In this document: positions 1 through 64,000 of the stretch, in pieces
Layout of the letters: every line of letters begins with the position of its first letter
How positions within the stretch are numbered: the stretch's first letter is position 1
Source: Alphaproteobacteria bacterium
Lineage (GTDB): Bacteria > Pseudomonadota > Alphaproteobacteria > Micavibrionales > UBA2020
Length of the DNA: 64,000 bases
Reading direction: 5' to 3'
Assembly: GCA_016794125.1 (NCBI GenBank)
Contig: JAEUKT010000004.1
Location: forward strand, 383,460 to 447,459
Position numbers and translations under genes: made by a program
The notes under the pieces: model-generated
The model's input: only the letters and a program-made list of their open reading frames with translations
Database searches by the model: none
Told to the model about the DNA's origin: nothing

Positions 1-72
1 CTCAACAAGGCAGACGCTGACGCACTGAAAAAGAAACTGGAAGAAGTCGGCGCGAAAGTTGAGCTGAAGTAA
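1..72 (+). CDS. rplL: 50S ribosomal protein L7/L12, C-terminal end (partial)
   Basis: The window opens inside this gene. The last 23 residues read LNKADADALKKKLEEVGAKV followed by ELK and a TAA stop, which is the typical C-terminal helix and strand of the L7/L12 stalk protein that recruits translation factors to the ribosome. The 5' part lies outside the window. Position directly upstream of rpoB is the conserved rplKAJL-rpoBC arrangement. Confidence 0.93.
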   Translation, partial: LNKADADALKKKLEEVGAKVELK

Positions 73-113
73 TCATCTTGATTATTTCGCACAACAGCGA
101 CGTATAAGATTGC

Positions 114-139
114 GGCGGCGGGAAAAATTTCCCGCCGCC
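114..139 (+). promoter_or_regulatory. rplL-rpoB intergenic hairpin (candidate attenuator)
   Basis: A perfect 12-bp inverted repeat (GGCGGCGGGAAA / TTTCCCGCCGCC) with a 2-base centre starts 42 bases after the rplL stop. Only a poor T-rich stretch follows, so complete termination is unlikely. In E. coli the same interval holds a partial terminator that lowers rpoBC expression relative to the L10/L7-L12 genes; a similar role here is inferred. The rest of the 275-base gap shows only a small GGGGTTATAACCCC palindrome (302-315) before the rpoB ribosome-binding site. Confidence 0.6.
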
Positions 140-347
140 CCTTCTGCTGTTAAGGACTAAAATGCCCGCTTTCCGGGGCTCTTGACGGAAAACGATATGA
201 TACCAAGGCACTAAACGGCACTAGCGGGAATATCAGAATTTTTCAGGACGTCGGAAGTCATGTGGTGGGCTCCGTTTTTCGTCCTTCGGCACTTCAGGTT
301 GGGGTTATAACCCCGCATTCATTCATCGGGACACAAGGGAAAACGCC

Positions 348-3300
348 ATGAGCGCAAAAAAGGCAATTCGTTCACTTACCGACAGCAAAAGCTACACGGG
401 CCGCAAGCGGATCCGCCGCAGCTTCGGGAAGATTCCCGAAGTCTGTGAAATGCCGAACCTGATCGAGGTGCAGCGCAATTCCTACGAGAAATTCCTGCAG
501 CGCGACACGAAACACCAGGACCGCCTGACCGAAGGCCTCCAGGAAGTGTTCAAGTCCGTGTTCCCGATCAAGGATTTCTCGGGCCGCGCGGAAATCGACT
601 TCGTGCGCTATGAACTGGAAGAACCCAAATACGACGTGGAAGAATGCGTCCAGCGCGGCATGACCTATGCGGCGCCCCTGCGCGTGACCCTGCGCCTCTC
701 CACCTTTGACATCGACGAAGATTCCGGTGCGCGCACGATCCGCGACATCAAGGAACAGGATGTCTACATGGTCGACATGCCCCTCATGACCGGTAACGGC
801 ACGTTCGTCGTCAACGGCACCGAGCGCGTGATCGTCTCCCAGATGCACCGTTCCCCCGGCGTGTTCTTCGACCACGACCAGGGCAAGACCCACTCGTCCG
901 GCAAATACCTGTTCGCCGCTCGCGTCATTCCCTATCGCGGCTCCTGGCTCGATTTCGAATTCGACGCCAAAGACCTCGTGTATGTGCGCATCGATCGCCG
1001 CCGCAAGCTGCCTGTGACGACCTTCCTGCTCGCGCTCGATTCCGATGAATCCGCGAAATACCGCGAACGCCAGCACAAGGCCGGCAAGCCCGTCGACCCG
1101 ACCAAAATTCAAGGTCTGTCGAAAGAAGAAATCCTGCATTACTTCTACGAAATCCTGTCGTATGAAAAAACCAAGGACGGCTGGAAAACCCCTTATAACG
1201 CCGAGCGTTTCCGCGGCGTGAAAACCAAGTTCGACCTGATCGACGCGAAAACCGGCAAGGTGAAAGTCCCCGCCGGCACGAAAATCACCGCGCGTCAGGC
1301 CCGCAAGCTTGAAGAAGACGGCCTGAAAGACGTCGTCATCCAGTCCGAAGAACTCGTGGGCGCGGCGATCGCGCGCACCGTCACCGACGACAAGACCGGC
1401 GAAGTCGTGTTCGAGGCTGGCGAAGAGCTGGATGCCAAGAGCCTCGACAAGATCGAGAAGCTGGGCATCAAAACGCTCGAAATCCTCGCGATCGACAACA
1501 TCAACGTGGGCGGCTACATCCGCAACACGCTGGCGGCCGACAAGTGCCGCAACCGCGAAGATGCGCTGATCGACATCTACCGCGTCATGCGCCCGGGCGA
1601 ACCGCCCACGCTGGAATCGGCTGATGCGCTGTTCCGCGGCCTGTTCTTCGATTTCGAGCGCTATGACCTTTCCCCGGTCGGCCGCGTGAAAATGAACTCG
1701 CGCCTCGATTTCAAAACCGATGATCAAGTCCGCATCCTCCGCAAGGAAGACATCATGGCGATCCTCAAGATCCTCGTGGATCTGAAGGACGGCCGTGGCG
1801 AAACGGACGATATTGACCACCTGGGCAACCGCCGCGTCCGCTCGGTCGGTGAATTGATGGAAAACCAGTGCCGCGTCGGCCTGATGCGCATGGAACGCGC
1901 GATCCGCGAACGCATGTCGTCGGTTGATATCGACACCGCGATGCCGCACGACCTGATCAACGCGAAACCGGCTGCGGCTGCTGTCCGCGAATTCTTCGGC
2001 TCCTCGCAGCTGTCGCAGTTCATGGACCAGACGAACCCGCTGTCGGAAATTACCCACAAACGCCGTATGTCCGCACTTGGACCAGGCGGTCTGACCCGCG
2101 AACGCGCAGGCTTCGAAGTCCGCGACGTTCACCCGACCCACTACGGCCGCATCTGCCCGATCGAAACCCCCGAGGGTCCGAACATCGGTCTGATCAACTC
2201 GCTCTCCACCTATGCGCGCATCAACCAGTACGGCTTCATTGAATCGCCGTACCGCAAAGTTGTGAACAACAAGGTCACCGACGATGTGGTTTACATGTCG
2301 GCGATGGAAGAGGGCAAATACACGATCGCGCAGGCGAACGCCGAACTCGACGCCAAAATGGGCTTCGTGAACGACCTCGTTTCCTGCCGCAAGGGTGGCG
2401 ATTACATTCTGTCGCCCCGCGACCAGATCGACCTGATCGACGTCTCCCCGAAACAGATCGTTTCGGTGGCTGCTGCGCTCATCCCCTTCCTTGAAAACGA
2501 CGACGCAAACCGCGCGCTCATGGGCTCGAACATGCAGCGCCAGGCTGTTCCGCTGATGCGCTCCGACGCGCCGCTGGTCGGCACGGGCATGGAATATGCG
2601 GTTGCCCGCGACTCCGGCTCGGCGATTGCCGCGCTGCGCTCCGGTATCGTTGACTCGGTCGACGCAAACCGTATCGTCGTCCATGCAACGGAAGAAAAAG
2701 ACAGCACCAAATCGACGGTTGATATCTACAAACTGAAAAAGTTCACCCGTTCCAACCAGAACACCTGCATCACGCAGACCCCGCTTGTGAAAGTGGGCGA
2801 CCGCGTCGAAGCTGGCGACATCATCGGTGACGGTCCCTCGACCGAGCTGGGCGAATTGGCCCTCGGCCGTAACGTGCTCGTCGCGTTCATGCCCTGGAAC
2901 GGCTACAACTTCGAAGACTCCATCCTGATTTCCGAACGCATCGCTTCCGACGACGTTTTCACCTCGATCCATATCGAGGAATTCGAAGTCATGGCGCGCG
3001 ACACGAAACTGGGCCAGGAAGACATCACCCGCGACATCCCGAACGTCGGCGAGGAAGGCCTCAAGCACCTCGACGAAGCCGGCATCGTTTACATCGGCGC
3101 CGATGTGAAGCCGGGCGACATCCTGGTCGGTAAAGTCACGCCGAAAGGTGAATCGCCCATGACGCCGGAGGAAAAACTCCTCCGCGCCATCTTCGGCGAA
3201 AAAGCGTCGGATGTGAAAGACACCTCGCTCCGCGTTCCCCCGGGCATTTCGGGCACGATCGTTGAAGTCCGCGTGTTCTCCCGCCGCGGCGTCGATAAAG

Positions 3301-4571
3301 ACCAGCGCGCCCTGTCCATCGAACGCGCTGAAATCGAACGCCTTGCGAAAGACCGCGACGACGAACGCCGGATTTACGAGCGTGGCTATTACGGCCGCAT
3401 GAAAGAAATCCTGGTCGGCAAGACGGTCGCCAAGGGCATCGACGGCCTCAAAAAAGGCGACAAGATCACGGCCGCGGAACTGGAGGCGACGAAACGCCAC
3501 GAATGGCGCGACATCGTCGTCACCGACGAAAAAACCATGGGCGATATCGAATCCATGGGCCAGACCTTCGACCGCGCGATCGAGGACCTGACCCAGCGTT
3601 TCGAAAACAAGGTCGAAAAACTGCAGCGCGGCGACGAAATGCTGCCGGGCGTCATGAAAACGGTGAAAGTGTTCATCGCGGTCAAGCGCAAGCTGCAGCC
3701 CGGCGACAAGATGGCAGGCCGCCACGGCAACAAAGGTGTCGTGTCTAAAATCATGCCCGTCGAAAACATGCCCTACCTGGAAGACGGCACACCCGTTGAC
3801 CTGGTGCTGAACCCGCTTGGCGTTCCGTCCCGCATGAACGTCGGCCAGATCCTTGAAACCCACCTGGGCTGGGCATCCGCGCGCCTTGGCAAGCAAGTCG
3901 GTGAGATCGTCGACCGCTACCAGCGCGCAGGCGCAGCCGAGAAGGAAAAGCACGAAAAAGAACTGCACGCGAAGCTGAAAGTGGCTTACGGCGAGAAGGC
4001 GTATAAAGAAGACGTCGCGACGCTGAAGCAAAGCGAGCTGTTCGAAATGTGCGGCAACATCCGCCGCGGCGTTCCGATCGCAACCCCCGTCTTCGACGGC
4101 GCGGTCGAAGCCGACATCAACAAGATGCTGGAAGACGCAGGCCTGAACACCTCCGGTCAGGTGAAACTGATCGACGGCCGGACCGGCGACTACTTCGAGC
4201 GTCAGGTCACCGTCGGCTACATCTACATGCTGAAGCTGCACCACCTTGTCGACGACAAGATCCACGCACGCTCCATCGGTCCGTACTCGCTCGTGACGCA
4301 GCAGCCCCTCGGCGGTAAAGCCCAGTTCGGCGGCCAGCGCTTCGGGGAGATGGAAGTGTGGGCGCTGCAGGCATACGGTGCGGCCTACACGCTGCAGGAA
4401 ATGCTCACCGTCAAGTCGGACGACGTCGCAGGCCGTACCAAGGCTTACGAGTCGATCGTCCGCGGCGACGATACGTTCGAAATCGGCATCCCCGAATCCT
4501 TCAACGTCTTGGTGAAGGAATTGCGGTCGCTGGGTCTGAACGTTGACCTGAAGCAAAGCCAGAACAATTAA
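348..4571 (+). CDS. rpoB: DNA-directed RNA polymerase subunit beta
   Basis: The 1407-residue beta subunit forms the catalytic core of RNA polymerase with beta-prime. The N-terminus ([28 protein letters not shown]) is typical of alphaproteobacteria. The rifampicin-binding region [20 protein letters not shown] plus [13 protein letters not shown] keeps the Asp, His and Ser positions found in sensitive enzymes. The C-terminal half carries [13 protein letters not shown] and the closing [15 protein letters not shown]. The ATG at 348 follows AAGGGA by about 8 bases. It lies downstream of rplL and 21 bases before rpoC, so it is co-transcribed with rpoC. The length fits the family and nothing looks broken. 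Confidence 0.99.
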
Positions 4572-4592
4572 TCGGAATTTGGGAGAATACCT

Positions 4593-8822
<4,230 letters not shown>

Positions 8823-8850
8823 CCGCAGCCACTAACGGCTATAAAGATTT

Positions 8851-8887
8851 CCCCCGCGCGGTTTATTCCGGCGGGGGTTTTCTTTTT
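8851..8887 (+). terminator. Intrinsic terminator of the rpoBC operon
   Basis: CCCCCGC (8851-8857) pairs with GCGGGGG (8871-8877), followed by TTTTCTTTTT. This canonical GC-rich stem plus U-tract lies between the rpoC stop and the ribosome-binding site of the next gene. Confidence 0.92.
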
Positions 8888-8910
8888 AGATAATTATAAG
8901 GAGATTACCG

Positions 8911-9312
8911 ATGCGTTTTATTCTGATTGCGTGTGTTTTCTTTGTGATACCAACCATCGCCGTGTCGGAAACGCTGAAAATGACCGCCCCGCAGGAGGGG
9001 AAGGCGTTGGGCAATCTGGAACGCCGCAAGTCGAACACAGCGCCCGCGACCATAGAGGAATTGTTCACCCCGAAACCCGCCGCAAAAAAGCCGCCGGCGG
9101 CAAAGCCGGATGCTGCTGTCATCCTGCGGGATATCGATGCAAAGCTGGACGGCTTGCAGCAGCAAATCGATAAGCTGAACGGGCTTCAAGGCGTGCCGGA
9201 CGAAAAACTTCTGGCGCTTATCGACCGCATGAATACGTTGTCATCCTTGCTGGCTTCCATGCAGCAAAAAACCGCCGTCACGGATGACGGCGGCGCGGAT
9301 ATCAAGGAATAA
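8911..9312 (+). CDS. Small secreted coiled-coil protein, unknown function
   Basis: This 133-residue protein has a clear signal peptide (MRFILIACVFFVIPTIAVSE), a low-complexity Lys/Ala/Pro linker (about residues 48-66, PKPAAKKPPAAKP), then a helical heptad-like segment (ILRDIDAKLDGLQQQIDKLN) predicted to form a coiled coil. AAGGAG precedes the ATG by about 8 bases, supporting the start. It is separated from rpoC by a terminator and runs head-on into the diguanylate cyclase gene, with only three bases between the two stop codons. I do not recognise the family. A periplasmic structural or scaffold role is possible but unproven. Confidence 0.8.
   Translation: MRFILIACVFFVIPTIAVSETLKMTAPQEGKALGNLERRKSNTAPATIEELFTPKPAAKKPPAAKPDAAVILRDIDAKLDGLQQQIDKLNGLQGVPDEKLLALIDRMNTLSSLLASMQQKTAVTDDGGADIKE
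9266..9293 (-). terminator. Terminator for the diguanylate cyclase gene, inside the convergent gene
   Basis: CCGCCGTCA (9272-9280) and TGACGGCGG (9285-9293) form a perfect 9-bp stem with a 4-base loop. Six A residues precede it on the plus strand (9266-9271). Read on the minus strand this is a GC-rich hairpin followed by TTTTTT, a canonical intrinsic terminator located 23 bases past the stop of the minus-strand gene and within the coding sequence of the plus-strand gene. Confidence 0.8.
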
Positions 9313-9315
9313 CGG

Positions 9316-10611
9316 TCAGACTGGCACTTCGCCCGGCGGCGGGGTGATGGGTGCTGCTGCCGGTGCATCGGCCAGCACGACCATGATCGCGCAGTTGCGG
9401 CCTTTTTCCTTGGCTTCGTATAGGCACTCATCGGCGCGGATCAGCAGTGTATCCAGCGAAACCGGCTTGTGCGCCGTGACGGCGGCGATACCGAAGCTGG
9501 AGGTAAATTTCAACAGCTGCTGCTTATCCTGTTTATCGACATAGGGGCAGGGGGTGTTCGCGACGCTTTCGCGGAAGCGGTTGATAATGGCGAGCGCCTT
9601 TTCGGGCTCTGTCTGCGGCAGCATGATCACGAATTCCTCGCCGCCGAAGCGGCCGATCACGTCATAACCGCGCAGCGAATTGGTCATCAGCTTGGCGTAA
9701 TGCTTCAGTACAAGGTCGCCCACCTTGTGGCCATAGGTGTCGTTGACCGATTTGAATTTGTCGAGGTCGCACAGCACGACCGCAAAAGGCTTGCCGGTGC
9801 GGCTAAAACGCGAAATTTCGGCATTTGCCATCTGCATCACGGCGCGGCGGTTTTTCAGGCCGGTCAGTTCGTCTTCCAGCGCCAGCCGGATCAGCTCCTT
9901 GCTGTAGGCCGACAGGCGCAGGACCAGCGGGCGGAAAATATAAAACGCCTCCAGCATCAATACGGACAGCACGATAATCGCGGTGAAATACTGCAAACGG
10001 TGCGACCATGCGATCTGCGCGGTCACGTTTTCGTGATACTGCTCGATCGCCTGATCGAGGTTGATGGAAAAAGTCTTGGAAACCGTGCGCGTCAGGTTGC
10101 TGAATTCGTCGCCGAATTCCTCGAACTTGTCGGTGCTGCGGTAGCTGGCAAAATCCTCCGCCGACCGCACGAATTCATCCATGCGCGTGTCCAGCAGGAA
10201 AGGCTTGTCGGCGAACATCGCGTTCACGTCGGGGTCGTTATAGGATTTCAGCTGCGCACGCTGGTCCTTCAGCCGTTTCAGGGTATCAGCCAGCATCCGC
10301 CCGTCAAACGGCTTGCCCGATGATTTATATGATGACGCATTCGAGACGCCGATATCGATCAGCGAACGCATTGTCGTCATGCCAAAGGTGATTTCGGCGT
10401 CTTCTTTCTGTTTCGATGTTGTGTAGGAAACGACCAGATGCCCCGCAATGGTCAGCGCAGCGATAATCGCGAAGGCGCAGACATATGCGCGTGTGAGTGA
10501 CAGATGCGGATTATCGGGCGAGATATCGATCAGGCGCGACTGATACCCTTTCAGCCTGTCCTGCATCACCGTTACCGGTTTTTTCTTCGGAGTTGGCTTG
10601 CCCTCTGCCAT
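9316..10611 (-). CDS. Membrane-anchored GGDEF diguanylate cyclase
   Basis: This 431-residue protein should make cyclic di-GMP from two GTP at the inner membrane. Two membrane segments (about residues 43-62 and 208-226) flank a roughly 145-residue helical periplasmic sensor region with no recognised domain. The C-terminal GGDEF domain begins near residue 247 (DELTGLKNRRA) and contains the active-site motif GGEEF at 323-327. RGYD at 314-317, exactly five residues before GGEEF, is an intact inhibitory (I) site, predicting product inhibition. No EAL domain is fused. Downstream it meets the secreted-protein gene tail to tail. The periplasmic part suggests control by an external or envelope signal, but the ligand cannot be read from sequence. 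Confidence 0.95.
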   Translation of the reverse strand: MAEGKPTPKKKPVTVMQDRLKGYQSRLIDISPDNPHLSLTRAYVCAFAIIAALTIAGHLVVSYTTSKQKEDAEITFGMTTMRSLIDIGVSNASSYKSSGKPFDGRMLADTLKRLKDQRAQLKSYNDPDVNAMFADKPFLLDTRMDEFVRSAEDFASYRSTDKFEEFGDEFSNLTRTVSKTFSINLDQAIEQYHENVTAQIAWSHRLQYFTAIIVLSVLMLEAFYIFRPLVLRLSAYSKELIRLALEDELTGLKNRRAVMQMANAEISRFSRTGKPFAVVLCDLDKFKSVNDTYGHKVGDLVLKHYAKLMTNSLRGYDVIGRFGGEEFVIMLPQTEPEKALAIINRFRESVANTPCPYVDKQDKQQLLKFTSSFGIAAVTAHKPVSLDTLLIRADECLYEAKEKGRNCAIMVVLADAPAAAPITPPPGEVPV

Positions 10612-10713
10612 TACGATGAAAATCTTTCTGGAAAAACAAACTCTAATAACCTTGAGACATTATATACAGCAGCCAGAGCAGCGTAAAAGCATGAAATCGC
10701 TGGAATGTTCCAT

Positions 10714-10737
10714 AAACGCCGAAACCGGCGGGCGTTT
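10714..10737 (-). terminator. Possible terminator hairpin after the AhpD-like gene
   Basis: AAACGCC (10714-10720) pairs with GGCGTTT (10731-10737) about 40 bases past the stop of the minus-strand AhpD-like gene. The T-run is better on the plus strand (GGCGTTTTTT), so for the minus-strand transcript the terminator is only moderate. It could act in either direction. Confidence 0.4.
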
Positions 10738-10776
10738 TTTACGCGCCAGCCGGTTTCTGTCGTCAATCAGGTGTTC

Positions 10777-11358
10777 TTACGCAGCGACATCCTTGCGGAT
10801 CTCGGTGTTGCGCTCGTCAAAACGCTGGCCTTCAAACTGCTTGTCGAGGGGCGCTTTGACGATGTGGTTGATGTAGTTGCCCATCATGCCGAGCGATAGG
10901 ATGGAAACGACTTCAAGGATATGGGCATGGGTGTAGCCAGCCTTGATCATCGCGTCGATATCCGACTGTTCGGGGCGACCCATGCGCTTTAGCACGGATT
11001 TGGTGAACAGGTGCAGCTGCTCGAGCTTGACATCCTTCAGCGGCTTGTCGTTGCGCAGCGCTTCGATGACTTCTTTCGCAACGCCGTCTTTTTCACCCAT
11101 GACGGAACATGCCGCCATGCAATAGCCGCTGTTGTTCAGGTAGCTGGTGGTGAGCGACACGATGTGGCGCTCCACCGGCGAAAGCAGGCCGGTTTCGACG
11201 GTGGTTTTCAGGCCCAGCCATGCGCGCAGCACCATCGGCGATTCAGCGATCGCGCCGTAGACGTTCGGCAGGAAGCCAAGACGCGCGACAAGTTCTTTCA
11301 GGAACGGACGCGACTGTTCGGGAGCGGTTTCTGCGGTATGGATTTTGAAAGAAGTCAT
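10777..11358 (-). CDS. AhpD-like / carboxymuconolactone decarboxylase-fold protein with altered active site
   Basis: The 193-residue protein matches the alkylhydroperoxidase-related branch of the AhpD fold, as in GLLSPVERHIVSLTTSYLNN and the C-terminal VLEVVSILSLGMMGNYINHI helix. The family normally carries C-x-Y-C-x3-H. Here the segment S77-G-Y-C80-M-A-A-C84 has Ser in place of the first Cys and Cys in place of the His, so two cysteines remain but three residues apart. The start at 11358 (MTSFK) is chosen because GGAG lies 8 bases upstream; a longer frame to 11406 lacks such a site. Redox or peroxidase activity is plausible but cannot be assumed with this substitution pattern. It lies on the same strand as the next upstream gene but behind a terminator. 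Confidence 0.85.
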   Translation of the reverse strand: MTSFKIHTAETAPEQSRPFLKELVARLGFLPNVYGAIAESPMVLRAWLGLKTTVETGLLSPVERHIVSLTTSYLNNSGYCMAACSVMGEKDGVAKEVIEALRNDKPLKDVKLEQLHLFTKSVLKRMGRPEQSDIDAMIKAGYTHAHILEVVSILSLGMMGNYINHIVKAPLDKQFEGQRFDERNTEIRKDVAA

Positions 11359-11540
11359 GGATGAACTCCGTTTGTTGGGTTGAAATTTTTTAATCGTTTT
11401 TTGCAAGTGAGGAGAGTATGCCCGTGCGCGGTTAAGTTCCGGTTAATTGCGGAAAAACGCGGGCTTTGCAACGCCTTCAACGGCGTTGTTGGCCATGTGG
11501 CGATACGAATCTTTTGAATAAGCGCGATGTAAATGACAGG

Positions 11541-11580
11541 CAAAATAAAAGGGCGGAGAAGGATAACTCCGCCCTTTCAT
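11541..11580 (-). terminator. Bidirectional terminator downstream of the ligase-like gene
   Basis: AAAGGGCGGAG (11548-11558) pairs perfectly with CTCCGCCCTTT (11567-11577) around an 8-base loop. On the minus strand the stem is followed by TATTTTG, and on the plus strand by CATTTTTG. It lies about 80 bases past the stop of the glutamate-cysteine-ligase-like gene. The rest of the 301-base gap (11359-11659) shows no gene. Confidence 0.8.
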
Positions 11581-11659
11581 TTTTGGTGTGTGTAAGTGAG
11601 TGGTCTTTCATCTTCCCTGGTGTGTAAGCAGGGAGAAAGAAGCCGCAAGGCGTAACGGG

Positions 11660-13099
11660 TTAGGGGCCCTTTACCCTTGCGGCTTGAGTAAACCCGGCAG
11701 CGTGTGCATGCTGCGGGTTATCGTTTGCAACCGCCAGCAGCTGGCGATTGGCATGTTCGTAATCCTTGGTCGCGCGGTTCTTCAGCTCCGCCTGCGTCAC
11801 GCCGGATTTGGCGATATCGATGACGGGCTGCGTCGCGGCTTTCAGTTCGGGGTTGCGCTGCACATACAGCTCCAGCACGGTCGCCAGCTCGCGGCTGAAT
11901 TCGGCCAAGTTGCCGGGCTTGCCGTCGGCGCGAACGCCGAAATCGACATCGAGGTATTTGCCGTTGTGGTAAGCCGCGTTGTGGCGGGCATCGACAATGC
12001 GCTGCTGCCAGCCGTCATGGTCGGGCGTGAGCCCGTATTCGGACAGCAGGCCTTTTACTTGCGCATTGGCATCCGGGTCGCGCAGCAGGGCATGGATGAA
12101 CGGCACGCCGCCCAGCGCGCCGGTTTCGCCGGCATCGAGGCCGCGCACTTCCACGCGCTTGCCCGTCGGGCGGCCTTCTTCGTCGCGGATATTGCAGACC
12201 TTCAGGTCGGAATACACGAAGGTTTCGGCAAGATCGTAATTGGAGCGGGTGTTGAGACCGGCATCTTTCAGTTCGGCAAACGTCACCGGCTTTTCCGGCC
12301 AGATGATCGTGTTGTCGCGGTCGTAATAGAACAGCAAGGGGGTTTCAAACACCTGCTGCGCGTGGCGGCGCACGAAATCGTCGCCGTCTTTCGCCCGCAG
12401 CAGCGATGACGGGATGCTGCCCTGCTCGCCGAAAGCTTCGTAGAACGCGGCGCGCGGATTGTAATCCAGACGCTCGTTTTTGCCCTCGATGAAGGCAGGG
12501 TAATTGCCGAACAACGCGAAGATCGGCGCCTGCAGTGCGTAGCCGGTCACCAGCAGGTCGTGCAGGTCGTTCGGGTCTTTATAGCTCAGGCTGATCTGCG
12601 TGCTGGTCGCCAGCAGCGTGACCTTGAGGAATTCGGGCGCCTTGTGCTGCTTCATGCCCTTCACAAGCCCGCGCGCGCGGTCGCGGTCGACAAGGTTTTC
12701 CTCCGCCGATTGCAGCGTCGCGAAGGGGAAGAAGGGGGAATCGTTCGCGACGAAGCCTTTCGCCTCGATTGCCTGATGGTAGTCATCCCAGGACTGCTTG
12801 ATTTCCTTCACCAGCTGCGTCACTTCGGTGACGCGGAAAGGGGGGCTGGCATATTCGACAGCCGACGCCATTTCCAGCTGCGCCTGATGGCCGAGTTTCT
12901 TGAGGTAAGCGAGCAGTTCGGCGGTATCTTGGGTCGTGGTGCCTGCCGGCTGGCCGTCTGCGCCTTTCTTGTAAACGCCGATTTCGGTTTCGAAACCGAT
13001 ATATTGCTTGTCGAGGGAAAGGCCGTTGCCCTTGTAGAAGGGGATCACGTCTTCGATCGAATTAATCAGGGTGAAATCATCTCTGCGAACGTCGGTCAT
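11660..13099 (-). CDS. Glutamate-cysteine ligase-like enzyme (GCS2-type fold)
   Basis: The 479-residue protein has features of the carboxylate-amine ligase/GCS2 family. These include an early acidic strand GFETEIGVY (about 35-43), an ATSTQISLSYKD strand, the P-x-ALFGNYPAFIEGK segment, and EVRGLDAGE. The family joins glutamate to an amine using ATP; the best-known members make gamma-glutamylcysteine, the first step of glutathione synthesis. No gshB is adjacent, so the substrate is unassigned. AGGATAAA precedes the ATG. The gene appears monocistronic with a good terminator. Confidence is high that the gene is real, moderate for the family and low for the exact reaction. Confidence 0.65.
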   Translation of the reverse strand: MTDVRRDDFTLINSIEDVIPFYKGNGLSLDKQYIGFETEIGVYKKGADGQPAGTTTQDTAELLAYLKKLGHQAQLEMASAVEYASPPFRVTEVTQLVKEIKQSWDDYHQAIEAKGFVANDSPFFPFATLQSAEENLVDRDRARGLVKGMKQHKAPEFLKVTLLATSTQISLSYKDPNDLHDLLVTGYALQAPIFALFGNYPAFIEGKNERLDYNPRAAFYEAFGEQGSIPSSLLRAKDGDDFVRRHAQQVFETPLLFYYDRDNTIIWPEKPVTFAELKDAGLNTRSNYDLAETFVYSDLKVCNIRDEEGRPTGKRVEVRGLDAGETGALGGVPFIHALLRDPDANAQVKGLLSEYGLTPDHDGWQQRIVDARHNAAYHNGKYLDVDFGVRADGKPGNLAEFSRELATVLELYVQRNPELKAATQPVIDIAKSGVTQAELKNRATKDYEHANRQLLAVANDNPQHAHAAGFTQAARVKGP

Positions 13100-13492
13100 T
13101 TTATCCTGCCTATAGCGCGAATTGCGCTGATGTCATGGCGCCTTATGCGGCGCGCGGTTGCGAATGGTGAAAATCCGGAAGCTGAACCGGAATCACATTC
13201 GGCTGGGGCAGGGATGACAGGTCGTTTGGAGGGGGATGTTAGTGGCCACGGGGTTAATCCTTTTTCTGCGGTAAACCGCAGTTACCCTGCGGCGCTTTAG
13301 CTGTTGGTCACGCGGCAGCAAGCTGACATCAAATCCCGCGGTTCTTGCGAACAGGTGTTATATAATCATAATCCGCCGTTATCTGTCAACAAAGTTTGCG
13401 GCAGTGCATCAGACACCGTATTTTTCAGGTTATATTTCAGCGGCTTGATTTTAAATATTTACCGCGCGATGTGCACAGGGCAAGGTAGCAAA
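13100..13492. other. Divergent intergenic region between the ligase-like gene and a membrane protein gene
   Basis: This 393-base stretch holds no convincing gene. A perfect small hairpin CTGCGGT-AA-ACCGCAG lies at 13266-13281, and a moderately good plus-strand promoter candidate at 13396-13424. An open frame runs in from 13304 in phase with the membrane protein gene, but its translation is not protein-like and it has no ribosome-binding site. Confidence 0.6.
13396..13424 (+). promoter_or_regulatory. Candidate sigma-70 promoter for the 172-residue membrane protein
   Basis: TTGCGG (13396-13401) and TATTTT (13419-13424) are 17 bases apart, about 70 bases before the chosen start codon. Four of six and five of six consensus bases match. 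It is suggestive only. Confidence 0.35.
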
Positions 13493-14011
13493 ATGGATGA
13501 AAAAGACGAAATCGAAGCGCCGCCGTCCAGCCTGAACCGAATCCGCGAGCTGGAAATCGCGAACAAGCGCGTGAACATGAAACGCGCCGCCTATCACCAT
13601 ACCGTCAAACATACGATCATCGAATGGACGCTGGTGCGGTCGCTGGCGTGGTCGGAGCGCATTATTGTCGTGGTCGCAGCGATCCTGTTCCTGATGAACA
13701 AGGAATACGCATTCCTGACTGCCTCCGGCATCGGCTTTATGCTGTTCAGCCTGGTTTTTCTGGGGCCTGTCTATGGCATCCTGATGTTCCTGACGGCGCT
13801 GCTGACCTATCGCGTGCTGAAGCGGATGAACAGCTACCCCAAGAATTCCAAGGAATTCCGCCGCGTGATCTATCCCGTCTATGTCGGCTGGATTCCGCTG
13901 ATTTACTTCCTCAGCTATCACGCCATGAACTTCTATTACGAAGTCGTCAAAAGCGTCCCCGCATGGGAAAGCCTCAAGGAGCTGCTGGCCCGCTGGAATC
14001 TGTGGAAGTAA
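13493..14011 (+). CDS. Unknown inner-membrane protein
   Basis: The 172-residue protein begins MDEKDEIEAPPSSLNRIREL, has a basic amphipathic N-terminal region, then hydrophobic segments at roughly residues 57-73, 74-92, 91-107 and 128-150, and ends in a short aromatic tail (LLARWNLWK). The frame is open to 13304, but ATG 13493 is preferred: the upstream residues are unlike protein, and AAGGTAGC stands just before this codon, though that is a weak ribosome-binding site. The family is not recognised. It stands alone between the ligase-like gene (divergent) and the str operon. Confidence 0.7.
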   Translation: MDEKDEIEAPPSSLNRIRELEIANKRVNMKRAAYHHTVKHTIIEWTLVRSLAWSERIIVVVAAILFLMNKEYAFLTASGIGFMLFSLVFLGPVYGILMFLTALLTYRVLKRMNSYPKNSKEFRRVIYPVYVGWIPLIYFLSYHAMNFYYEVVKSVPAWESLKELLARWNLWK

Positions 14012-14350
14012 TGTTCGGGGATAAGGTGGAAGACTAGAACGACCCGGATGAAAACTTGGTACGGTTGCTGCCTCTCGGCCCTGGCCGGGTTCGCAAGACA
14101 CTCGCCCGCCCTAGCCTTCCGGGGAGCAATATGGCGCGATTCAGGTGTTCTGGCAAGTTTCATCTATGTGCGCGTCCAATACGCGAATCATTCCAGAAAA
14201 TGGCAAATCGGGGGCAGGGGGCGGGATTTTCAGAAACGGTCTAATGTTATCAAAATTGCCCTCCTTGCGACATAATATTGCTTCACATAAAGGAAGTGAG
14301 GGGGCTTTACCGCCGAAATATCAAAAATTCCGGTCGGATACACACAATGC
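14012..14350. other. Gene-free stretch upstream of the str operon promoter
   Basis: I see no supported gene here. A 37-codon frame with a GGGGAGC upstream (14131-14244) exists but encodes nothing recognisable. No tRNA-like T-arm or acceptor pairing was found. Confidence 0.5.
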
Positions 14351-14378
14351 TTGACCTTGCGAAGAACCATGATATATT
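14351..14378 (+). promoter_or_regulatory. Strong sigma-70 promoter for the str operon
   Basis: TTGACC (14351-14356) and TATATT (14373-14378) are separated by 16 bases, each five of six to consensus. Transcription would start near 14385, giving a leader of about 195 bases before rpsL. Confidence 0.75.
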
Positions 14379-14384
14379 GCGCAC

Positions 14385-14579
14385 GCTCTAAGGATGGGCT
14401 GGTAGTAGACAGTTTTGGTCTAGACGCAGTCCGGTTTTTTTAACCGTCTTCCGCGGGAAAAGTGGAAGTTCGACTGATCTCTTGATCAGTATTCTGGCTT
14501 GCACCCTAAAAGGTGTGTGCCGATGTTGCCCTCATCCTCCAGAACACGATTTTGTTGTTAAACCGAGGAAGGGCTATAA
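14385..14579 (+). promoter_or_regulatory. Structured leader of the rpsL-rpsG-fusA-tuf transcript
   Basis: The predicted untranslated leader holds CGGTT-TTTTT-AACCG (14432-14446), a perfect ACTGATC-TCTT-GATCAGT hairpin (14473-14490) and a GCACC...GGTG(TG)C pairing near 14500-14520. GAGGAAGGG serves as the rpsL ribosome-binding site. The structures suggest translational or attenuation control, but no known riboswitch is recognised. Confidence 0.5.
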
Positions 14580-14951
14580 ATGCCAACAGTTAACCAACTC
14601 GTCCGTAAGGGCCGCGTTCCGCAGTTCAAAAAGAAAAAGAACGCGGATCTTCAAGGCAACCCGCAAAAACGCGGCGTTTGCACGCGCGTTTACACCACGA
14701 CCCCCAAAAAACCGAACTCCGCGCTGCGTAAAGTCGCGAAAGTGCGCATGACCAACGGTCGTGAAGCTATCTGCTACATTCCTGGCGTCGGCCACAACCT
14801 TCAGGAACACTCTGTCGTGCTCGTGCGCGGCGGCCGTGTGAAGGACCTGCCCGGCGTTCGCTACAAAATCATCCGCGGCACCCTCGACACCCAGGGCGTC
14901 GATAAACGCAAAAAATCGCGCTCCCGCTACGGCGCGAAGAAACCGAAATAA
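14580..14951 (+). CDS. rpsL: 30S ribosomal protein S12
   Basis: This is the 123-residue S12 of the decoding centre. The motifs [13 protein letters not shown] and [25 protein letters not shown] are intact, with lysines at the positions where streptomycin-resistance changes arise, so the sensitive form is encoded. It is the first gene of the str operon, 12 bases before rpsG, behind a consensus-like promoter and structured leader. Confidence 0.99.
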
Positions 14952-14963
14952 GGGGTTTTAAAT

Positions 14964-15434
14964 ATGTCTCGTCGCCATTCCGCAAAAAAACGCGAAGTTC
15001 TGCCGGATCCGAAGTTCAACAACCTGATCCTAGCGAAGTTCATGAACGTCATCATGATCTCGGGCAAGAAATCGGTCGCTGAAAACATCGTTTACGGTGC
15101 GTTCGAAATCATCGCGTCCAAGACGAAGATGGATCCGATCGTGTTCTTCCTCGAAGCGCTGGATAAAGTGAAGCCCGCGATCGAAGTGAAGTCCCGCCGC
15201 GTCGGCGGTGCCACCTATCAGGTTCCGATGGAAGTCCGTCCGACCCGCTCTATCGCTGTCGCGATGCGCTGGATCAAGGACGCTGCGCTGAAACGCAACG
15301 ACAAGACCATGGAAGCGAAACTGGCTTCGGAAATCATGGACGCGCACAACGATCGCGGCGCCGCTGTGAAAAAACGCGAAGACACCCACAAAATGGCAGA
15401 AGCGAACAAGGCGTTCGCGCACTTCCGCTGGTAA
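14964..15434 (+). CDS. rpsG: 30S ribosomal protein S7
   Basis: The 156-residue S7 nucleates assembly of the 30S head and contacts the E-site tRNA. It begins [20 protein letters not shown] and contains the conserved [14 protein letters not shown] and ALRWI-like (AMRWIKDAA) segments. The length is standard. It is second in the str operon. In E. coli S7 represses this operon by binding the rpsL-rpsG interval, but the gap here is only 12 bases, so any autoregulation must use another site. Confidence 0.99.
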
Positions 15435-15476
15435 TAATAACAAGAATAAGAAGATCAATAGGGGATCTGAAGTATC

Positions 15477-17561
15477 ATGGCTGAGACGAAAAAATACCCT
15501 CTGGAGCGCTATCGCAACATCGGCATCATGGCCCACATCGACGCGGGCAAGACGACGACGACCGAACGCATCCTGTACTACACCGGCAAATCGCACAAAA
15601 TCGGCGAAGTGCACGAGGGTACGGCGACCATGGACTGGATGGAACAGGAACAGGAGCGCGGTATCACCATTACCTCCGCTGCGACCACCTGCTTCTGGAA
15701 GGACCACCGCATCAACATCATCGACACCCCCGGCCACGTGGATTTCACGATCGAAGTCGAGCGTTCGCTCCGCGTCCTCGACGGTGCTGTGACCGTGTTT
15801 GACTCGGTTGCCGGCGTCGAGCCCCAGTCCGAAACCGTCTGGCGCCAGGCAGACAAATACGGCGTTCCCCGTATCTGCTTCGTCAACAAGATGGACCGCA
15901 CCGGCGCGAACTTCTACCGCACCGTCGACATGATCATCGACCGCCTTGGCGCGGTTCCGCTGGTTACGCAGCTGCCCATCGGCACCGAAGCCGAGCATAT
16001 CGGCCTCGTCGACCTGCTGAAAATGAAAGCCCTCGTCTGGAAAGACGAAGCCCTGGGCGCTGAATTCAACGAAGTCGACATCCCTGCCGACCTCGCTGAA
16101 AAAGCAAAAGAATACCGCACGAAACTCATCGAGACGGCCGTCGAAATGGACGACCAAGCGATGAGCGACTACCTCGATGGCAAAGAGCCCTCGATCGAAA
16201 CGCTGAAAAAATGCATCCGCAAAGGCACGATCGCCTATAAATTCGTGCCGATCGTCTGCGGCGCTGCGTTCAAGAACAAGGGCGTCCAGCCCCTGCTGGA
16301 TGCGGTTGTCGACTACCTGCCCAACCCGCTCGAGATGCCCCAGATCGAAGGCACGCTGCCCGGCAACGAAGAGCAGACCGTCATCCGCAAGCCCGACGAG
16401 AAAGAGCCCTTCGCAGGTCTCGCGTTCAAGATCATGAACGACCCGTATGTCGGCACGCTGACCTTCTGCCGTATCTATTCCGGCAAGCTGGAATCGGGTT
16501 CCTACGTCATGAACTCGGTGAAAGACAAAAAAGAACGCATCGGCCGCATGCTGCTCATGCACGCAAACACCCGCGAAGAGATCAAGGAAGCGACCGCAGG
16601 CGATATCGTCGCGCTGGTCGGCATGAAAGACACCACGACCGGTGACACTCTCTGCGATCCCGACAAGCCCGTGATCCTCGAGCGCATGACCTTCCCCGAG
16701 CCCGTGATCTCGATCGCGGTCGAGCCGAAGTCGAAAGCCGACCAGGAGAAAATGGGTATGGCGCTCGCGCGCCTCGTGGCGGAAGACCCCTCCCTGCGCG
16801 TCAACTCCGACAACGAGTCGGGCCAGACGATCCTGCGCGGCATGGGCGAATTGCACCTCGACATCATCATCGACCGCATGAAGCGCGAATTCAAAGTGGA
16901 AGCCAACATCGGCGCTCCGCAGGTCGCGTACCGCGAGACGATCACCAAAACCGGCGAAATCGACTACACCCACAAGAAGCAGTCCGGCGGCTCGGGCCAG
17001 TTCGCCCGCGTCATCATCCGCTTCGAACCGGGCGAAGTCGGCTCCGGTTTCGTGTTCGAAACAGACCTCACCGGCGGTTCGGTTCCCAAGGAATTCATCC
17101 CCGGCGTGGAAAAAGGCCTCGAGAGCATCAAGGAACAGGGCGTCATCGCCGGCTTCCCGACGATCGATTTCAAGGCAACGCTGTTTGACGGCGCTTACCA
17201 CGACGTCGACTCCTCGGCGCTTGCGTTCGAGATCGCGGCACGCGCCGCGTTCCGCGAAGGCATTCCGAAGTGCAAGCCCGCGCTGCTGGAACCCGTCATG
17301 AAGGTCGAAGTCGTCACCCCCGAAGACTACATGGGCGACGTGATCGGCGACCTGAACAGCCGCCGTGGCCAGGTCAACGCGATGGACAGCCGCGGTAACG
17401 CGCGCGTCATCACCGCGATGGTCCCGCTGGCGAACATGTTCGGCTACATCAACACGCTGCGTTCCATGAGCCAGGGCCGTGCCCAGTACTCGATGGAATT
17501 CCACCACTACGAGCAAGTGCCGCAGGCAATTGCCGACGAAGTGAAAGCGAAAATGGCTTAA
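15477..17561 (+). CDS. fusA: Elongation factor G
   Basis: This 694-residue translocation GTPase has the G1 motif [13 protein letters not shown], the switch region [10 protein letters not shown], the G3 motif DTPGHVDF and the G4 motif NKMD in the first 150 residues. They are followed by the usual domains II-V, including the [17 protein letters not shown] segment. It is a full-length single copy of the standard type, in the str operon between rpsG and tuf, with AAGAATAAGAAGATCAATAGGGGATCTGA before the ATG. Confidence 0.99.
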
Positions 17562-17616
17562 CTGATTGACTAACGACTTAACTGAAAAACTGACATAGCA
17601 AAAAGGAAGACTAGAA

Positions 17617-18804
17617 ATGGCTAAAGGTAAGTTCGAACGTACGAAACCGCACGTCAACATCGGCACCATCGGTCACGTTGACCATGGCAAAACCTCGCTG
17701 ACCGCTGCTATCACGAAAGTGCTGGCTGAAGCAGGTCGCGCGGAATACAAAGCCTATGACCAGATCGACGGTACGCCCGAAGAGCGCGAGCGCGGCATCA
17801 CGATCTCGACCGCACACGTTGAATACGAAACCGACGGCCGCCACTACGCGCACGTCGACTGCCCCGGCCACGCTGACTATGTGAAGAACATGATCACCGG
17901 CGCGGCGCAGATGGACGGCGCGATCCTCGTCGTTTCCGCAGCTGACGGCCCCATGCCCCAGACCCGCGAACACATCCTGCTCGCACGCCAGGTCGGCGTT
18001 CCCGCAATCGTCGTGTTCATGAACAAGATGGACATGGCTGACCCCGAACTCGCTGACCTCGTGGAAATGGAAATCCGCGAACTGCTGTCGAAATACAAAT
18101 ACCCCGGCGACACCATTCCCTTCGTGAAAGGCTCGGCTCTGTCGGCTCTCGAAGGCAAGTCGGACGGTTTCGGCAAAGAGTCGATCATGGCTCTCATGAA
18201 AGCGGTCGATGAATCGATCCCCACGCCCCAGCGCGCGAAAGACAAGCCCTTCCTGATGCCCGTCGAGGACGTGTTCTCGATCTCCGGCCGTGGTACGGTT
18301 TGCACCGGCCGCGTCGAGCAAGGCGTGATCAAAGTTGGCGAGGAAGTCGAGATCGTCGGCCTCCGCCCGACCACGAAAACCACCATCACCGGCGTTGAAA
18401 TGTTCCGCAAGCTGCTCGATCAGGGTGAGGCTGGCGACAACATCGGCGCTCTCCTGCGCGGCACCAAGCGCGAAGAAGTCGAGCGTGGCCAAGTCCTGTG
18501 CGCGCCCGGCTCGATCAAGCCGCATACGAAGTTCAAGGCAGAAGCTTACGTCCTCACGAAGGACGAAGGTGGCCGCCACACGCCGTTCTTCACCAACTAC
18601 CGTCCCCAGTTCTACTTCCGTACGACTGACGTGACCGGCATGGTGAAACTGCCCGACGGCGTCGAAATGGTCATGCCTGGCGACAACATCACCATGGAAA
18701 TCGAGCTGATCGCTCCGATCGCTATGGATCCGGGTCTCCGTTTCGCAATCCGCGAAGGCGGCCGTACGGTTGGCGCAGGCGTCGTTGCCTCGATCATCGA
18801 GTAA
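17617..18804 (+). CDS. tuf: Elongation factor Tu
   Basis: The 395-residue EF-Tu delivers aminoacyl-tRNA to the ribosome. Visible GTPase motifs are [10 protein letters not shown], the effector loop [29 protein letters not shown] and NKMD. NKMD replaces the common NKCD, a known harmless variant. Domains II and III end with [14 protein letters not shown]. It lies 55 bases after fusA and is followed by a perfect hairpin before rpsJ. Only one tuf copy is in the window; a second may exist elsewhere. Confidence 0.99.
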
Positions 18805-18817
18805 GTTATAGAGATAC

Positions 18818-18843
18818 GGTCCCGCCGGATGGCCGGCGGGACC
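18818..18843 (+). promoter_or_regulatory. tuf-rpsJ intercistronic hairpin
   Basis: GGTCCCGCCGG (18818-18828) and CCGGCGGGACC (18833-18843) form a perfect 11-bp stem with a 4-base loop. TGCTCTAAAG follows, with no U-tract, so this is more likely a partial terminator, RNA stabiliser or processing site than a full terminator. It marks the boundary between the str and S10 units. Confidence 0.6.
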
Positions 18844-18877
18844 TGCTCTAAAGAGAATTGAAGAAGGATTGATTTAA

Positions 18878-19186
18878 ATGGAAGCGCAAAACATCCGAGT
18901 CAGGCTCCGGGCTTACGATCACCGTATCCTGGACCAATCGACGAAGGAAATTGTGAACACCGCGAAACGTACCGGCGCAGAAGTGCGCGGTCCGATCCCG
19001 CTGCCGACGCAGATCGAGAAATTCACGGTCCTGCGCTCCCCGCACGTGGACAAGAAATCCCGCGAACAGTTCGAAATCCGCACGCACAAACGCCTGCTGG
19101 ATATCGTTAACCCGACCCCCCAGACGATCGACGCGCTGATGAAGCTCGATCTCGCTGCCGGCGTTGATGTGGAGATCAAGCTGTAA
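18878..19186 (+). CDS. rpsJ: 30S ribosomal protein S10 (NusE)
   Basis: The 102-residue S10 belongs to the 30S head and also acts with NusB in antitermination. The sequence [20 protein letters not shown], the GPIPLPT loop and [16 protein letters not shown] are diagnostic. It is the first gene of the S10 unit, 73 bases after tuf with a hairpin between; no separate consensus promoter is obvious there, so readthrough from tuf is likely. Confidence 0.98.
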
Positions 19187-19222
19187 GGCTTGCAAGATTT
19201 AGGAAGAAGGACGAGGCATAAA

Positions 19223-19957
19223 ATGCGTACCGGTTTAATTGCACAAAAGCTTGGCATGTCGCGCGTGTTCGACGCGAACGGCAAACATGTTCCCGTGACC
19301 CTGCTGAAAGTTGAAGACTGCCAGGTCGTCGCCGTTCAGACGAATGAAAAGAACGGCTACACTTCGGTGCAGCTGGGCGCCGTTAACAAGCGCGCCAAAA
19401 ACGTGGCGAAGCCGCAGCGCGGCCACTTCGCGAAAGCGAAAGTCGAGCCGAAGACCAAGCTGGTCGAATTCCGCGTGTCGGAAGATAACCTGCTGCAGGT
19501 CGGCGACGAGCTGTCGGTCGAGCATTTCGTGCCCGGCCAGTTCGTCGACGTTTCGGGCGTCACGATCGGTAAAGGCTACCAGGGCGTCATGAAACGCTGG
19601 AACTTCGGCGGTCTGCGCGCGACGCACGGTGTGTCCGTGTCGCACCGCTCGCCCGGTTCCACCGGTCAGCGCCAGTCCCCCGGCCGCGTTTTCAAGAACA
19701 AGAAAATGGCGGGTCACATGGGTAACAAGAACCGCACCATCCCCAACCTGCGCGTCGTCGACGTGCTGGCTGACCAGGGCATCATCCTGGTCGAGGGCGC
19801 AGTGACCGGCCACAAAGGCAGCTGGGTCACGATCAAGGACTCCGTGAAGAAAAAAGCGCATAAAGATTCGCCGAAGCCGGCTGGTCTGAAAAGCAAAGGT
19901 AAAAAATCCGAAGCAGCTCCCGCAGCAGACGCTCCTGCTGACGCAGCTCAGGGTTAA
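19223..19957 (+). CDS. rplC: 50S ribosomal protein L3
   Basis: The 244-residue L3 lies near the peptidyl-transferase centre. The ATG at 19223 ([12 protein letters not shown]) follows AGGAAGAAGGACGAGG; an in-frame TTG at 19190 is ignored. The conserved [20 protein letters not shown] segment is present. The last 20 or so residues ([20 protein letters not shown]) form an Ala/Pro-rich tail absent from E. coli L3, one of several such tails in this cluster. Confidence 0.98.
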
Positions 19958-19969
19958 GGAAGGGTAACA

Positions 19970-20587
19970 ATGAAAGTCGCCGTAAAAAGCCTCGATAACA
20001 AAAAAGTGGGTGACATCGACCTCTCCGATGCCATCTTCGGCGTGAAGGTTCGCGCTGACGTTCTGCACCGTATGGTCAACTGGCAGCTGGCAAAACGCCG
20101 CTCCGGCAACCACAAAACCAAGCAGATCGGCGAGATCTCCGGCACCGGCAAGAAGCCGCACAGCCAAAAAGGCACGGGCCAGGCTCGCGCCGGCTCGCGC
20201 CGCAACCCGCAGCATCGCGGCGGCGCCGTGATCTTCGGACCGGTTGTTCGCGACCACGCCCACAGCCTGCCCAAGGCGATGCGCAAACTCGCGCTGAAAA
20301 CCGCTCTCTCGGCGAAACAGGCCGAAGGTAAGCTGGTCATCCTGGATGCCGCTGTTTCCAAGTCGCACAAGACGAAAGAAATGGCAAAAACGCTGGAAAC
20401 CCTCGGCCTCACCTCGGCGCTGTTCGTCGATGCGACCCCCGACGTGACGTTCACCCGCGCCATCCGCAACATTAAATACATGGACGTTCTGCCCGAAAAA
20501 GGCATCAACGTGTATGACATCTTGCGCCGCGACACCCTGGTCCTGACCAAGGAAGCGATCGCACAACTGGAGGCACGCCTGAAATGA
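19970..20587 (+). CDS. rplD: 50S ribosomal protein L4
   Basis: The 205-residue L4 lines the exit tunnel. GTKPHSQ-like residues KKPHSQKGTGQARAGSRRNPQHRGG identify the tunnel loop. In E. coli L4 autoregulates the S10 operon through the leader. The last four bases overlap rplW as ATGA, giving translational coupling. The length is standard. Confidence 0.98.
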   Translation: MKVAVKSLDNKKVGDIDLSDAIFGVKVRADVLHRMVNWQLAKRRSGNHKTKQIGEISGTGKKPHSQKGTGQARAGSRRNPQHRGGAVIFGPVVRDHAHSLPKAMRKLALKTALSAKQAEGKLVILDAAVSKSHKTKEMAKTLETLGLTSALFVDATPDVTFTRAIRNIKYMDVLPEKGINVYDILRRDTLVLTKEAIAQLEARLK

Positions 20588-20913
20588 CCGCCGCAAAGAA
20601 AAAAGAGAAAAAAGCACCGCAGCTGACGGAAAGCCTCTACGAAGCGATCCGCACCCCGGTCATCACCGAAAAAGCGACCCTCGGTTCGCAGTATAACCAG
20701 TACACGTTCCGCGTGCCGCTGACCGCCTGCAAGACGCAGATCCGCGACGCGATCGAAGCCGTGTTCAAGGTGAAAGTCACGAAAGTCAACACGTCCGTCC
20801 AGCTGGGCAAGACGAAGATTTTCAAAGGCCGCAAGGCATACCGCAGCGACCGCAAAAAAGCGATTGTCACGCTCGAACAGGGCCAGACGATCGACGTGTC
20901 CACCGGAGTTTAA
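20584..20913 (+). CDS. rplW: 50S ribosomal protein L23
   Basis: The 109-residue L23 sits at the tunnel exit and docks trigger factor and SRP. The core begins with LYEAIRTPVITEKAT, preceded by a short basic extension (TAAKKKEKKAPQ). Its start overlaps the rplD stop by four bases. Confidence 0.98.
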   Translation: MTAAKKKEKKAPQLTESLYEAIRTPVITEKATLGSQYNQYTFRVPLTACKTQIRDAIEAVFKVKVTKVNTSVQLGKTKIFKGRKAYRSDRKKAIVTLEQGQTIDVSTGV

Positions 20914-20960
20914 GAAAGTTTCCGGGTCGCTTACGGCCCGAAAGAAGATGAGGAAGTAAA

Positions 20961-21809
20961 ATGGCACTCAAGACATACCGCCCGACATCGCCCGGCATGC
21001 GTACCCTGATCCGGGTCGACCGCAGCGAGCTGCACAAAGGCAAGCCCGAGAAGTCGCTGATCGACAAAGACCATCATCGCGCGACCGGCCGCAACAACTT
21101 CGGCGAGATCACCTCGTGGCATCGCGGCGGCGGTCACAAGCGCCGTTTCCGCGTCATCGACTTCAAGCGTCAGAAATTTGACGTCGAAGCGACCGTGGAA
21201 CGCCTGGAATACGACCCCAACCGCACCGCGTGGATCGCCCTCGTGAAATACGCGGACGGCGAGCTGAACTACATCATCGCTCCCCAGCGCCTTGCCGCCG
21301 GCGACAAGATCGTCGCCGCTGAAAAAGCGGACATCAAGCCGGGCAACGCGATGTTCATTAAAAACATCCCCGTCGGTACGCTCGTGCACAACGTCGAACT
21401 GCATCCGGGCCGCGGCGGCCAGCTGGCTCGCTCTGCCGGCACGTCGATCCAGATCGTCGGCCGTGACAGCGGCTGGACGCAGGTGAAGATGAACTCGGGC
21501 GAACTTCGCCTGATCAACGGCAACTGCATCGCGACCGTGGGTTCCGTGTCCAACACCGACCATTCCAACGTGCAGCACGGTAAAGCCGGCCGCAAACGTT
21601 GGCTGGGCTGGAAGCCGCATAACCGCGGCGTCGTCATGAACCCGATCGATCACCCGCATGGTGGTGGTGAAGGTAAGTCCTCGGGCGGCCGTAACCCGGT
21701 TTCCCCGTGGGGCAAGTGCGCCAAAGGCGGCAAGACCCGCAAGAACAAGAAAACCGATAAATTCATCCTGCGCCGCCGCAAGAACAAGCGTCTTGCAGCT
21801 GGCCAGTAA
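20961..21809 (+). CDS. rplB: 50S ribosomal protein L2
   Basis: The 282-residue L2 is needed for subunit joining and peptidyl transfer. The diagnostic [19 protein letters not shown] segment with the conserved histidine is present, as is [13 protein letters not shown]. The N-terminal half holds the RNA-binding [13 protein letters not shown] region. The length is slightly above E. coli L2, within family range. Confidence 0.99.
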
Positions 21810-21823
21810 AGGAGTAGCGATAC

Positions 21824-22114
21824 ATGGCACGTTCCGTAAAAAAAGGCCCGTTTGTTGCAGGTTACCTGCTCCAGAAAGCCGACAAGGCGCGCACTTCGGG
21901 CCGCAACGAGGTCATCAAGACCTGGTCCCGCGCTTCCACCATCCTGCCGCAATTCATCGGCCTGACCTTTGGCGTGTATAACGGCCAGAAGTTCATTCCG
22001 GTGCTCGTGACCGACAACATGATCGGTCACAAATTCGGTGAATTCGCGCCCACCCGTCAGTTCTCGCAGCACACCGCTGCCGGAGCCGACAAGACGGCCA
22101 ACAAGAGCGAGTAA
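21824..22114 (+). CDS. rpsS: 30S ribosomal protein S19
   Basis: The 96-residue S19 forms part of the 30S head near the A site. [25 protein letters not shown] and the [11 protein letters not shown] motif are standard. AAAGGAG precedes the ATG by about 9 bases. Confidence 0.98.
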
Positions 22115-22121
22115 ATAGACA

Positions 22122-22595
22122 ATGACCAAAGTTGCAAAAGTAAAACCCTCGGGCAAACGCCTCGAAAACGAAGCGATCGCGAAAGCGCGCTACATTAAAG
22201 GCGGCGAGCGCAAGCTCAACCTGCTGGCGCAGCTCATCCGCGGCAAATCGGCCGCGAAAGCGCTCATCGACCTCGAATTCTCGCAGCGCCGCGTCGCCCG
22301 CGAAGTGAAGAAGGTCCTCGAGGCAGCGATCGCCAACGCCGAGAACAATCACAACCTCGACGTTGACCGCCTGTTCATCAAGGAAGCGATCGTCGGCAAG
22401 ACCATGGTCATGGGCCGCCTGCACACGCGCGGCCGCGGCCGTTCGGCGCCGATCGAAAAGCCTTTCTGCAACATCACCATCCGCGTTGAAGAGCGCGCCG
22501 CAGAAGAGAAAAAAGCCAAAAAAGCCGCTAAAGGCGAGAAAAAAGAGGGCAAGAAGCCCGCTGCCAAAGCTGCTGACAAGAAACAAGCCGAGTAA
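22122..22595 (+). CDS. rplV: 50S ribosomal protein L22 with long basic tail
   Basis: L22 lines the exit tunnel. The core (about residues 1-125) is recognised from RKLNLLAQLIRGKSAAKAL and the beta-hairpin loop GRLHTRGRGRSAPIEKPF. Residues after about 126 (EEKKAKKAAKGEKKEGKKPA and beyond) form a Lys/Ala low-complexity tail of some 30 residues, making the protein 157 residues against about 110 in E. coli. Confidence 0.97.
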   Translation: MTKVAKVKPSGKRLENEAIAKARYIKGGERKLNLLAQLIRGKSAAKALIDLEFSQRRVAREVKKVLEAAIANAENNHNLDVDRLFIKEAIVGKTMVMGRLHTRGRGRSAPIEKPFCNITIRVEERAAEEKKAKKAAKGEKKEGKKPAAKAADKKQAE

Positions 22596-22618
22596 CAAGG
22601 TTTTAGGAGAGTATAGAT

Positions 22619-23296
22619 ATGGGTCAGAAGGTTAACCCGATTGGTCTGAGACTGGGCATCAACCGCACCTGGGACAGCCGCTGGTATGCTGGCAAAGACT
22701 ACGCCACCAAGCTGCTGCAGGACATCGCACTGCGCAAGTACGTGTTCGAGTCCATGAAACAGGCCGGTGTTGCGCGCGTCATCATCGAACGCGCCGCCAA
22801 CAAGACCAACGTGACGATCCATACGGCTCGTCCGGGCGTTATCATCGGCAAAAAAGGCTCCGACATCGAGAAACTCCGCAAGGACCTCTCGAAGTTCACC
22901 GGTGGCGAAGTCACCCTGAACATCGTCGAAATCCGCAAGCCCGAACTGGATGCGCAGCTCGTCGCCGACGGCATCGCGCAGCAGCTCGAGCGCCGCGTGT
23001 CTTTCCGCCGCGCCATGAAACGCGCCGTCCAGTCCGCACAGCGCCTTGGCGCCGGCGGCATCCGCGTGAACTGCTCCGGCCGCCTGGCGGGCGCAGAGAT
23101 CGCGCGCCGCGAATGGTACCGCGAAGGCCGCGTTCCGCTGCACACGCTGCGTGCGGATATCGACTACGCGATCAGCCGCGCTTCGACCACCTACGGCATC
23201 ATCGGCGTGAAGGTCTGGATCTTCAAAGGCGAGATCCTGGGCCACGACCCGATGGCACGCGACAAGAAAATGGATACGCAGCCGGCTCGCGCCTAA
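22619..23296 (+). CDS. rpsC: 30S ribosomal protein S3
   Basis: The 225-residue S3 lies at the mRNA entry and has helicase-related function. [18 protein letters not shown], the KH-domain GXXG-like [11 protein letters not shown] and the C-terminal [21 protein letters not shown] are diagnostic. TTAGGAGAG precedes the ATG. Confidence 0.99.
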
Positions 23297-23327
23297 CGCT
23301 GTAAAAGATTAAGAAGGAACGACGACC

Positions 23328-23735
23328 ATGATGTCACCAAAGAAAATGAAGTTCCGGAAGGCGCACAAAGGCCGCATCCACGGCAAAGCGACTTCGGGTA
23401 ACTACCTGTCCTACGGAAGCTTCGGCCTGAAGGCCACGAGCCCCGAGCGCCTGACCGCGCGCCAGATCGAAGCGGCCCGCCGCGCGATCACCCGCGCGAT
23501 GAAACGTCAGGGCCGTCTCTGGATCCGCATCTTCCCGGACGTTCCCGTTTCGACGAAACCCCTCGAAGTCCGTATGGGCTCCGGTAAAGGTTCTCCGGAA
23601 TACTATGTGTGCCGCGTGAAACCCGGCAAGATCATGTTTGAACTCGACGGCGTTTCCCGCCAGCTCGCAGAAGAGGCTTTCGAGCTCGCTTCCGCGAAAC
23701 TGCCGATCAAGACCCGCTTCGTCGCGCGCGATTAA
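23328..23735 (+). CDS. rplP: 50S ribosomal protein L16
   Basis: The 135-residue L16 contacts A-site tRNA. It begins with two methionines, [16 protein letters not shown], where the second replaces the usual Leu of MLSPKR, so the first ATG is kept as start. The [22 protein letters not shown] segment is standard, and AAGGAACGACGACC precedes the start. Confidence 0.98.
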
Positions 23736-23749
23736 GGAAGTAAACGACA

Positions 23750-24016
23750 ATGAAAACCGCAGACCTCAGAACCAAGACGAAAGACGAACTGGATCAGGAA
23801 CTCCTGAACGCCCGCAAGGAACAGTTCAACTTCCGCTTCCAGAAATCGACCGGCCAGCTGGAAAACACCGGCAGCATCCGCACGACCCGCCGCAACATCG
23901 CGAAGATCAAGACCGTGCTGAACGAACAGAAATCGGGCAAAGCGCCGGCTGCAAAGCCCGCGAAAGCAAAAGCCGACAAGGCCGCAGCTCCCAAAAAGAA
24001 AAAAACCAAGGAGTAA
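23750..24016 (+). CDS. rpmC: 50S ribosomal protein L29 with C-terminal extension
   Basis: L29 lies at the tunnel exit. The core helical hairpin ([20 protein letters not shown] to ARIKTVL-like [10 protein letters not shown]) ends near residue 62. The remaining 26 residues are a Lys/Ala/Pro tail ending in APKKKKTKE, giving 88 residues against about 63 in E. coli. It is the middle of three neighbouring small proteins with such tails. Confidence 0.96.
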
Positions 24017-24022
24017 TGAAAC

Positions 24023-24397
24023 ATGCCTCGTCGCGTACTTGAAGGCAAAGTCGTCAGCAACAAAAACGCCAAGACCGTGACGGTCCTGGTCGAGCGCAAG
24101 ATCCGTGACCCGCTGTACGGCAAAATCATGCGCCGTTCGGCAAAATACGCCGCGCATGACGAAACGAACCAGTGGAACATCGGTGACCAGGTCTCGATCG
24201 AAGAGTGCCGCCCGATCTCCAAGTCGAAAAAATGGCGTGTCATCGGCGGTAAGGCAATGGGCGAAAGCCAGGCGCTGACCGTTGACGAAGCAGAAGCAAA
24301 ACGCGCTTCGGCGAAACGCGACACCGCAGCAAAGGCACCCGCTGCGAAAACCGAAACCAAGGCAGATGCGAAAGCGAAGCCCGCTAAAAAGAAATAA
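24023..24397 (+). CDS. rpsQ: 30S ribosomal protein S17 with C-terminal extension
   Basis: S17 is a primary 16S rRNA binder. The OB-fold core ([21 protein letters not shown] to [16 protein letters not shown]) ends near residue 75. A tail of about 45 residues rich in Ala, Lys, Glu and Thr follows ([20 protein letters not shown]), so the protein is 124 residues against 84 in E. coli. Confidence 0.96.
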
Positions 24398-24461
24398 CTA
24401 AAGACTTAGACGTTAAAGTTTAGGACTTGAAACCCTCAGGATACAAAGAAAGGTCAAGACC

Positions 24462-24830
24462 ATGATTCAGATGGAATCCAATCTGGAAGTTGCCGATAAC
24501 TCGGGCGCACGTAAAGTTATGTGCGTCAAGGTTCTCGGCGGTTCCAAGCGCCGCACCGCCGGCATCGGCGACATCATCGTCGTCTCCGTGAAGGACGCTA
24601 TTCCCCGCGGCCGCGTCAAAAAAGGTACCGTCCACAAGGCCGTTATCGTCCGCACCCGCACCGCGCTGAAGCGCGATGACGGCTCGATCATCCGCTTCGA
24701 CCGCAACGCGGCCGTGCTGATCAACGCGGCGGGCGAGCCCATCGGCACCCGTATCTTTGGACCGGTGACCCGCGAACTGCGCTCCAAAAACTTCATGAAA
24801 ATCATCTCGCTCGCGCCGGAGGTCCTCTAA
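24462..24830 (+). CDS. rplN: 50S ribosomal protein L14
   Basis: The 122-residue L14 forms an intersubunit bridge. [20 protein letters not shown] and the [10 protein letters not shown] segment are diagnostic. It is the first gene of the classical spc group, but only a 64-base gap separates it from rpsQ and no promoter is seen, so S10 and spc genes are likely one transcript. Confidence 0.98.
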
Positions 24831-24832
24831 TC

Positions 24833-25147
24833 ATGGCGAAACTGAAACTCAAGAAAGGCGACAAGGTCGTCGTTCTCACCGGCAAAGACAAAGGCAAGAC
24901 CGGCGAGATCAAGAAAGTGCTCGTCGATGAAATGAAACTCATCGTGCAAGGCATCAACGTCCAGACCAAGCACCGCAAGCCGGGCGGCCAGTCCGCCGGC
25001 GGTCTCGACAAGATCGAAGCTCCCATCGCTTATTCCAACGTGGCGGCGATCGATCCCAAAACCAACAAAGCATCCCGCGTCGGTTACAAGACGGTTGGCG
25101 GCGAAAAAGTTCGCTTTGCCCGCAAGTCCGGCGAAGTGATCGAGTAA
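24833..25147 (+). CDS. rplX: 50S ribosomal protein L24
   Basis: The 104-residue L24 is an assembly initiator. The KOW motif [20 protein letters not shown] lies at the N-terminus, and [24 protein letters not shown] follows. It starts two bases after the rplN stop. Confidence 0.98.
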
Positions 25148-25157
25148 GAGGCACGCA

Positions 25158-25724
25158 ATGGCAAAAGCACAAACACAAAACCAGGCCCGTCTGAAAAAAC
25201 TCTACGTCGAGAAGATCAAGCCTGAGCTGAAAAAACAGTACGGCTATGAATCGGAATTCGCCATTCCCAAGCTGACGAAAATCGTCGTCAACATGGGCGT
25301 CGGCGAAAACGCTCAGGATTCCAAGAAAATCCAGGGCGCCGTGACCGACATGACCGCGATCACCGGCCAGAAACCCCTCGTGACCAAGTCGCGCAAGGCA
25401 ATCGCAGCGTTCAAGCTGCGCGAAGGCCTGCCGATCGGCTGCAAGGTGACCCTGCGCGGCGAACGCATGTACGAATTCCTGGATCGTCTGATCACGATCG
25501 CCATGCCCCGCATCCGCGACTTCCGCGGCGTGTCCGATCGCTCTTTCGACGGCAACGGCAACTACGCGCTGGGCCTCAAGGAACAGATCATTTTCCCCGA
25601 GATCAACTTCGACAAAGTCGATGCCATCCGCGGCATGGACATCATCATTTGCACGACCGCAAAGACCGATGAAGAAGCAAAATCTCTGCTGAAGGGCTTC
25701 TCGATGCCCTTCCGCCTCAAATAA
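25158..25724 (+). CDS. rplE: 50S ribosomal protein L5
   Basis: The 188-residue L5 binds 5S rRNA and P-site t[22 protein letters not shown] and the [21 protein letters not shown] segment are diagnostic, and it ends with GFSMPFRLK. An N-terminal extension of about 8 residues (AKAQTQNQ) is typical of alphaproteobacteria. Confidence 0.98.
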
Positions 25725-25739
25725 TAAGGACAACAGGCA

Positions 25740-26045
25740 ATGGCAAAACTCAGCTCTGTCAACAAGAACGAAAAACGCAAAAAGATGGTCAAGCAGTACG
25801 CCGCGAAATGGGCGAAACTGAAGGCGATCGCGAAAGACCAGTCGAAACCCGCGGACGAGCGCTTCGCAGCGCAGCTCGCGATGGCGAAACTGCCCCGCAA
25901 CTCGCACCCGACGCGCGTGCGCAACCGCTGCTCGCTCACCGGTCGCCCCCGCGGCAACTACCGCAAGTTCGGCATCTCGCGCCTCATGCTGCGCGAACTG
26001 GCCTCGCAGGGAATGATTCCCGGCGTCACGAAATCCAGCTGGTAA
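25740..26045 (+). CDS. rpsN: 30S ribosomal protein S14
   Basis: The 101-residue S14 is the long, zinc-free type: the C-terminal [21 protein letters not shown] motif has one cysteine rather than the CXXC pairs of the short form. It is fully intact. Confidence 0.98.
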
Positions 26046-26060
26046 GGGAAGGAGAACACA

Positions 26061-26459
26061 ATGTCTTTTAACGATCCCCTCAGCGATCTGGTTACCCGCA
26101 TCCGCAACGGCCAGGCAGCACGCCTGTCCTCGATCAAGAGCCCCGCGTCGAAACTCCGCACCAACCTGCTGGAAGTTCTGAAGCGCGAAGGCTACATCCG
26201 CGACTACGCGGTGGCACAACAGGACAACGGCGTCGCCGAACTCACGGTCGAGCTGAAGTATTCCGAAGGCCAGCCCGTGATCCGCGAAATCAAGCGCGTT
26301 TCCAAGCCCGGCCGCCGCGTCTACACGCAGGTCAAGGATGTTCCGCGCGTCTATAACGGCCTCGGCATTTCGATCCTCTCCACGCCGCGCGGCGTGCTCT
26401 CCGACAAGGAAGCGCGCGAAGCGAATGTGGGCGGCGAAATCCTCTGCCGCGTATTCTAA
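26061..26459 (+). CDS. rpsH: 30S ribosomal protein S8
   Basis: The 132-residue S8 is a primary 16S binder and, in E. coli, the repressor of the spc operon. [24 protein letters not shown] and the C-terminal [20 protein letters not shown] are diagnostic. GGAAGGAG precedes the ATG. Confidence 0.98.
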
Positions 26460-26475
26460 GGTAAGGTGAAGTAAC

Positions 26476-27009
26476 ATGTCTCGTATTGCAAAACACCCCA
26501 TCAAGCTGCCGAGCGGCGTTGAAGCGAAGCTTCAGGGCAAAAAGCTCAGCATCAAGGGCAAAAAGGGCGAACTTTCCCTGACCGTGTCCAACGACATCAA
26601 GGCTGAAGTGAAGGACGGCGCTGTTGTCCTTTCCAAAGCCAACGAAGACCGCCATGCGCGCGCAATGTGGGGCACGACCGCCTCGCTCGTCCGCGGCATG
26701 ATCAAGGGCGTGACCGATGGTTACATGAAACGCCTGATCATCGAAGGCGTCGGTTTCCGTGCGGCTCTCCAAGGCAAAGACCTGGTCCTCCAGATCGGTT
26801 TCAGCCATGAAGTGCGCTACAAGATCCCGACCGGCATCGAAGTGAAAGTCCCGAAACAGACCGAGATCGAAATCTCCGGCATCGACAAGCAAAAAGTCGG
26901 CCAGGTCGCAGCGGAACTCTTCCTGATGAAACGCCCCGAACCGTACAAGGGCAAAGGCATCAACTACGAAGGCCGCCGCATCCTGCGCAAAGAAGGCAAG
27001 AAGAAATAA
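26476..27009 (+). CDS. rplF: 50S ribosomal protein L6
   Basis: The 177-residue L6 lies near the factor-binding site. SRIAKHPIKLPSGVEA, GVTDGYMKRLIIEGVGFRA and the closing PEPYKGKGINYEGRRILRKE are diagnostic. The length is standard. Confidence 0.98.
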   Translation: MSRIAKHPIKLPSGVEAKLQGKKLSIKGKKGELSLTVSNDIKAEVKDGAVVLSKANEDRHARAMWGTTASLVRGMIKGVTDGYMKRLIIEGVGFRAALQGKDLVLQIGFSHEVRYKIPTGIEVKVPKQTEIEISGIDKQKVGQVAAELFLMKRPEPYKGKGINYEGRRILRKEGKKK

Positions 27010-27027
27010 TTGAAGGAATAGACGACA

Positions 27028-27393
27028 ATGGCAAACGCAACAGCAAAACAGCGCCGTACCTGGCGCGTACGCAAAGTGGTGAAGAAGGGCACGGAAAAGA
27101 ACGAACGTCCGCGCCTGTCCGTTCACCGCTCCGGCCAGCACATTTACGCGCAGGTCATCGACGATGTGAAGGGCGTGACGATCGCGGCCGCTTCCACGAC
27201 GGAAGCCGACGTGAAAAAAGGCATGAAAAGCACCGCGAACAAGGACGCAGCGACCGCTGTCGGCAAACTGGTTGCCGAACGCGCGAAGAAAGCGGGCGTC
27301 GAGAAGGTTGCTTTTGACCGCGGTGGCCGCGCTTACCACGGCCGCGTCAAGGCACTCGCCGACGCAGCGCGCGAAGCCGGCTTAAGCTTTTAA
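27028..27393 (+). CDS. rplR: 50S ribosomal protein L18
   Basis: The 121-residue L18 binds 5S rRNA with L5. [20 protein letters not shown] and the C-terminal [24 protein letters not shown] are diagnostic. Confidence 0.98.
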
Positions 27394-27410
27394 TCGAAGG
27401 AACAGGACAG

Positions 27411-28076
27411 ATGGCAAAAATCGAAAAAGCCCCCAAAGGCGCAGGCGCTCCCGCTCAGGGACGTGAAGGCGGCCGCGAAGGTGGTCGTGAAGGCCGCGAA
27501 GGCGGACGCGAGCGCAAAGGCGGCCGTGACCGCGACAAGAAGGAAGGCGGCGAACGCGAAGCCTCCGAACTCGTCGAACGTCTCGTCGCGATCAACCGCG
27601 TCGCCAAAGTCGTGAAAGGCGGCCGCCGTTTCGGCTTCGCTGCCCTCGTGGTTGTCGGCGATGGCCGCGGCCGCATCGGCGCAGGCGCAGGTAAAGCCCG
27701 CGAAGTGCCGGAAGCGATCAAGAAAGCGACCGACCAGGCGAAACGCCGCATGATCCGCGTTCCGCTGCGCGACGGCCGCACGATCCACCACGACATCGAA
27801 GCACGCTTCGGCGCCGGCCTTGTCCGCCTGCGCACGGCTGAAGCCGGTACCGGTATCATCGCCGGCGGCCCGCTCCGCGCCGTGTTCGAAGTTCTGGGCA
27901 TCCAGGACGTCGTCGCGAAGTCGATCGGTTCGTCGAACCCCTACAACATGGTTAAAGCCGCCCTTGAAGCTTTCAAGCTGATGGAAAGCCCCCGCATGGT
28001 TGCCGCACGCCGCGGCCGCCGCGTCAACGAAGTGCTGGGCCGCAAAGGCGACGCAAAGGAGAAGTCTGATGAGTGA
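27411..28076 (+). CDS. rpsE: 30S ribosomal protein S5 with Gly/Arg/Glu repeat at the N-terminus
   Basis: S5 guards translational accuracy at the mRNA entry. The core (about residues 50-210) shows [21 protein letters not shown] and [17 protein letters not shown]. It is preceded by a charged extension built of repeated REGG/GRE units from about residue 16 to 46, probably disordered. The total is 221 residues against 167 in E. coli. Its last eight bases overlap rpmD. Confidence 0.97.
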
Positions 28077-28353
28077 AGATAAGAAACCCGCAGCGGCGAA
28101 AAAGCCGGCAGCAGCGAAAGCAGCTCCCAAGGCTGCAGCGCCCAAAAAAGCCGCCAAGCCCGCAAGCTCCGGCAAGAAGCTGAAGATCACCCAGACGGGC
28201 AGCATCATCGGCCGCATCAAGAAGCAGGAAGCGACCCTCATCGGTCTCGGCCTCAACAAGCGTCACCGCTCCAAGATTCTGGTCGATAGCCCCGAAGTGC
28301 GCGGCATGATCGAAGTCGTGAAGCACCTCGTCAAAGTCGAAGACGCGGCATAA
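28069..28353 (+). CDS. rpmD: 50S ribosomal protein L30 with N-terminal extension
   Basis: The L30 core ([20 protein letters not shown] to VVKHLVKVE) is preceded by about 37 residues of Ala/Lys/Pro repeats ([20 protein letters not shown]), giving 94 residues against about 60 in E. coli. The start at 28069 (MSEDKK) follows AAAGGAGAAGTCTG inside the rpsE end and overlaps it by eight bases; a longer frame from 28000 is only a shadow of rpsE. Confidence 0.95.
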
Positions 28354-28367
28354 AGGAAGCATAAGTC

Positions 28368-28871
28368 ATGAAACTCAACCAGCTCAGAGACAATCCCGGC
28401 GCGCGCCAGACCCGTATCCTGGTCGGCCGTGGTATCGGTTCCGGCAAAGGCAAGACCGGCGGTCGCGGCGTGAAGGGCCAGAAAGCCCGTACCGGCGTTG
28501 CCATTAAAGGCTTCGAGGGTGGCCAGTCCCCCCTGCTGCGCCGCATGCCCAAGCGCGGCTTCAACAACTTCGAACACGCGACCCACTACACGGTCGTGAC
28601 GCTCGGCATCATCCAGTCGGCAATCGACGGCAAGAAGCTGAAAGGCGACAAAATTGACGCGGCATCCCTCGTGGAAGCCGGCGTGATCGCCCGCAAGCAG
28701 GACGGCCTGAAACTCGTCGGCAAAACCGGCCTGAAATCGAAAGCAACCATCGTGGTCTCCAAAGCCACCAAGGGCGCCATCGAAGCGGTCGAAAAAGCCG
28801 GCGGCAAGGTTGAAGTCCTGCCCGCGAAAGTGAACAAGCTCCTGAAGCCCAAGAAAGCGGCCAAGAAGTAA
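28368..28871 (+). CDS. rplO: 50S ribosomal protein L15
   Basis: The 167-residue L15 is a late-assembly protein. [22 protein letters not shown] and the [22 protein letters not shown] segment are diagnostic, and a basic tail ends [10 protein letters not shown]. It is the last gene before a canonical terminator, so secY is not simply in the same transcript. Confidence 0.98.
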
Positions 28872-28894
28872 GTTCGCATCCAGCGACCAAATTC

Positions 28895-28929
28895 AAAAAA
28901 TCCCCGCCGTAACAAGCGGGGATTTTTTT
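28895..28929 (+). terminator. Intrinsic terminator between rplO and secY
   Basis: AAAAAATCCCCGC (28895-28907) pairs with GCGGGGATTTTTTT (28916-28929), a GC-rich stem flanked by A and T tracts. It is canonical and bidirectional in form, starting 24 bases after the rplO stop. Confidence 0.9.
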
Positions 28930-28942
28930 ATGTCCCGGCCCC

Positions 28943-28968
28943 GTCATCCCCGCTTTCGCGGGGATGAC
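28943..28968. repeat. Intergenic palindrome GTCATCCCCGC...GCGGGGATGAC
   Basis: GTCATCCCCGC (28943-28953) and GCGGGGATGAC (28958-28968) form a perfect 11-bp stem with a TTTC loop, just after the rplO terminator. Its sequence resembles the short palindromes dispersed between genes in many proteobacteria. No second copy was noticed in this window. Confidence 0.65.
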
Positions 28969-29056
28969 AAGGAGGCGGCATTTCTTATTATGTAATAAAA
29001 CAGCGGGCAGGGCATTTGCGCAAGTTTTCCCCAAACATTCCAACCTTTTTTATGGA

Positions 29057-29085
29057 TTGCGACTCTGTCATGGGTCTTGTAAGGT
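29057..29085 (+). promoter_or_regulatory. Candidate promoter for secY-adk
   Basis: TTGCGA (29057-29062) and TAAGGT (29080-29085) are 17 bases apart, some 70 bases before secY. The match is weak, but a promoter is expected in 28930-29150 because a strong terminator lies upstream. Confidence 0.3.
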
Positions 29086-29152
29086 CTTTGCCGAGACTTA
29101 CATCATCAGCGCGACATACATAAGAAACAATAAAAAAAGGGACTTCCACCAG

Positions 29153-30499
29153 ATGGCTTCCGCAATCGAGCAATTTGCCTCCAACGTCAACCTTGGCGTC
29201 TTTTCCAAGGCGACGGAGCTGAAACAGCGCCTGTGGTTCACCTTTATCGCGCTCATCATCTACCGCATCGGCACACACATTCCGCTGCCGGGCATCGACC
29301 CCGCGGCATGGAACGACATCTTCGCCCAGAAAACGGGCGGCGTGCTGGACATGTTCAACATGTTCTCCGGCGGTGCGCTTGAACGCATGTCGATCTTTAC
29401 GCTCAACATCATGCCGTATATCTCGGCCTCCATCATCATGCAGCTGCTCACCTCGATGAACCCGCAGCTGGAAGCGATGAAGAAAGAAGGCGAGGCGGGT
29501 CGCAAGCGCCTCAACCAATACACGCGCTACGGCACGATTTTCCTGGCGGCGATCCAGGCTTACGGCCTCGCTGTCGGCCTTGAAAATATGCAGAGCTCGG
29601 CGGGTTCCGCCGTCATCAACGCGGGCATTTACTTCCGCATCACCACCGTCATTACGATCGTGGGCGGCACGGTGTTCCTGATGTGGCTGGGCGAACAGAT
29701 CACGTCGCGCGGCGTCGGCAACGGCATCTCGCTCATCATCTTCTCCGGCATCGTGGCGGGCATTCCGCATGCGGTGGCGGGCACGCTGGAACTGGGCCGC
29801 ACCGGCGCGATCTCGACCGCCGTCATCATCGGCATCCTGATCATGGTTGTTGGCGTGGTCGGCTTCATCGTGTTCATGGAACGCGCACAACGCCGCATCA
29901 TCGTCAACTATCCGAAACGGATGGTCGGCAACAAGATGACCGGCGGCGAAGCCAGCCACATGCCCCTCAAACTCAACACCTCCGGCGTTATCCCGCCGAT
30001 CTTCGCGTCCTCGCTGCTGCTGCTGCCCATGACGATCGTGGGCTTTGCGGGCGACAAAGGCGGCGACGGCTGGGTGCAGGAAATGGCGCGTCATCTGCAG
30101 CACGGCCAGCCGCTGTACATGGCGACCTATACGTTCCTGATCGTCTTCTTCTCGTTCTTCTACACCGCGATCGTGTTCAACCCCGATGAAACGGCGGAGA
30201 ACCTGCGCAAATACGGCGGCTTTGTGCCGGGCATCCGCCCCGGCAAGGCGACCGGCGATTATCTGGATTACGTGCTGACACGCATCACCGTGATCGGCGC
30301 CGCGTATCTGGTGTTCATCTGCATGCTGCCCGAAATGCTGATTTCGAAATTCGGCCTGCCGTTCTATTTCGGCGGCACCAGCTTGCTCATCACCGTCTCC
30401 GTCATGATGGATACCGTGGCGCAGATCCATTCCCATCTGCTGGCGCACCAGTACGAAGGGCTCATCAAAAAAGCCAAGCTGAGAGGAGCGCGTAAATGA
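29153..30499 (+). CDS. secY: Preprotein translocase subunit SecY
   Basis: The 448-residue channel subunit of the Sec translocon spans the inner membrane ten times. IYRIGTHIPLPGIDPAAW (first helix and plug region), LNIMPYISASIIMQLL and the cytoplasmic loop GIRPGKATGDYLDYVLTRIT are diagnostic. The start at 29153 (MASAIEQF) matches the family; the in-frame extension upstream to 28964 covers a terminator and repeat and is rejected. AAAAAAAGGGA lies about 12 bases upstream. The last four bases overlap adk. Confidence 0.98.
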   Translation: MASAIEQFASNVNLGVFSKATELKQRLWFTFIALIIYRIGTHIPLPGIDPAAWNDIFAQKTGGVLDMFNMFSGGALERMSIFTLNIMPYISASIIMQLLTSMNPQLEAMKKEGEAGRKRLNQYTRYGTIFLAAIQAYGLAVGLENMQSSAGSAVINAGIYFRITTVITIVGGTVFLMWLGEQITSRGVGNGISLIIFSGIVAGIPHAVAGTLELGRTGAISTAVIIGILIMVVGVVGFIVFMERAQRRIIVNYPKRMVGNKMTGGEASHMPLKLNTSGVIPPIFASSLLLLPMTIVGFAGDKGGDGWVQEMARHLQHGQPLYMATYTFLIVFFSFFYTAIVFNPDETAENLRKYGGFVPGIRPGKATGDYLDYVLTRITVIGAAYLVFICMLPEMLISKFGLPFYFGGTSLLITVSVMMDTVAQIHSHLLAHQYEGLIKKAKLRGARK

Positions 30500-31191
30500 G
30501 GATCATCCTGATCGGCCCGCCCGGCGCCGGCAAAGGTACTCAAGCGGAACGACTGACGAAAAAGCATGGCATTCCCGCCATCTCCACCGGCGACCTGTTC
30601 CGCGCGCGCGTGAAAGATCCCAACGATCCGCTGGGTCTTGAAATCAAGGCGATCCTCGATTCAGGCAAACTGGTGCCCGACGAAATTACTGTGAAAATGC
30701 TGGCCGAGCGTCTTGAAAAAGACGACTGCAAAAACGGCTTCATCCTCGACGGCTTCCCGCGCAGCGTATCGCAGGCCGAAGCGCTCGAGAAAATGTTGAA
30801 AGAGAAGAACATCAAGATCGACGCCGTCATCCAGCTGAAGGTGGATGACAAGCAGCTGATCGACCGTATCTCCGGCCGATTCTCCTGCTCCAAATGCAAG
30901 GCCGGTTACCACGACACCGCAAAACAGCCCGCCGTCGCCGGCACATGCGATTCGTGCGGGGCGAAAGACAGCTTCACCCGCCGCGCCGACGACAACGCCG
31001 AGACGGTAAAAGGCCGTTTGAACGTGTTTCATACGCAAACCGCCCCGATTCTGCCGTTTTACGAGGGCAGGGGGCTGCTGAAATCCGTCGATGGCATGGC
31101 CGGAATGGACGAAGTGACCGCCCAGATCGAGTCGGCTTTGGCAGCAAATAACGGGGGTTCGCAGCTGCCGCCCCCAAAAAAGTTCGGATAA
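30496..31191 (+). CDS. adk: Adenylate kinase, zinc-binding LID type
   Basis: The 231-residue enzyme interconverts ATP + AMP and 2 ADP. The P-loop GPPGAGKGTQ is at 7-16, and LDGFPRSVSQAEAL is the AMP-binding region. The long LID carries C131-x2-C134 and C151-x2-C154, a four-cysteine zinc site found in many but not all bacterial adenylate kinases. The start overlaps the secY stop (ATGA), so translation is coupled. A proline/lysine tail (LPPPKKFG) ends the protein. Confidence 0.98.
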   Translation: MRIILIGPPGAGKGTQAERLTKKHGIPAISTGDLFRARVKDPNDPLGLEIKAILDSGKLVPDEITVKMLAERLEKDDCKNGFILDGFPRSVSQAEALEKMLKEKNIKIDAVIQLKVDDKQLIDRISGRFSCSKCKAGYHDTAKQPAVAGTCDSCGAKDSFTRRADDNAETVKGRLNVFHTQTAPILPFYEGRGLLKSVDGMAGMDEVTAQIESALAANNGGSQLPPPKKFG

Positions 31192-31199
31192 ACCCGCCG

Positions 31200-31253
31200 A
31201 AACCGGGGCTTAAACCCTAAAAAGGTGTCCAAACCTTAAAAAAGCCGGTTTTT
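31200..31253 (+). terminator. Probable terminator after adk
   Basis: AAACCGG (31200-31206) pairs with CCGGTTT (31245-31251), enclosing a smaller AAGGT...ACCTT hairpin, and ends in a five-T run. It is less compact than the other terminators here but lies immediately upstream of a new promoter. Confidence 0.5.
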
Positions 31254-31278
31254 GCCTTATTTTAAGGGAAATAAGGAG

Positions 31279-31306
31279 TTGACGTTTTTCCTCAACTCCA
31301 TATAAT
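31279..31306 (+). promoter_or_regulatory. Near-consensus sigma-70 promoter for rpsM-rpsK-rpoA-rplQ
   Basis: TTGACG (31279-31284) and TATAAT (31301-31306) are separated by 16 bases. This is the best promoter in the window. It gives a leader of about 65 bases before rpsM. Confidence 0.85.
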
Positions 31307-31377
31307 GCGCGAGCCCTGCCCTCATTGGGGGTAAAGGCCGTTTTTGTATATAAAGTAAGCTCAACAGGAGTCTCAAC

Positions 31378-31761
31378 GTGGCGCGTATCGAGGGTGTAAA
31401 CATCCCCACTGAAAAAGTTGTCGGCATTGCGCTGACTTACATCCATGGCATCGGCAGAACGACCGCCAAGAAAATTCTCGACACCGCGAAAGTGTCCTGG
31501 AACAAGCGCGTCAACGCGCTGTCCGAAGACGAACTGAACCGCATCCGCGAAACCATCAAAGCCACCACGAAAGTGGAAGGCGAGCTGCGCCGCGACAACG
31601 CCGTCGCGATCAAGCGCCTGATGGATCTCGGCTGCTATCGCGGCCTGCGTCACCGCAAGGGCCTGCCTGTCCGCGGCCAGCGCACGCGCACGAACGCACG
31701 TACCCGCAAGGGCCCGCGCAAAACCGTCACCGGCAAGAAACTTGCCCCCACCAAGAAATAA
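31378..31761 (+). CDS. rpsM: 30S ribosomal protein S13
   Basis: The 127-residue S13 forms intersubunit bridges. It starts with GTG ([20 protein letters not shown]) after [20 protein letters not shown] and the C-terminal [18 protein letters not shown] are diagnostic. It is the first gene of the alpha unit, behind the strong promoter at 31279. No rpmJ gene intervenes between adk and rpsM. Confidence 0.98.
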
Positions 31762-31784
31762 TTTTGACAGCAAAGTAGAGTACA

Positions 31785-32204
31785 ATGGCAAAGCAAGAGT
31801 CACAGAAAAAAGCGGAAGAAGCAAAAGCGCCGAAGGCCCGCAAAAAAGAGCGCAAGAACATCATCTCCGGTGTCGCGCACGTCAACTCGACCTTCAACAA
31901 CACGATCGTCACCATCACCGACGCGCAAGGCAACACCATTTCCTGGTCCTGCGCAGGTCACCTCGGCTTCAAGGGTTCGCGCAAATCGACCCCTTACGCA
32001 GCCCAGATGGCAGCGGAAGATGCAGGCAAGAAAGCCCGCGAACATGGCATGAAGACGCTTGAAGTGCTGGTGAAAGGCCCCGGTTCGGGCCGCGAATCCG
32101 CGCTGCGCGCCCTGCAGGCCGCCGGCTTCAGCATCCTGTCGATCGTGGACATCACGCCCGTTCCGCATAACGGCTGCCGCCCGCGCAAAAAACGCCGCGT
32201 CTAA
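31785..32204 (+). CDS. rpsK: 30S ribosomal protein S11
   Basis: The 139-residue S11 lies on the 30S platform. The core starts at [20 protein letters not shown] and ends with [15 protein letters not shown]. The first 20 residues form a charged extension ([18 protein letters not shown]) that is longer than in E. coli. Confidence 0.98.
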
Positions 32205-32220
32205 TATTTGGCGGCGGGGG

Positions 32221-32246
32221 CGCCTCCTTGGCTTTCCAAGGGGGCG
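32221..32246 (+). promoter_or_regulatory. rpsK-rpoA intercistronic hairpin
   Basis: CGCCTCCTTGG (32221-32231) pairs with CCAAGGGGGCG (32236-32246) through one G-U pair and a CTTT loop, and further GGCGCC bases can extend it. No U-tract follows. It stands 17 bases after the rpsK stop and about 60 bases before the rpoA start. Confidence 0.55.
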
Positions 32247-32306
32247 GCGCCGTGAGTGGTACTTGGATTTCGATACGCTACAATCAGGCACATAAAGGGG
32301 AAGACC

Positions 32307-33323
32307 TTGATTCAGAAAAACTGGCAAGAGCTGATTAAACCCAACAAAGTTGATGTCAGCACCAACAAAGATCCCAACCGTTTTGGCACCGTCGTCGTCG
32401 AGCCGCTGGAACGCGGCTACGGCCTCACCGTCGGCAACGCGCTGCGCCGCGTCCTGCTGTCGTCGCTGCAGGGTGCTGCTGTCACCTCGATCAAGGTCGA
32501 TGGCGTTCTGCATGAATTCTCGTCCATCCCCGGCGTCCGCGAAGACGTGACGGACATCGTCCTGAACATCAAGTCGCTCGCGATCCGCATGAGCTCCGAT
32601 ACCCCGAAAAAACTCCGCCTCGTGGCCGAAGGCCCGCTGGAAGTCAAAGCAGGCATGATCGAAACGACCGGCGACATCGAAATCGTCAACCCCGACCTCG
32701 TGATCTGCACGCTGGGCGACAAGGCGAAACTGTCGATGGAACTGACCGTCGCAAACGGCAAGGGCTATCGCCCCGCCGCGCAGAACCGCACCGAAGACGC
32801 GCCCATCGGCATGATCCCGGTCGACAGCATCTTCTCGCCGATCCGCCGCATTTCGTACAAGGTTGAAGACACCCGCGTCGGCCAGATCACCGACTACGAT
32901 AAACTCACCCTTGATGTCGAAACCAACGGCACGATCAAGCCGGAAGACGCAGTCGCATTCGCGGCGCGCATCCTGCAAGACCAGCTGCAGGTGTTCGTGA
33001 ACTTCCAGGAGCCGACTTCGGTTGCCAAGGAAGAGGCGAAAGACGAACTGCCCTTCAGCCGCCACCTGCTCCGCAAAGTGGAAGAGCTGGAACTGTCCGT
33101 CCGTTCGGCAAACTGCCTGAAAAACGACAACATCGTTTACATCGGCGATCTCGTCCAGAAAACCGAAGCCGACATGCTGCGCACCCCGAACTTCGGCCGC
33201 AAGTCGCTCAACGAGATCAAGGAAGTGCTCACCAACATGGGCCTCCATCTCGGCATGAAGGTCGAAGGCTGGCCGCCCGAAAACATCGAAGACCTGGCGA
33301 AAAAACTCGAAGATCCGTTTTAA
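32307..33323 (+). CDS. rpoA: DNA-directed RNA polymerase subunit alpha
   Basis: The 338-residue alpha subunit has the N-terminal dimerisation domain ([20 protein letters not shown]) and a C-terminal domain with [20 protein letters not shown] and [17 protein letters not shown]. The start is taken as TTG at 32307 ([15 protein letters not shown]): it gives the normal alphaproteobacterial N-terminus and follows AAAGGGGAAGACC. A frame open to 32256 would add 17 unlikely residues. The TTG start may reduce alpha synthesis relative to the ribosomal proteins around it. Confidence 0.97.
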
Positions 33324-33395
33324 CGCCTGATACCAAAGCCGGGGATTGTCCCCGCAAGCGATACTGCTGAATACAGGGTATTGCTCATACTGATC

Positions 33396-33413
33396 CGCTT
33401 CGTGCGCGAAGCG
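33396..33413 (+). promoter_or_regulatory. rpoA-rplQ intercistronic hairpin
   Basis: CGCTTCG (33396-33402), loop TGCG, CGAAGCG (33407-33413): a perfect 7-bp stem just before the AAGGAG of rplQ. A smaller GGGGA-TTG-TCCCC hairpin stands at 33343-33355. There is no U-tract. Confidence 0.5.
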
Positions 33414-33435
33414 ACAACTTGAAGGAGACTGCACC

Positions 33436-33891
33436 ATGCGTCATGGTAAATCCGGCCGTAAACTCGGCGTCAAAACCCAACACCGTCATGCGATGTTCGC
33501 GAACATGGCTGCGGCGCTCATCAAGCATGAGCAAATCGAAACCACCCTGCCCAAGGCAAAAGAACTGCGCGCCGTTGTTGACAAGCTGATCACGCTTGGC
33601 AAAAAAGGCGGCCTTGCAAACCGCCGCCTCGCGATGTCCCGCCTGCGCGACGAAACGCAAGTCAAGAAACTGTTCGACGTTCTGGGCAAGCGTTATGCTG
33701 ACCGCAACGGCGGCTACACCCGCGTGCTGAAAGCCGGCTTCCGCCATGGCGACAACGCGGCTGTTGCGTTCATCGAACTGGTCGATCGCGACCGTTCGGC
33801 AAAAGGCAAAGACAGCGGCCAGGCTGAATCGGCATCCCCGATTGAAGCTCCCGTCGAAGCGAAAAAGCCCCGCGCCAAGAAAAAGGCATAA
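33436..33891 (+). CDS. rplQ: 50S ribosomal protein L17 with C-terminal extension
   Basis: L17 lies near the tunnel exit. The core [20 protein letters not shown] to [14 protein letters not shown] ends near residue 116. The last 35 residues ([20 protein letters not shown]) are a low-complexity tail. It is the last gene of the alpha unit, followed by two terminator hairpins. Confidence 0.98.
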
Positions 33892-33921
33892 GCTGGCTAA
33901 AACGCTTTTGTTAAGCTATAT

Positions 33922-33958
33922 AAAAAGGGCGGGGACCGCAGGGTTTCCCGCCCTTTTT
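33922..33958 (+). terminator. Intrinsic terminator after rplQ
   Basis: AAAAAGGGCGGG (33922-33933) pairs perfectly with CCCGCCCTTTTT (33947-33958). It starts 30 bases after the rplQ stop and closes the ribosomal supercluster. Confidence 0.9.
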
Positions 33959-33966
33959 ACGTCCTT

Positions 33967-33993
33967 CTTTCAGGCCGCCTGAAGGCGCTTTTT
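33967..33993 (+). terminator. Second terminator-like hairpin directly before htrA
   Basis: CTTTCAGG (33967-33974), loop CCG, CCTGAAGG (33978-33985), followed by CGCTTTTT to 33993. The htrA ribosome-binding site AAAGGAG begins two bases later, so there is no room for a separate promoter between this hairpin and the gene. Confidence 0.55.
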
Positions 33994-34009
33994 AAAAGGA
34001 GAAAACCCC

Positions 34010-35410
34010 TTGTTCCGCTATATCGCCGCCCTGTTGATTGCCCTGTTCGCCGCACCTGCGCCTGTTCCCGCTATGGCCGATGTGCCGCAATCCGTACAGC
34101 AGATGCAGCTTAGCTTCGCCCCCATCGTGAAGCGCAGCAGCCCCGCAGTCGTGAACATCTATACCAAGCGCGTGGTCAAGGAACGCGCCATGTTCAGCCC
34201 CTTCATGAACGACCCGTTCTTCGGCCAGCTGGGGCTTGGCCTGATGGGGCCCATGCGCGACCGCGTGGAAAGTGCTCTGGGTTCCGGCGTGATCGTCGAT
34301 GCGTCGGGGCAGGTGGCCACCAATACCCATGTCATCAACGGCGCGTCCGAAATCAGCGTCGTCACCGCCGACGGCCGCGAATTCGAGGCCGAAGTCGCGC
34401 TGAACGACGAAAAGACCGACCTTGCCATCCTGCGCATCAAGCCGCGCGGCGCGCCGCTGCCCGCGTTGCCCCTTGGCGACAGCGACGCGGTCGAGGTGGG
34501 CGATCTGGTGCTGGCCATCGGCAACCCCTTTGGCGTGGGGCAGACGGTCACCAGCGGCATCATTTCCGCCGTCGCCCGCACCGGCATGGGCAAGACCGAT
34601 TACGGCTATTACATCCAGACCGACGCCGCCATCAACCCCGGCAATTCCGGCGGCGCATTGGTCGATATGCAGGGCCGCCTGATCGGCATCAACAGCATGA
34701 TCTTCTCCCGCTCCGGCGGGTCATTGGGCATCGGCTTCGCCATTCCCGCCAGTATGGTGAAAAGCGTGATGTACGCCGCCAGCCACGGAGGCAAGATCGT
34801 GCGCGCATGGTCGGGCTTGCAGGCACAACCCATGCTGCCCGATATGACCGAACATCTGGGCCTGCCCACCGCCGGCGGCGCGCTGATCAAAAGCGTGAAC
34901 CCCATCGGCCCCGCATCCCGCGCGGGTATCAAGACGGGTGACGTGATCACCGCTATCGACGGCCGCACCATTCAGGATCCCGAAGCGCTGCGCTTCCGCC
35001 TTGCGACCGTCGCCATCGGCACGCCTGTAAAAATCTCGCTGTGGCGTGACGGTAAAATGACCGATGTGACGATGAAGACCGAAGCGCCGCCGGAAAAACC
35101 CGCCGCCGATACCAGCACGCTTCAGGGGCGCAACCCGCTGTCGGGCGCGACCGTCGCCAATATCTCCCCCGCCATCGTCGAGGAAATCGGCGACCTGACG
35201 CAGGATATGGGCGTCGTCATCATGAAGGCCGAAAGCGGCAACGCAAAGCAACTGGGCCTGACGCGCGGCGACGTTATCCTGTCCGTCAACGGCGATACCA
35301 TCGGCAATGTGCAGGACCTGAAAGACGTATTAAAAACCGCGCAGACACAACGCTGGATGATCCAGATCCTGCGCGGCGACAAGGTCTCCAACCTGATGAT
35401 CACGCTGTAA
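34010..35410 (+). CDS. Periplasmic serine protease of the DegP/HtrA family
   Basis: The 466-residue protein has a signal peptide ending near AMA-DVP (residues 21-25), a trypsin-like domain with catalytic H107 (TNTHVING), D137 (KTDLAIL) and S213 (NPGNSGGAL), and two PDZ domains (about 255-345 and 375-465). This is the layout of proteases that degrade misfolded envelope proteins. Translation starts at TTG 34010 after AAAGGAG; no better ATG exists. It is the first of six tightly packed genes, with rarA starting two bases after its stop. It could equally be called DegQ/MucD-like; the exact paralogue is not resolved. Confidence 0.95.
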   Translation: MFRYIAALLIALFAAPAPVPAMADVPQSVQQMQLSFAPIVKRSSPAVVNIYTKRVVKERAMFSPFMNDPFFGQLGLGLMGPMRDRVESALGSGVIVDASGQVATNTHVINGASEISVVTADGREFEAEVALNDEKTDLAILRIKPRGAPLPALPLGDSDAVEVGDLVLAIGNPFGVGQTVTSGIISAVARTGMGKTDYGYYIQTDAAINPGNSGGALVDMQGRLIGINSMIFSRSGGSLGIGFAIPASMVKSVMYAASHGGKIVRAWSGLQAQPMLPDMTEHLGLPTAGGALIKSVNPIGPASRAGIKTGDVITAIDGRTIQDPEALRFRLATVAIGTPVKISLWRDGKMTDVTMKTEAPPEKPAADTSTLQGRNPLSGATVANISPAIVEEIGDLTQDMGVVIMKAESGNAKQLGLTRGDVILSVNGDTIGNVQDLKDVLKTAQTQRWMIQILRGDKVSNLMITL

Positions 35411-35412
35411 GC

Positions 35413-36732
35413 ATGAGCAACCTGTTCGACATCCCTTACGAGAAAGAAGCCGGAAAGGAAGCGCCGCGCCCCTTGGCCGACCTCCTGCGTCCGCAAAATC
35501 TTTCCGAAGTGATGGGGCAGGATCATTTGCTGAAGGATGATGGCCCGCTCGCCCGCATGGTGGAGCAGGGGCGCATCACATCCCTCATCTTCTGGGGGCC
35601 GCCCGGCTGCGGCAAAACCACGCTCGCCCGCCTGCTGGCGCATCATACCGAACTGCATTTCGAGGCGATTTCCGCCGTCTTCACCGGCGTTGCGGATCTG
35701 CGCAAAGTATTCGAATCCGCGCTGCACCGCCGCCGCCTTGGCCGTGGCACGCTGCTGTTTGTGGACGAGATTCACCGTTTCAACAAATCGCAGCAGGACG
35801 CATTCCTGCCCTATGTCGAAGACGGCACGATCACGCTTGTCGGGGCGACCACCGAAAACCCGTCGTTTGAACTTAACGGCGCATTGCTCTCGCGCTCTCA
35901 AGTATTGGTGCTGAAGCGCCTTGATGAAACCGCGCTCGAACAGCTCCTGCAGCGCGCCGAACATACCATGCAGCGCCCGCTGCCCCTGATGCCCGAAGCG
36001 CGCACCGCGCTCATTCACATGGCGGATGGAGACGGCCGCTATCTCCTCAACCTCGCCGAGCAGATTTTCAACCTGCACAAAAAAGGCATGCTGGATGTGG
36101 ACGGTCTTGCGAAAATCGTCCAGAAACGCGCGCCCCTGTACGACAAGGCGCAGGAAAGCCATTACAACCTCATCTCCGCTCTGCACAAATCCGTGCGCGG
36201 GTCGGATGCCGATGCCGCGCTGTACTGGTTCTGCCGCATGCTGGAAGGCGGCGAAGACCCGCGTTATATCGCCCGCCGCATGGTGCGCATGGCAACCGAA
36301 GATATTGGCCTTGCCGAACCGCAGGCGCTGCCCATGACGCTCGCCGCATCCGAAACCTATGAACGCCTTGGTTCGCCCGAAGGCGAATTGGCGCTCGCGC
36401 AGGCGCTCATCTTCCTTGCGACCGCGCCCAAATCGAACGCCGCCTATATGGCCTATAACAACGCACGCGCACTGGCCAAGGAAACCGGATCGCTGATGCC
36501 GCCCAAACACATCCTGAATGCCCCCACCAAGCTGATGAAGAATATCGGCTACGGCGCGGGCTATGATTACGACCACAACACGCCCGAAGGCTTCAGCGGC
36601 CAGAATTACTTCCCCGACGGCATCCCGCGCGAACAGTTCTACCAGCCGGTTGAACGCGGGTTTGAACGCGACCTGAAAAAACGCCTCGAATACTGGCAAA
36701 AACTGCGCGACGAGAAAGGCGGCAAGGAATGA
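35413..36732 (+). CDS. rarA: Replication-associated recombination protein A
   Basis: The 439-residue AAA+ ATPase of the RarA/MgsA/WRNIP1 family acts at stalled replication forks. It shows Walker A GPPGCGKTT, Walker B LLFVDEIHRFNKSQQDAFLP, sensor GATTENPSFELNGALLSR, and the C-terminal oligomerisation region YGAGYDYDHNTPEGFSGQNYFPDG. Its stop overlaps crcB by four bases (ATGA). Confidence 0.97.
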   Translation: MSNLFDIPYEKEAGKEAPRPLADLLRPQNLSEVMGQDHLLKDDGPLARMVEQGRITSLIFWGPPGCGKTTLARLLAHHTELHFEAISAVFTGVADLRKVFESALHRRRLGRGTLLFVDEIHRFNKSQQDAFLPYVEDGTITLVGATTENPSFELNGALLSRSQVLVLKRLDETALEQLLQRAEHTMQRPLPLMPEARTALIHMADGDGRYLLNLAEQIFNLHKKGMLDVDGLAKIVQKRAPLYDKAQESHYNLISALHKSVRGSDADAALYWFCRMLEGGEDPRYIARRMVRMATEDIGLAEPQALPMTLAASETYERLGSPEGELALAQALIFLATAPKSNAAYMAYNNARALAKETGSLMPPKHILNAPTKLMKNIGYGAGYDYDHNTPEGFSGQNYFPDGIPREQFYQPVERGFERDLKKRLEYWQKLRDEKGGKE

Positions 36733-37109
36733 ATGTGCTGATCGCAATATTCCTCGGCGGCGGTTTCGGCGCGGTCATGCGCCATTACAGCATCCTTGCC
36801 GCACGCGGGCTGTTCGGCGATGCGTTTCCTTATGGCACGCTGTTCGTGAACGTACTGGGCAGCCTTGTCATCGGCATCATCATGGAAACGGCGGCGCAGA
36901 AATCGAATATTCCGGCGCCTGTGCAGGCCTTGCTGGTGACCGGTTTCCTTGGCGGTTTCACCACCTTTTCCGCCTTTTCATTCGATGTCTATAAGCTTGC
37001 CAATACCGGGCAGGCGGTTCAGGCGGCGGCCTATGTCGCGGCCTCCGTGTTTCTGTCGCTGCTGGCGGTGTTTGCCGGCGCGTATCTGGTCAAAGGATTG
37101 TCAGCATGA
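36729..37109 (+). CDS. crcB: Fluoride ion channel Fluc
   Basis: The 126-residue protein has four membrane helices and the family motifs GGGFGAVMRHY, GTLFVNVLGSLVIG and GFLGGFTTFSAFSFD (the Phe-box and Na-binding turn). It works as an antiparallel dimer exporting fluoride. Only one crcB gene is present, and no fluoride riboswitch is seen because the gene is buried in an operon, overlapping both rarA and rluC by four bases. Expression is therefore probably constitutive with the operon. Confidence 0.96.
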   Translation: MNVLIAIFLGGGFGAVMRHYSILAARGLFGDAFPYGTLFVNVLGSLVIGIIMETAAQKSNIPAPVQALLVTGFLGGFTTFSAFSFDVYKLANTGQAVQAAAYVAASVFLSLLAVFAGAYLVKGLSA

Positions 37110-38086
37110 GCGAAGGCGTTATCATTTCCGAGGACGATGACGGCCAGCGCCTCGACCGCTGGCTGAAAAAGCATTACCCCGATTTCGCCTTCGGCCAGCT
37201 GCAGAAAATCCTGCGCACCGGCCAGCTGCGCGTCGATGGCAAGCGCGCCAAGGGCGAAACGCGCCTTGTGAAGGGGCAGACCATCCGCATCCCGCCGCAG
37301 CTGCTGGCACCCGCGCCGGAGCGCAAGAAAGGCCTGTCGCCGCGCGATATCGATTTCATCAAATCGCTGGTCATTTACAAAGACCAGCATGTGATGGCGC
37401 TGAACAAACCGTCCGGCCTCGCGGTGCAGGGAGGCTCAAAGATCGAACGCCATGTCGATGGCCTGCTGGACGGGTTGAAGGACAGCGAAGACGCGCCGCG
37501 CCCGCGCCTTGTCCACCGCCTTGACCGCGACACATCGGGCGTGCTGCTGCTGGCGCGCACGACGCTGGCGGCGCAGATGCTGGGCGACCAGTTCAAGGGA
37601 CGCGACATCCGCAAATATTACTGGGCCGTCACATCGCCGGCGCCCGCACAGCATCAGGGCAAGATTACCGTTCCGCTGGCAAAACGCGACGCCGGCGGCG
37701 GCGAACGCGTGATGGCGGCGGACGAGGAAGACGGAAAATCCGCGCTCACCTATTACCAGGTCATGGAAACGGTCGGCGACAAGCTTGCCTGGGTCGCTTT
37801 CTGGCCGCGCACGGGCCGCACGCACCAGATCCGCGTCCACGCGCTTGAAATCGGCTGCCCGCTGCTGGGCGATTATAAATACGAGGAACAGCAGGCGTTT
37901 CTGGCAGAAAACCCCAACCTGCCGCGCACGCTGCACCTGCATGCGCGCCGCATTATCCTGCCCCATCCGGTGACCGGCAAAACGCTCGACATCACCGCGC
38001 CCCTCGATCCCGAAATGAAGAAGACGTTCAAATATTTCGGCTTCAACGCCGACGATAAATCCGATCCTTTCGACATACTGGATTAA
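37106..38086 (+). CDS. rluC: 23S rRNA pseudouridine synthase, RluA family (RluC-type)
   Basis: The 326-residue enzyme has an N-terminal S4 RNA-binding domain (about 12-70, RLDRWLKKHYPDFAFGQLQK) and the catalytic motif HRLDRDTSGVLLLARTTLAA with the essential Asp. The motif GRTHQIRVHALEIGCPLLGD follows. The domain layout fits RluC, which modifies helix-39/90-region uridines of 23S rRNA in E. coli; RluC versus RluD specificity cannot be proven from sequence. Its start overlaps crcB. Confidence 0.93.
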   Translation: MSEGVIISEDDDGQRLDRWLKKHYPDFAFGQLQKILRTGQLRVDGKRAKGETRLVKGQTIRIPPQLLAPAPERKKGLSPRDIDFIKSLVIYKDQHVMALNKPSGLAVQGGSKIERHVDGLLDGLKDSEDAPRPRLVHRLDRDTSGVLLLARTTLAAQMLGDQFKGRDIRKYYWAVTSPAPAQHQGKITVPLAKRDAGGGERVMAADEEDGKSALTYYQVMETVGDKLAWVAFWPRTGRTHQIRVHALEIGCPLLGDYKYEEQQAFLAENPNLPRTLHLHARRIILPHPVTGKTLDITAPLDPEMKKTFKYFGFNADDKSDPFDILD

Positions 38087-38090
38087 TCCC

Positions 38091-39215
38091 ATGACGGAAA
38101 CCGAAACGCCGCCAGTTGCAACGACCGACAACAACCGCCTGCCCAAACCCGTGCGCATCCTGCTGAAGATGATCATGTGGCTGGGCGTTTTTGCGACGAT
38201 TTTCTGGGTCGGCATGTCTGTCCTGCTGCATGTTTACCTGCGCGCGCCGTTTGAAATGTATGCGGCGGGGTTCTTCCAGCAGCCTGTGCGCATTTTTGGC
38301 GGCGTGCGGCTGGGCACCGACCTTGCCAAGCCTTCCGTCGTCGTCTCCGACATCGTCGTGGGGCAAAACCCTAACGACATCAAAACCGCCAGCATCATCC
38401 TTAGCCGTTTCGAGGCGGGGCTGCCGTGGCAGAAAATCCCCGAAGGCAAGGAATCCACCATATCCTACTTCGTGAAGGCCGAAGGCCTGCGCCTCGAGGG
38501 CAAAAATTACGGCGACTACGAAATCCCCTTTACCGCGCTGCCGGGCGGCGACGCGGAAATCCGCGGGCTGCACGGCAAGATCGACGATGCCGAAATCACC
38601 GGCGACCTGTTCAAGACCGGCGCGTCGCTGCGCGCCGATCTTGCCGCCAAACAGATCGATTACGGCCAGATCGCCGAAGGCGGCAAGGGCGGGCAGATGA
38701 CCGCCAAGCTTGACCTTGTCGCGCAGGTGCAGGATCAGGTGCCCATGGTGCTGTCGACCACTGCCGGCCATGCCGTGTTTATCGGCGGCACGGGCGCGAT
38801 TGCGGGCAACGCCCTGAAATTCTGGGGCGGCGACGTGTTCAACGCGATGGGTTCAAAAGAAACCGTCATCAATTGCGTGGGCGCCGATTTCGCGATCGAG
38901 GGCGGCATCGCAAAATCCCGCGCCGTCGTGATCGACACCGAAGACGCGACCATCTACGGCGAAGGCGAAATCGATTTCGTGCGCCAGCTGATCAATATGC
39001 GCTTCACGCCCGCGCCAAAAAAATCGACGCTTCTGACCATCACCACGCCGATCCTGATGACCGGCCCGTTCGATGGCATGGCGGTTACCCCGGAAGCCAA
39101 TACCATCGGCGCGCTGTTCAACGGCGGCACCGCATCGGGCGTGAAACAACCGCCGCTGACCCCTGCCGAAAACGGCGGCAATGCTTGCACCGCCTATGTG
39201 GAGGCGCGTAAATGA
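38091..39215 (+). CDS. AsmA-like C-terminal domain membrane protein
   Basis: The 374-residue protein has a single N-terminal membrane helix (about 23-48) and a large periplasmic part. Near its end it shows the AsmA signature NCVGADFAIEGGIAKSRAVV followed by IDTEDATIYGEGEIDF and MRFTPAPKK. AsmA-like proteins are beta-groove proteins linked to phospholipid transport or outer-membrane assembly. The protein is much shorter than full AsmA (about 600 residues), so it is either a compact paralogue or a truncated form. It starts four bases after rluC and overlaps the ATP12 gene by four bases. Confidence 0.75.
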   Translation: MTETETPPVATTDNNRLPKPVRILLKMIMWLGVFATIFWVGMSVLLHVYLRAPFEMYAAGFFQQPVRIFGGVRLGTDLAKPSVVVSDIVVGQNPNDIKTASIILSRFEAGLPWQKIPEGKESTISYFVKAEGLRLEGKNYGDYEIPFTALPGGDAEIRGLHGKIDDAEITGDLFKTGASLRADLAAKQIDYGQIAEGGKGGQMTAKLDLVAQVQDQVPMVLSTTAGHAVFIGGTGAIAGNALKFWGGDVFNAMGSKETVINCVGADFAIEGGIAKSRAVVIDTEDATIYGEGEIDFVRQLINMRFTPAPKKSTLLTITTPILMTGPFDGMAVTPEANTIGALFNGGTASGVKQPPLTPAENGGNACTAYVEARK

Positions 39216-39916
39216 AGCGTTTTTATAAAACCGCCGAAGCCGGCACCGCCCCCGGCGGCTACGTCATCCGTCTCGACGGCAAGACCGTCAAATCGGTCAT
39301 GCAGCACAGCCTGATCTTTGCCAGCAAGGAACTTGCCGATGCGATTGCCGCCGAATGGCAGGCGCAAACCGGCGATATCGTGCCGGGTTCCATGCCGCTG
39401 ATGCAGCTGGCCAATACCATGACCGACAAATCATCCGGCCCCGACCGGCAGGCGATGAATGTCGAACTTTTGAAATACGGCGCGTCCGACCTGATCTGCT
39501 ATTTCGCCGCCACCCCCGCCGACCTGATTGCGCGGCAGGAACAGCTTTGGCTGCCGCTGCTCAAATGGCTCGCGGATACGCATGGCATCGTGCTGGAACG
39601 CGTCGACGGCATCCGGTATCACAACCAGCCGCCGGAATCGCTGGAACGCCTGAATGCGCTGCTGATCGCCATGCCGCCCGCCGAATTCACGGTGGCGCAG
39701 GTGACGACCGCGCTGACGGGATCGGTCGTGATCGCGCTCGCCGTCGCCGACGGGTATCTGGATGCTGAATCCGCCCATGCGGCCGCCTGCGTCGATGAAA
39801 TCTACCAGCTGGAAAAATGGGGCGAGGATATGGTCGCCCGCAAACGGCTCGACAATATCCGCTTTGAACTGAACGCGATCGAAAAATTCCGCGACCTGAT
39901 TAAATCCAGCTCATGA
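39212..39916 (+). CDS. ATP12-type F1-ATPase assembly chaperone
   Basis: The 234-residue protein matches the ATP12 family, which in mitochondria chaperones the F1 alpha subunit; alphaproteobacteria carry the bacterial homologue. It begins MKRFYKTAEA with the RLDGKTVKS strand, then AIAAEWQAQTGDIVPGSMPLMQLANTM, LICYFAATP and YQLEKWGED. It ends the six-gene operon. Its last 17 bases overlap the convergent membrane protein gene. Confidence 0.9.
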   Translation: MKRFYKTAEAGTAPGGYVIRLDGKTVKSVMQHSLIFASKELADAIAAEWQAQTGDIVPGSMPLMQLANTMTDKSSGPDRQAMNVELLKYGASDLICYFAATPADLIARQEQLWLPLLKWLADTHGIVLERVDGIRYHNQPPESLERLNALLIAMPPAEFTVAQVTTALTGSVVIALAVADGYLDAESAHAAACVDEIYQLEKWGEDMVARKRLDNIRFELNAIEKFRDLIKSSS

Positions 39917-40424
39917 CGTTGGGGATGCCCTTGCCGATCGACAGGCGTTTCCAGCCGTAATAGCAGCGCCAGAACCACCAGATGACAAAGGGCGCAAAGC
40001 AGACCAGCGATGTCGTGACGATCAGCGTATGGTTTGCGGCCATCACGTCCTGTATCGCTTTTTCCATCGTGCCTTCGCCGGTTGAAAATGCTTCGGCCAT
40101 CGCGGCCATGTTCATTTTCCAGACCAGAACGCCCGTCACCAGCACGCTCAGGATCGGCGCATAAACCGCGCCGCCGATCCAGAAAGTGCGGATCAGCCAT
40201 TGCAGGTGGTTCGCATACAGCGTGCCCTTAGCTTTTTTGCGCTCCATATAGGCAAGGATGATGCCCGCCGTCAGCGCCGCCGTGCCCAGCAGGATTGTCG
40301 TCAGGTTGATGAATTGCAAAACCATCGATGCCGCGAAAATGCCGTAGAGCATCCGGCATAATTTCAGCTGTTCGGCTTCCTGCGCGCCGGGCGTGGCTAT
40401 TTCGGGTGTGTTCGTGTCGGTCAT
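39900..40424 (-). CDS. Small polytopic membrane protein, DUF4870-like
   Basis: The 174-residue protein has four predicted membrane helices (about 22-42, 42-60, 80-103 and 132-152), a NHLQWLIRTFWIGGAVY segment and a WRCYYGWKRLSIGKGIPN tail, resembling the DUF4870 group. The function is unknown. It lies three bases after mutL on the same strand and is probably co-transcribed with it; its 3' end overlaps the ATP12 gene tail to tail. Confidence 0.7.
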   Translation of the reverse strand: MTDTNTPEIATPGAQEAEQLKLCRMLYGIFAASMVLQFINLTTILLGTAALTAGIILAYMERKKAKGTLYANHLQWLIRTFWIGGAVYAPILSVLVTGVLVWKMNMAAMAEAFSTGEGTMEKAIQDVMAANHTLIVTTSLVCFAPFVIWWFWRCYYGWKRLSIGKGIPNVMSWI

Positions 40425-40426
40425 GG

Positions 40427-42247
40427 TTATCTGCGTCCAAAAAGTTTTTCGATATCGGCGAGTTTCAGTTCAACATAGGTCGGGCGGCCGTGGTTGCATT
40501 GGCCGGAATGCGGCGTGCGTTCCATCTGGCGCAGTAACGCGTTCATTTCAGTGGGGGTCAGGCGGCGGCCTGCGCGCACCGAGCCGTGGCAGGCCATGGT
40601 GGAGCAGACTTCCTCCAGCTTTTCCTTCAGCCCCATCGTCTGCCCGTAATTGGCGACGTCATCGGCCAGGTCCAGCACCATCTGACGGATATTGATATTC
40701 CCCAGCAGCGCAGGCGTTTCCTGCACCACGACCGCGCCGGGGCCGAATGTGTCGATCACCAGCCCCAGTTCCTCCAGCTCGGATTTCCGCGCCAGCAGGC
40801 GTTCGGCGGAGGGTTGGTCCATTTCCACGATTTCGGGCAGCAACAGCGGCTGGCGCGCGATGCCGCCGCTATTCAGCGCCTTTTTCATGTCTTCATACAC
40901 CAGCCGCTCATGCGCCGCATGCTGATCGACCAGCACCAATCCGTCGGCGGTTTGCGCGACGATGTATGTTTCATGCAGCTGCGCGCAGGCGGCGCCCAGC
41001 GGGTATTCGGCAGGCACATCAATCGCATGGACATCTTCATGCGCGCGCGATGCCGGCGCGGTTTGTAAGGCAAGATTGCCCGATGTCGCAAAAGCCGCGC
41101 CGGTATAGGGCGCGCCCGCCATGCCTTTCGCGCCCGCATAGCTGGGCGCGGGCTGGCGGTATTCGCCGTCCCAGCCGTTTTGCGCGGCGGGGAATTGCGG
41201 GGCGGTGAAGGCCGCCAGCGTCTCGCCCGCGACGGTGGTCGACGCGCGGTGGCCGGCGGCGGTGATGGCGTGTTTCAGGCCGCCGACAATGAGCCCGCGC
41301 ACCAATGCGGAATCGCGGAAACGCACTTCCGATTTTGCCGGATGCACGTTCACATCGACATCCGCCGGCGGCAGGTCGAGGAACAGGCACAGCATCGGGT
41401 GGCGGTCATAGGCCAGAAAATCCATGTATGCGCCCCGGATCGCGCCGATCAGTTGTTTATCGCGCACGGGGCGGCCGTTGACGAAAAACTGCTGGAACTG
41501 GTTGGTGCCGCGGTTCAGCGTCGGCAGGCTGGCATAGCCGGTCAGTTTTATGCCGTCGCGTTCCGCATCCAGCCGCAGCGCGTTTTCCGCGAATTCACGC
41601 CCCATGATCTGGCGCAAACGCCCCAAACGGCGTTCGTACAAATCGCCCTGTGATGCCGGCAGGTCGAGCGTTTCCTTGTCATCCGACGTAAATTTGAAAT
41701 GGATATCGGGATAGGCCATCGCGAGCCGTTCCACCACATCGCGCACGGCCTGCGTTTCGGTGCGCGGGCTTTTCAGGAACTTCAGGCGGGCAGGGGTCGC
41801 GTAGAATAAATCCCGCACCTCCACCTTCGTGCCCTTGCCATGCGCGGCGGGGGCGGGTTTCGATTTCTTGCCGCCATCGACGGTGATAGAAAAACCCTCC
41901 GCGTCTTTTTTGCGGCTGGTGATGGTCAATCGGCTGACCGCGCCGATGGAGGGCAGCGCTTCGCCGCGAAAACCTAATGATGCAATGTTCACAAGGTCTT
42001 CGTCGGGCAGTTTCGATGTCGCGTGGCGTTCCACCGCGAGCGTCAAATCATCCGCCGTCATGCCGATGCCATCGTCGTTAATGGAAATCAGCGACGCGCC
42101 GCCGTCGCGGATCACAACCTCGATGCGCGAGGAACCGGCATCGATCGCGTTTTCGACAAGTTCCTTCACGGCGGCGGCGGGGCGTTCGATAACCTCGCCG
42201 GCGGCGATCTGGTTGATAAGCGTTTCTGGCAGCTGGCGGATATGCAT
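40427..42247 (-). CDS. mutL: DNA mismatch repair protein MutL
   Basis: The 606-residue protein has the GHKL ATPase domain (IAAGEVIERPAAAVKELVEN, INDDGIGM, ATSKL, GFRGEALPSI) and a dimerisation/endonuclease domain with DQHAAHERLVYE at residues 441-452, the metal-binding motif of nicking-competent MutL. ACHGSVRAGRRL and QCNHGRPT near the end complete the site, the last with Asn where CPHGRP is usual. No MutH is in the window, so MutL-driven strand nicking is likely. The start at 42247 (MHIRQLPE) is the conserved one; an open frame to 42613 is a shadow of the divergent gene. Confidence 0.97.
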   Translation of the reverse strand: MHIRQLPETLINQIAAGEVIERPAAAVKELVENAIDAGSSRIEVVIRDGGASLISINDDGIGMTADDLTLAVERHATSKLPDEDLVNIASLGFRGEALPSIGAVSRLTITSRKKDAEGFSITVDGGKKSKPAPAAHGKGTKVEVRDLFYATPARLKFLKSPRTETQAVRDVVERLAMAYPDIHFKFTSDDKETLDLPASQGDLYERRLGRLRQIMGREFAENALRLDAERDGIKLTGYASLPTLNRGTNQFQQFFVNGRPVRDKQLIGAIRGAYMDFLAYDRHPMLCLFLDLPPADVDVNVHPAKSEVRFRDSALVRGLIVGGLKHAITAAGHRASTTVAGETLAAFTAPQFPAAQNGWDGEYRQPAPSYAGAKGMAGAPYTGAAFATSGNLALQTAPASRAHEDVHAIDVPAEYPLGAACAQLHETYIVAQTADGLVLVDQHAAHERLVYEDMKKALNSGGIARQPLLLPEIVEMDQPSAERLLARKSELEELGLVIDTFGPGAVVVQETPALLGNINIRQMVLDLADDVANYGQTMGLKEKLEEVCSTMACHGSVRAGRRLTPTEMNALLRQMERTPHSGQCNHGRPTYVELKLADIEKLFGRR

Positions 42248-42340
42248 AGAGTATTTATACCCCGATTCCGCGCCTTGACAAAGGGGCAGGGCAGACATAA
42301 TTTTTAACCTCACGTTATTGATATTTATAGGATTTTCACC

Positions 42341-42904
42341 ATATCTACGATCTTCTCCCACCCCGCCGTGCCGCTCGCCATCGGATTGGCATTGGGACAA
42401 AAGACCATCCCGCGCAGCCTGCTGGCGATCGGCGCGTTCTGCGCGATCCTGCCGGATTTTGACAGCATCTCCTTCGCTTTCGGCATTCCCTACGAAAGCC
42501 AGTTCGGCCATCGCGGCTTCACGCATTCGGTTTTCTTCGCCGCCTGCATCGCCGCGTTCTTCGCGTGGCGCAACCACGAATTCAAGGCGGATGGCGCGCC
42601 GGTTAAACGGCACATCGTTTTCGCCTACCTATTCATCAGCACGGTTTCCCACCCGCTGCTCGACGCGCTGACCGACGGCGGTGAAGGGGTGGCGATCTGG
42701 TGGCCGTTTTCGAAAGACCGGTTTTTCTTCGACGACACCCCGCTGCCCGTCTGCCCCATCGGGCAAAGCTTTTTCAGCGCGGCGGGCTATGCGGCGCTGA
42801 AGGCGGAACTGACGCTGATCTGGCTGCCTGCGCTGCTGCTGGGGCTGGGCGGTTTCAGCGTCCGGAAAATTTTGGGGAGGTTCACCCGCACGGGTGGAGC
42901 CTGA
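42341..42904 (+). CDS. Membrane-bound metal-dependent hydrolase (YdjM/DUF457-type), probable ATA start
   Basis: The protein (187 residues from ATA 42341, 178 from GTG 42368) has the family pattern HPAVPLAIGLALGQ, PDFDSISFAFGIP, HRGFTHS and STVSHPLLDALTDGG, where His and Asp residues likely bind metal. Four hydrophobic segments fit an inner-membrane protein. Family members usually begin M-x-T-IFSHPAVP, which lies upstream of the GTG. The codon at the expected position is ATA, with AGGA eight bases before it. Either the gene uses a rare ATA start, or it starts at GTG and loses conserved residues, or the assembly has a base error. It diverges from mutL. Confidence 0.8.
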   Translation: MSTIFSHPAVPLAIGLALGQKTIPRSLLAIGAFCAILPDFDSISFAFGIPYESQFGHRGFTHSVFFAACIAAFFAWRNHEFKADGAPVKRHIVFAYLFISTVSHPLLDALTDGGEGVAIWWPFSKDRFFFDDTPLPVCPIGQSFFSAAGYAALKAELTLIWLPALLLGLGGFSVRKILGRFTRTGGA

Positions 42905-43078
42905 TTAAATTCTCTCAACTTTGACCTCAGGATTCAACGTAATTTATTGTTACAACGCGTTTGTGACAGGCTTTTGCGCAGGCGCATGAACGGCTTGCGC
43001 GCTAAATAATTTTTTTAAAACCGCATGCGCCGTAACGCGAATGTTACGTTTGCGACAGGTGTTTTTGATGAATCGGGT

Positions 43079-44380
43079 CTAGCGCGGGTCGCTTTCGGGG
43101 TCGAAAACCGCGTCATCCAGCACGGAATCGACGAAGGCCGCGCCCTTCAGGATCGCGCCGGTGAAATCCGCGCCGCGCAGGTCGGCATTGGTGAAGACCG
43201 CGCCGTGCAGGTCGCATTTGTTGAACCGCGCCTCCATCAGCCGCGCGCCGGTGAAATTGCAATGCCGCAGCTGCGCTTCCTCCATCCGGCAGGGGATGTG
43301 ATAGGTGATGCCGTCGGGCTTTTTAAGCACCAGCGGGTTCATGTTGGCGCGGCTGAAATCGGCGCGGTGCATCATCGCGTTGCGAAAGCGCGCGCCGCGC
43401 AGGTCGGCGCTCTGGAACATGCATTTGCGGAAATCCGATTCATCGAGGTTGGCGCCCTGCATTTCGATCGACCGCAAATCCATTTCGGCGAAAGTGCATT
43501 TGTTGGCGCGCACGGCGGTAAAGCGCTGCGCCGCCAGCTTGGGGCCCTTGCGCATGTCGATATCGGTCAGGACCAGCTGCTTGCCCTGCTGCCCTGCGGT
43601 TGCGACCCAGCGCACATGGTTGAGGATCAGTTCATCCAGCGTCATGGGCATTTCGGCGACGGCCTGCCCCTTGGTTTCGCCGGTCAGGGTCAGGGTAAAA
43701 TTGCTGCCGCTTTTTTCCACCTTTTCAAGCGTCGCGCCGGTCATGGTGGCGTAGGAAAAATCCGCGTTGCGGATGTCGGACTGCTTCATGTCTGCGCCCG
43801 ATAAATCCGCGCCCTTCATGTTCGCGCCCTGCAGGTTGATGCCGGACATTTTCGCGTTTTCAAGGATCGCGTCGCTGAAATCGGCGGAAATGGCGGTGGC
43901 GCCCGTCAGGTTCGCGCCCGTCAGGTCGCTGCCCGTGAACATCACGATGCCGGCTTCGGCTGTCTTGGCGTACTGGTCTTCGGCGCTTTTGATTTTACGT
44001 TTCAAAATCGTGCGGCCCTGGCGCAAATCGGCGCCCTGCAAATTCGCCATGGAAAGGTCGGCGTCGCCCACCTCCGCGCCGCGCATATCGGCGCGCACAA
44101 GACGCGTGTTGGTCAGCTTCGCGCCCGACAGATCGACGCCGAACAGCGTGGAACTTTCGAAATTCGCGCCCGTGAGGTCTGCATACGCCATGATGCAGCC
44201 GGAAAAATCCGATTGCGACAGGTTCTGGCCGATGAAGGACAATCCCGTCATGTCACGGTCGCGCATCACCGCGCGCGCACCGCCCGCTTTCGCGCTCAGA
44301 AAATTCTGGTGCTTGCGGATCAGGTCATTCAGCTCGGCCTGCGTGACCGGCTTCAGATTGAATTCTTCTTCCTGCGGCAT
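43079..44380 (-). CDS. Large pentapeptide-repeat protein
   Basis: The 433-residue protein is built of A(D/N)LxG-type repeats in at least three blocks (about residues 44-125, 153-232 and 280-428), each of which should fold as a right-handed quadrilateral beta helix. Two breaks carry other sequence: a charged segment at 126-145 (ILKRKIKSAEDQYAKTAEAG) and a 40-residue non-repeat insert near 240-275 (MTLDELILNHVRWVATAGQQ). There is no signal peptide, so it is probably cytoplasmic. Small pentapeptide proteins can mimic DNA and protect gyrase, but nothing shows that role here. It is monocistronic. Confidence 0.85.
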   Translation of the reverse strand: MPQEEEFNLKPVTQAELNDLIRKHQNFLSAKAGGARAVMRDRDMTGLSFIGQNLSQSDFSGCIMAYADLTGANFESSTLFGVDLSGAKLTNTRLVRADMRGAEVGDADLSMANLQGADLRQGRTILKRKIKSAEDQYAKTAEAGIVMFTGSDLTGANLTGATAISADFSDAILENAKMSGINLQGANMKGADLSGADMKQSDIRNADFSYATMTGATLEKVEKSGSNFTLTLTGETKGQAVAEMPMTLDELILNHVRWVATAGQQGKQLVLTDIDMRKGPKLAAQRFTAVRANKCTFAEMDLRSIEMQGANLDESDFRKCMFQSADLRGARFRNAMMHRADFSRANMNPLVLKKPDGITYHIPCRMEEAQLRHCNFTGARLMEARFNKCDLHGAVFTNADLRGADFTGAILKGAAFVDSVLDDAVFDPESDPR

Positions 44381-44514
44381 CGTCCAAGAAAACCCTTCTG
44401 GTCATGGAATGGGCGAGAGTCCCACAAGTCCATGATATATGAGGATGTTTTAGGAATGGTTAACCCCGCCACGCCGTGGCGAAACAGGATAACCGTCTGA
44501 ATTCGCTATATAAT

Positions 44515-46908
44515 CTAGCTGGCGACCAGCACCCCTGCGGAGAGCAGGGCGGCTTCGTCCTCAAGCCCGGTTGCACGGCTGAGGGTGGCCATCTGCACAA
44601 AACCGTCACCCCCGCCATCGGCATCGACGAACAGCACGCTGTTTGTGCCGACGGTGTCGATGCGCACGAATTGTGTGATGTCGCTGGAGAGCGGGTCAAA
44701 ACCGGCAAGCAGGTCTTTGATGTCCAGCTTGTCGCCCTGGCTGCGGTTGAAATCGGTCACGGTGTCGGATACGCCGTCTGTCGCCGTGAAGCGGAAGGTG
44801 TCCGCGCCCGTGCCGCCGATCAACGTGTCTGCACCCGCGCCGCCATCCAGCGTGTCATTTCCGGTCATGCCGCTCAGCGTATTATTGCCGGCGTTGCCGG
44901 TGATGAGGTTGTCGAGCGTATTACCCGTTCCCTTTACCGCCGCGCCCGACAGGGCGAGGGATTCGATATTCGCGCCCAGCGTGAAGTCGACGGTGCTGAA
45001 CACGGCGTCATAGCCTGCGCCGGTACCTTCGCTGGCCATGTCGCGCGTGTTGTCGATGTAATAGCTGTCGTCGCCCGCGCCGCCGATCAGCTTGTCCGCG
45101 CCGCCGAGGCCGTCGAGCGTGTCGTTGCCGGAGGTGCCGGTGATGGTGTTGGCGAGCGCGTTGCCCGTGCCAACCCGCGCCGCGCCGGTCAGGACGAGGT
45201 TTTCAAAGTAAGTGTCGAGCGTATAGTCAAACGCGCTGCGGACCGTATCCGTGCCGCCTGCTGCGGAGGTTTCGACCGCCACATCGCCCAGGTCGCTGAT
45301 GATATAGGTGTCATTGCCGCCGCCGCCGCTCATGTAATCCGCGCCCGCGCCGCCATCCAGCGTGTTCGCGCCGCTGTTGCCGGTCAGGGTGTTGGCGCCT
45401 GCATTGCCGGTGCCATTCGCTGCGCGCGTGCCGGTCAGGATGAGGTTTTCGATTTCCGCGCCGAGCGTGTAGGTGGCGGCGGCGAAAACGGTGTCGGTGC
45501 CGCCGGATGCGTTCTCGCTCACCATATCACCCGAATTGTCGACGACATAGAAGTCGTCGCCGAGGCCGCCGATGAGCGTATCCGCCCCCGTGCCGCCGTT
45601 CAGCGTGTTGCTGCCGTCGTTGCCGGTGATGGTGTTGATGCCCGTATTGCCTGTGCCGTTGATGTCGCCCGTGCCGGTCAGCAACAGGATTTCAAGGTTG
45701 GTGCCAAGGGTCCAGGAAATCGACGCCTCGACCGTGTCGATGCCTGCGGTGTCGGTCACGGTGTCGCCTGCGTCGTCGACCACATAGGTGTCGTTGCCCG
45801 CGCCGCCGGCCATTTTATCCGCGCCTGCGCCGCCGTCGATGCGGTTATTGCCGGCGTTGCCTGTGATGGTGTTGTTGCCGCCGTTGCCTGTCGCGTCGAT
45901 ATTGCCGGTGCCGGTCAGGATGAGGATTTCGACGTTCTGCGCATTTGCAGACATATCGAAGCTGGTGGAGGAGGAGATAGTGTCCGTGCCTTCGCCCGAT
46001 TGCTCGATGATAATATCGGCTGAACTGTCGACGACGTATTTGTCGTTGCCAGTGCCGCCGGTCATGGAGTCATCGCCGGTGCCGCCATCGAGCGTGTCGT
46101 CGCCGGTGCCGCCGTCGAGCCAGTCGTTACCGCCGAGGCCGGTCAGGGTGTCGTTGGCGTCATCGCCATACAGGTCGTCGGCGAAAATGCCGCCCGTCAT
46201 TTTGTCGCGCCCGCCAAAGCCGTGCCATTGATGCGCGCTGTCGGGAACCGTGAAGGTGTCGTCGCCGCTGAAAAGCGCGGCGGTGTTGAGCAAATCCGCA
46301 GGAGTCGAGGCGATGTCGCGCGCGGCGAAATAGGCCTGCGCGGAGAAGCTGCCGCTGACGGAAATCGATTGTCCGCTGGAATCTGACAGGGTGATTTTGG
46401 TCAGTGTGCCCGTGCCTGTTGCGACGGAAAAGCTGCCGAGATATTCAGACGTCAGGCCGTGTGTGATGGTGACATAGCGGCTCAGCGTGCCGGAAACGCC
46501 GTTGGAGTCGATTTTCAGGCTGCCTTCCATGATGACGCGGTCGCTGCCGTAAGAGATGTCGAGCGACTTGATGGTGGCGCGCGTGACGCCGCTCATATTC
46601 CACGACATCGATCCGGTGAAGTAGAACGAGCCGCCACCTCCTGAAAAATCCATGGTCGAAACCGTGCCGCTATAACCCAGGAATCCCGATCCCGTCAGCT
46701 CTGCGTATCCGCCCGCGCCATAAAGATAAACGGCAAGGTAGTTATTGGAATAATAATCCACATCGCCGTTGCCCGCGAAAATGTCATACACGGCTTCCTC
46801 GAAATGGTACGAGAAATAATCGCCGACATCATATTCGGCATCATCGAACCATGTGACATCCGTGGAAAAAAGCCCGCTGGAATTGGTGGTTGTCGAAATG
46901 CTGGCCAT
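44515..46908 (-). CDS. RTX-type calcium-binding secreted protein
   Basis: The 797-residue protein has a unique N-terminal beta-rich region (1-205) without a signal peptide, then glycine-rich nonapeptides GGxGxDxLx (about 258-290) and five related units about 80 residues apart, marked by NDKYVVD (288), NDTYVVD (372), DDFYVVD (451), NDTYIIS (532) and DDSYYID (613). A type I secretion-like C-terminus follows (GADTFRFTATDGVSDTVTDF and LDIKDLLAGF). Family knowledge predicts export by a type I ABC system and calcium-driven folding outside the cell. No transporter genes are nearby. No protease HExxH or other catalytic motif is seen, so an adhesin or surface-layer role is possible. Confidence 0.88.
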   Translation of the reverse strand: MASISTTTNSSGLFSTDVTWFDDAEYDVGDYFSYHFEEAVYDIFAGNGDVDYYSNNYLAVYLYGAGGYAELTGSGFLGYSGTVSTMDFSGGGGSFYFTGSMSWNMSGVTRATIKSLDISYGSDRVIMEGSLKIDSNGVSGTLSRYVTITHGLTSEYLGSFSVATGTGTLTKITLSDSSGQSISVSGSFSAQAYFAARDIASTPADLLNTAALFSGDDTFTVPDSAHQWHGFGGRDKMTGGIFADDLYGDDANDTLTGLGGNDWLDGGTGDDTLDGGTGDDSMTGGTGNDKYVVDSSADIIIEQSGEGTDTISSSTSFDMSANAQNVEILILTGTGNIDATGNGGNNTITGNAGNNRIDGGAGADKMAGGAGNDTYVVDDAGDTVTDTAGIDTVEASISWTLGTNLEILLLTGTGDINGTGNTGINTITGNDGSNTLNGGTGADTLIGGLGDDFYVVDNSGDMVSENASGGTDTVFAAATYTLGAEIENLILTGTRAANGTGNAGANTLTGNSGANTLDGGAGADYMSGGGGNDTYIISDLGDVAVETSAAGGTDTVRSAFDYTLDTYFENLVLTGAARVGTGNALANTITGTSGNDTLDGLGGADKLIGGAGDDSYYIDNTRDMASEGTGAGYDAVFSTVDFTLGANIESLALSGAAVKGTGNTLDNLITGNAGNNTLSGMTGNDTLDGGAGADTLIGGTGADTFRFTATDGVSDTVTDFNRSQGDKLDIKDLLAGFDPLSSDITQFVRIDTVGTNSVLFVDADGGGDGFVQMATLSRATGLEDEAALLSAGVLVAS

Positions 46909-46948
46909 GGCTTAATCCCTCGAGAAATGAATGATCTAAAACGAGGGC

Positions 46949-46977
46949 AGTATGCGCATAATCCAACATTATGTCAA
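46949..46977 (-). promoter_or_regulatory. Sigma-70 promoter of the RTX gene
   Basis: On the minus strand TTGACA (46977-46972) and CATACT (46954-46949) are 17 bases apart. The start codon is about 40 bases downstream, with AGGGAT as ribosome-binding site. Confidence 0.7.
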
Positions 46978-47018
46978 CACGCTATAATTGTACTTGGAAA
47001 CAAACGCGTCGCTGAATA

Positions 47019-47957
47019 TCACGCCGCCTGCTTGTGGTCGCTCTTGGAGGGTACATAGCCCGAGGGCACGACTTTGGACGCGGGTTCGGTGTGATAGGTC
47101 TGGTCGTCGAAAAACAGGTCGGCGCCGATCGCGGCCAGCACATCGACCTTCTGGTATTTGTGGCCTTCCTGCGACGATCTGCCGATCATGTAGGCGCCGT
47201 CGACGATCTGGCCCCAGTCGATCAGCGTGTTCATCGGGCGCACCTGCGCCGTGCCGGACCGCATGGTGACCAGCGATGTTTCAATCGGGCAGTCGTCCTT
47301 GTTGAACGTCGCCTTCAGCGCCTGAATGACGAACAGCACCTTGGCGAAGGGGCCGTGCGGCATCGGCACTTCGGCGTTTTCGGTTTCGTATTTCAGGAAA
47401 CCAAGCAGGCCGTCACGCTGGAAAATCGCCTCTGACTCGCCGCCGAACAGCACCATATCGCCGTCGAATGCGAAATGAACCTTGCCGGGTTTGCAGGCGG
47501 GCGCAGCCTCCAGCGGCGGGTCGTGCAGCACGGATGCGGCGATATCGCCATCGACCGCGCGCTGAACGTCTTCGGGGTGCTTGGACAAAAACAGGTCGAT
47601 GCCATAGGCCTTCAGCAAGCGCGCCTCGACCGGCTTGCCGCCCGTCAGCGCGATGCGCGGGATATCAAGCCCGTAATGGTCGAGCGAATAGCGCGCGCGG
47701 ATTCCGGTTTCGATGTCGTTGCGCGAAATCAGCGCGACTTCGACACGCGGTTTTTCGCCGGGAATGTTGATGGCCAGCAATTTCTGGATCACGCAGAACG
47801 CGGTGCCGGGCTTCATGATCTCGCGGCGGCGGGAAAACTGCAGCGCGCGGTATTCGTCGATGCCCTTCGCCTGATACACGCCGTGTTCCTCCCGCAAATC
47901 GAAAAGTGCGGAAGTGGAAATGCCGATCGTGAGAGGTTTGTACTGTGTGCCCGTCAT
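47019..47957 (-). CDS. 5'-nucleotidase (cytosolic NT5C1-like family, PF06189)
   Basis: The 312-residue protein matches the family from its start: PLTIGISTSALFDLREEHGVY, PGTAFCVIQKLLAIN, EVALISRNDIETGIRARYSL, DHYGLDIPRIALTGGKPVEA and FLSKHPEDVQRA. FDGDMVLFGGESEAIF supplies a HAD-like acidic motif. It should dephosphorylate nucleoside monophosphates in the cytoplasm. The ATG at 47957 is chosen; an in-frame TTG 11 codons upstream adds residues outside the family. It stands alone, separated by 110 bases from the RTX gene start. Confidence 0.88.
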   Translation of the reverse strand: MTGTQYKPLTIGISTSALFDLREEHGVYQAKGIDEYRALQFSRRREIMKPGTAFCVIQKLLAINIPGEKPRVEVALISRNDIETGIRARYSLDHYGLDIPRIALTGGKPVEARLLKAYGIDLFLSKHPEDVQRAVDGDIAASVLHDPPLEAAPACKPGKVHFAFDGDMVLFGGESEAIFQRDGLLGFLKYETENAEVPMPHGPFAKVLFVIQALKATFNKDDCPIETSLVTMRSGTAQVRPMNTLIDWGQIVDGAYMIGRSSQEGHKYQKVDVLAAIGADLFFDDQTYHTEPASKVVPSGYVPSKSDHKQAA

Positions 47958-48168
47958 GTCGCGATCATTGTATAATTTAATAATTAACAATACATCATAT
48001 GCCCGATTTTACAAAAAAGGGAAGGGGTTATTGGCGTTTTTTCATGTGTTTGCACCGCAATAAACGGGGTTTTCCAATGACTTTGGCAACTTTATTATCA
48101 AGATATTAACGATTATTGCCCTAACGTAGAATAGCGCGATATGAATTGGGAAGATTTGGGAGGCAGGA

Positions 48169-48393
48169 ATGGACACGCATAGCATCGAGGCACTCATCAA
48201 ACGCAGCATTCCCGACGCCGATGTGCGGATCGAAGATGTGCGCGGCGACGGGCTCTGCCTTGCCGCGACCGTCGTATGCCCCAATTTCGCCGGCAAGCCG
48301 CTGCTGGAACAGCATCGCATGGTTCATGCGGCGCTGGGCCACCATATCGGCGAAACCATCCACGCGCTGCAAATCAAGACGCGGGTCGCATAA
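48169..48393 (+). CDS. BolA-family protein
   Basis: The 74-residue protein has the BolA fold pattern, with VRIEDVRGDGLCLAATVVCP followed by the helix-turn GKPLLEQHRMVHAALG and the conserved histidine. BolA proteins bind a [2Fe-2S] cluster together with a monothiol glutaredoxin. The gene is directly upstream of such a glutaredoxin gene (five bases). It could be BolA1 or YrbA/IbaG type; the short length favours the latter. Confidence 0.9.
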   Translation: MDTHSIEALIKRSIPDADVRIEDVRGDGLCLAATVVCPNFAGKPLLEQHRMVHAALGHHIGETIHALQIKTRVA

Positions 48394-48398
48394 TCATC

Positions 48399-48740
48399 AT
48401 GGCCCTGTTTGACAACAACGAAGTGTTCGAGCGCATCCGTCATGATATCGGCGAAAACGATGTCGTGCTGTACATGAAGGGCTCGGCGGCGTTCCCGCAA
48501 TGCGGCTATTCGGCGGCGGTGGTGCAGGTGCTGGAAAATATGGGCGTGCATTTCAAGGATATCGATGTGATCTCCGACCCCGGCCTGCGGCAGGGCATCA
48601 AGGATTTCACCAACTGGCCGACCATCCCCCAGCTGTATGTGAAGGGCGAATTCATCGGCGGCTGCGATATCGTGCGCGACCTTTACGCATCGGGCGAATT
48701 GCAGGATTTATTGCGCAAGCACCGCTTGATCGCGGATTGA
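48399..48740 (+). CDS. grxD: Monothiol glutaredoxin (Grx4 type)
   Basis: The 113-residue protein has the CGFS-class active site as CGYS (residues 35-38) within AFPQCGYSAAVVQVL, then NWPTIPQLYVKGEFIGGCDI, which binds glutathione. Such proteins carry and transfer [2Fe-2S] clusters. The ATG at 48399 lies five bases after the bolA stop. Its last 58 bases overlap the end of the convergent Nudix gene. A short GC-rich hairpin with GTTTTC (48747-48765) may end the transcript. Confidence 0.94.
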   Translation: MALFDNNEVFERIRHDIGENDVVLYMKGSAAFPQCGYSAAVVQVLENMGVHFKDIDVISDPGLRQGIKDFTNWPTIPQLYVKGEFIGGCDIVRDLYASGELQDLLRKHRLIAD

Positions 48741-49240
48741 CCGTTTAGCGCCGCCTGCGCTGTTTTCACGATTTCTTCCATGAAATTCCGGTCGCCCGCT
48801 TTGTATTCGGCGATGAACTGTTCGGGCGGCATGATTTTGCGGCCCATGGTTTCGCCGTCGGGCTTTTCATCATGGAACGCCGTCACGGTGCCGGTCATCA
48901 CGACCATGTAGGTCAGTTCATCCTGCGCGCTGCCGTAAAAATCCGACTGGATGACAAGCGCGGTTTTCAAAGGGCCGAGGGTGATGAAGGCTTCCTCCAT
49001 CGCTTCGCGGCGGGCGGTTTGTTCCAGCGTGGTTTCGTCCTTGTGCATATGGCCGCCCGGAATATCCGCGCCGCGGTCCAGCAGCGCCAGCACGATGTCG
49101 CCTTTGTCGGTAAACGGCACGACGGCGACGCTGGTGACTTTGTCGAGCGGCGGCACCGCGGATGCGGGCAGCAGGGTGAAAGTCACCTGTTTGCCCTTGA
49201 TTTCCAGCGTGCGGCGTTTGTCGTTATCTTGCGTGGCCAT
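48683..49240 (-). CDS. Nudix hydrolase-like protein with variant Nudix box
   Basis: The 185-residue protein has a Nudix-like fold: VTSVAVVPFTDKGDIVLALL then PGGHMHKDETTLEQTARREAMEEAFITL (residues 61-88). Compared with GX5EX7REUXEEXGU there is one extra residue before RE, and Phe replaces the final Gly, although the metal-binding REAMEE glutamates remain. The substrate cannot be inferred. The 3' end overlaps grxD by 58 bases, tail to tail. Confidence 0.75.
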   Translation of the reverse strand: MATQDNDKRRTLEIKGKQVTFTLLPASAVPPLDKVTSVAVVPFTDKGDIVLALLDRGADIPGGHMHKDETTLEQTARREAMEEAFITLGPLKTALVIQSDFYGSAQDELTYMVVMTGTVTAFHDEKPDGETMGRKIMPPEQFIAEYKAGDRNFMEEIVKTAQAALNGQSAIKRCLRNKSCNSPDA

Positions 49241-49323
49241 ACGCGTATTTTAGGTGCTTGCGCGGCTTTGCGCCACGGGAATCTGGCGTTGGTTGCGGCA
49301 CGCCGGCATCAATCGCGGCCGTA

Positions 49324-49983
49324 TTACAGCTTGAATTTGCGCGGCGTCTGCGCGGCGACGGCATAAACCGTGACCTCGCTTTTGCCGGCGGCGATGGGCG
49401 CCAGGACATCGCCGATGGTTGTTTCGGCCAGTACTTTTCCATTCGTCGTCGATATTGCAGCGGTGGTAGAGACGGCGCGGATGACATCCTCCACCAGCCT
49501 TGAGGCATCTGAATAAGTCATCAGGCCCTGATAGCCCCGTTCGCGCGCGCCAGCGACCATGAAATCGTTGATTTTGGTATTTGCGTCCGGCTGGCTGGCA
49601 TCGATATAGGTCACGCCTTCGGCGATGCGTTTACCGGCAGGGCCGGGGCCGACCAGCAGCGTCATATTGCGCACGGTGTCGTCGATCATCGGCATATAGA
49701 CGCGCTTGCCGCCATTCTGCGCCGCCACCATCGAAATGCGGAAGCCGGAAACATGGGTGCCTTCCAGCAGGCTGACGGCGCGTTTGTCGCCTTCCGCCAC
49801 CGGATCGAGCGCGTATTTTTGAAGGTCGGGAAAGAAAAACTTGTCGAGCCTGTCGCGGGTCATCCCTGCGGCAACGGTCGTATAGCTTGCGGCTGCGGCC
49901 TTGTCGGAAAGCGGATCATATGCCGCAACGCCGTGAAAACTGGCGGACAATGTTTTGACGGGCTTTTTCGACTCGTTGCTCAT
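49324..49983 (-). CDS. Hypothetical protein, 219 residues
   Basis: I do not recognise this protein. It has no signal peptide or membrane helix and is soluble in composition, with segments FHGVAAYDPLSDKAAAASYTTVAA and GVTYIDASQPDANTKINDFM. It ends in a basic PRKFKL. Codon use is like its neighbours and the frame is open throughout, so the gene is likely real. It stands alone on the minus strand between the Nudix gene and an outer-membrane protein gene. Confidence 0.7.
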   Translation of the reverse strand: MSNESKKPVKTLSASFHGVAAYDPLSDKAAAASYTTVAAGMTRDRLDKFFFPDLQKYALDPVAEGDKRAVSLLEGTHVSGFRISMVAAQNGGKRVYMPMIDDTVRNMTLLVGPGPAGKRIAEGVTYIDASQPDANTKINDFMVAGARERGYQGLMTYSDASRLVEDVIRAVSTTAAISTTNGKVLAETTIGDVLAPIAAGKSEVTVYAVAAQTPRKFKL

Positions 49984-50061
49984 ACGCGGCTCTCCAGATA
50001 ATAGGTTGCGACCAGTTTATGTGAATTTGGTAAATTTTTAGTTACCCCCTTGATCACAAAC

Positions 50062-50093
50062 AAAAACAGCGGCCTTTGCGGGCCGCTGTTTTT
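50062..50093 (-). terminator. Bidirectional terminator after the outer-membrane protein gene
   Basis: AAAAACAGCGGCC (50062-50074) pairs perfectly with GGCCGCTGTTTTT (50081-50093). For the minus-strand gene ending at 50112 the stem is followed by a T-run. Confidence 0.88.
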
Positions 50094-50111
50094 GCGTTTT
50101 GTGCCTGCCGT

Positions 50112-50723
50112 TTAGAAATGGTAGGCGATGCCGGCGCGCAGGTTGTCTTCGTCGGGGTCGATGCCGCCGTCTGCGCCATAGAACACGTGGGTATAGTCCA
50201 GGCGCAGGCCGAAATCGCCATAAGCCATGACTTCGGTGCCAAGGCCCAGTTCAAACCCGTTGAAGTCCTGGTCGCCCAGCGTGGTGGTGTCGATATCCAG
50301 ATGGCGGTAGCCGATGATGCCGTAGGGTTTCATGCCGAACGGCATCGCGTCGTTGAGCGCGACGAAGCCCGGGCGGAAGCTGATGCCCCATTCGTCCTGC
50401 TTGTCGAACGACAGCGCGCCGACATCGTCATCCGCGCTGGACCAGCCGTAATGGCCTTCGATCGCGGCGGTCATGCCCCAATCCTGATATTGGTTCAGCC
50501 AGTTGGTCAGCTCGACGCCGACGAACACGCCGTAATCGCCGCCGTTCAGGTTGCCATCGGTGCCGGCGGTTTCTGCGTCGGTCCAGCCATATCCGCCGTA
50601 GCCGCCCAGATAAATGCCGCTGCCGTTATCGGTATGTGCGGTTTCGCTCTGTGCCTGCGCAGGTGCCGCATAGAGGAACATTGCGATGGCGGCTGTGCCC
50701 GCCAGAAGGGAGAGTTTTTTCAT
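50112..50723 (-). CDS. Outer-membrane beta-barrel protein (OmpA/OmpW-like small barrel)
   Basis: The 203-residue protein has a signal peptide (MKKLSLLAGTAAIAMFLYAA, cleavage near AQAQS), then alternating aromatic/polar strands (GIYLGGYGGYGWTD, YGVFVGVELTNW, GMTAAIEGHYGWSS), and ends in Phe (LRAGIAYHF), the usual C-terminal signal for barrel assembly. The length suggests eight strands. No peptidoglycan-binding domain follows. Function is unknown; small porin-like or adhesion roles are typical. Confidence 0.85.
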   Translation of the reverse strand: MKKLSLLAGTAAIAMFLYAAPAQAQSETAHTDNGSGIYLGGYGGYGWTDAETAGTDGNLNGGDYGVFVGVELTNWLNQYQDWGMTAAIEGHYGWSSADDDVGALSFDKQDEWGISFRPGFVALNDAMPFGMKPYGIIGYRHLDIDTTTLGDQDFNGFELGLGTEVMAYGDFGLRLDYTHVFYGADGGIDPDEDNLRAGIAYHF

Positions 50724-50844
50724 TTTTTATACTTTCATGTGGTTGAGGTTACGAACCGCATGGTCAACGCAACATGAAGCGATGCGTTCCGGATTAATCG
50801 GGGCGCATGCCTATCAGCTATAAAAAGTGGCTTTCGGGTGACAG

Positions 50845-51006
50845 TTACTTCGCGATGCCGAGAGATTTGGCAAGAGCCTGTGCCGTTTCGGGTGTTTGCG
50901 GCTGGGGGAACAGCTCGGGGTGTGCGATTTGCTGATATGCGCCATAGCTTGCCGCCGCGACAAAAGCGGCCATTAGTGCGACACCACGGAATTTCTTGAA
51001 CGACAT
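50845..51006 (-). CDS. 53-residue small protein with signal-like N-terminus
   Basis: A 53-codon frame begins MSFKKFRGVALMAAFVAAAS and continues YGAYQQIAHPELFPQPQTPE and TAQALAKSLGIAK. AGGGGATGTAA precedes the ATG, giving a good ribosome-binding site. The basic start and hydrophobic stretch (residues 8-19) suggest export or membrane anchoring of a small Pro-rich peptide. No homologue is known to me. The gene lies upstream of the outer-membrane protein gene on the same strand, about 120 bases apart. Confidence 0.6.
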   Translation of the reverse strand: MSFKKFRGVALMAAFVAAASYGAYQQIAHPELFPQPQTPETAQALAKSLGIAK

Positions 51007-51190
51007 TTACATCCCCTTTTTTTATTGTTTCTTGGGCATCACATTTACATATTTTAAGATAAAAAGTCAATGTAAAAACGCGTAACTATTATCCTAAGTA
51101 TTTGTAATTATTTATTAAAAATAAACACAAAATTCAGGGAACAGCACCGCGGCTGCGCGGTTGGCTGTAAAGACCGGCGGAGGAGAATCT

Positions 51191-51394
51191 ATGATCAGAA
51201 TTTCACCCGCGCCCCCGCTGCCATATACGCCGGGAGCAAAATACAAATACCGCCGCGCGGATATTGCGCCTGCGGAAGACGTAACCGACATGGAAGAAGA
51301 AAAATCCGGTTTCGCGCGCTACGAAGACGGCGAATTGCCGTCCTCCGTTCCCGTTCACGCAAATGGCGGGCGTATTGTGGATGCGTGGATATAG
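51191..51394 (+). CDS. 67-residue small hypothetical protein
   Basis: The frame begins MIRISPAPPLPYTPGAKYKY after a strong GGAGGAGAAT ribosome-binding site; an in-frame ATG ten codons upstream lacks one. The peptide is Pro-rich at the start and acidic in the middle (DVTDMEEEKSGFARYEDGE). The family is not recognised. It converges with the DUF5329 gene, three bases between stops. Confidence 0.5.
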   Translation: MIRISPAPPLPYTPGAKYKYRRADIAPAEDVTDMEEEKSGFARYEDGELPSSVPVHANGGRIVDAWI

Positions 51395-51397
51395 GAT

Positions 51398-51796
51398 CTA
51401 TTTGGCGTTTTTAGCGCGCGGCGGTTTTGCCGTCTGCGCGGTGCGGAACTTGTCCAACTCGGCATACAGCCACGGGCCTAGCTCCTGTTTCTTGCCGTCT
51501 TTCGTCACGACGTAATATGGCAGGTTGGTGATCGAGCTGCGCGAGGCGACGTAATCAATAAAATCATCGGCCGATGCCAGGCGGTCGCGCGCGTAATCCA
51601 GCTTTTTCGACATATGGTCGGCGGCATCGTCGGCGCTGTACGATTTGCTGTTACGGATGAATTGCAGGCCGGATTCACGCACATACTGGATCAGGTGGGT
51701 GATCGCCAGCGTTTCTTTCGCGTCCGGCGCGGCATGCGCGCGGGCGGGTATCAGTGCGATCATCACGCAGGCGAATATCAGCGCGGCAAGCTTCAT
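51398..51796 (-). CDS. Periplasmic DUF5329 family protein
   Basis: The 132-residue protein has a signal peptide (MKLAALIFACVMIALIPARAHA), then IQYVRESGLQFIRNSKSYSADDAADHMSKK and DFIDYVASRSSITNLPYYVV, which fits the DUF5329 pattern. It ends with a basic KPPRAKNAK tail. Function is unknown. Its start overlaps the stop of the upstream membrane protein gene by four bases, so the two are translationally coupled. Confidence 0.75.
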   Translation of the reverse strand: MKLAALIFACVMIALIPARAHAAPDAKETLAITHLIQYVRESGLQFIRNSKSYSADDAADHMSKKLDYARDRLASADDFIDYVASRSSITNLPYYVVTKDGKKQELGPWLYAELDKFRTAQTAKPPRAKNAK

Positions 51797-52773
51797 TTCT
51801 TTGTCTCTCCGTTGAATTTTCTCATCACGTCTAACGACGGCAGCAGCGTGCCGGTTTCATGCATATTTATATATGCGTTGCGGCAGGTCTGTTCGCGCAC
51901 GCCCGTCTGTTCCTCGTACTGTCCGCACACGCCCGAAGCCATGCAGTCCAGCAGGTCCCAGTCGATGCGTTCGGCGTATTGCGGGTTGTCGGGATGCGCG
52001 TTGATGTATTGCTCGACCGTTTCCGCCGCGGACAGCTGCGACAGCTTTTGGCCGCAATTATGCAGCTGGGCATCGTATTTTACCGCAGTTTCATCGATGA
52101 TGACGCGGTCGCCCGCGCGGCGCAGGATGTCCAGAAAACGCGTAGATCCGGTGAACGACAACCGGCACATCGCATCCATGCAGGCTTTTTCAACGGCGCA
52201 GCCATGCCACGCCTCGCGGCGCGTGCTGATATATTTGTAAATGCCGGCATGTGCAGCCTTTGCCGCCGGCTGCATTTCCGCGGCGCAGCCGATCAACGCG
52301 GCTTCGTATGCTTTGGCGTTTTTTGCGGCGACACTGTTCATGACATACCAGCCCGCCGCCGCAATCATGGCGCCCGCCAGCAAAATGCCGGCCAGAACAG
52401 CCGCAGGCTTGCGCCCGAAACGGTGGTAAATGCCCGCCAGCGCCAATAACAGGGCGGCTGCGGCTGCTGTCGTACGCACGGCTGCCATGATATTGGATGC
52501 TGTTAAAATCAGCGGGCCCGCGATTTCGGCCTCGACCGTGAAAACCAGCTTCGGGTCGGCCAGCACGGCGATGCCCGCCATGATGACCGCCGTGCTGAAA
52601 TATCCGCGCCCGATCATGGATGCCAGGCTCAGCAGCAGCATGACTGCGCCAATGCCGAACCATGCCTTGTAAATCGCCAGCGGGCCCATGAAAAACACGC
52701 CAGCCAGCGCGCCTGCAACCACGCCGGTGCTGACGATCATGAATTTGTGGCGAAAGGACAGGGACGCGCTCAT
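51793..52773 (-). CDS. Unknown membrane protein with cysteine-rich C-terminal domain
   Basis: The 326-residue protein has an N-terminal membrane part with about five hydrophobic segments and a C-terminal soluble domain of some 170 residues with many cysteines (IGCAAEM, HGCAVEKACMDAMCRL, LHNCGQK, LLDCMASGVCGQY, QTCRNAY), suggesting a disulfide-rich periplasmic domain. The start at 52773 (MSASLSFRHKF) is chosen because the frame further upstream only shadows glmS. The family is not recognised. It is coupled to the DUF5329 gene and starts 56 bases after glmS on the same strand, so it may be in the glmS transcript. Confidence 0.75.
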   Translation of the reverse strand: MSASLSFRHKFMIVSTGVVAGALAGVFFMGPLAIYKAWFGIGAVMLLLSLASMIGRGYFSTAVIMAGIAVLADPKLVFTVEAEIAGPLILTASNIMAAVRTTAAAAALLLALAGIYHRFGRKPAAVLAGILLAGAMIAAAGWYVMNSVAAKNAKAYEAALIGCAAEMQPAAKAAHAGIYKYISTRREAWHGCAVEKACMDAMCRLSFTGSTRFLDILRRAGDRVIIDETAVKYDAQLHNCGQKLSQLSAAETVEQYINAHPDNPQYAERIDWDLLDCMASGVCGQYEEQTGVREQTCRNAYINMHETGTLLPSLDVMRKFNGETKK

Positions 52774-52828
52774 GCCATCAGGATAGCAAAGCCCGCCGCA
52801 GCTGTCATCACCACCGATAGGCGCGGAT

Positions 52829-54655
52829 TTATTCGACCGTGACCGATTTTGCCAGGTTGCGGGGCTGATCCACATCCGTGCCCTTGATGACCGCGACATG
52901 GTATGCCAGCAGCTGGACGGGGATGGTGTAAAGGATCGGCGCCACAAACGGGTCGCATTCCGGAATTTCGATCGTCCAGGCCGATTTGTCTTTCAGCTTG
53001 GCGATGCCCTGTTTATCCGAAATCAGCAAAACCTTGCCGCCGCGCGCGATCACTTCCTGTGCGTTGCTGGCGGTTTTTTCGAACAGCGCGTCATAGGGGG
53101 CGATGGCGATCACCGGCACGCCGTTGTCGATCAGCGCGATGGGGCCGTGCTTCAACTCGCCGGATGCGTAGCCTTCGGCATGGATATAGGAAATTTCCTT
53201 CAGCTTCAGCGCGCCTTCGAGCGCGATGGGGTATGACGTGCCGCGGCCAAGGTACAGGACATCGCGCGCTTCGGCGATATGCTTCGCCATCTCGCGGATT
53301 TTTTCGTCATGGCCCAGCAGTTCGGCCACGCGGGACGGCACTTCGCGCAAGGCGTCGGTCAGCTGCTTTTCCCGCTCCGCCGAAATCGCGCCGCGTTTGC
53401 GGGCGAGCGCCACGGTCAGGCAGGCCAGCGTCGTCAACTGCGTCGTGAAGGCTTTTGTCGATGCCACGCCGACTTCGGGGCCGGCAAGGGTGCGCAGCAC
53501 TGCGTTCGATTCACGCTCGATGGTGCTTTCGATGGTGTTCAGGATCGCAACGCATTTCTGGCCTTGGCGCTTCGAATAGCGCAGCGCCTCCAGCGTATCG
53601 AGCGTCTCGCCCGATTGCGAGATAAACAGCGCCGCGCCGCCTGCGGGCAGCGGGGCTTCGCGGTAGCGGAATTCGGATGCGATATCCACCTCGGTCGGGA
53701 TACGCGCGATCTGCTCCAGCCAGTATTTGGCGACGAAACCGGCGTAATAGGCCGTGCCGCAGGCCGAAATGGTGATTTTCGGCGCGCCCGCGATGTCCAT
53801 GATATTGTCGGGCATCGTGATATGGCCGGTGGCCGGGTTGATATAGGTGTTCAGCGTGTCGCCGATCACGGCGGGCTGTTCGTTGATTTCTTTCTCCATG
53901 AAGTGGCGGTATTCGCCCTTGCCGGTCAGCGCGCCGGACTGGGCGGTCACGCGGATTTCGCGCTCTACTTTCTTGCCCTCGATATTGCGGATGGTCACGC
54001 CGCTGCGCGACATTTCGACGCGGTCGCCGTCTTCGAGGAACGAAATTTTATCGGTGAGGGGGGCGAGGGCGTAGCTGTCGGATGCCATGAACATTTCGCC
54101 CTTGCCGTAGCCGATCGCAAGCGGCGTGCCGAAGCGCGCGCCGATAATCAGGTCTTTTTCGCCGGAGAAAATCATGGCGATGGCAAACGCGCCGCGCAGG
54201 CGTGTCAGCGCCTGATCGACCGCCGCCTGCGGCTTCATGCCCTGACGCAGGTAAAAGGTGACCAGATGCGCGATGACTTCGGTATCGGTATCGGATTCAA
54301 AGCGGAACTGCGATTTTTCCAGCTCTTCCTTTAATTCCTGATAATTTTCGATGATGCCGTTATGCACGACCGCGACATCGTTGGTGATATGCGGGTGCGC
54401 GTTGCGTTCCGTCGCGCCGCCATGCGTCGCCCAGCGCGTATGGCCGATGCCGACCGTGCCGTGCAGCGGCTGTTTCGCCAGTTTATCTGCGAGGTTGACG
54501 AGCTTGCCCTCCGCGCGGCGGCGTTCCAGCTTGCCATCGACCAGCGTGGCGACGCCCGCGCTGTCATAGCCGCGGTATTCAAGCCGCTTCAATCCTTCGA
54601 CCAGAAGGGGAGCTGCGTCTTTTTCTTTGCTGAGGATGCCGACGATGCCGCACAT
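52829..54655 (-). CDS. glmS: Glutamine-fructose-6-phosphate aminotransferase
   Basis: The 608-residue enzyme makes glucosamine-6-phosphate, the entry to peptidoglycan and LPS precursors. The glutaminase domain starts MCGIVGILS with catalytic Cys2 and has HTRWATHGG. Two SIS domains follow, with ISACGTAYYAG, SQSGETLDTLEALR and STKAFTTQ, and the C-terminus ends in DQPRNLAKSVTVE. It is downstream of glmU on the same strand, across an inverted-repeat element. No glmS ribozyme core is visible in the 120 bases upstream. Confidence 0.98.
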   Translation of the reverse strand: MCGIVGILSKEKDAAPLLVEGLKRLEYRGYDSAGVATLVDGKLERRRAEGKLVNLADKLAKQPLHGTVGIGHTRWATHGGATERNAHPHITNDVAVVHNGIIENYQELKEELEKSQFRFESDTDTEVIAHLVTFYLRQGMKPQAAVDQALTRLRGAFAIAMIFSGEKDLIIGARFGTPLAIGYGKGEMFMASDSYALAPLTDKISFLEDGDRVEMSRSGVTIRNIEGKKVEREIRVTAQSGALTGKGEYRHFMEKEINEQPAVIGDTLNTYINPATGHITMPDNIMDIAGAPKITISACGTAYYAGFVAKYWLEQIARIPTEVDIASEFRYREAPLPAGGAALFISQSGETLDTLEALRYSKRQGQKCVAILNTIESTIERESNAVLRTLAGPEVGVASTKAFTTQLTTLACLTVALARKRGAISAEREKQLTDALREVPSRVAELLGHDEKIREMAKHIAEARDVLYLGRGTSYPIALEGALKLKEISYIHAEGYASGELKHGPIALIDNGVPVIAIAPYDALFEKTASNAQEVIARGGKVLLISDKQGIAKLKDKSAWTIEIPECDPFVAPILYTIPVQLLAYHVAVIKGTDVDQPRNLAKSVTVE

Positions 54656-54682
54656 ATTCTATATTTCCTTTTTTCGTTTATC

Positions 54683-54774
54683 CCACCCCGCCGAAGGGCG
54701 GGGTCTGGCGCGCGAAGCGCATTTATAAAGCGGCGGTAAACCGCCGGGCCGGACCCCGCCCTTCGGCGGGGTGG
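54683..54774. repeat. REPIN-like double-hairpin element between glmU and glmS
   Basis: Two 23-base arms (54683-54705 and 54752-54774) are exact reverse complements. Each arm is itself a hairpin, CCCCGCC-GAAG-GGCGGGG or its complement. The 46-base centre contains another small stem (GGCGG...CCGCC). This pattern of two inverted REP units is that of REPIN elements. It occupies almost all of the 121-base gap between the glmU stop and the glmS start. Confidence 0.75.
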
Positions 54775-54776
54775 CG

Positions 54777-56138
54777 TTACTTTTTAGACTTTTGCTCTTT
54801 TTCTTTTTTCTTCGTCTCGCGGAACACCGGCGCCCAGCCTTCTTTCGCCACTTGCGGCGCGCGGGTGAGTGCCAGCGCGTCTGCCGCCACATCCTGCGTG
54901 ATGGTCGAACCCGCGCCCACAATCGCGCCGTCGCCGATGGTGACGGGGGCGACGAGGGCGGTGTTGGAGCCGATGAAGGCATCCTTGCCCACGACTGTTT
55001 TATGTTTCAGGTAGCCGTCATAATTGCAGGTGATGGTGCCTGCGCCGATATTTGCGCGGTCTCCGATAGTGGCATCTCCAAGATATGACAGGTGGCTGGC
55101 CTTTGCGCCGGCGCCGATCTGCGCGTTCTTGGTTTCCACGAAATTGCCGACCTTTGAATCCGCGCCCAGCACCGTGCCGGGGCGCAGGCGGGCGAAGGGG
55201 CCGACTTGCGCGCCTTCAGCGACCGTCGCGCCTTCGATATGGCAGAAGGGCAGGATTTCGACGTTGTTGGCAATCGTAACGCCGGGGCCGAACACGACGT
55301 TCGGGCCAATCGTGACATCCTGGCCGAGGACCGTATCATGCGAGAAGAATACAGATGCAGGATCGGTCAGCGTCGCGCCGTTCGCCATGTGCTGCTTGCG
55401 CAGGCGCTGCTGAATCAGGCGTTCGATATTTGCGAGGTCTTCGCGGCTGTTCACGCCGGCGGTTTCTTCTTCGGAAATTTCGACCACATGCGTGGTGCGG
55501 TTGTCCTTGCGCGCGATCTGCGGCAGGTCGGTCAGGTAATATTCCTTTTGCGCGTTGTCGTTGCCAACCTGCGACAGCCAGTCGAACAGCTTTGCGCCGT
55601 CGCCGCAGACGATGCCGCCGTTGCAAAGCGTGATTTTACGTTCGGCCTCGGTTGCGTCTTTCCATTCGATGATCTTTTTCAGCGTGCCGTCGTCATCCAT
55701 CACCATGCGGCCGTATTTGGCGGGGTCGGCAGGGCGGAAGGCGGAATAAGTCAGGCCAATTGCGGGCAGCTGGCGGCGTGCCTCTACCATGCGCTTCATG
55801 GTTTCGGATGTGACCAGCGGCGTATCCGAAAACACGACCAGAATATCGCCGTCGAAATTTTTGAAGTAGTCGCGGGCGGCCAGCGCCGCGCCGCCGGTGC
55901 CGTTCGCCACGGCCTGAATGGCGGTCAAATGCGGCTTCACCGCATCTTGCATCTGCGGCATATCGGGGCCGATGACGACGACGATTTTTTCAGGGCTCAG
56001 GGCTTCGCAGGACGCAATCGCGTGGGCGACCATGCTGCGGCCCGCGATTTCATGCAGGGGCTTGGGCAGCGCCGATTTCATGCGCGTGCCTTTGCCGGCG
56101 GCCAGAATAATACAGGCGAGTTTTTTGTTGTTCGTCAT
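54777..56138 (-). CDS. glmU: Bifunctional GlmU (N-acetylglucosamine-1-phosphate uridyltransferase / glucosamine-1-phosphate acetyltransferase)
   Basis: The 453-residue enzyme performs the last two steps to UDP-GlcNAc. The N-terminal pyrophosphorylase domain has IILAAGKGTRMKSALPKPLH, and the C-terminal left-handed beta-helix shows hexapeptide repeats (TIGPNVVFGPGVTIANNVEI, GDRANIGAGTITCNYDGY). The start at 56138 (MTNNKKLACI) matches the family; the 15 upstream residues of the open frame do not. A lysine-rich tail (KKKEKEQKSKK) ends the protein. The stop lies three bases from the REPIN-like element. Confidence 0.97.
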   Translation of the reverse strand: MTNNKKLACIILAAGKGTRMKSALPKPLHEIAGRSMVAHAIASCEALSPEKIVVVIGPDMPQMQDAVKPHLTAIQAVANGTGGAALAARDYFKNFDGDILVVFSDTPLVTSETMKRMVEARRQLPAIGLTYSAFRPADPAKYGRMVMDDDGTLKKIIEWKDATEAERKITLCNGGIVCGDGAKLFDWLSQVGNDNAQKEYYLTDLPQIARKDNRTTHVVEISEEETAGVNSREDLANIERLIQQRLRKQHMANGATLTDPASVFFSHDTVLGQDVTIGPNVVFGPGVTIANNVEILPFCHIEGATVAEGAQVGPFARLRPGTVLGADSKVGNFVETKNAQIGAGAKASHLSYLGDATIGDRANIGAGTITCNYDGYLKHKTVVGKDAFIGSNTALVAPVTIGDGAIVGAGSTITQDVAADALALTRAPQVAKEGWAPVFRETKKKEKEQKSKK

Positions 56139-56267
56139 GATATCCAAAGTTCCCCCGTCATCAACAAAGCAGTTTGGAATCACCGCTTCAAGTCACAGTT
56201 TGTTGCAGCAGATTACACGAAAACCGGGGCTGTGAATTGTGCAAATTTCGTGCAGAAACCGGCATAA

Positions 56268-56293
56268 AAAATCCCCGCCGGAGCGGGGATTTT
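56268..56293 (-). terminator. Terminator after the DUF3108 gene
   Basis: AAAATCCCCGC (56268-56278) pairs with GCGGGGATTTT (56283-56293). It lies 21 bases after the minus-strand stop at 56315 and is followed on that strand by TTTATGCC, bidirectional in form. Confidence 0.85.
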
Positions 56294-56314
56294 CATCTTT
56301 TATGGCCTTTCGGC

Positions 56315-57193
56315 TTATTTCTTCGCAGCACCCGACAGATGCGCCACAACCGCGCCGTATTCGGACGAGATTTCCATGCGCACCGGCACGACGGGGCCTT
56401 GTTCCTCAAGGCGCGCGAACCAGATGGTGGGCAGTTTTTTGCGCGCTTCGGTGTGGTTCTGCACGGCCATCCAGCCTTTGTCCTTGTCCTTCGGCTTGAA
56501 GCCGGCCACGGGTTCCACCTTCAGCGTGCAGCGCAGCGCATCGCCCGAGAATTTGGAATATTCCGATTTCGCAAGGTTCTCGCGGCCGTCATCGGTCAGG
56601 TTGATGTTGAAGCGGCGCTTGCCGTCGAAGACGGGGAAAGAACCTTCGCATTTTTCGGTGTTTTTCGCGTTTTGCATCATCAGCATCGCGCCGGTCAGCA
56701 TATCGACCGCGCCCTGCGCCAAATCTTTCTTCGGCTCGTTGTTGACGACGACTTTTTCACCGGCTTTGGTGGTGGTTTTCAAAAGGTTGCCCTTGGGGTC
56801 GTACTGCATTTCGGTGATCTTGACCGATTTGCGCCATGTGGAGCTGGAGGTGGAGATGGACGGGATCAGCACGCCGCCTTCGCTATGGCCGGAGGTTTTA
56901 TACTGCGCTTCCCACGGGAACATGCTGCCGATGAAACCGTCGGTTTCAGCCTTCAGCCCGATGTCATAGGCTTCTTTGGTCAGGTCGAGGACAAGGTTCG
57001 CATTCAGCGCCTTCAGGCCGCCCGCGTAAACGTCATAGCGCAGCCCGAGCTTGTTCGGCTCCGTCACGTCATAGCGCAGCGCGACGTTTTCGTAGTAGGG
57101 CTTGTAACCCTCCTGCGCCTGTGCAGGAACGGTCGCGCCGATCACGGCGGCGACAGCGATGGAAAGAACAGTCTTGTAAAATCCGTGTGCCAT
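56315..57193 (-). CDS. Periplasmic DUF3108 family protein
   Basis: The 292-residue protein has a signal peptide (MAHGFYKTVLSIAVAAVIGA, cleavage near AQAQE) and the DUF3108 pattern: LGLRYDVYAGGLKALNANLV, IGLKAETDGFIGSMFPW, VPVRMEISSEYGAVVAHLSG near the end. Function is unknown; family members are predicted periplasmic or surface-polysaccharide-related proteins. ATG 57193 follows AAAGG. It has its own terminator, and an upstream region with a 12-base direct repeat suggests its own regulation. Confidence 0.85.
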   Translation of the reverse strand: MAHGFYKTVLSIAVAAVIGATVPAQAQEGYKPYYENVALRYDVTEPNKLGLRYDVYAGGLKALNANLVLDLTKEAYDIGLKAETDGFIGSMFPWEAQYKTSGHSEGGVLIPSISTSSSTWRKSVKITEMQYDPKGNLLKTTTKAGEKVVVNNEPKKDLAQGAVDMLTGAMLMMQNAKNTEKCEGSFPVFDGKRRFNINLTDDGRENLAKSEYSKFSGDALRCTLKVEPVAGFKPKDKDKGWMAVQNHTEARKKLPTIWFARLEEQGPVVPVRMEISSEYGAVVAHLSGAAKK

Positions 57194-57470
57194 TTTCAAC
57201 CTTTCAGCCGGGGGTACGGTTTTGGTACGTAGCCGGCAGTTTTTTCATGCGGTAGTTTTGGTACGTGCGGTCTTTCAAAAAGTAACTAACAAATTAGCCA
57301 AAAAATTCAATCGTTTAAAGTGCGGCTATCGGTGTCTGGCTGTTAAACAATATGCAATATAGATGCCGGAAAATCCAGCATCCGAGGGTCACTCTTTGTT
57401 GCAGCGTGTTACAGGGGAATGAAGTTTTAAATCAGGGGGTTATGCGCATCCTGAAATTCGTCTGCAACGA
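57194..57470. other. Upstream region of the DUF3108 gene
   Basis: No gene is visible between the DUF3108 start and the double-hairpin element. The direct repeats at 57219-57267 and an AT-rich patch (57290-57330) that could hold a minus-strand promoter (TTGAAT, 16 bases, TAGTTA) are the only signals. Confidence 0.5.
57219..57267. promoter_or_regulatory. 12-base direct repeat upstream of the DUF3108 gene
   Basis: GTTTTGGTACGT occurs at 57219-57230 and again at 57256-57267, start to start 37 bases (about 3.5 helical turns). Both lie 26-75 bases before the minus-strand start codon, which is the place for an operator or activator site. Confidence 0.4.
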
Positions 57471-57472
57471 TG

Positions 57473-57554
57473 CCCTCTCCCCAACCCTCTCCCTCTGGGA
57501 GAGGGGGCGGGAAAGAAAATCCCCTCCCCCTCTGGGGGAGGGCTAGGGAGAGGG
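57473..57554. repeat. Second double-hairpin intergenic repeat (C/T-rich family)
   Basis: Outer arms starting CCCTCTCC (57473) and ending GGGAGAGGG (57554) are imperfect reverse complements over about 20 bases. Inside lie two perfect hairpins: CTCTCCC-TCT-GGGAGAG (57487-57503) and CCCTCCCCC-TCT-GGGGGAGGG (57522-57542). The architecture equals the glmU-glmS element, but the sequence family differs and resembles C/T-rich repeats seen between genes in many proteobacteria. Confidence 0.7.
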
Positions 57555-57572
57555 CCGCGCGCCAGCGCGGTT

Positions 57573-57863
57573 CTATTCCCCCTTCTTCTCGCACTTCCCC
57601 GCCTGCAGCGAGGCCTTGCGGCGGCGGATGGCGTCGCCGGGGCGGAGGTTCAGCGCGGGCTCGCTCTCGGTCGTGAAGGACAGCAGCTTCACTTCCTCCA
57701 CCAGCATCACCACGAATTCATCGACCTCGGACACGGACGCGACAACCGCCTGCTCCCCGATCGCATCGCGCTTCCCACGCTTCTGCGTCGGCGCCGCCAG
57801 CAAAGGTTCCTTCCACCGGATCACGTCACCGGGTTTCGGGGCGGGGCAGGGTTTCCAAGACAT
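57573..57863 (-). CDS. Hypothetical 96-residue protein
   Basis: The protein reads MSWKPCPAPKPGDVIRWKEP and then KRGKRDAIGEQAVVASVSEV, with strand-like hydrophobic stretches (EFVVMLVEEVKLLSF) and a basic end (AGKCEKKGE). It has no signal peptide. The composition suggests a small beta-barrel fold, but no family is recognised. It begins four bases after the stop of the upstream secreted-protein gene and is almost certainly co-transcribed with it. Confidence 0.6.
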   Translation of the reverse strand: MSWKPCPAPKPGDVIRWKEPLLAAPTQKRGKRDAIGEQAVVASVSEVDEFVVMLVEEVKLLSFTTESEPALNLRPGDAIRRRKASLQAGKCEKKGE

Positions 57864-57867
57864 TTGA

Positions 57868-58500
57868 TTATTCTTTCTGAAGTTTCTGTTCCTGAGCTTT
57901 GCGGTATTCTTCTCGTGAACGCTTGCTGATATCCATCATGTCTTCTTCGGGCGTTTTTACACGATTGGGGTCAAGTGCGAAGCCATCAATACGGACTTCA
58001 AATTTTTCATTATTATTCTGCAGTTTTCCGTTCATCGAAAACGCGCTGCCATATCCGATGGGTAAAACTAAGTAACCGCCTGTGGGAATAGTTATGCTGC
58101 TACAGGCGACTGGAGGTTTAGTGGTTTGTTTTATTGGAAACAGACATGGTTGTGCGGTAAGGGAATATTTTAGCAAGAAAAACTTATCGCGATTGCCTAC
58201 GCTAGCGTCGTATTTATGCGTGTATGGGCTTTGTGTCTTCCCATCGGGTGCATGCATGATTTTATCAATCGTGATATCGCTTGCGCATTCATTTCTCACT
58301 TCAACAGCCGTTTGATCTTGGTCGCTGTAGATGCCGTTAATGACAGACACAACGGATTGTTTCAAGACGACGCATGCGGGCTCTTTGAATGCTTCTTTAA
58401 TCTCGGTTTGAGGCGGCACAACGGCGCTCGCCGAAGTTGTCAAACTTACGGCTAAAAAAATTGAAATAGTGAAAAAGCGCGCAAGCTTGATATTCCTCAC
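57868..58500 (-). CDS. Hypothetical secreted protein, AT-richer than its neighbours
   Basis: The 210-residue protein has a signal peptide ([20 protein letters not shown], then [10 protein letters not shown]). The mature part contains four cysteines (PACVVLK, RNECASD, QPCLFPI, PVACSSI) and a charged helical tail ([19 protein letters not shown]). It starts with GTG overlapping the purA stop as GTGA. Bases 58081-58200 are 50 of 120 G or C, clearly below the surrounding genes, which suggests later acquisition or relaxed codon bias. The family is not recognised. Confidence 0.7.
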
Positions 58501-59783
58501 CCCAAAATTTCCTTCACCCGTATCGTATCATCCCGCTCCGGGCTGGTCGAAATGATGACCGCTTCAACGCCCGTCAGTTCTTCCAGACGGTGAATGTATT
58601 TCAGCGCTTTCGACGGCAGGTCGGAGAGTTTTTTGACGCCGCGCAGGCTGGTCTGCCAGCCGGGCATGGTTTCATAGACCGGCTGCAGTTTTGCCTGCAA
58701 TTCGTCGGCGGCGGGGATGTAGTCGTAGTGTTTGCCGTCGGCGGTGTAGCCGGTGCAGATTTTCACCTCCGCCAGCGTGTCCATGACGTCGAGCTTCATC
58801 AGCGCAATGCCCTTGATGCCGCAGATTTTGACGGCCTGTTTGACCTGTACGGCATCGAACCAGCCGCAGCGGCGGCGGCGGCCGGTGGTGGTGCCGAATT
58901 CATGGCCGCGTTCGGTCAGCGTATCGCCGACCGCATCGAACAATTCGGTCGGGAAGGGGCCGGAGCCGACGCGCGTGGAATAGGCTTTCGTAATGCCCAG
59001 CACATAACCCAGCTGATCCGCGCCCACGCCCGAACCAATCGCCGCCTGCGCCGCGATGGTGTTGGACGAAGTGACATACGGATAAGTGCCGTGGTTGACA
59101 TCCAGCATCACGCCCTGCGCGCCTTCGAACAGCACGGTTTTCTTGGCGGTTTTTGCTTCGTCCAGCACGCGCCATGCGGGGGCGATATGCGGCAGAATTT
59201 TCGGCGCGACTTCCTGCAGCTGCGCCACCAGTTCATCGACATTGAACGGCGCAGCGCCGAGGCCTTTGTAGAGCGCGTTGTAATAGAAGGCGAGTTTTTC
59301 GACTTTTGCTTTGAGCGTTTCGGGATGCGCCAGATCGCACATGCGCAAGGCACGGCGGCCAACGGTATCTTCGTAAGCAGGGCCGATACCGCGCCCCGTC
59401 GTGCCGATCTTGGCATTGCCGCGCGCTTCCTCCAGCGCTTTGTCTAGCGAGGCGTTGACGGGCAGGATCAGCGTGGCGCTTTCGGACACGATCAGGTTAT
59501 CGGGCGTGATGGTCAGGCCCTGGCCGGTCAGGCGTTCAATCTCCTTCAGCAGCGCCCAGGGATCGACCACGACACCGTTGCCGATGACCGACAGCTTGCC
59601 GCGCACCACGCCGGAGGGCAGCAGGTGCAGCTTGTAGGTGGTGTCGCCCACGACAAGGGTATGGCCGGCGTTATGCCCGCCCTGAAACCGCACGACCACG
59701 TCGGCTTCCGCCGCCAGCCAGTCCACGATCTTGCCTTTGCCTTCGTCGCCCCATTGCGAGCCGATGACGGTGATATTTCCCAT
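58497..59783 (-). CDS. purA: Adenylosuccinate synthetase
   Basis: The 428-residue enzyme joins IMP and aspartate with GTP in AMP synthesis. The N-terminal [17 protein letters not shown] loop with catalytic Asp and His ([10 protein letters not shown]), [41 protein letters not shown] and [12 protein letters not shown] are diagnostic. The length is standard. Its stop overlaps the start of a hypothetical secreted-protein gene. Confidence 0.98.
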
Positions 59784-59970
59784 AAGTTCCCTCGTTTGCT
59801 GTTACTCCATTGGATACCATGCGGGGGCGGGCTGTCGCAGCACGAAAATTTCCTGATTCATCAAAAAGATGAGTCGGATTCCGTTGCCAAAATTGGTAAA
59901 TTGGTAGAAATAAGAAGCTTTTTGAAAAGCTGAAAAATCGGCCGTACAAAACGGCCCGCGAGGCGAGGCT
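59784..59970. other. Divergent purA-lysC intergenic region
   Basis: TTGCCAAAATTGGTAAATTGGTA (59884-59906 in part) contains a TTGGTA tandem and a TTGCCAA/TTGGTAA near-palindrome, followed by a perfect AGCTTTT-TG-AAAAGCT hairpin (59916-59931). No clear promoter could be fixed for either gene. An operator is possible. Confidence 0.35.
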
Positions 59971-61209
59971 ATGGGATTACTGGTTCTGAAATTCGGCGGC
60001 ACGTCGGTCGCAACTGTTCCTGCTATTGAAAACGTGGCGAACAAGGTCGCTGCCGAAATCGCGCTCGGCCACAAGGTCGCGGTTGTCGTTTCCGCCATGG
60101 CGGGCGTCACCAACCAGCTCGTCAGCTATTGCACCGCCATCAATCCGCTGTATGACGCACGCGAATATGACGCTATTGTCGCATCGGGCGAACAGGTCAC
60201 ATCGGGCCTGCTGGCGCTGGCGCTGCACAAGCGCGGCATCGCGGCGCGGTCGTGGCAGGGCTGGCAGGTGCCGATCCTGACGAACGACGTGCATGGCAAG
60301 GCGCGCATCAAGGGCATCGAAACCGATAATTTACATGCCAGCCTCGCGCGCGGCGAAGTTGCGGTGCTCGCAGGCTTTCAGGGCATGGCGGGCAACAGCC
60401 GTATTGCGACGCTGGGCCGTGGCGGTTCTGATACTTCGGCGGTTGCGGTGGCTGCGGCGCTGAAGGCCGATCGCTGCGATATTTACACCGATGTCGACGG
60501 CGTTTATACCGCCGATCCGCGCATCGTGACGAAGGCGAAAAAAATTCCCAAGATTTCTTATGAAGAAATGCTCGAAATGGCGTCGGTCGGGGCGAAGGTG
60601 CTCCAGACCCGCTCGGTCGAATTGGCGATGAAGGAAAAGGTGCCGGTGCAGGTGCTGTCGAGCTTCGACGGCGCGCTGGGCAGCGACATCCCCGGAACAA
60701 TGGTTGTAGATGAGGATAATATCGTGGAACAGGAAGTTGTCAGCGGCGTCACCCATAGCCGCGATGAAGCAAAAGTAACCCTGCGCAACCTGCCGGACGT
60801 GCCGGGCGTGGCGGCCAAGATTTTCGGCGGGCTTGCCGATGCCGCGATCAACGTCGATATGATCGTCCAGAACGTGTCGCCCGACAAGGCGCGCACCGAT
60901 TTGACCTTCACCGTCGGCCGCGCCGACCTGCCCAAGACGCTGGAAATTCTGAAGGCTGCCGAAAACGGCGGGCTGAAGGGCATCCAGGTTGAATCGAGCG
61001 CGGATGTGGCGAAGGTTTCCATCATCGGCATCGGGATGAAATCCTATGTCGGCGTCGCGTCGAAAATGTTCCAGACGCTGGCGGACAAGGGCATCAACAT
61101 CCAGGTCATCACGACCTCCGAGATCAAGGTGAGCGTGCTGATTTCCGAAGAATACACCGAACTTGCCGTGCGCTCGCTGCACACGGCCTATGGCCTCGAT
61201 CAGGCTTAA
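59971..61209 (+). CDS. lysC: Aspartate kinase
   Basis: The 412-residue enzyme phosphorylates aspartate, the first step to lysine, threonine and methionine. The kinase domain has LVLKFGGTSVA, GFQGMAGNSRIATLGRGGSDTSAV and DVDGVYTADPRIV. Two ACT domains follow from about residue 265 (RDEAKVTLRNLPDVPGVAAKIF and VSIIGIGMKSYVGVASKMFQ), typical of feedback-inhibited lysC-type enzymes. It lies nine bases before ptsP. Confidence 0.97.
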   Translation: MGLLVLKFGGTSVATVPAIENVANKVAAEIALGHKVAVVVSAMAGVTNQLVSYCTAINPLYDAREYDAIVASGEQVTSGLLALALHKRGIAARSWQGWQVPILTNDVHGKARIKGIETDNLHASLARGEVAVLAGFQGMAGNSRIATLGRGGSDTSAVAVAAALKADRCDIYTDVDGVYTADPRIVTKAKKIPKISYEEMLEMASVGAKVLQTRSVELAMKEKVPVQVLSSFDGALGSDIPGTMVVDEDNIVEQEVVSGVTHSRDEAKVTLRNLPDVPGVAAKIFGGLADAAINVDMIVQNVSPDKARTDLTFTVGRADLPKTLEILKAAENGGLKGIQVESSADVAKVSIIGIGMKSYVGVASKMFQTLADKGINIQVITTSEIKVSVLISEEYTELAVRSLHTAYGLDQA

Positions 61210-61218
61210 AGGATACGG

Positions 61219-63537
61219 ATGAACGCCGGGCGGAAAACATGGCCGGAAGTAACGACAACCGCGGAAGCGCGGGATATCAAGTCGTCCGAATTTGTCGAAG
61301 CGCAAATTTCCTTCGCCGCCCCCCGCCGTATCATGCAGACCCTGCGCGACCTGATGAACGCGCCGCAGCCGGCAGATACCAAGCTGGATGAAATTGTGCG
61401 GCTTGTCGCCCGCGAACTTCGCGCCGATGAATGTTCCTGCTATATCCAGCGCGCGGGCGAGGTTTTGGAACTTTATTCCTCATCGAACCTTGAACCTGCG
61501 GCTTGCACCGAAATGGGCCGCGTGGGCGAGGGGGATATCGGCGATGTTGCCGCCGCCGCCGCACCCATCGTGATCGCCGATAAAAAAGAAGGCACGTACC
61601 GTTCCTTCTGCGGCGTGCCTGTGCTGCGTGGTGGGCGCGTGCGCGGCGTTCTGGCCGTGCGCAGCAAATCGCCGCGCAATTACGGCGAAGAAACTGTCGA
61701 TATTTTGCAGACCATCGCGATGGTGGTGGCGGAAATCGTGATCACGGGCGGCCTTCTCAGCCGCCTTGAAATCAATTCCAGTTTCTCCTCGGGCGGCAAG
61801 CCGACGCATGTATCGGGCGCATCATTGGCGCGCGGGCTTGCGATCGGCACGGCGGTTTTGTACGAACCCGGCGTTGCCATGCAGGAAATCGTGGCGGAAG
61901 ACGCGAAGGCGGAGAAAGCACGTCTGGCGGAGGCATTGGCATCGATGCACAACGCCATCGACCGCATGCTGAACCGCAACGCCGTGCTGTCCGGTACCGA
62001 AAGCCGCGATATCCTTGAGGCGTACCAGATGTTCGCGAAAGATCGCGGCTGGCTCGCCCGCATCGACGCGACGATTGAAAAGGGCCTGAGCGCAGAGGCC
62101 GCCGTGCAGCGCGTGCAGAACGAAACCCGCGCGCGCATGATGCAGATCAGCGATGCCTATATCCGCGAACGGCTGCAGGACCTTGAAGACCTCAGCAACC
62201 GGTTGCTGTCGCATTTGATGAAGGACACACGCGCGAAATCGCAGGAAAACCTGCCCGACAACATTATCCTCGTCGCCCGCACGCTCGGCCCTGCCGCGCT
62301 GCTGGATTTCGACCATACAAAGCTGAAGGGCGTGATCCTTGAAAAGGGCAGCGCGTCGAACCATGTCGCCATCGTGGCCAAGGCACTGGGGATTCCCGTT
62401 GTCGGCCAATGCGGCGATATCCACAACTTCGTGTTCAACGGCGATCAGGTGATTGTCGACGGCGACCACGGCATGGTCTATATCGGCCCCGGCGATTACA
62501 TCGTCGATCTTTATACCAAAACGATGGATGCCCGCGATAAACGCGCCAGCCTGTACCGCCAGAAGGGCCAGCAGCAATCGGTGACGCAGGACGGCATCAA
62601 GGTCGGCGTGCATCTGAACGCGGGGCTGATGAACGAAGTGGATTCTGTTGCTGCGCTGGGCGCGGACGGCATCGGGCTTTACCGCACCGAACTTTCATTC
62701 ATGGGCTGGCAGAAATATCCGCTGGTCGTGACGCAGGCCGAATTCTACGGCAACATCATGGACAAGATGGCGGGCAAGCCTGTGGTGTTCCGCACGCTCG
62801 ATATCGGCGGCGACAAACCGCTGCCCTATTTCAAGGCGCCGGAGGAAGAAAACCCCGCCCTTGGCTGGCGCGCCGTGCGTATCGGCATGGACCGCCCCGC
62901 CGTGCTGCGCACGCAATTCCGCGCCTTTATCCGTGGCTCCCGCGGCCGGCCGCTGAAGATCATGCTGCCCTTCATCACCGAAGTGGCCGAATTTGTGCGC
63001 GCGAAAGAATTCCTTGAAATGGAAAAAATCCGCGCGCGCGGCAACGGCATCACCGTGCCGGAAAAAATCGAACTGGGCGCGATGATCGAAGTGCCGTCGA
63101 TTTTGTGGCAGCTGGATACGCTGCTGACCGTCGCCGATTTCGTCGCCGTCGGCACGAACGACCTGATGCAATACCTGTTCGCCGCCGACCGCAACAATTT
63201 CGCGATCCGCAACCGCTATGATGCCCTGTCGCCCGCCATGCTGCGCGTGATGAAGGATATCGCGGATAAATGCACGGCTGCCAATGTGCCGTTCAGCGTC
63301 TGCGGCGAAATGGCGGCAAGCCCGCTGGAGGCGATGGTGCTGGTCGCGCTCGGCTACCGCCAGCTCTCCGTCTCGGCGCAAGCGGTCGAGGCGGTCAAGG
63401 GCATGCTGCCCACGCTGGATACTGCCACCCTCAAGCCCTATCTTGATCAGCTGATGCAATCGCGCGAGCATTCCTTACGGGAACGCCTGCTGTCGTTTGC
63501 GCGCGATCACCACGTCAACCTGTCACCAACCGAGTAG
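61219..63537 (+). CDS. ptsP: Phosphoenolpyruvate-protein phosphotransferase, nitrogen type (EI-Ntr)
   Basis: The 772-residue protein starts the nitrogen phosphotransferase relay. An N-terminal GAF domain (about 38-180) precedes the enzyme I domains. The phosphorylated histidine is H382 in SASNHVAIVAKALGIPVVGQ. The PEP-binding barrel shows DGIGLYRTELSFM, LDIGGDKPLPYF, GTNDLMQYLFAADRNN and the catalytic cysteine in FSVCGEMAASP. The relay usually passes phosphate to NPr and EIIA-Ntr, neither of which is in this window. It lies between lysC and a RodZ-like gene. Confidence 0.97.
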   Translation: MNAGRKTWPEVTTTAEARDIKSSEFVEAQISFAAPRRIMQTLRDLMNAPQPADTKLDEIVRLVARELRADECSCYIQRAGEVLELYSSSNLEPAACTEMGRVGEGDIGDVAAAAAPIVIADKKEGTYRSFCGVPVLRGGRVRGVLAVRSKSPRNYGEETVDILQTIAMVVAEIVITGGLLSRLEINSSFSSGGKPTHVSGASLARGLAIGTAVLYEPGVAMQEIVAEDAKAEKARLAEALASMHNAIDRMLNRNAVLSGTESRDILEAYQMFAKDRGWLARIDATIEKGLSAEAAVQRVQNETRARMMQISDAYIRERLQDLEDLSNRLLSHLMKDTRAKSQENLPDNIILVARTLGPAALLDFDHTKLKGVILEKGSASNHVAIVAKALGIPVVGQCGDIHNFVFNGDQVIVDGDHGMVYIGPGDYIVDLYTKTMDARDKRASLYRQKGQQQSVTQDGIKVGVHLNAGLMNEVDSVAALGADGIGLYRTELSFMGWQKYPLVVTQAEFYGNIMDKMAGKPVVFRTLDIGGDKPLPYFKAPEEENPALGWRAVRIGMDRPAVLRTQFRAFIRGSRGRPLKIMLPFITEVAEFVRAKEFLEMEKIRARGNGITVPEKIELGAMIEVPSILWQLDTLLTVADFVAVGTNDLMQYLFAADRNNFAIRNRYDALSPAMLRVMKDIADKCTAANVPFSVCGEMAASPLEAMVLVALGYRQLSVSAQAVEAVKGMLPTLDTATLKPYLDQLMQSREHSLRERLLSFARDHHVNLSPTE

Positions 63538-63543
63538 CATTAC

Positions 63544-64000
63544 ATGGCCCAGGAAAAAGAAAAAAAGCGCAAACGCGCTTCCGGCGAACCAACCCATGCC
63601 GTCCACGCGCCCAGCGCCAACCTGAAGGCGGGCGAGATACTGCGTCAGGCGCGCATCGCCAAGGGGCTGGAGCTGCAGGAAATTTCATCGGCCATTCATG
63701 TGCGCGTGGGCCAGTTGAAGGCGCTGGAAGAAAACCACCTCGATGCGCTGCCGGGCATGACCTATGCGCTGGGGTTTTTGAAAAGCTATGCGACCTACCT
63801 GAAACTGGATGCCACCGAGCTGGCGACGAAATTCAAGGCTGAAAACGGCGCATCCGCGCGCCCCATCGTCCACAACACCGAAACCATCGGCGAGAGCAAG
63901 ATGCCCGACCCGTTCCTGCTGGGCGTAACCGGCGTGGGCGTGCTGGTGATCGCGCTGATCTGGGCGGTATTTTCCGGCGGCGACGACGAAGACCGCGTGA
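63544..64000 (+). CDS. RodZ-like helix-turn-helix membrane protein (partial)
   Basis: The window ends inside this gene after 152 codons. After a basic start (MAQEKEKKRKRASGEP) a Cro/C1-like helix-turn-helix follows (AGEILRQARIAKGLELQEIS, VGQLKALEENHLDALPGMTY, ALGFLKSYATYL), then a membrane helix (FLLGVTGVGVLVIALIWAVF, about residues 123-143). This is the layout of RodZ, which links MreB to the membrane and sets rod shape. The periplasmic part lies outside the window. It starts six bases after ptsP. Confidence 0.8.
   Translation, partial: MAQEKEKKRKRASGEPTHAVHAPSANLKAGEILRQARIAKGLELQEISSAIHVRVGQLKALEENHLDALPGMTYALGFLKSYATYLKLDATELATKFKAENGASARPIVHNTETIGESKMPDPFLLGVTGVGVLVIALIWAVFSGGDDEDRV

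Follow-up and report, generated by a model that had tools for sequence, protein, structure and literature searches.

A probable one-directional intrinsic terminator of a diguanylate cyclase gene, spelled within the final codons of its convergent neighbour

Convergent genes can be separated by bidirectional terminators, a recognised class reported for Zymomonas mobilis (PMC7566282) and Bacillus cereus (PMC5381666). The available portion of the B. cereus report also describes three cases of a terminator predicted to lie within the second of two convergent genes; these were excluded by its authors. Overlapping 3' ends and excludons are likewise well described in the available parts of the literature (PMC7821165, PMC7154746, PMC9239193), and convergent transcripts that overlap at their 3' ends are reported in the accessible text on Rickettsia (PMC3027695). 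The locus presented here lies in a 64,000-nucleotide stretch (the window) of contig JAEUKT010000004.1 from an alphaproteobacterium of the order Micavibrionales (assembly GCA_016794125.1), and it shares elements with each of these systems as far as they are described in those portions. As in B. cereus, the predicted terminator of one convergent gene lies inside the other gene; unlike the excluded B. cereus cases (PMC5381666), the embedding here was measured, together with a codon constraint and a local rate. As in the bidirectional terminators, a GC-rich hairpin and a U tract stand where the convergent genes meet, with an A run on one side, but here the T run is found on the minus strand only and the hairpin lies in coding sequence. 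As in excludons and other 3' overlaps, the convergent transcripts would overlap at their 3' ends, but the overlap set by this terminator, if it works, would be only about 47 nt, a figure that follows from the geometry. The arrangement is thus a compact layout of a familiar kind and not a new mechanism; what is new is an example with a measured local frequency.

The two genes and their flanking features are listed in Table 1.

Table 1. Features of the convergent gene pair and its surroundings, in window coordinates
Feature	Position	Strand	Basis or remarks
rpoC intrinsic terminator, bulged stem	8851..8887 (stem 8851-8877, tail 8878-8887)	+	just upstream of the 133-aa gene
133-aa gene hosting the hairpin in its final codons	8911..9312	+	ORF; dN/dS and a frame-keeping indel in the comparison with G004 indicate coding
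Predicted intrinsic terminator of the cyclase gene	9266..9294	-	stem 9294-9285/9280-9271, loop 9284-9281, T tract 9271-9266
GGDEF diguanylate cyclase gene, 431 aa, GGEEF motif	9316..10611	-	Pfam 2.2e-45; TIGR00254 6.3e-50
Likely cyclase promoter (TTTACG, 17 nt, TATAAT)	10659..10687	-	pattern scan
Nearest plus-strand terminator-like hairpin (dG <= -8) past the 133-aa gene	10725..10753	+	hairpin finder

The protein encoded on the plus strand has an N terminus that resembles a signal peptide as judged by eye, and no family in Pfam or NCBIfam was matched. Comparison with G004, the relative used throughout, gives 20, 12 and 42 differences at codon positions 1, 2 and 3 across 133 codons, and the sole indel in the coding part is of three bases. 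Because dN/dS is 0.23 (NG86) to 0.30 (YN00) and this indel keeps the frame, the ORF is, on this comparison, a real gene. Its start was placed at 8911 in one run of our home-made gene caller and at 8962 in another. The rpoC terminator ends 23 bases ahead of the ATG, where a good ribosome-binding site is present; in the 8823-8910 region of G004 the terminator stem and the GGAG stretch are kept and the bases separating them are not. Since this leaves scant room for a promoter, the 133-aa gene may depend on read-through from the rpoBC operon. An Rfam search of 8400-11500 at E <= 1 returned nothing above threshold, and an anti-hemB match at 8777-8885 was rejected as sub-threshold (18.3 bits against a gathering score of 49.5). 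The facing cyclase gene looks like a single-gene transcription unit. Both hexamers of its likely promoter are identical in G004, and the spacer differs in part. Upstream of this promoter, the stretch 10715-10760, flanked by the cyclase gene on one side and a carboxymuconolactone-decarboxylase-like gene on the other, is a strong hairpin region with fold energies of -27 to -29 kcal/mol for the two strands (z -4.8 on plus, -3.9 on minus).

The initial annotation had described a perfect 9-bp stem with a four-base loop and a six-T tail on the minus strand, and all three elements were seen when the sequence was read directly. The minus strand reads GCCGCCGTCA-TCCG-TGACGGCGGT followed by TTTTT, and plus-strand positions 9266-9271 are AAAAAA, the complement of the six T. 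The perfect arms occupy 9272-9280 and 9285-9293, and a basal G-U pair at 9294/9271 extends the stem, so that one of the six T can be counted as part of it. The features expected of an intrinsic terminator are present in the sequence: a GC-rich hairpin in what would be the nascent RNA (-18.0 kcal/mol by our hairpin finder; -18.8 kcal/mol, z -3.2, with 1 of 200 shuffles equal, in a minus-strand fold of 9262-9300), a U tract right after it, and a position 21 bases past the stop of the gene on the same strand. The location given earlier was confirmed as well. The hairpin falls within the final 47 bases of the convergent gene, the plus-strand stop ends at 9312 with three bases before the minus-strand stop, and the codons over 9268-9294 read K-T-A-V-T-D-D-G-G. 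As for the annotation's central claim, that this is the terminator of the cyclase gene, form, strand and distance are as expected and conservation in one relative is mostly in favour. Its further suggestion, that the convergent transcripts could influence one another, found no support in this analysis.

The same bases fold almost as well on the plus strand (-17.1 kcal/mol, z -3.0), and in G004 the plus-strand fold is slightly the better of the two, as would be expected if the hairpin acted in the plus-strand mRNA, for example by stabilising its 3' end or in some role in translation, and the minus-strand T tract were incidental. We consider this very improbable: the hairpin lies within translated codons, ahead of the stop, and an A run before it with no T run after it fits a minus-strand terminator. 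A bidirectional terminator was rejected on similar grounds, as the plus strand has no T run and reads GCGCGGATAT past the stem; for the same reason plus-strand transcripts should not end there.

By number alone, terminator-like patterns do not clearly exceed chance in this DNA (32 in the first 20 kb of the window against 25.4 +/- 5.2 in shuffles), and the case therefore rests on the quality and position of this site, which ranks third by number of pairs among the 32. Its background rate was measured in its own genome from the window together with 40 stretches of 20 kb (864 kb, 27% of the genome), where a home-made hexamer model called 846 genes at 88% coding. Both strands were scanned for a hairpin followed by a T tract with a finder that allows no bulges and so misses, for example, the rpoC terminator. 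Strict terminators (no mismatch, dG <= -14, and five or more T among the first 6 bases, or the equivalent where a T stands at the stem end) numbered 64, with 58 intergenic and six in genes, five of these antisense and one sense. Two of the six, the present site and L068:6509-6535, belong to tight convergent pairs and sit at a gene's 3' end. Convergent pairs numbered 132, 78 of them tight (gap of 30 or less); in the 54 wider pairs a hairpin was found in the gap in 28 at dG <= -9 and in 23 at dG <= -16.

A hairpin counted as embedded if it fell within the final 80 nt of one gene and was oriented so as to terminate the facing, convergent gene. At dG <= -16, 3 of the 78 tight pairs carry one, where the rate in gene interiors predicts 0.22 (Poisson P 0.0015); at dG <= -12 there are 4 against 0.70 expected, and at dG <= -9 there are 5 against 2.38. 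Leaving out the window case gives 2 of 77 (P about 0.02, calculated by hand), which is the fairer count because that case was picked as striking. The embedded terminator thus exceeds chance. Antisense hairpins are also concentrated towards gene 3' ends more generally: among the antisense matches at dG <= -12, 11 of 51 lie within 60 nt of a gene 3' end and 1 of 51 within 60 nt of a 5' end, with 3.4 expected in each case. With the limit at dG <= -14, 6 of 27 fall within that distance of a 3' end; three of them (L058, L075 and L054) have no convergent neighbour, so part of the clustering has another cause. Elsewhere in the window, two terminator-like hairpins, one per strand, occur at 57521-57570 near the end of a weakly coding plus-strand ORF (57406-57546), which is either a further embedded case or a false gene.

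These counts bear on the simplest alternative, that the hairpin is a chance product of GC-rich codons (Ala, Val, Thr, Asp, Gly) following the A run of a Gln-Lys pair, with the cyclase mRNA ending elsewhere, by Rho or without a fixed site. Antisense hairpins at dG <= -12 do arise in gene interiors (39 in the 864 kb), most tight convergent pairs in the sample have no embedded terminator visible to the finder, and Rho is present in the genome (PF07497, 6.0e-36), so the cyclase gene could manage without the hairpin. Against chance stand the intergenic location of nearly all strict terminators and the placement of this one just past the cyclase stop. The codons themselves were examined by recoding the last 30 codons of the 133-aa gene with random synonymous codons drawn by genome usage. 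An equally strong minus-strand terminator appeared in 24 of 5000 trials, and dG <= -12 was reached in 231 of 5000, as chance would allow; the C-terminal peptide favours such a hairpin, yet the codons in use remain out of the ordinary. Applied to the weaker hairpin of G004, this test gave 105 of 5000; for L068 it gave 1, and for a third case, L049, none of 5000.

The gene pair has a narrow distribution. The 133-aa gene was found in 2 of 55 relatives, namely this genome and G004, and its protein was matched in 5 of 142 genomes of the order including these two, the other three matches being weak (E 0.002 to 0.01, 31-40% identity over part of the protein). G004, 89% identical over 2 kb, is the sole relative that keeps the pair with readable sequence; in G003 the contig ends within the cyclase gene. 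The initial annotation had named conservation of the stem in close relatives as a check, and in G004 the stem is kept, but with one uncompensated mismatch at 9278 and five T. A G-C pair replaces the basal G-U there, the finder gives dG -14.3, and the minus-strand fold is -16.4 kcal/mol (z -1.2, 22 of 200 shuffles equal) against -17.9 on the plus strand. This imperfect stem, in which both substitutions alter amino acids, is in keeping with a chance origin. The other proposed check, on third codon positions, came out in favour of a constraint: none of 10 is changed over 9265-9294 against 42 of 123 elsewhere (Fisher P 0.03, in the comparison with G004), and no longer stretch of the gene is free of third-position changes than the 12 codons that begin at 9265. 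These frozen third positions, and the parallel at L068 with its conserved arms, argue against chance, which on balance is unlikely.

Ten further relatives of the cyclase (37-51% identical) have other neighbours, and their facing ORFs are mechanical calls. Among the resulting 11 cyclase loci, taken from a set of 30, the embedded hairpin is found only in G004. An intergenic terminator stands right after the cyclase stop in L006 (dG -14.2) and L007 (dG -18.0), where the facing ORFs are about 80 nt off; L006 has an additional, weaker hairpin with one mismatch (-11.5) deeper within the facing ORF. In 8 of the 10, the interval from 60 bases ahead of the stop to 300 bases past it yielded no hairpin at dG <= -8, and several of these have a tight facing ORF, which suggests that the cyclase gene family can do without such a signal.

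L068:6509-6535 is a second clean embedded terminator of the same genome, with a longer stem (dG -22.8). In G004 both of its arms and its T tract are the same (dG -23.4), and the loop carries one indel and one substitution. Because these loop changes shift the reading frame, the C terminus of the host protein is rewritten from ...PSGPAEPK to ...PKGTGGT, a pattern expected if selection acted on the terminator rather than on the peptide. Eight loci in relatives were compared for this pair. G002, which belongs to the genus but is less closely related, has a tight pair (9 bases), and no hairpin at dG <= -8 was found there; the terminator is intergenic in G009 and G006 (L081, L082), a hairpin is present with no facing ORF in L083, and none was found in L084 and L085. 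The third case, L049:1349-1384, is kept in G004 and G003 (dG -20.4 and -19.5), but it proves less because its stem is mismatched, its T tract is interrupted and its conserved Lys/Pro-rich peptide could explain the conservation.

Taken at about 85% probability, our preferred reading from the sequence is that the hairpin ends the cyclase mRNA as an intrinsic terminator acting in one direction, and that its bases serve at the same time as codons. The cyclase unit would run from its promoter (about 10687-10659) through its coding region to an RNA 3' end at about 9264-9270. A polymerase on the minus strand would pass the cyclase stop, the GC-rich hairpin would form in the new RNA, and the U tract would bring about release. 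As the stops are three bases apart there is no intergenic space, and the signal would therefore be written into the last codons of the convergent gene, whose tail tolerates change. The terminator might in addition take part in an excludon-like overlap, in which plus-strand transcripts of the 133-aa gene would extend through the cyclase gene in antisense and lower its expression, the cyclase mRNA being cut short. No plus-strand hairpin at dG <= -8 was found between 9312 and 10725, where one weak 5-pair site occurs at 9387-9400, so plus-strand transcripts may cross the cyclase gene and could end at the hairpin beyond it (Table 1). Regulatory overlapping 3' ends are described for other bacteria in the available parts of PMC7821165 and PMC7154746. 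On the other side, there is no known functional link between the 133-aa gene and the cyclase, the former was found in only 2 of 55 relatives, Rho-dependent termination of plus-strand transcripts is possible, and bulged stems such as that of the rpoC terminator escape the finder. Such a regulatory role of the overlap is quite unlikely at this locus.

Returning to the one-directional terminator, a broader and more tentative reading, to which we give somewhat less than even odds, is that some tight convergent pairs of this lineage, a minority, maintain a dedicated terminator within the partner gene, where the hairpin outranks the protein and largely spells its C-terminal peptide. The intact L068 arms beside a rewritten C terminus, and the frozen third positions of the window pair, are the observations that point this way. 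At the present locus, one DNA stretch serves as codons on one strand and very likely as a terminator on the other, an arrangement found in 3 of the 78 tight pairs sampled. Terminator surveys restricted to intergenic DNA would miss such embedded sites, and the C-terminal residues of the genes that host them should not be over-read as protein function.
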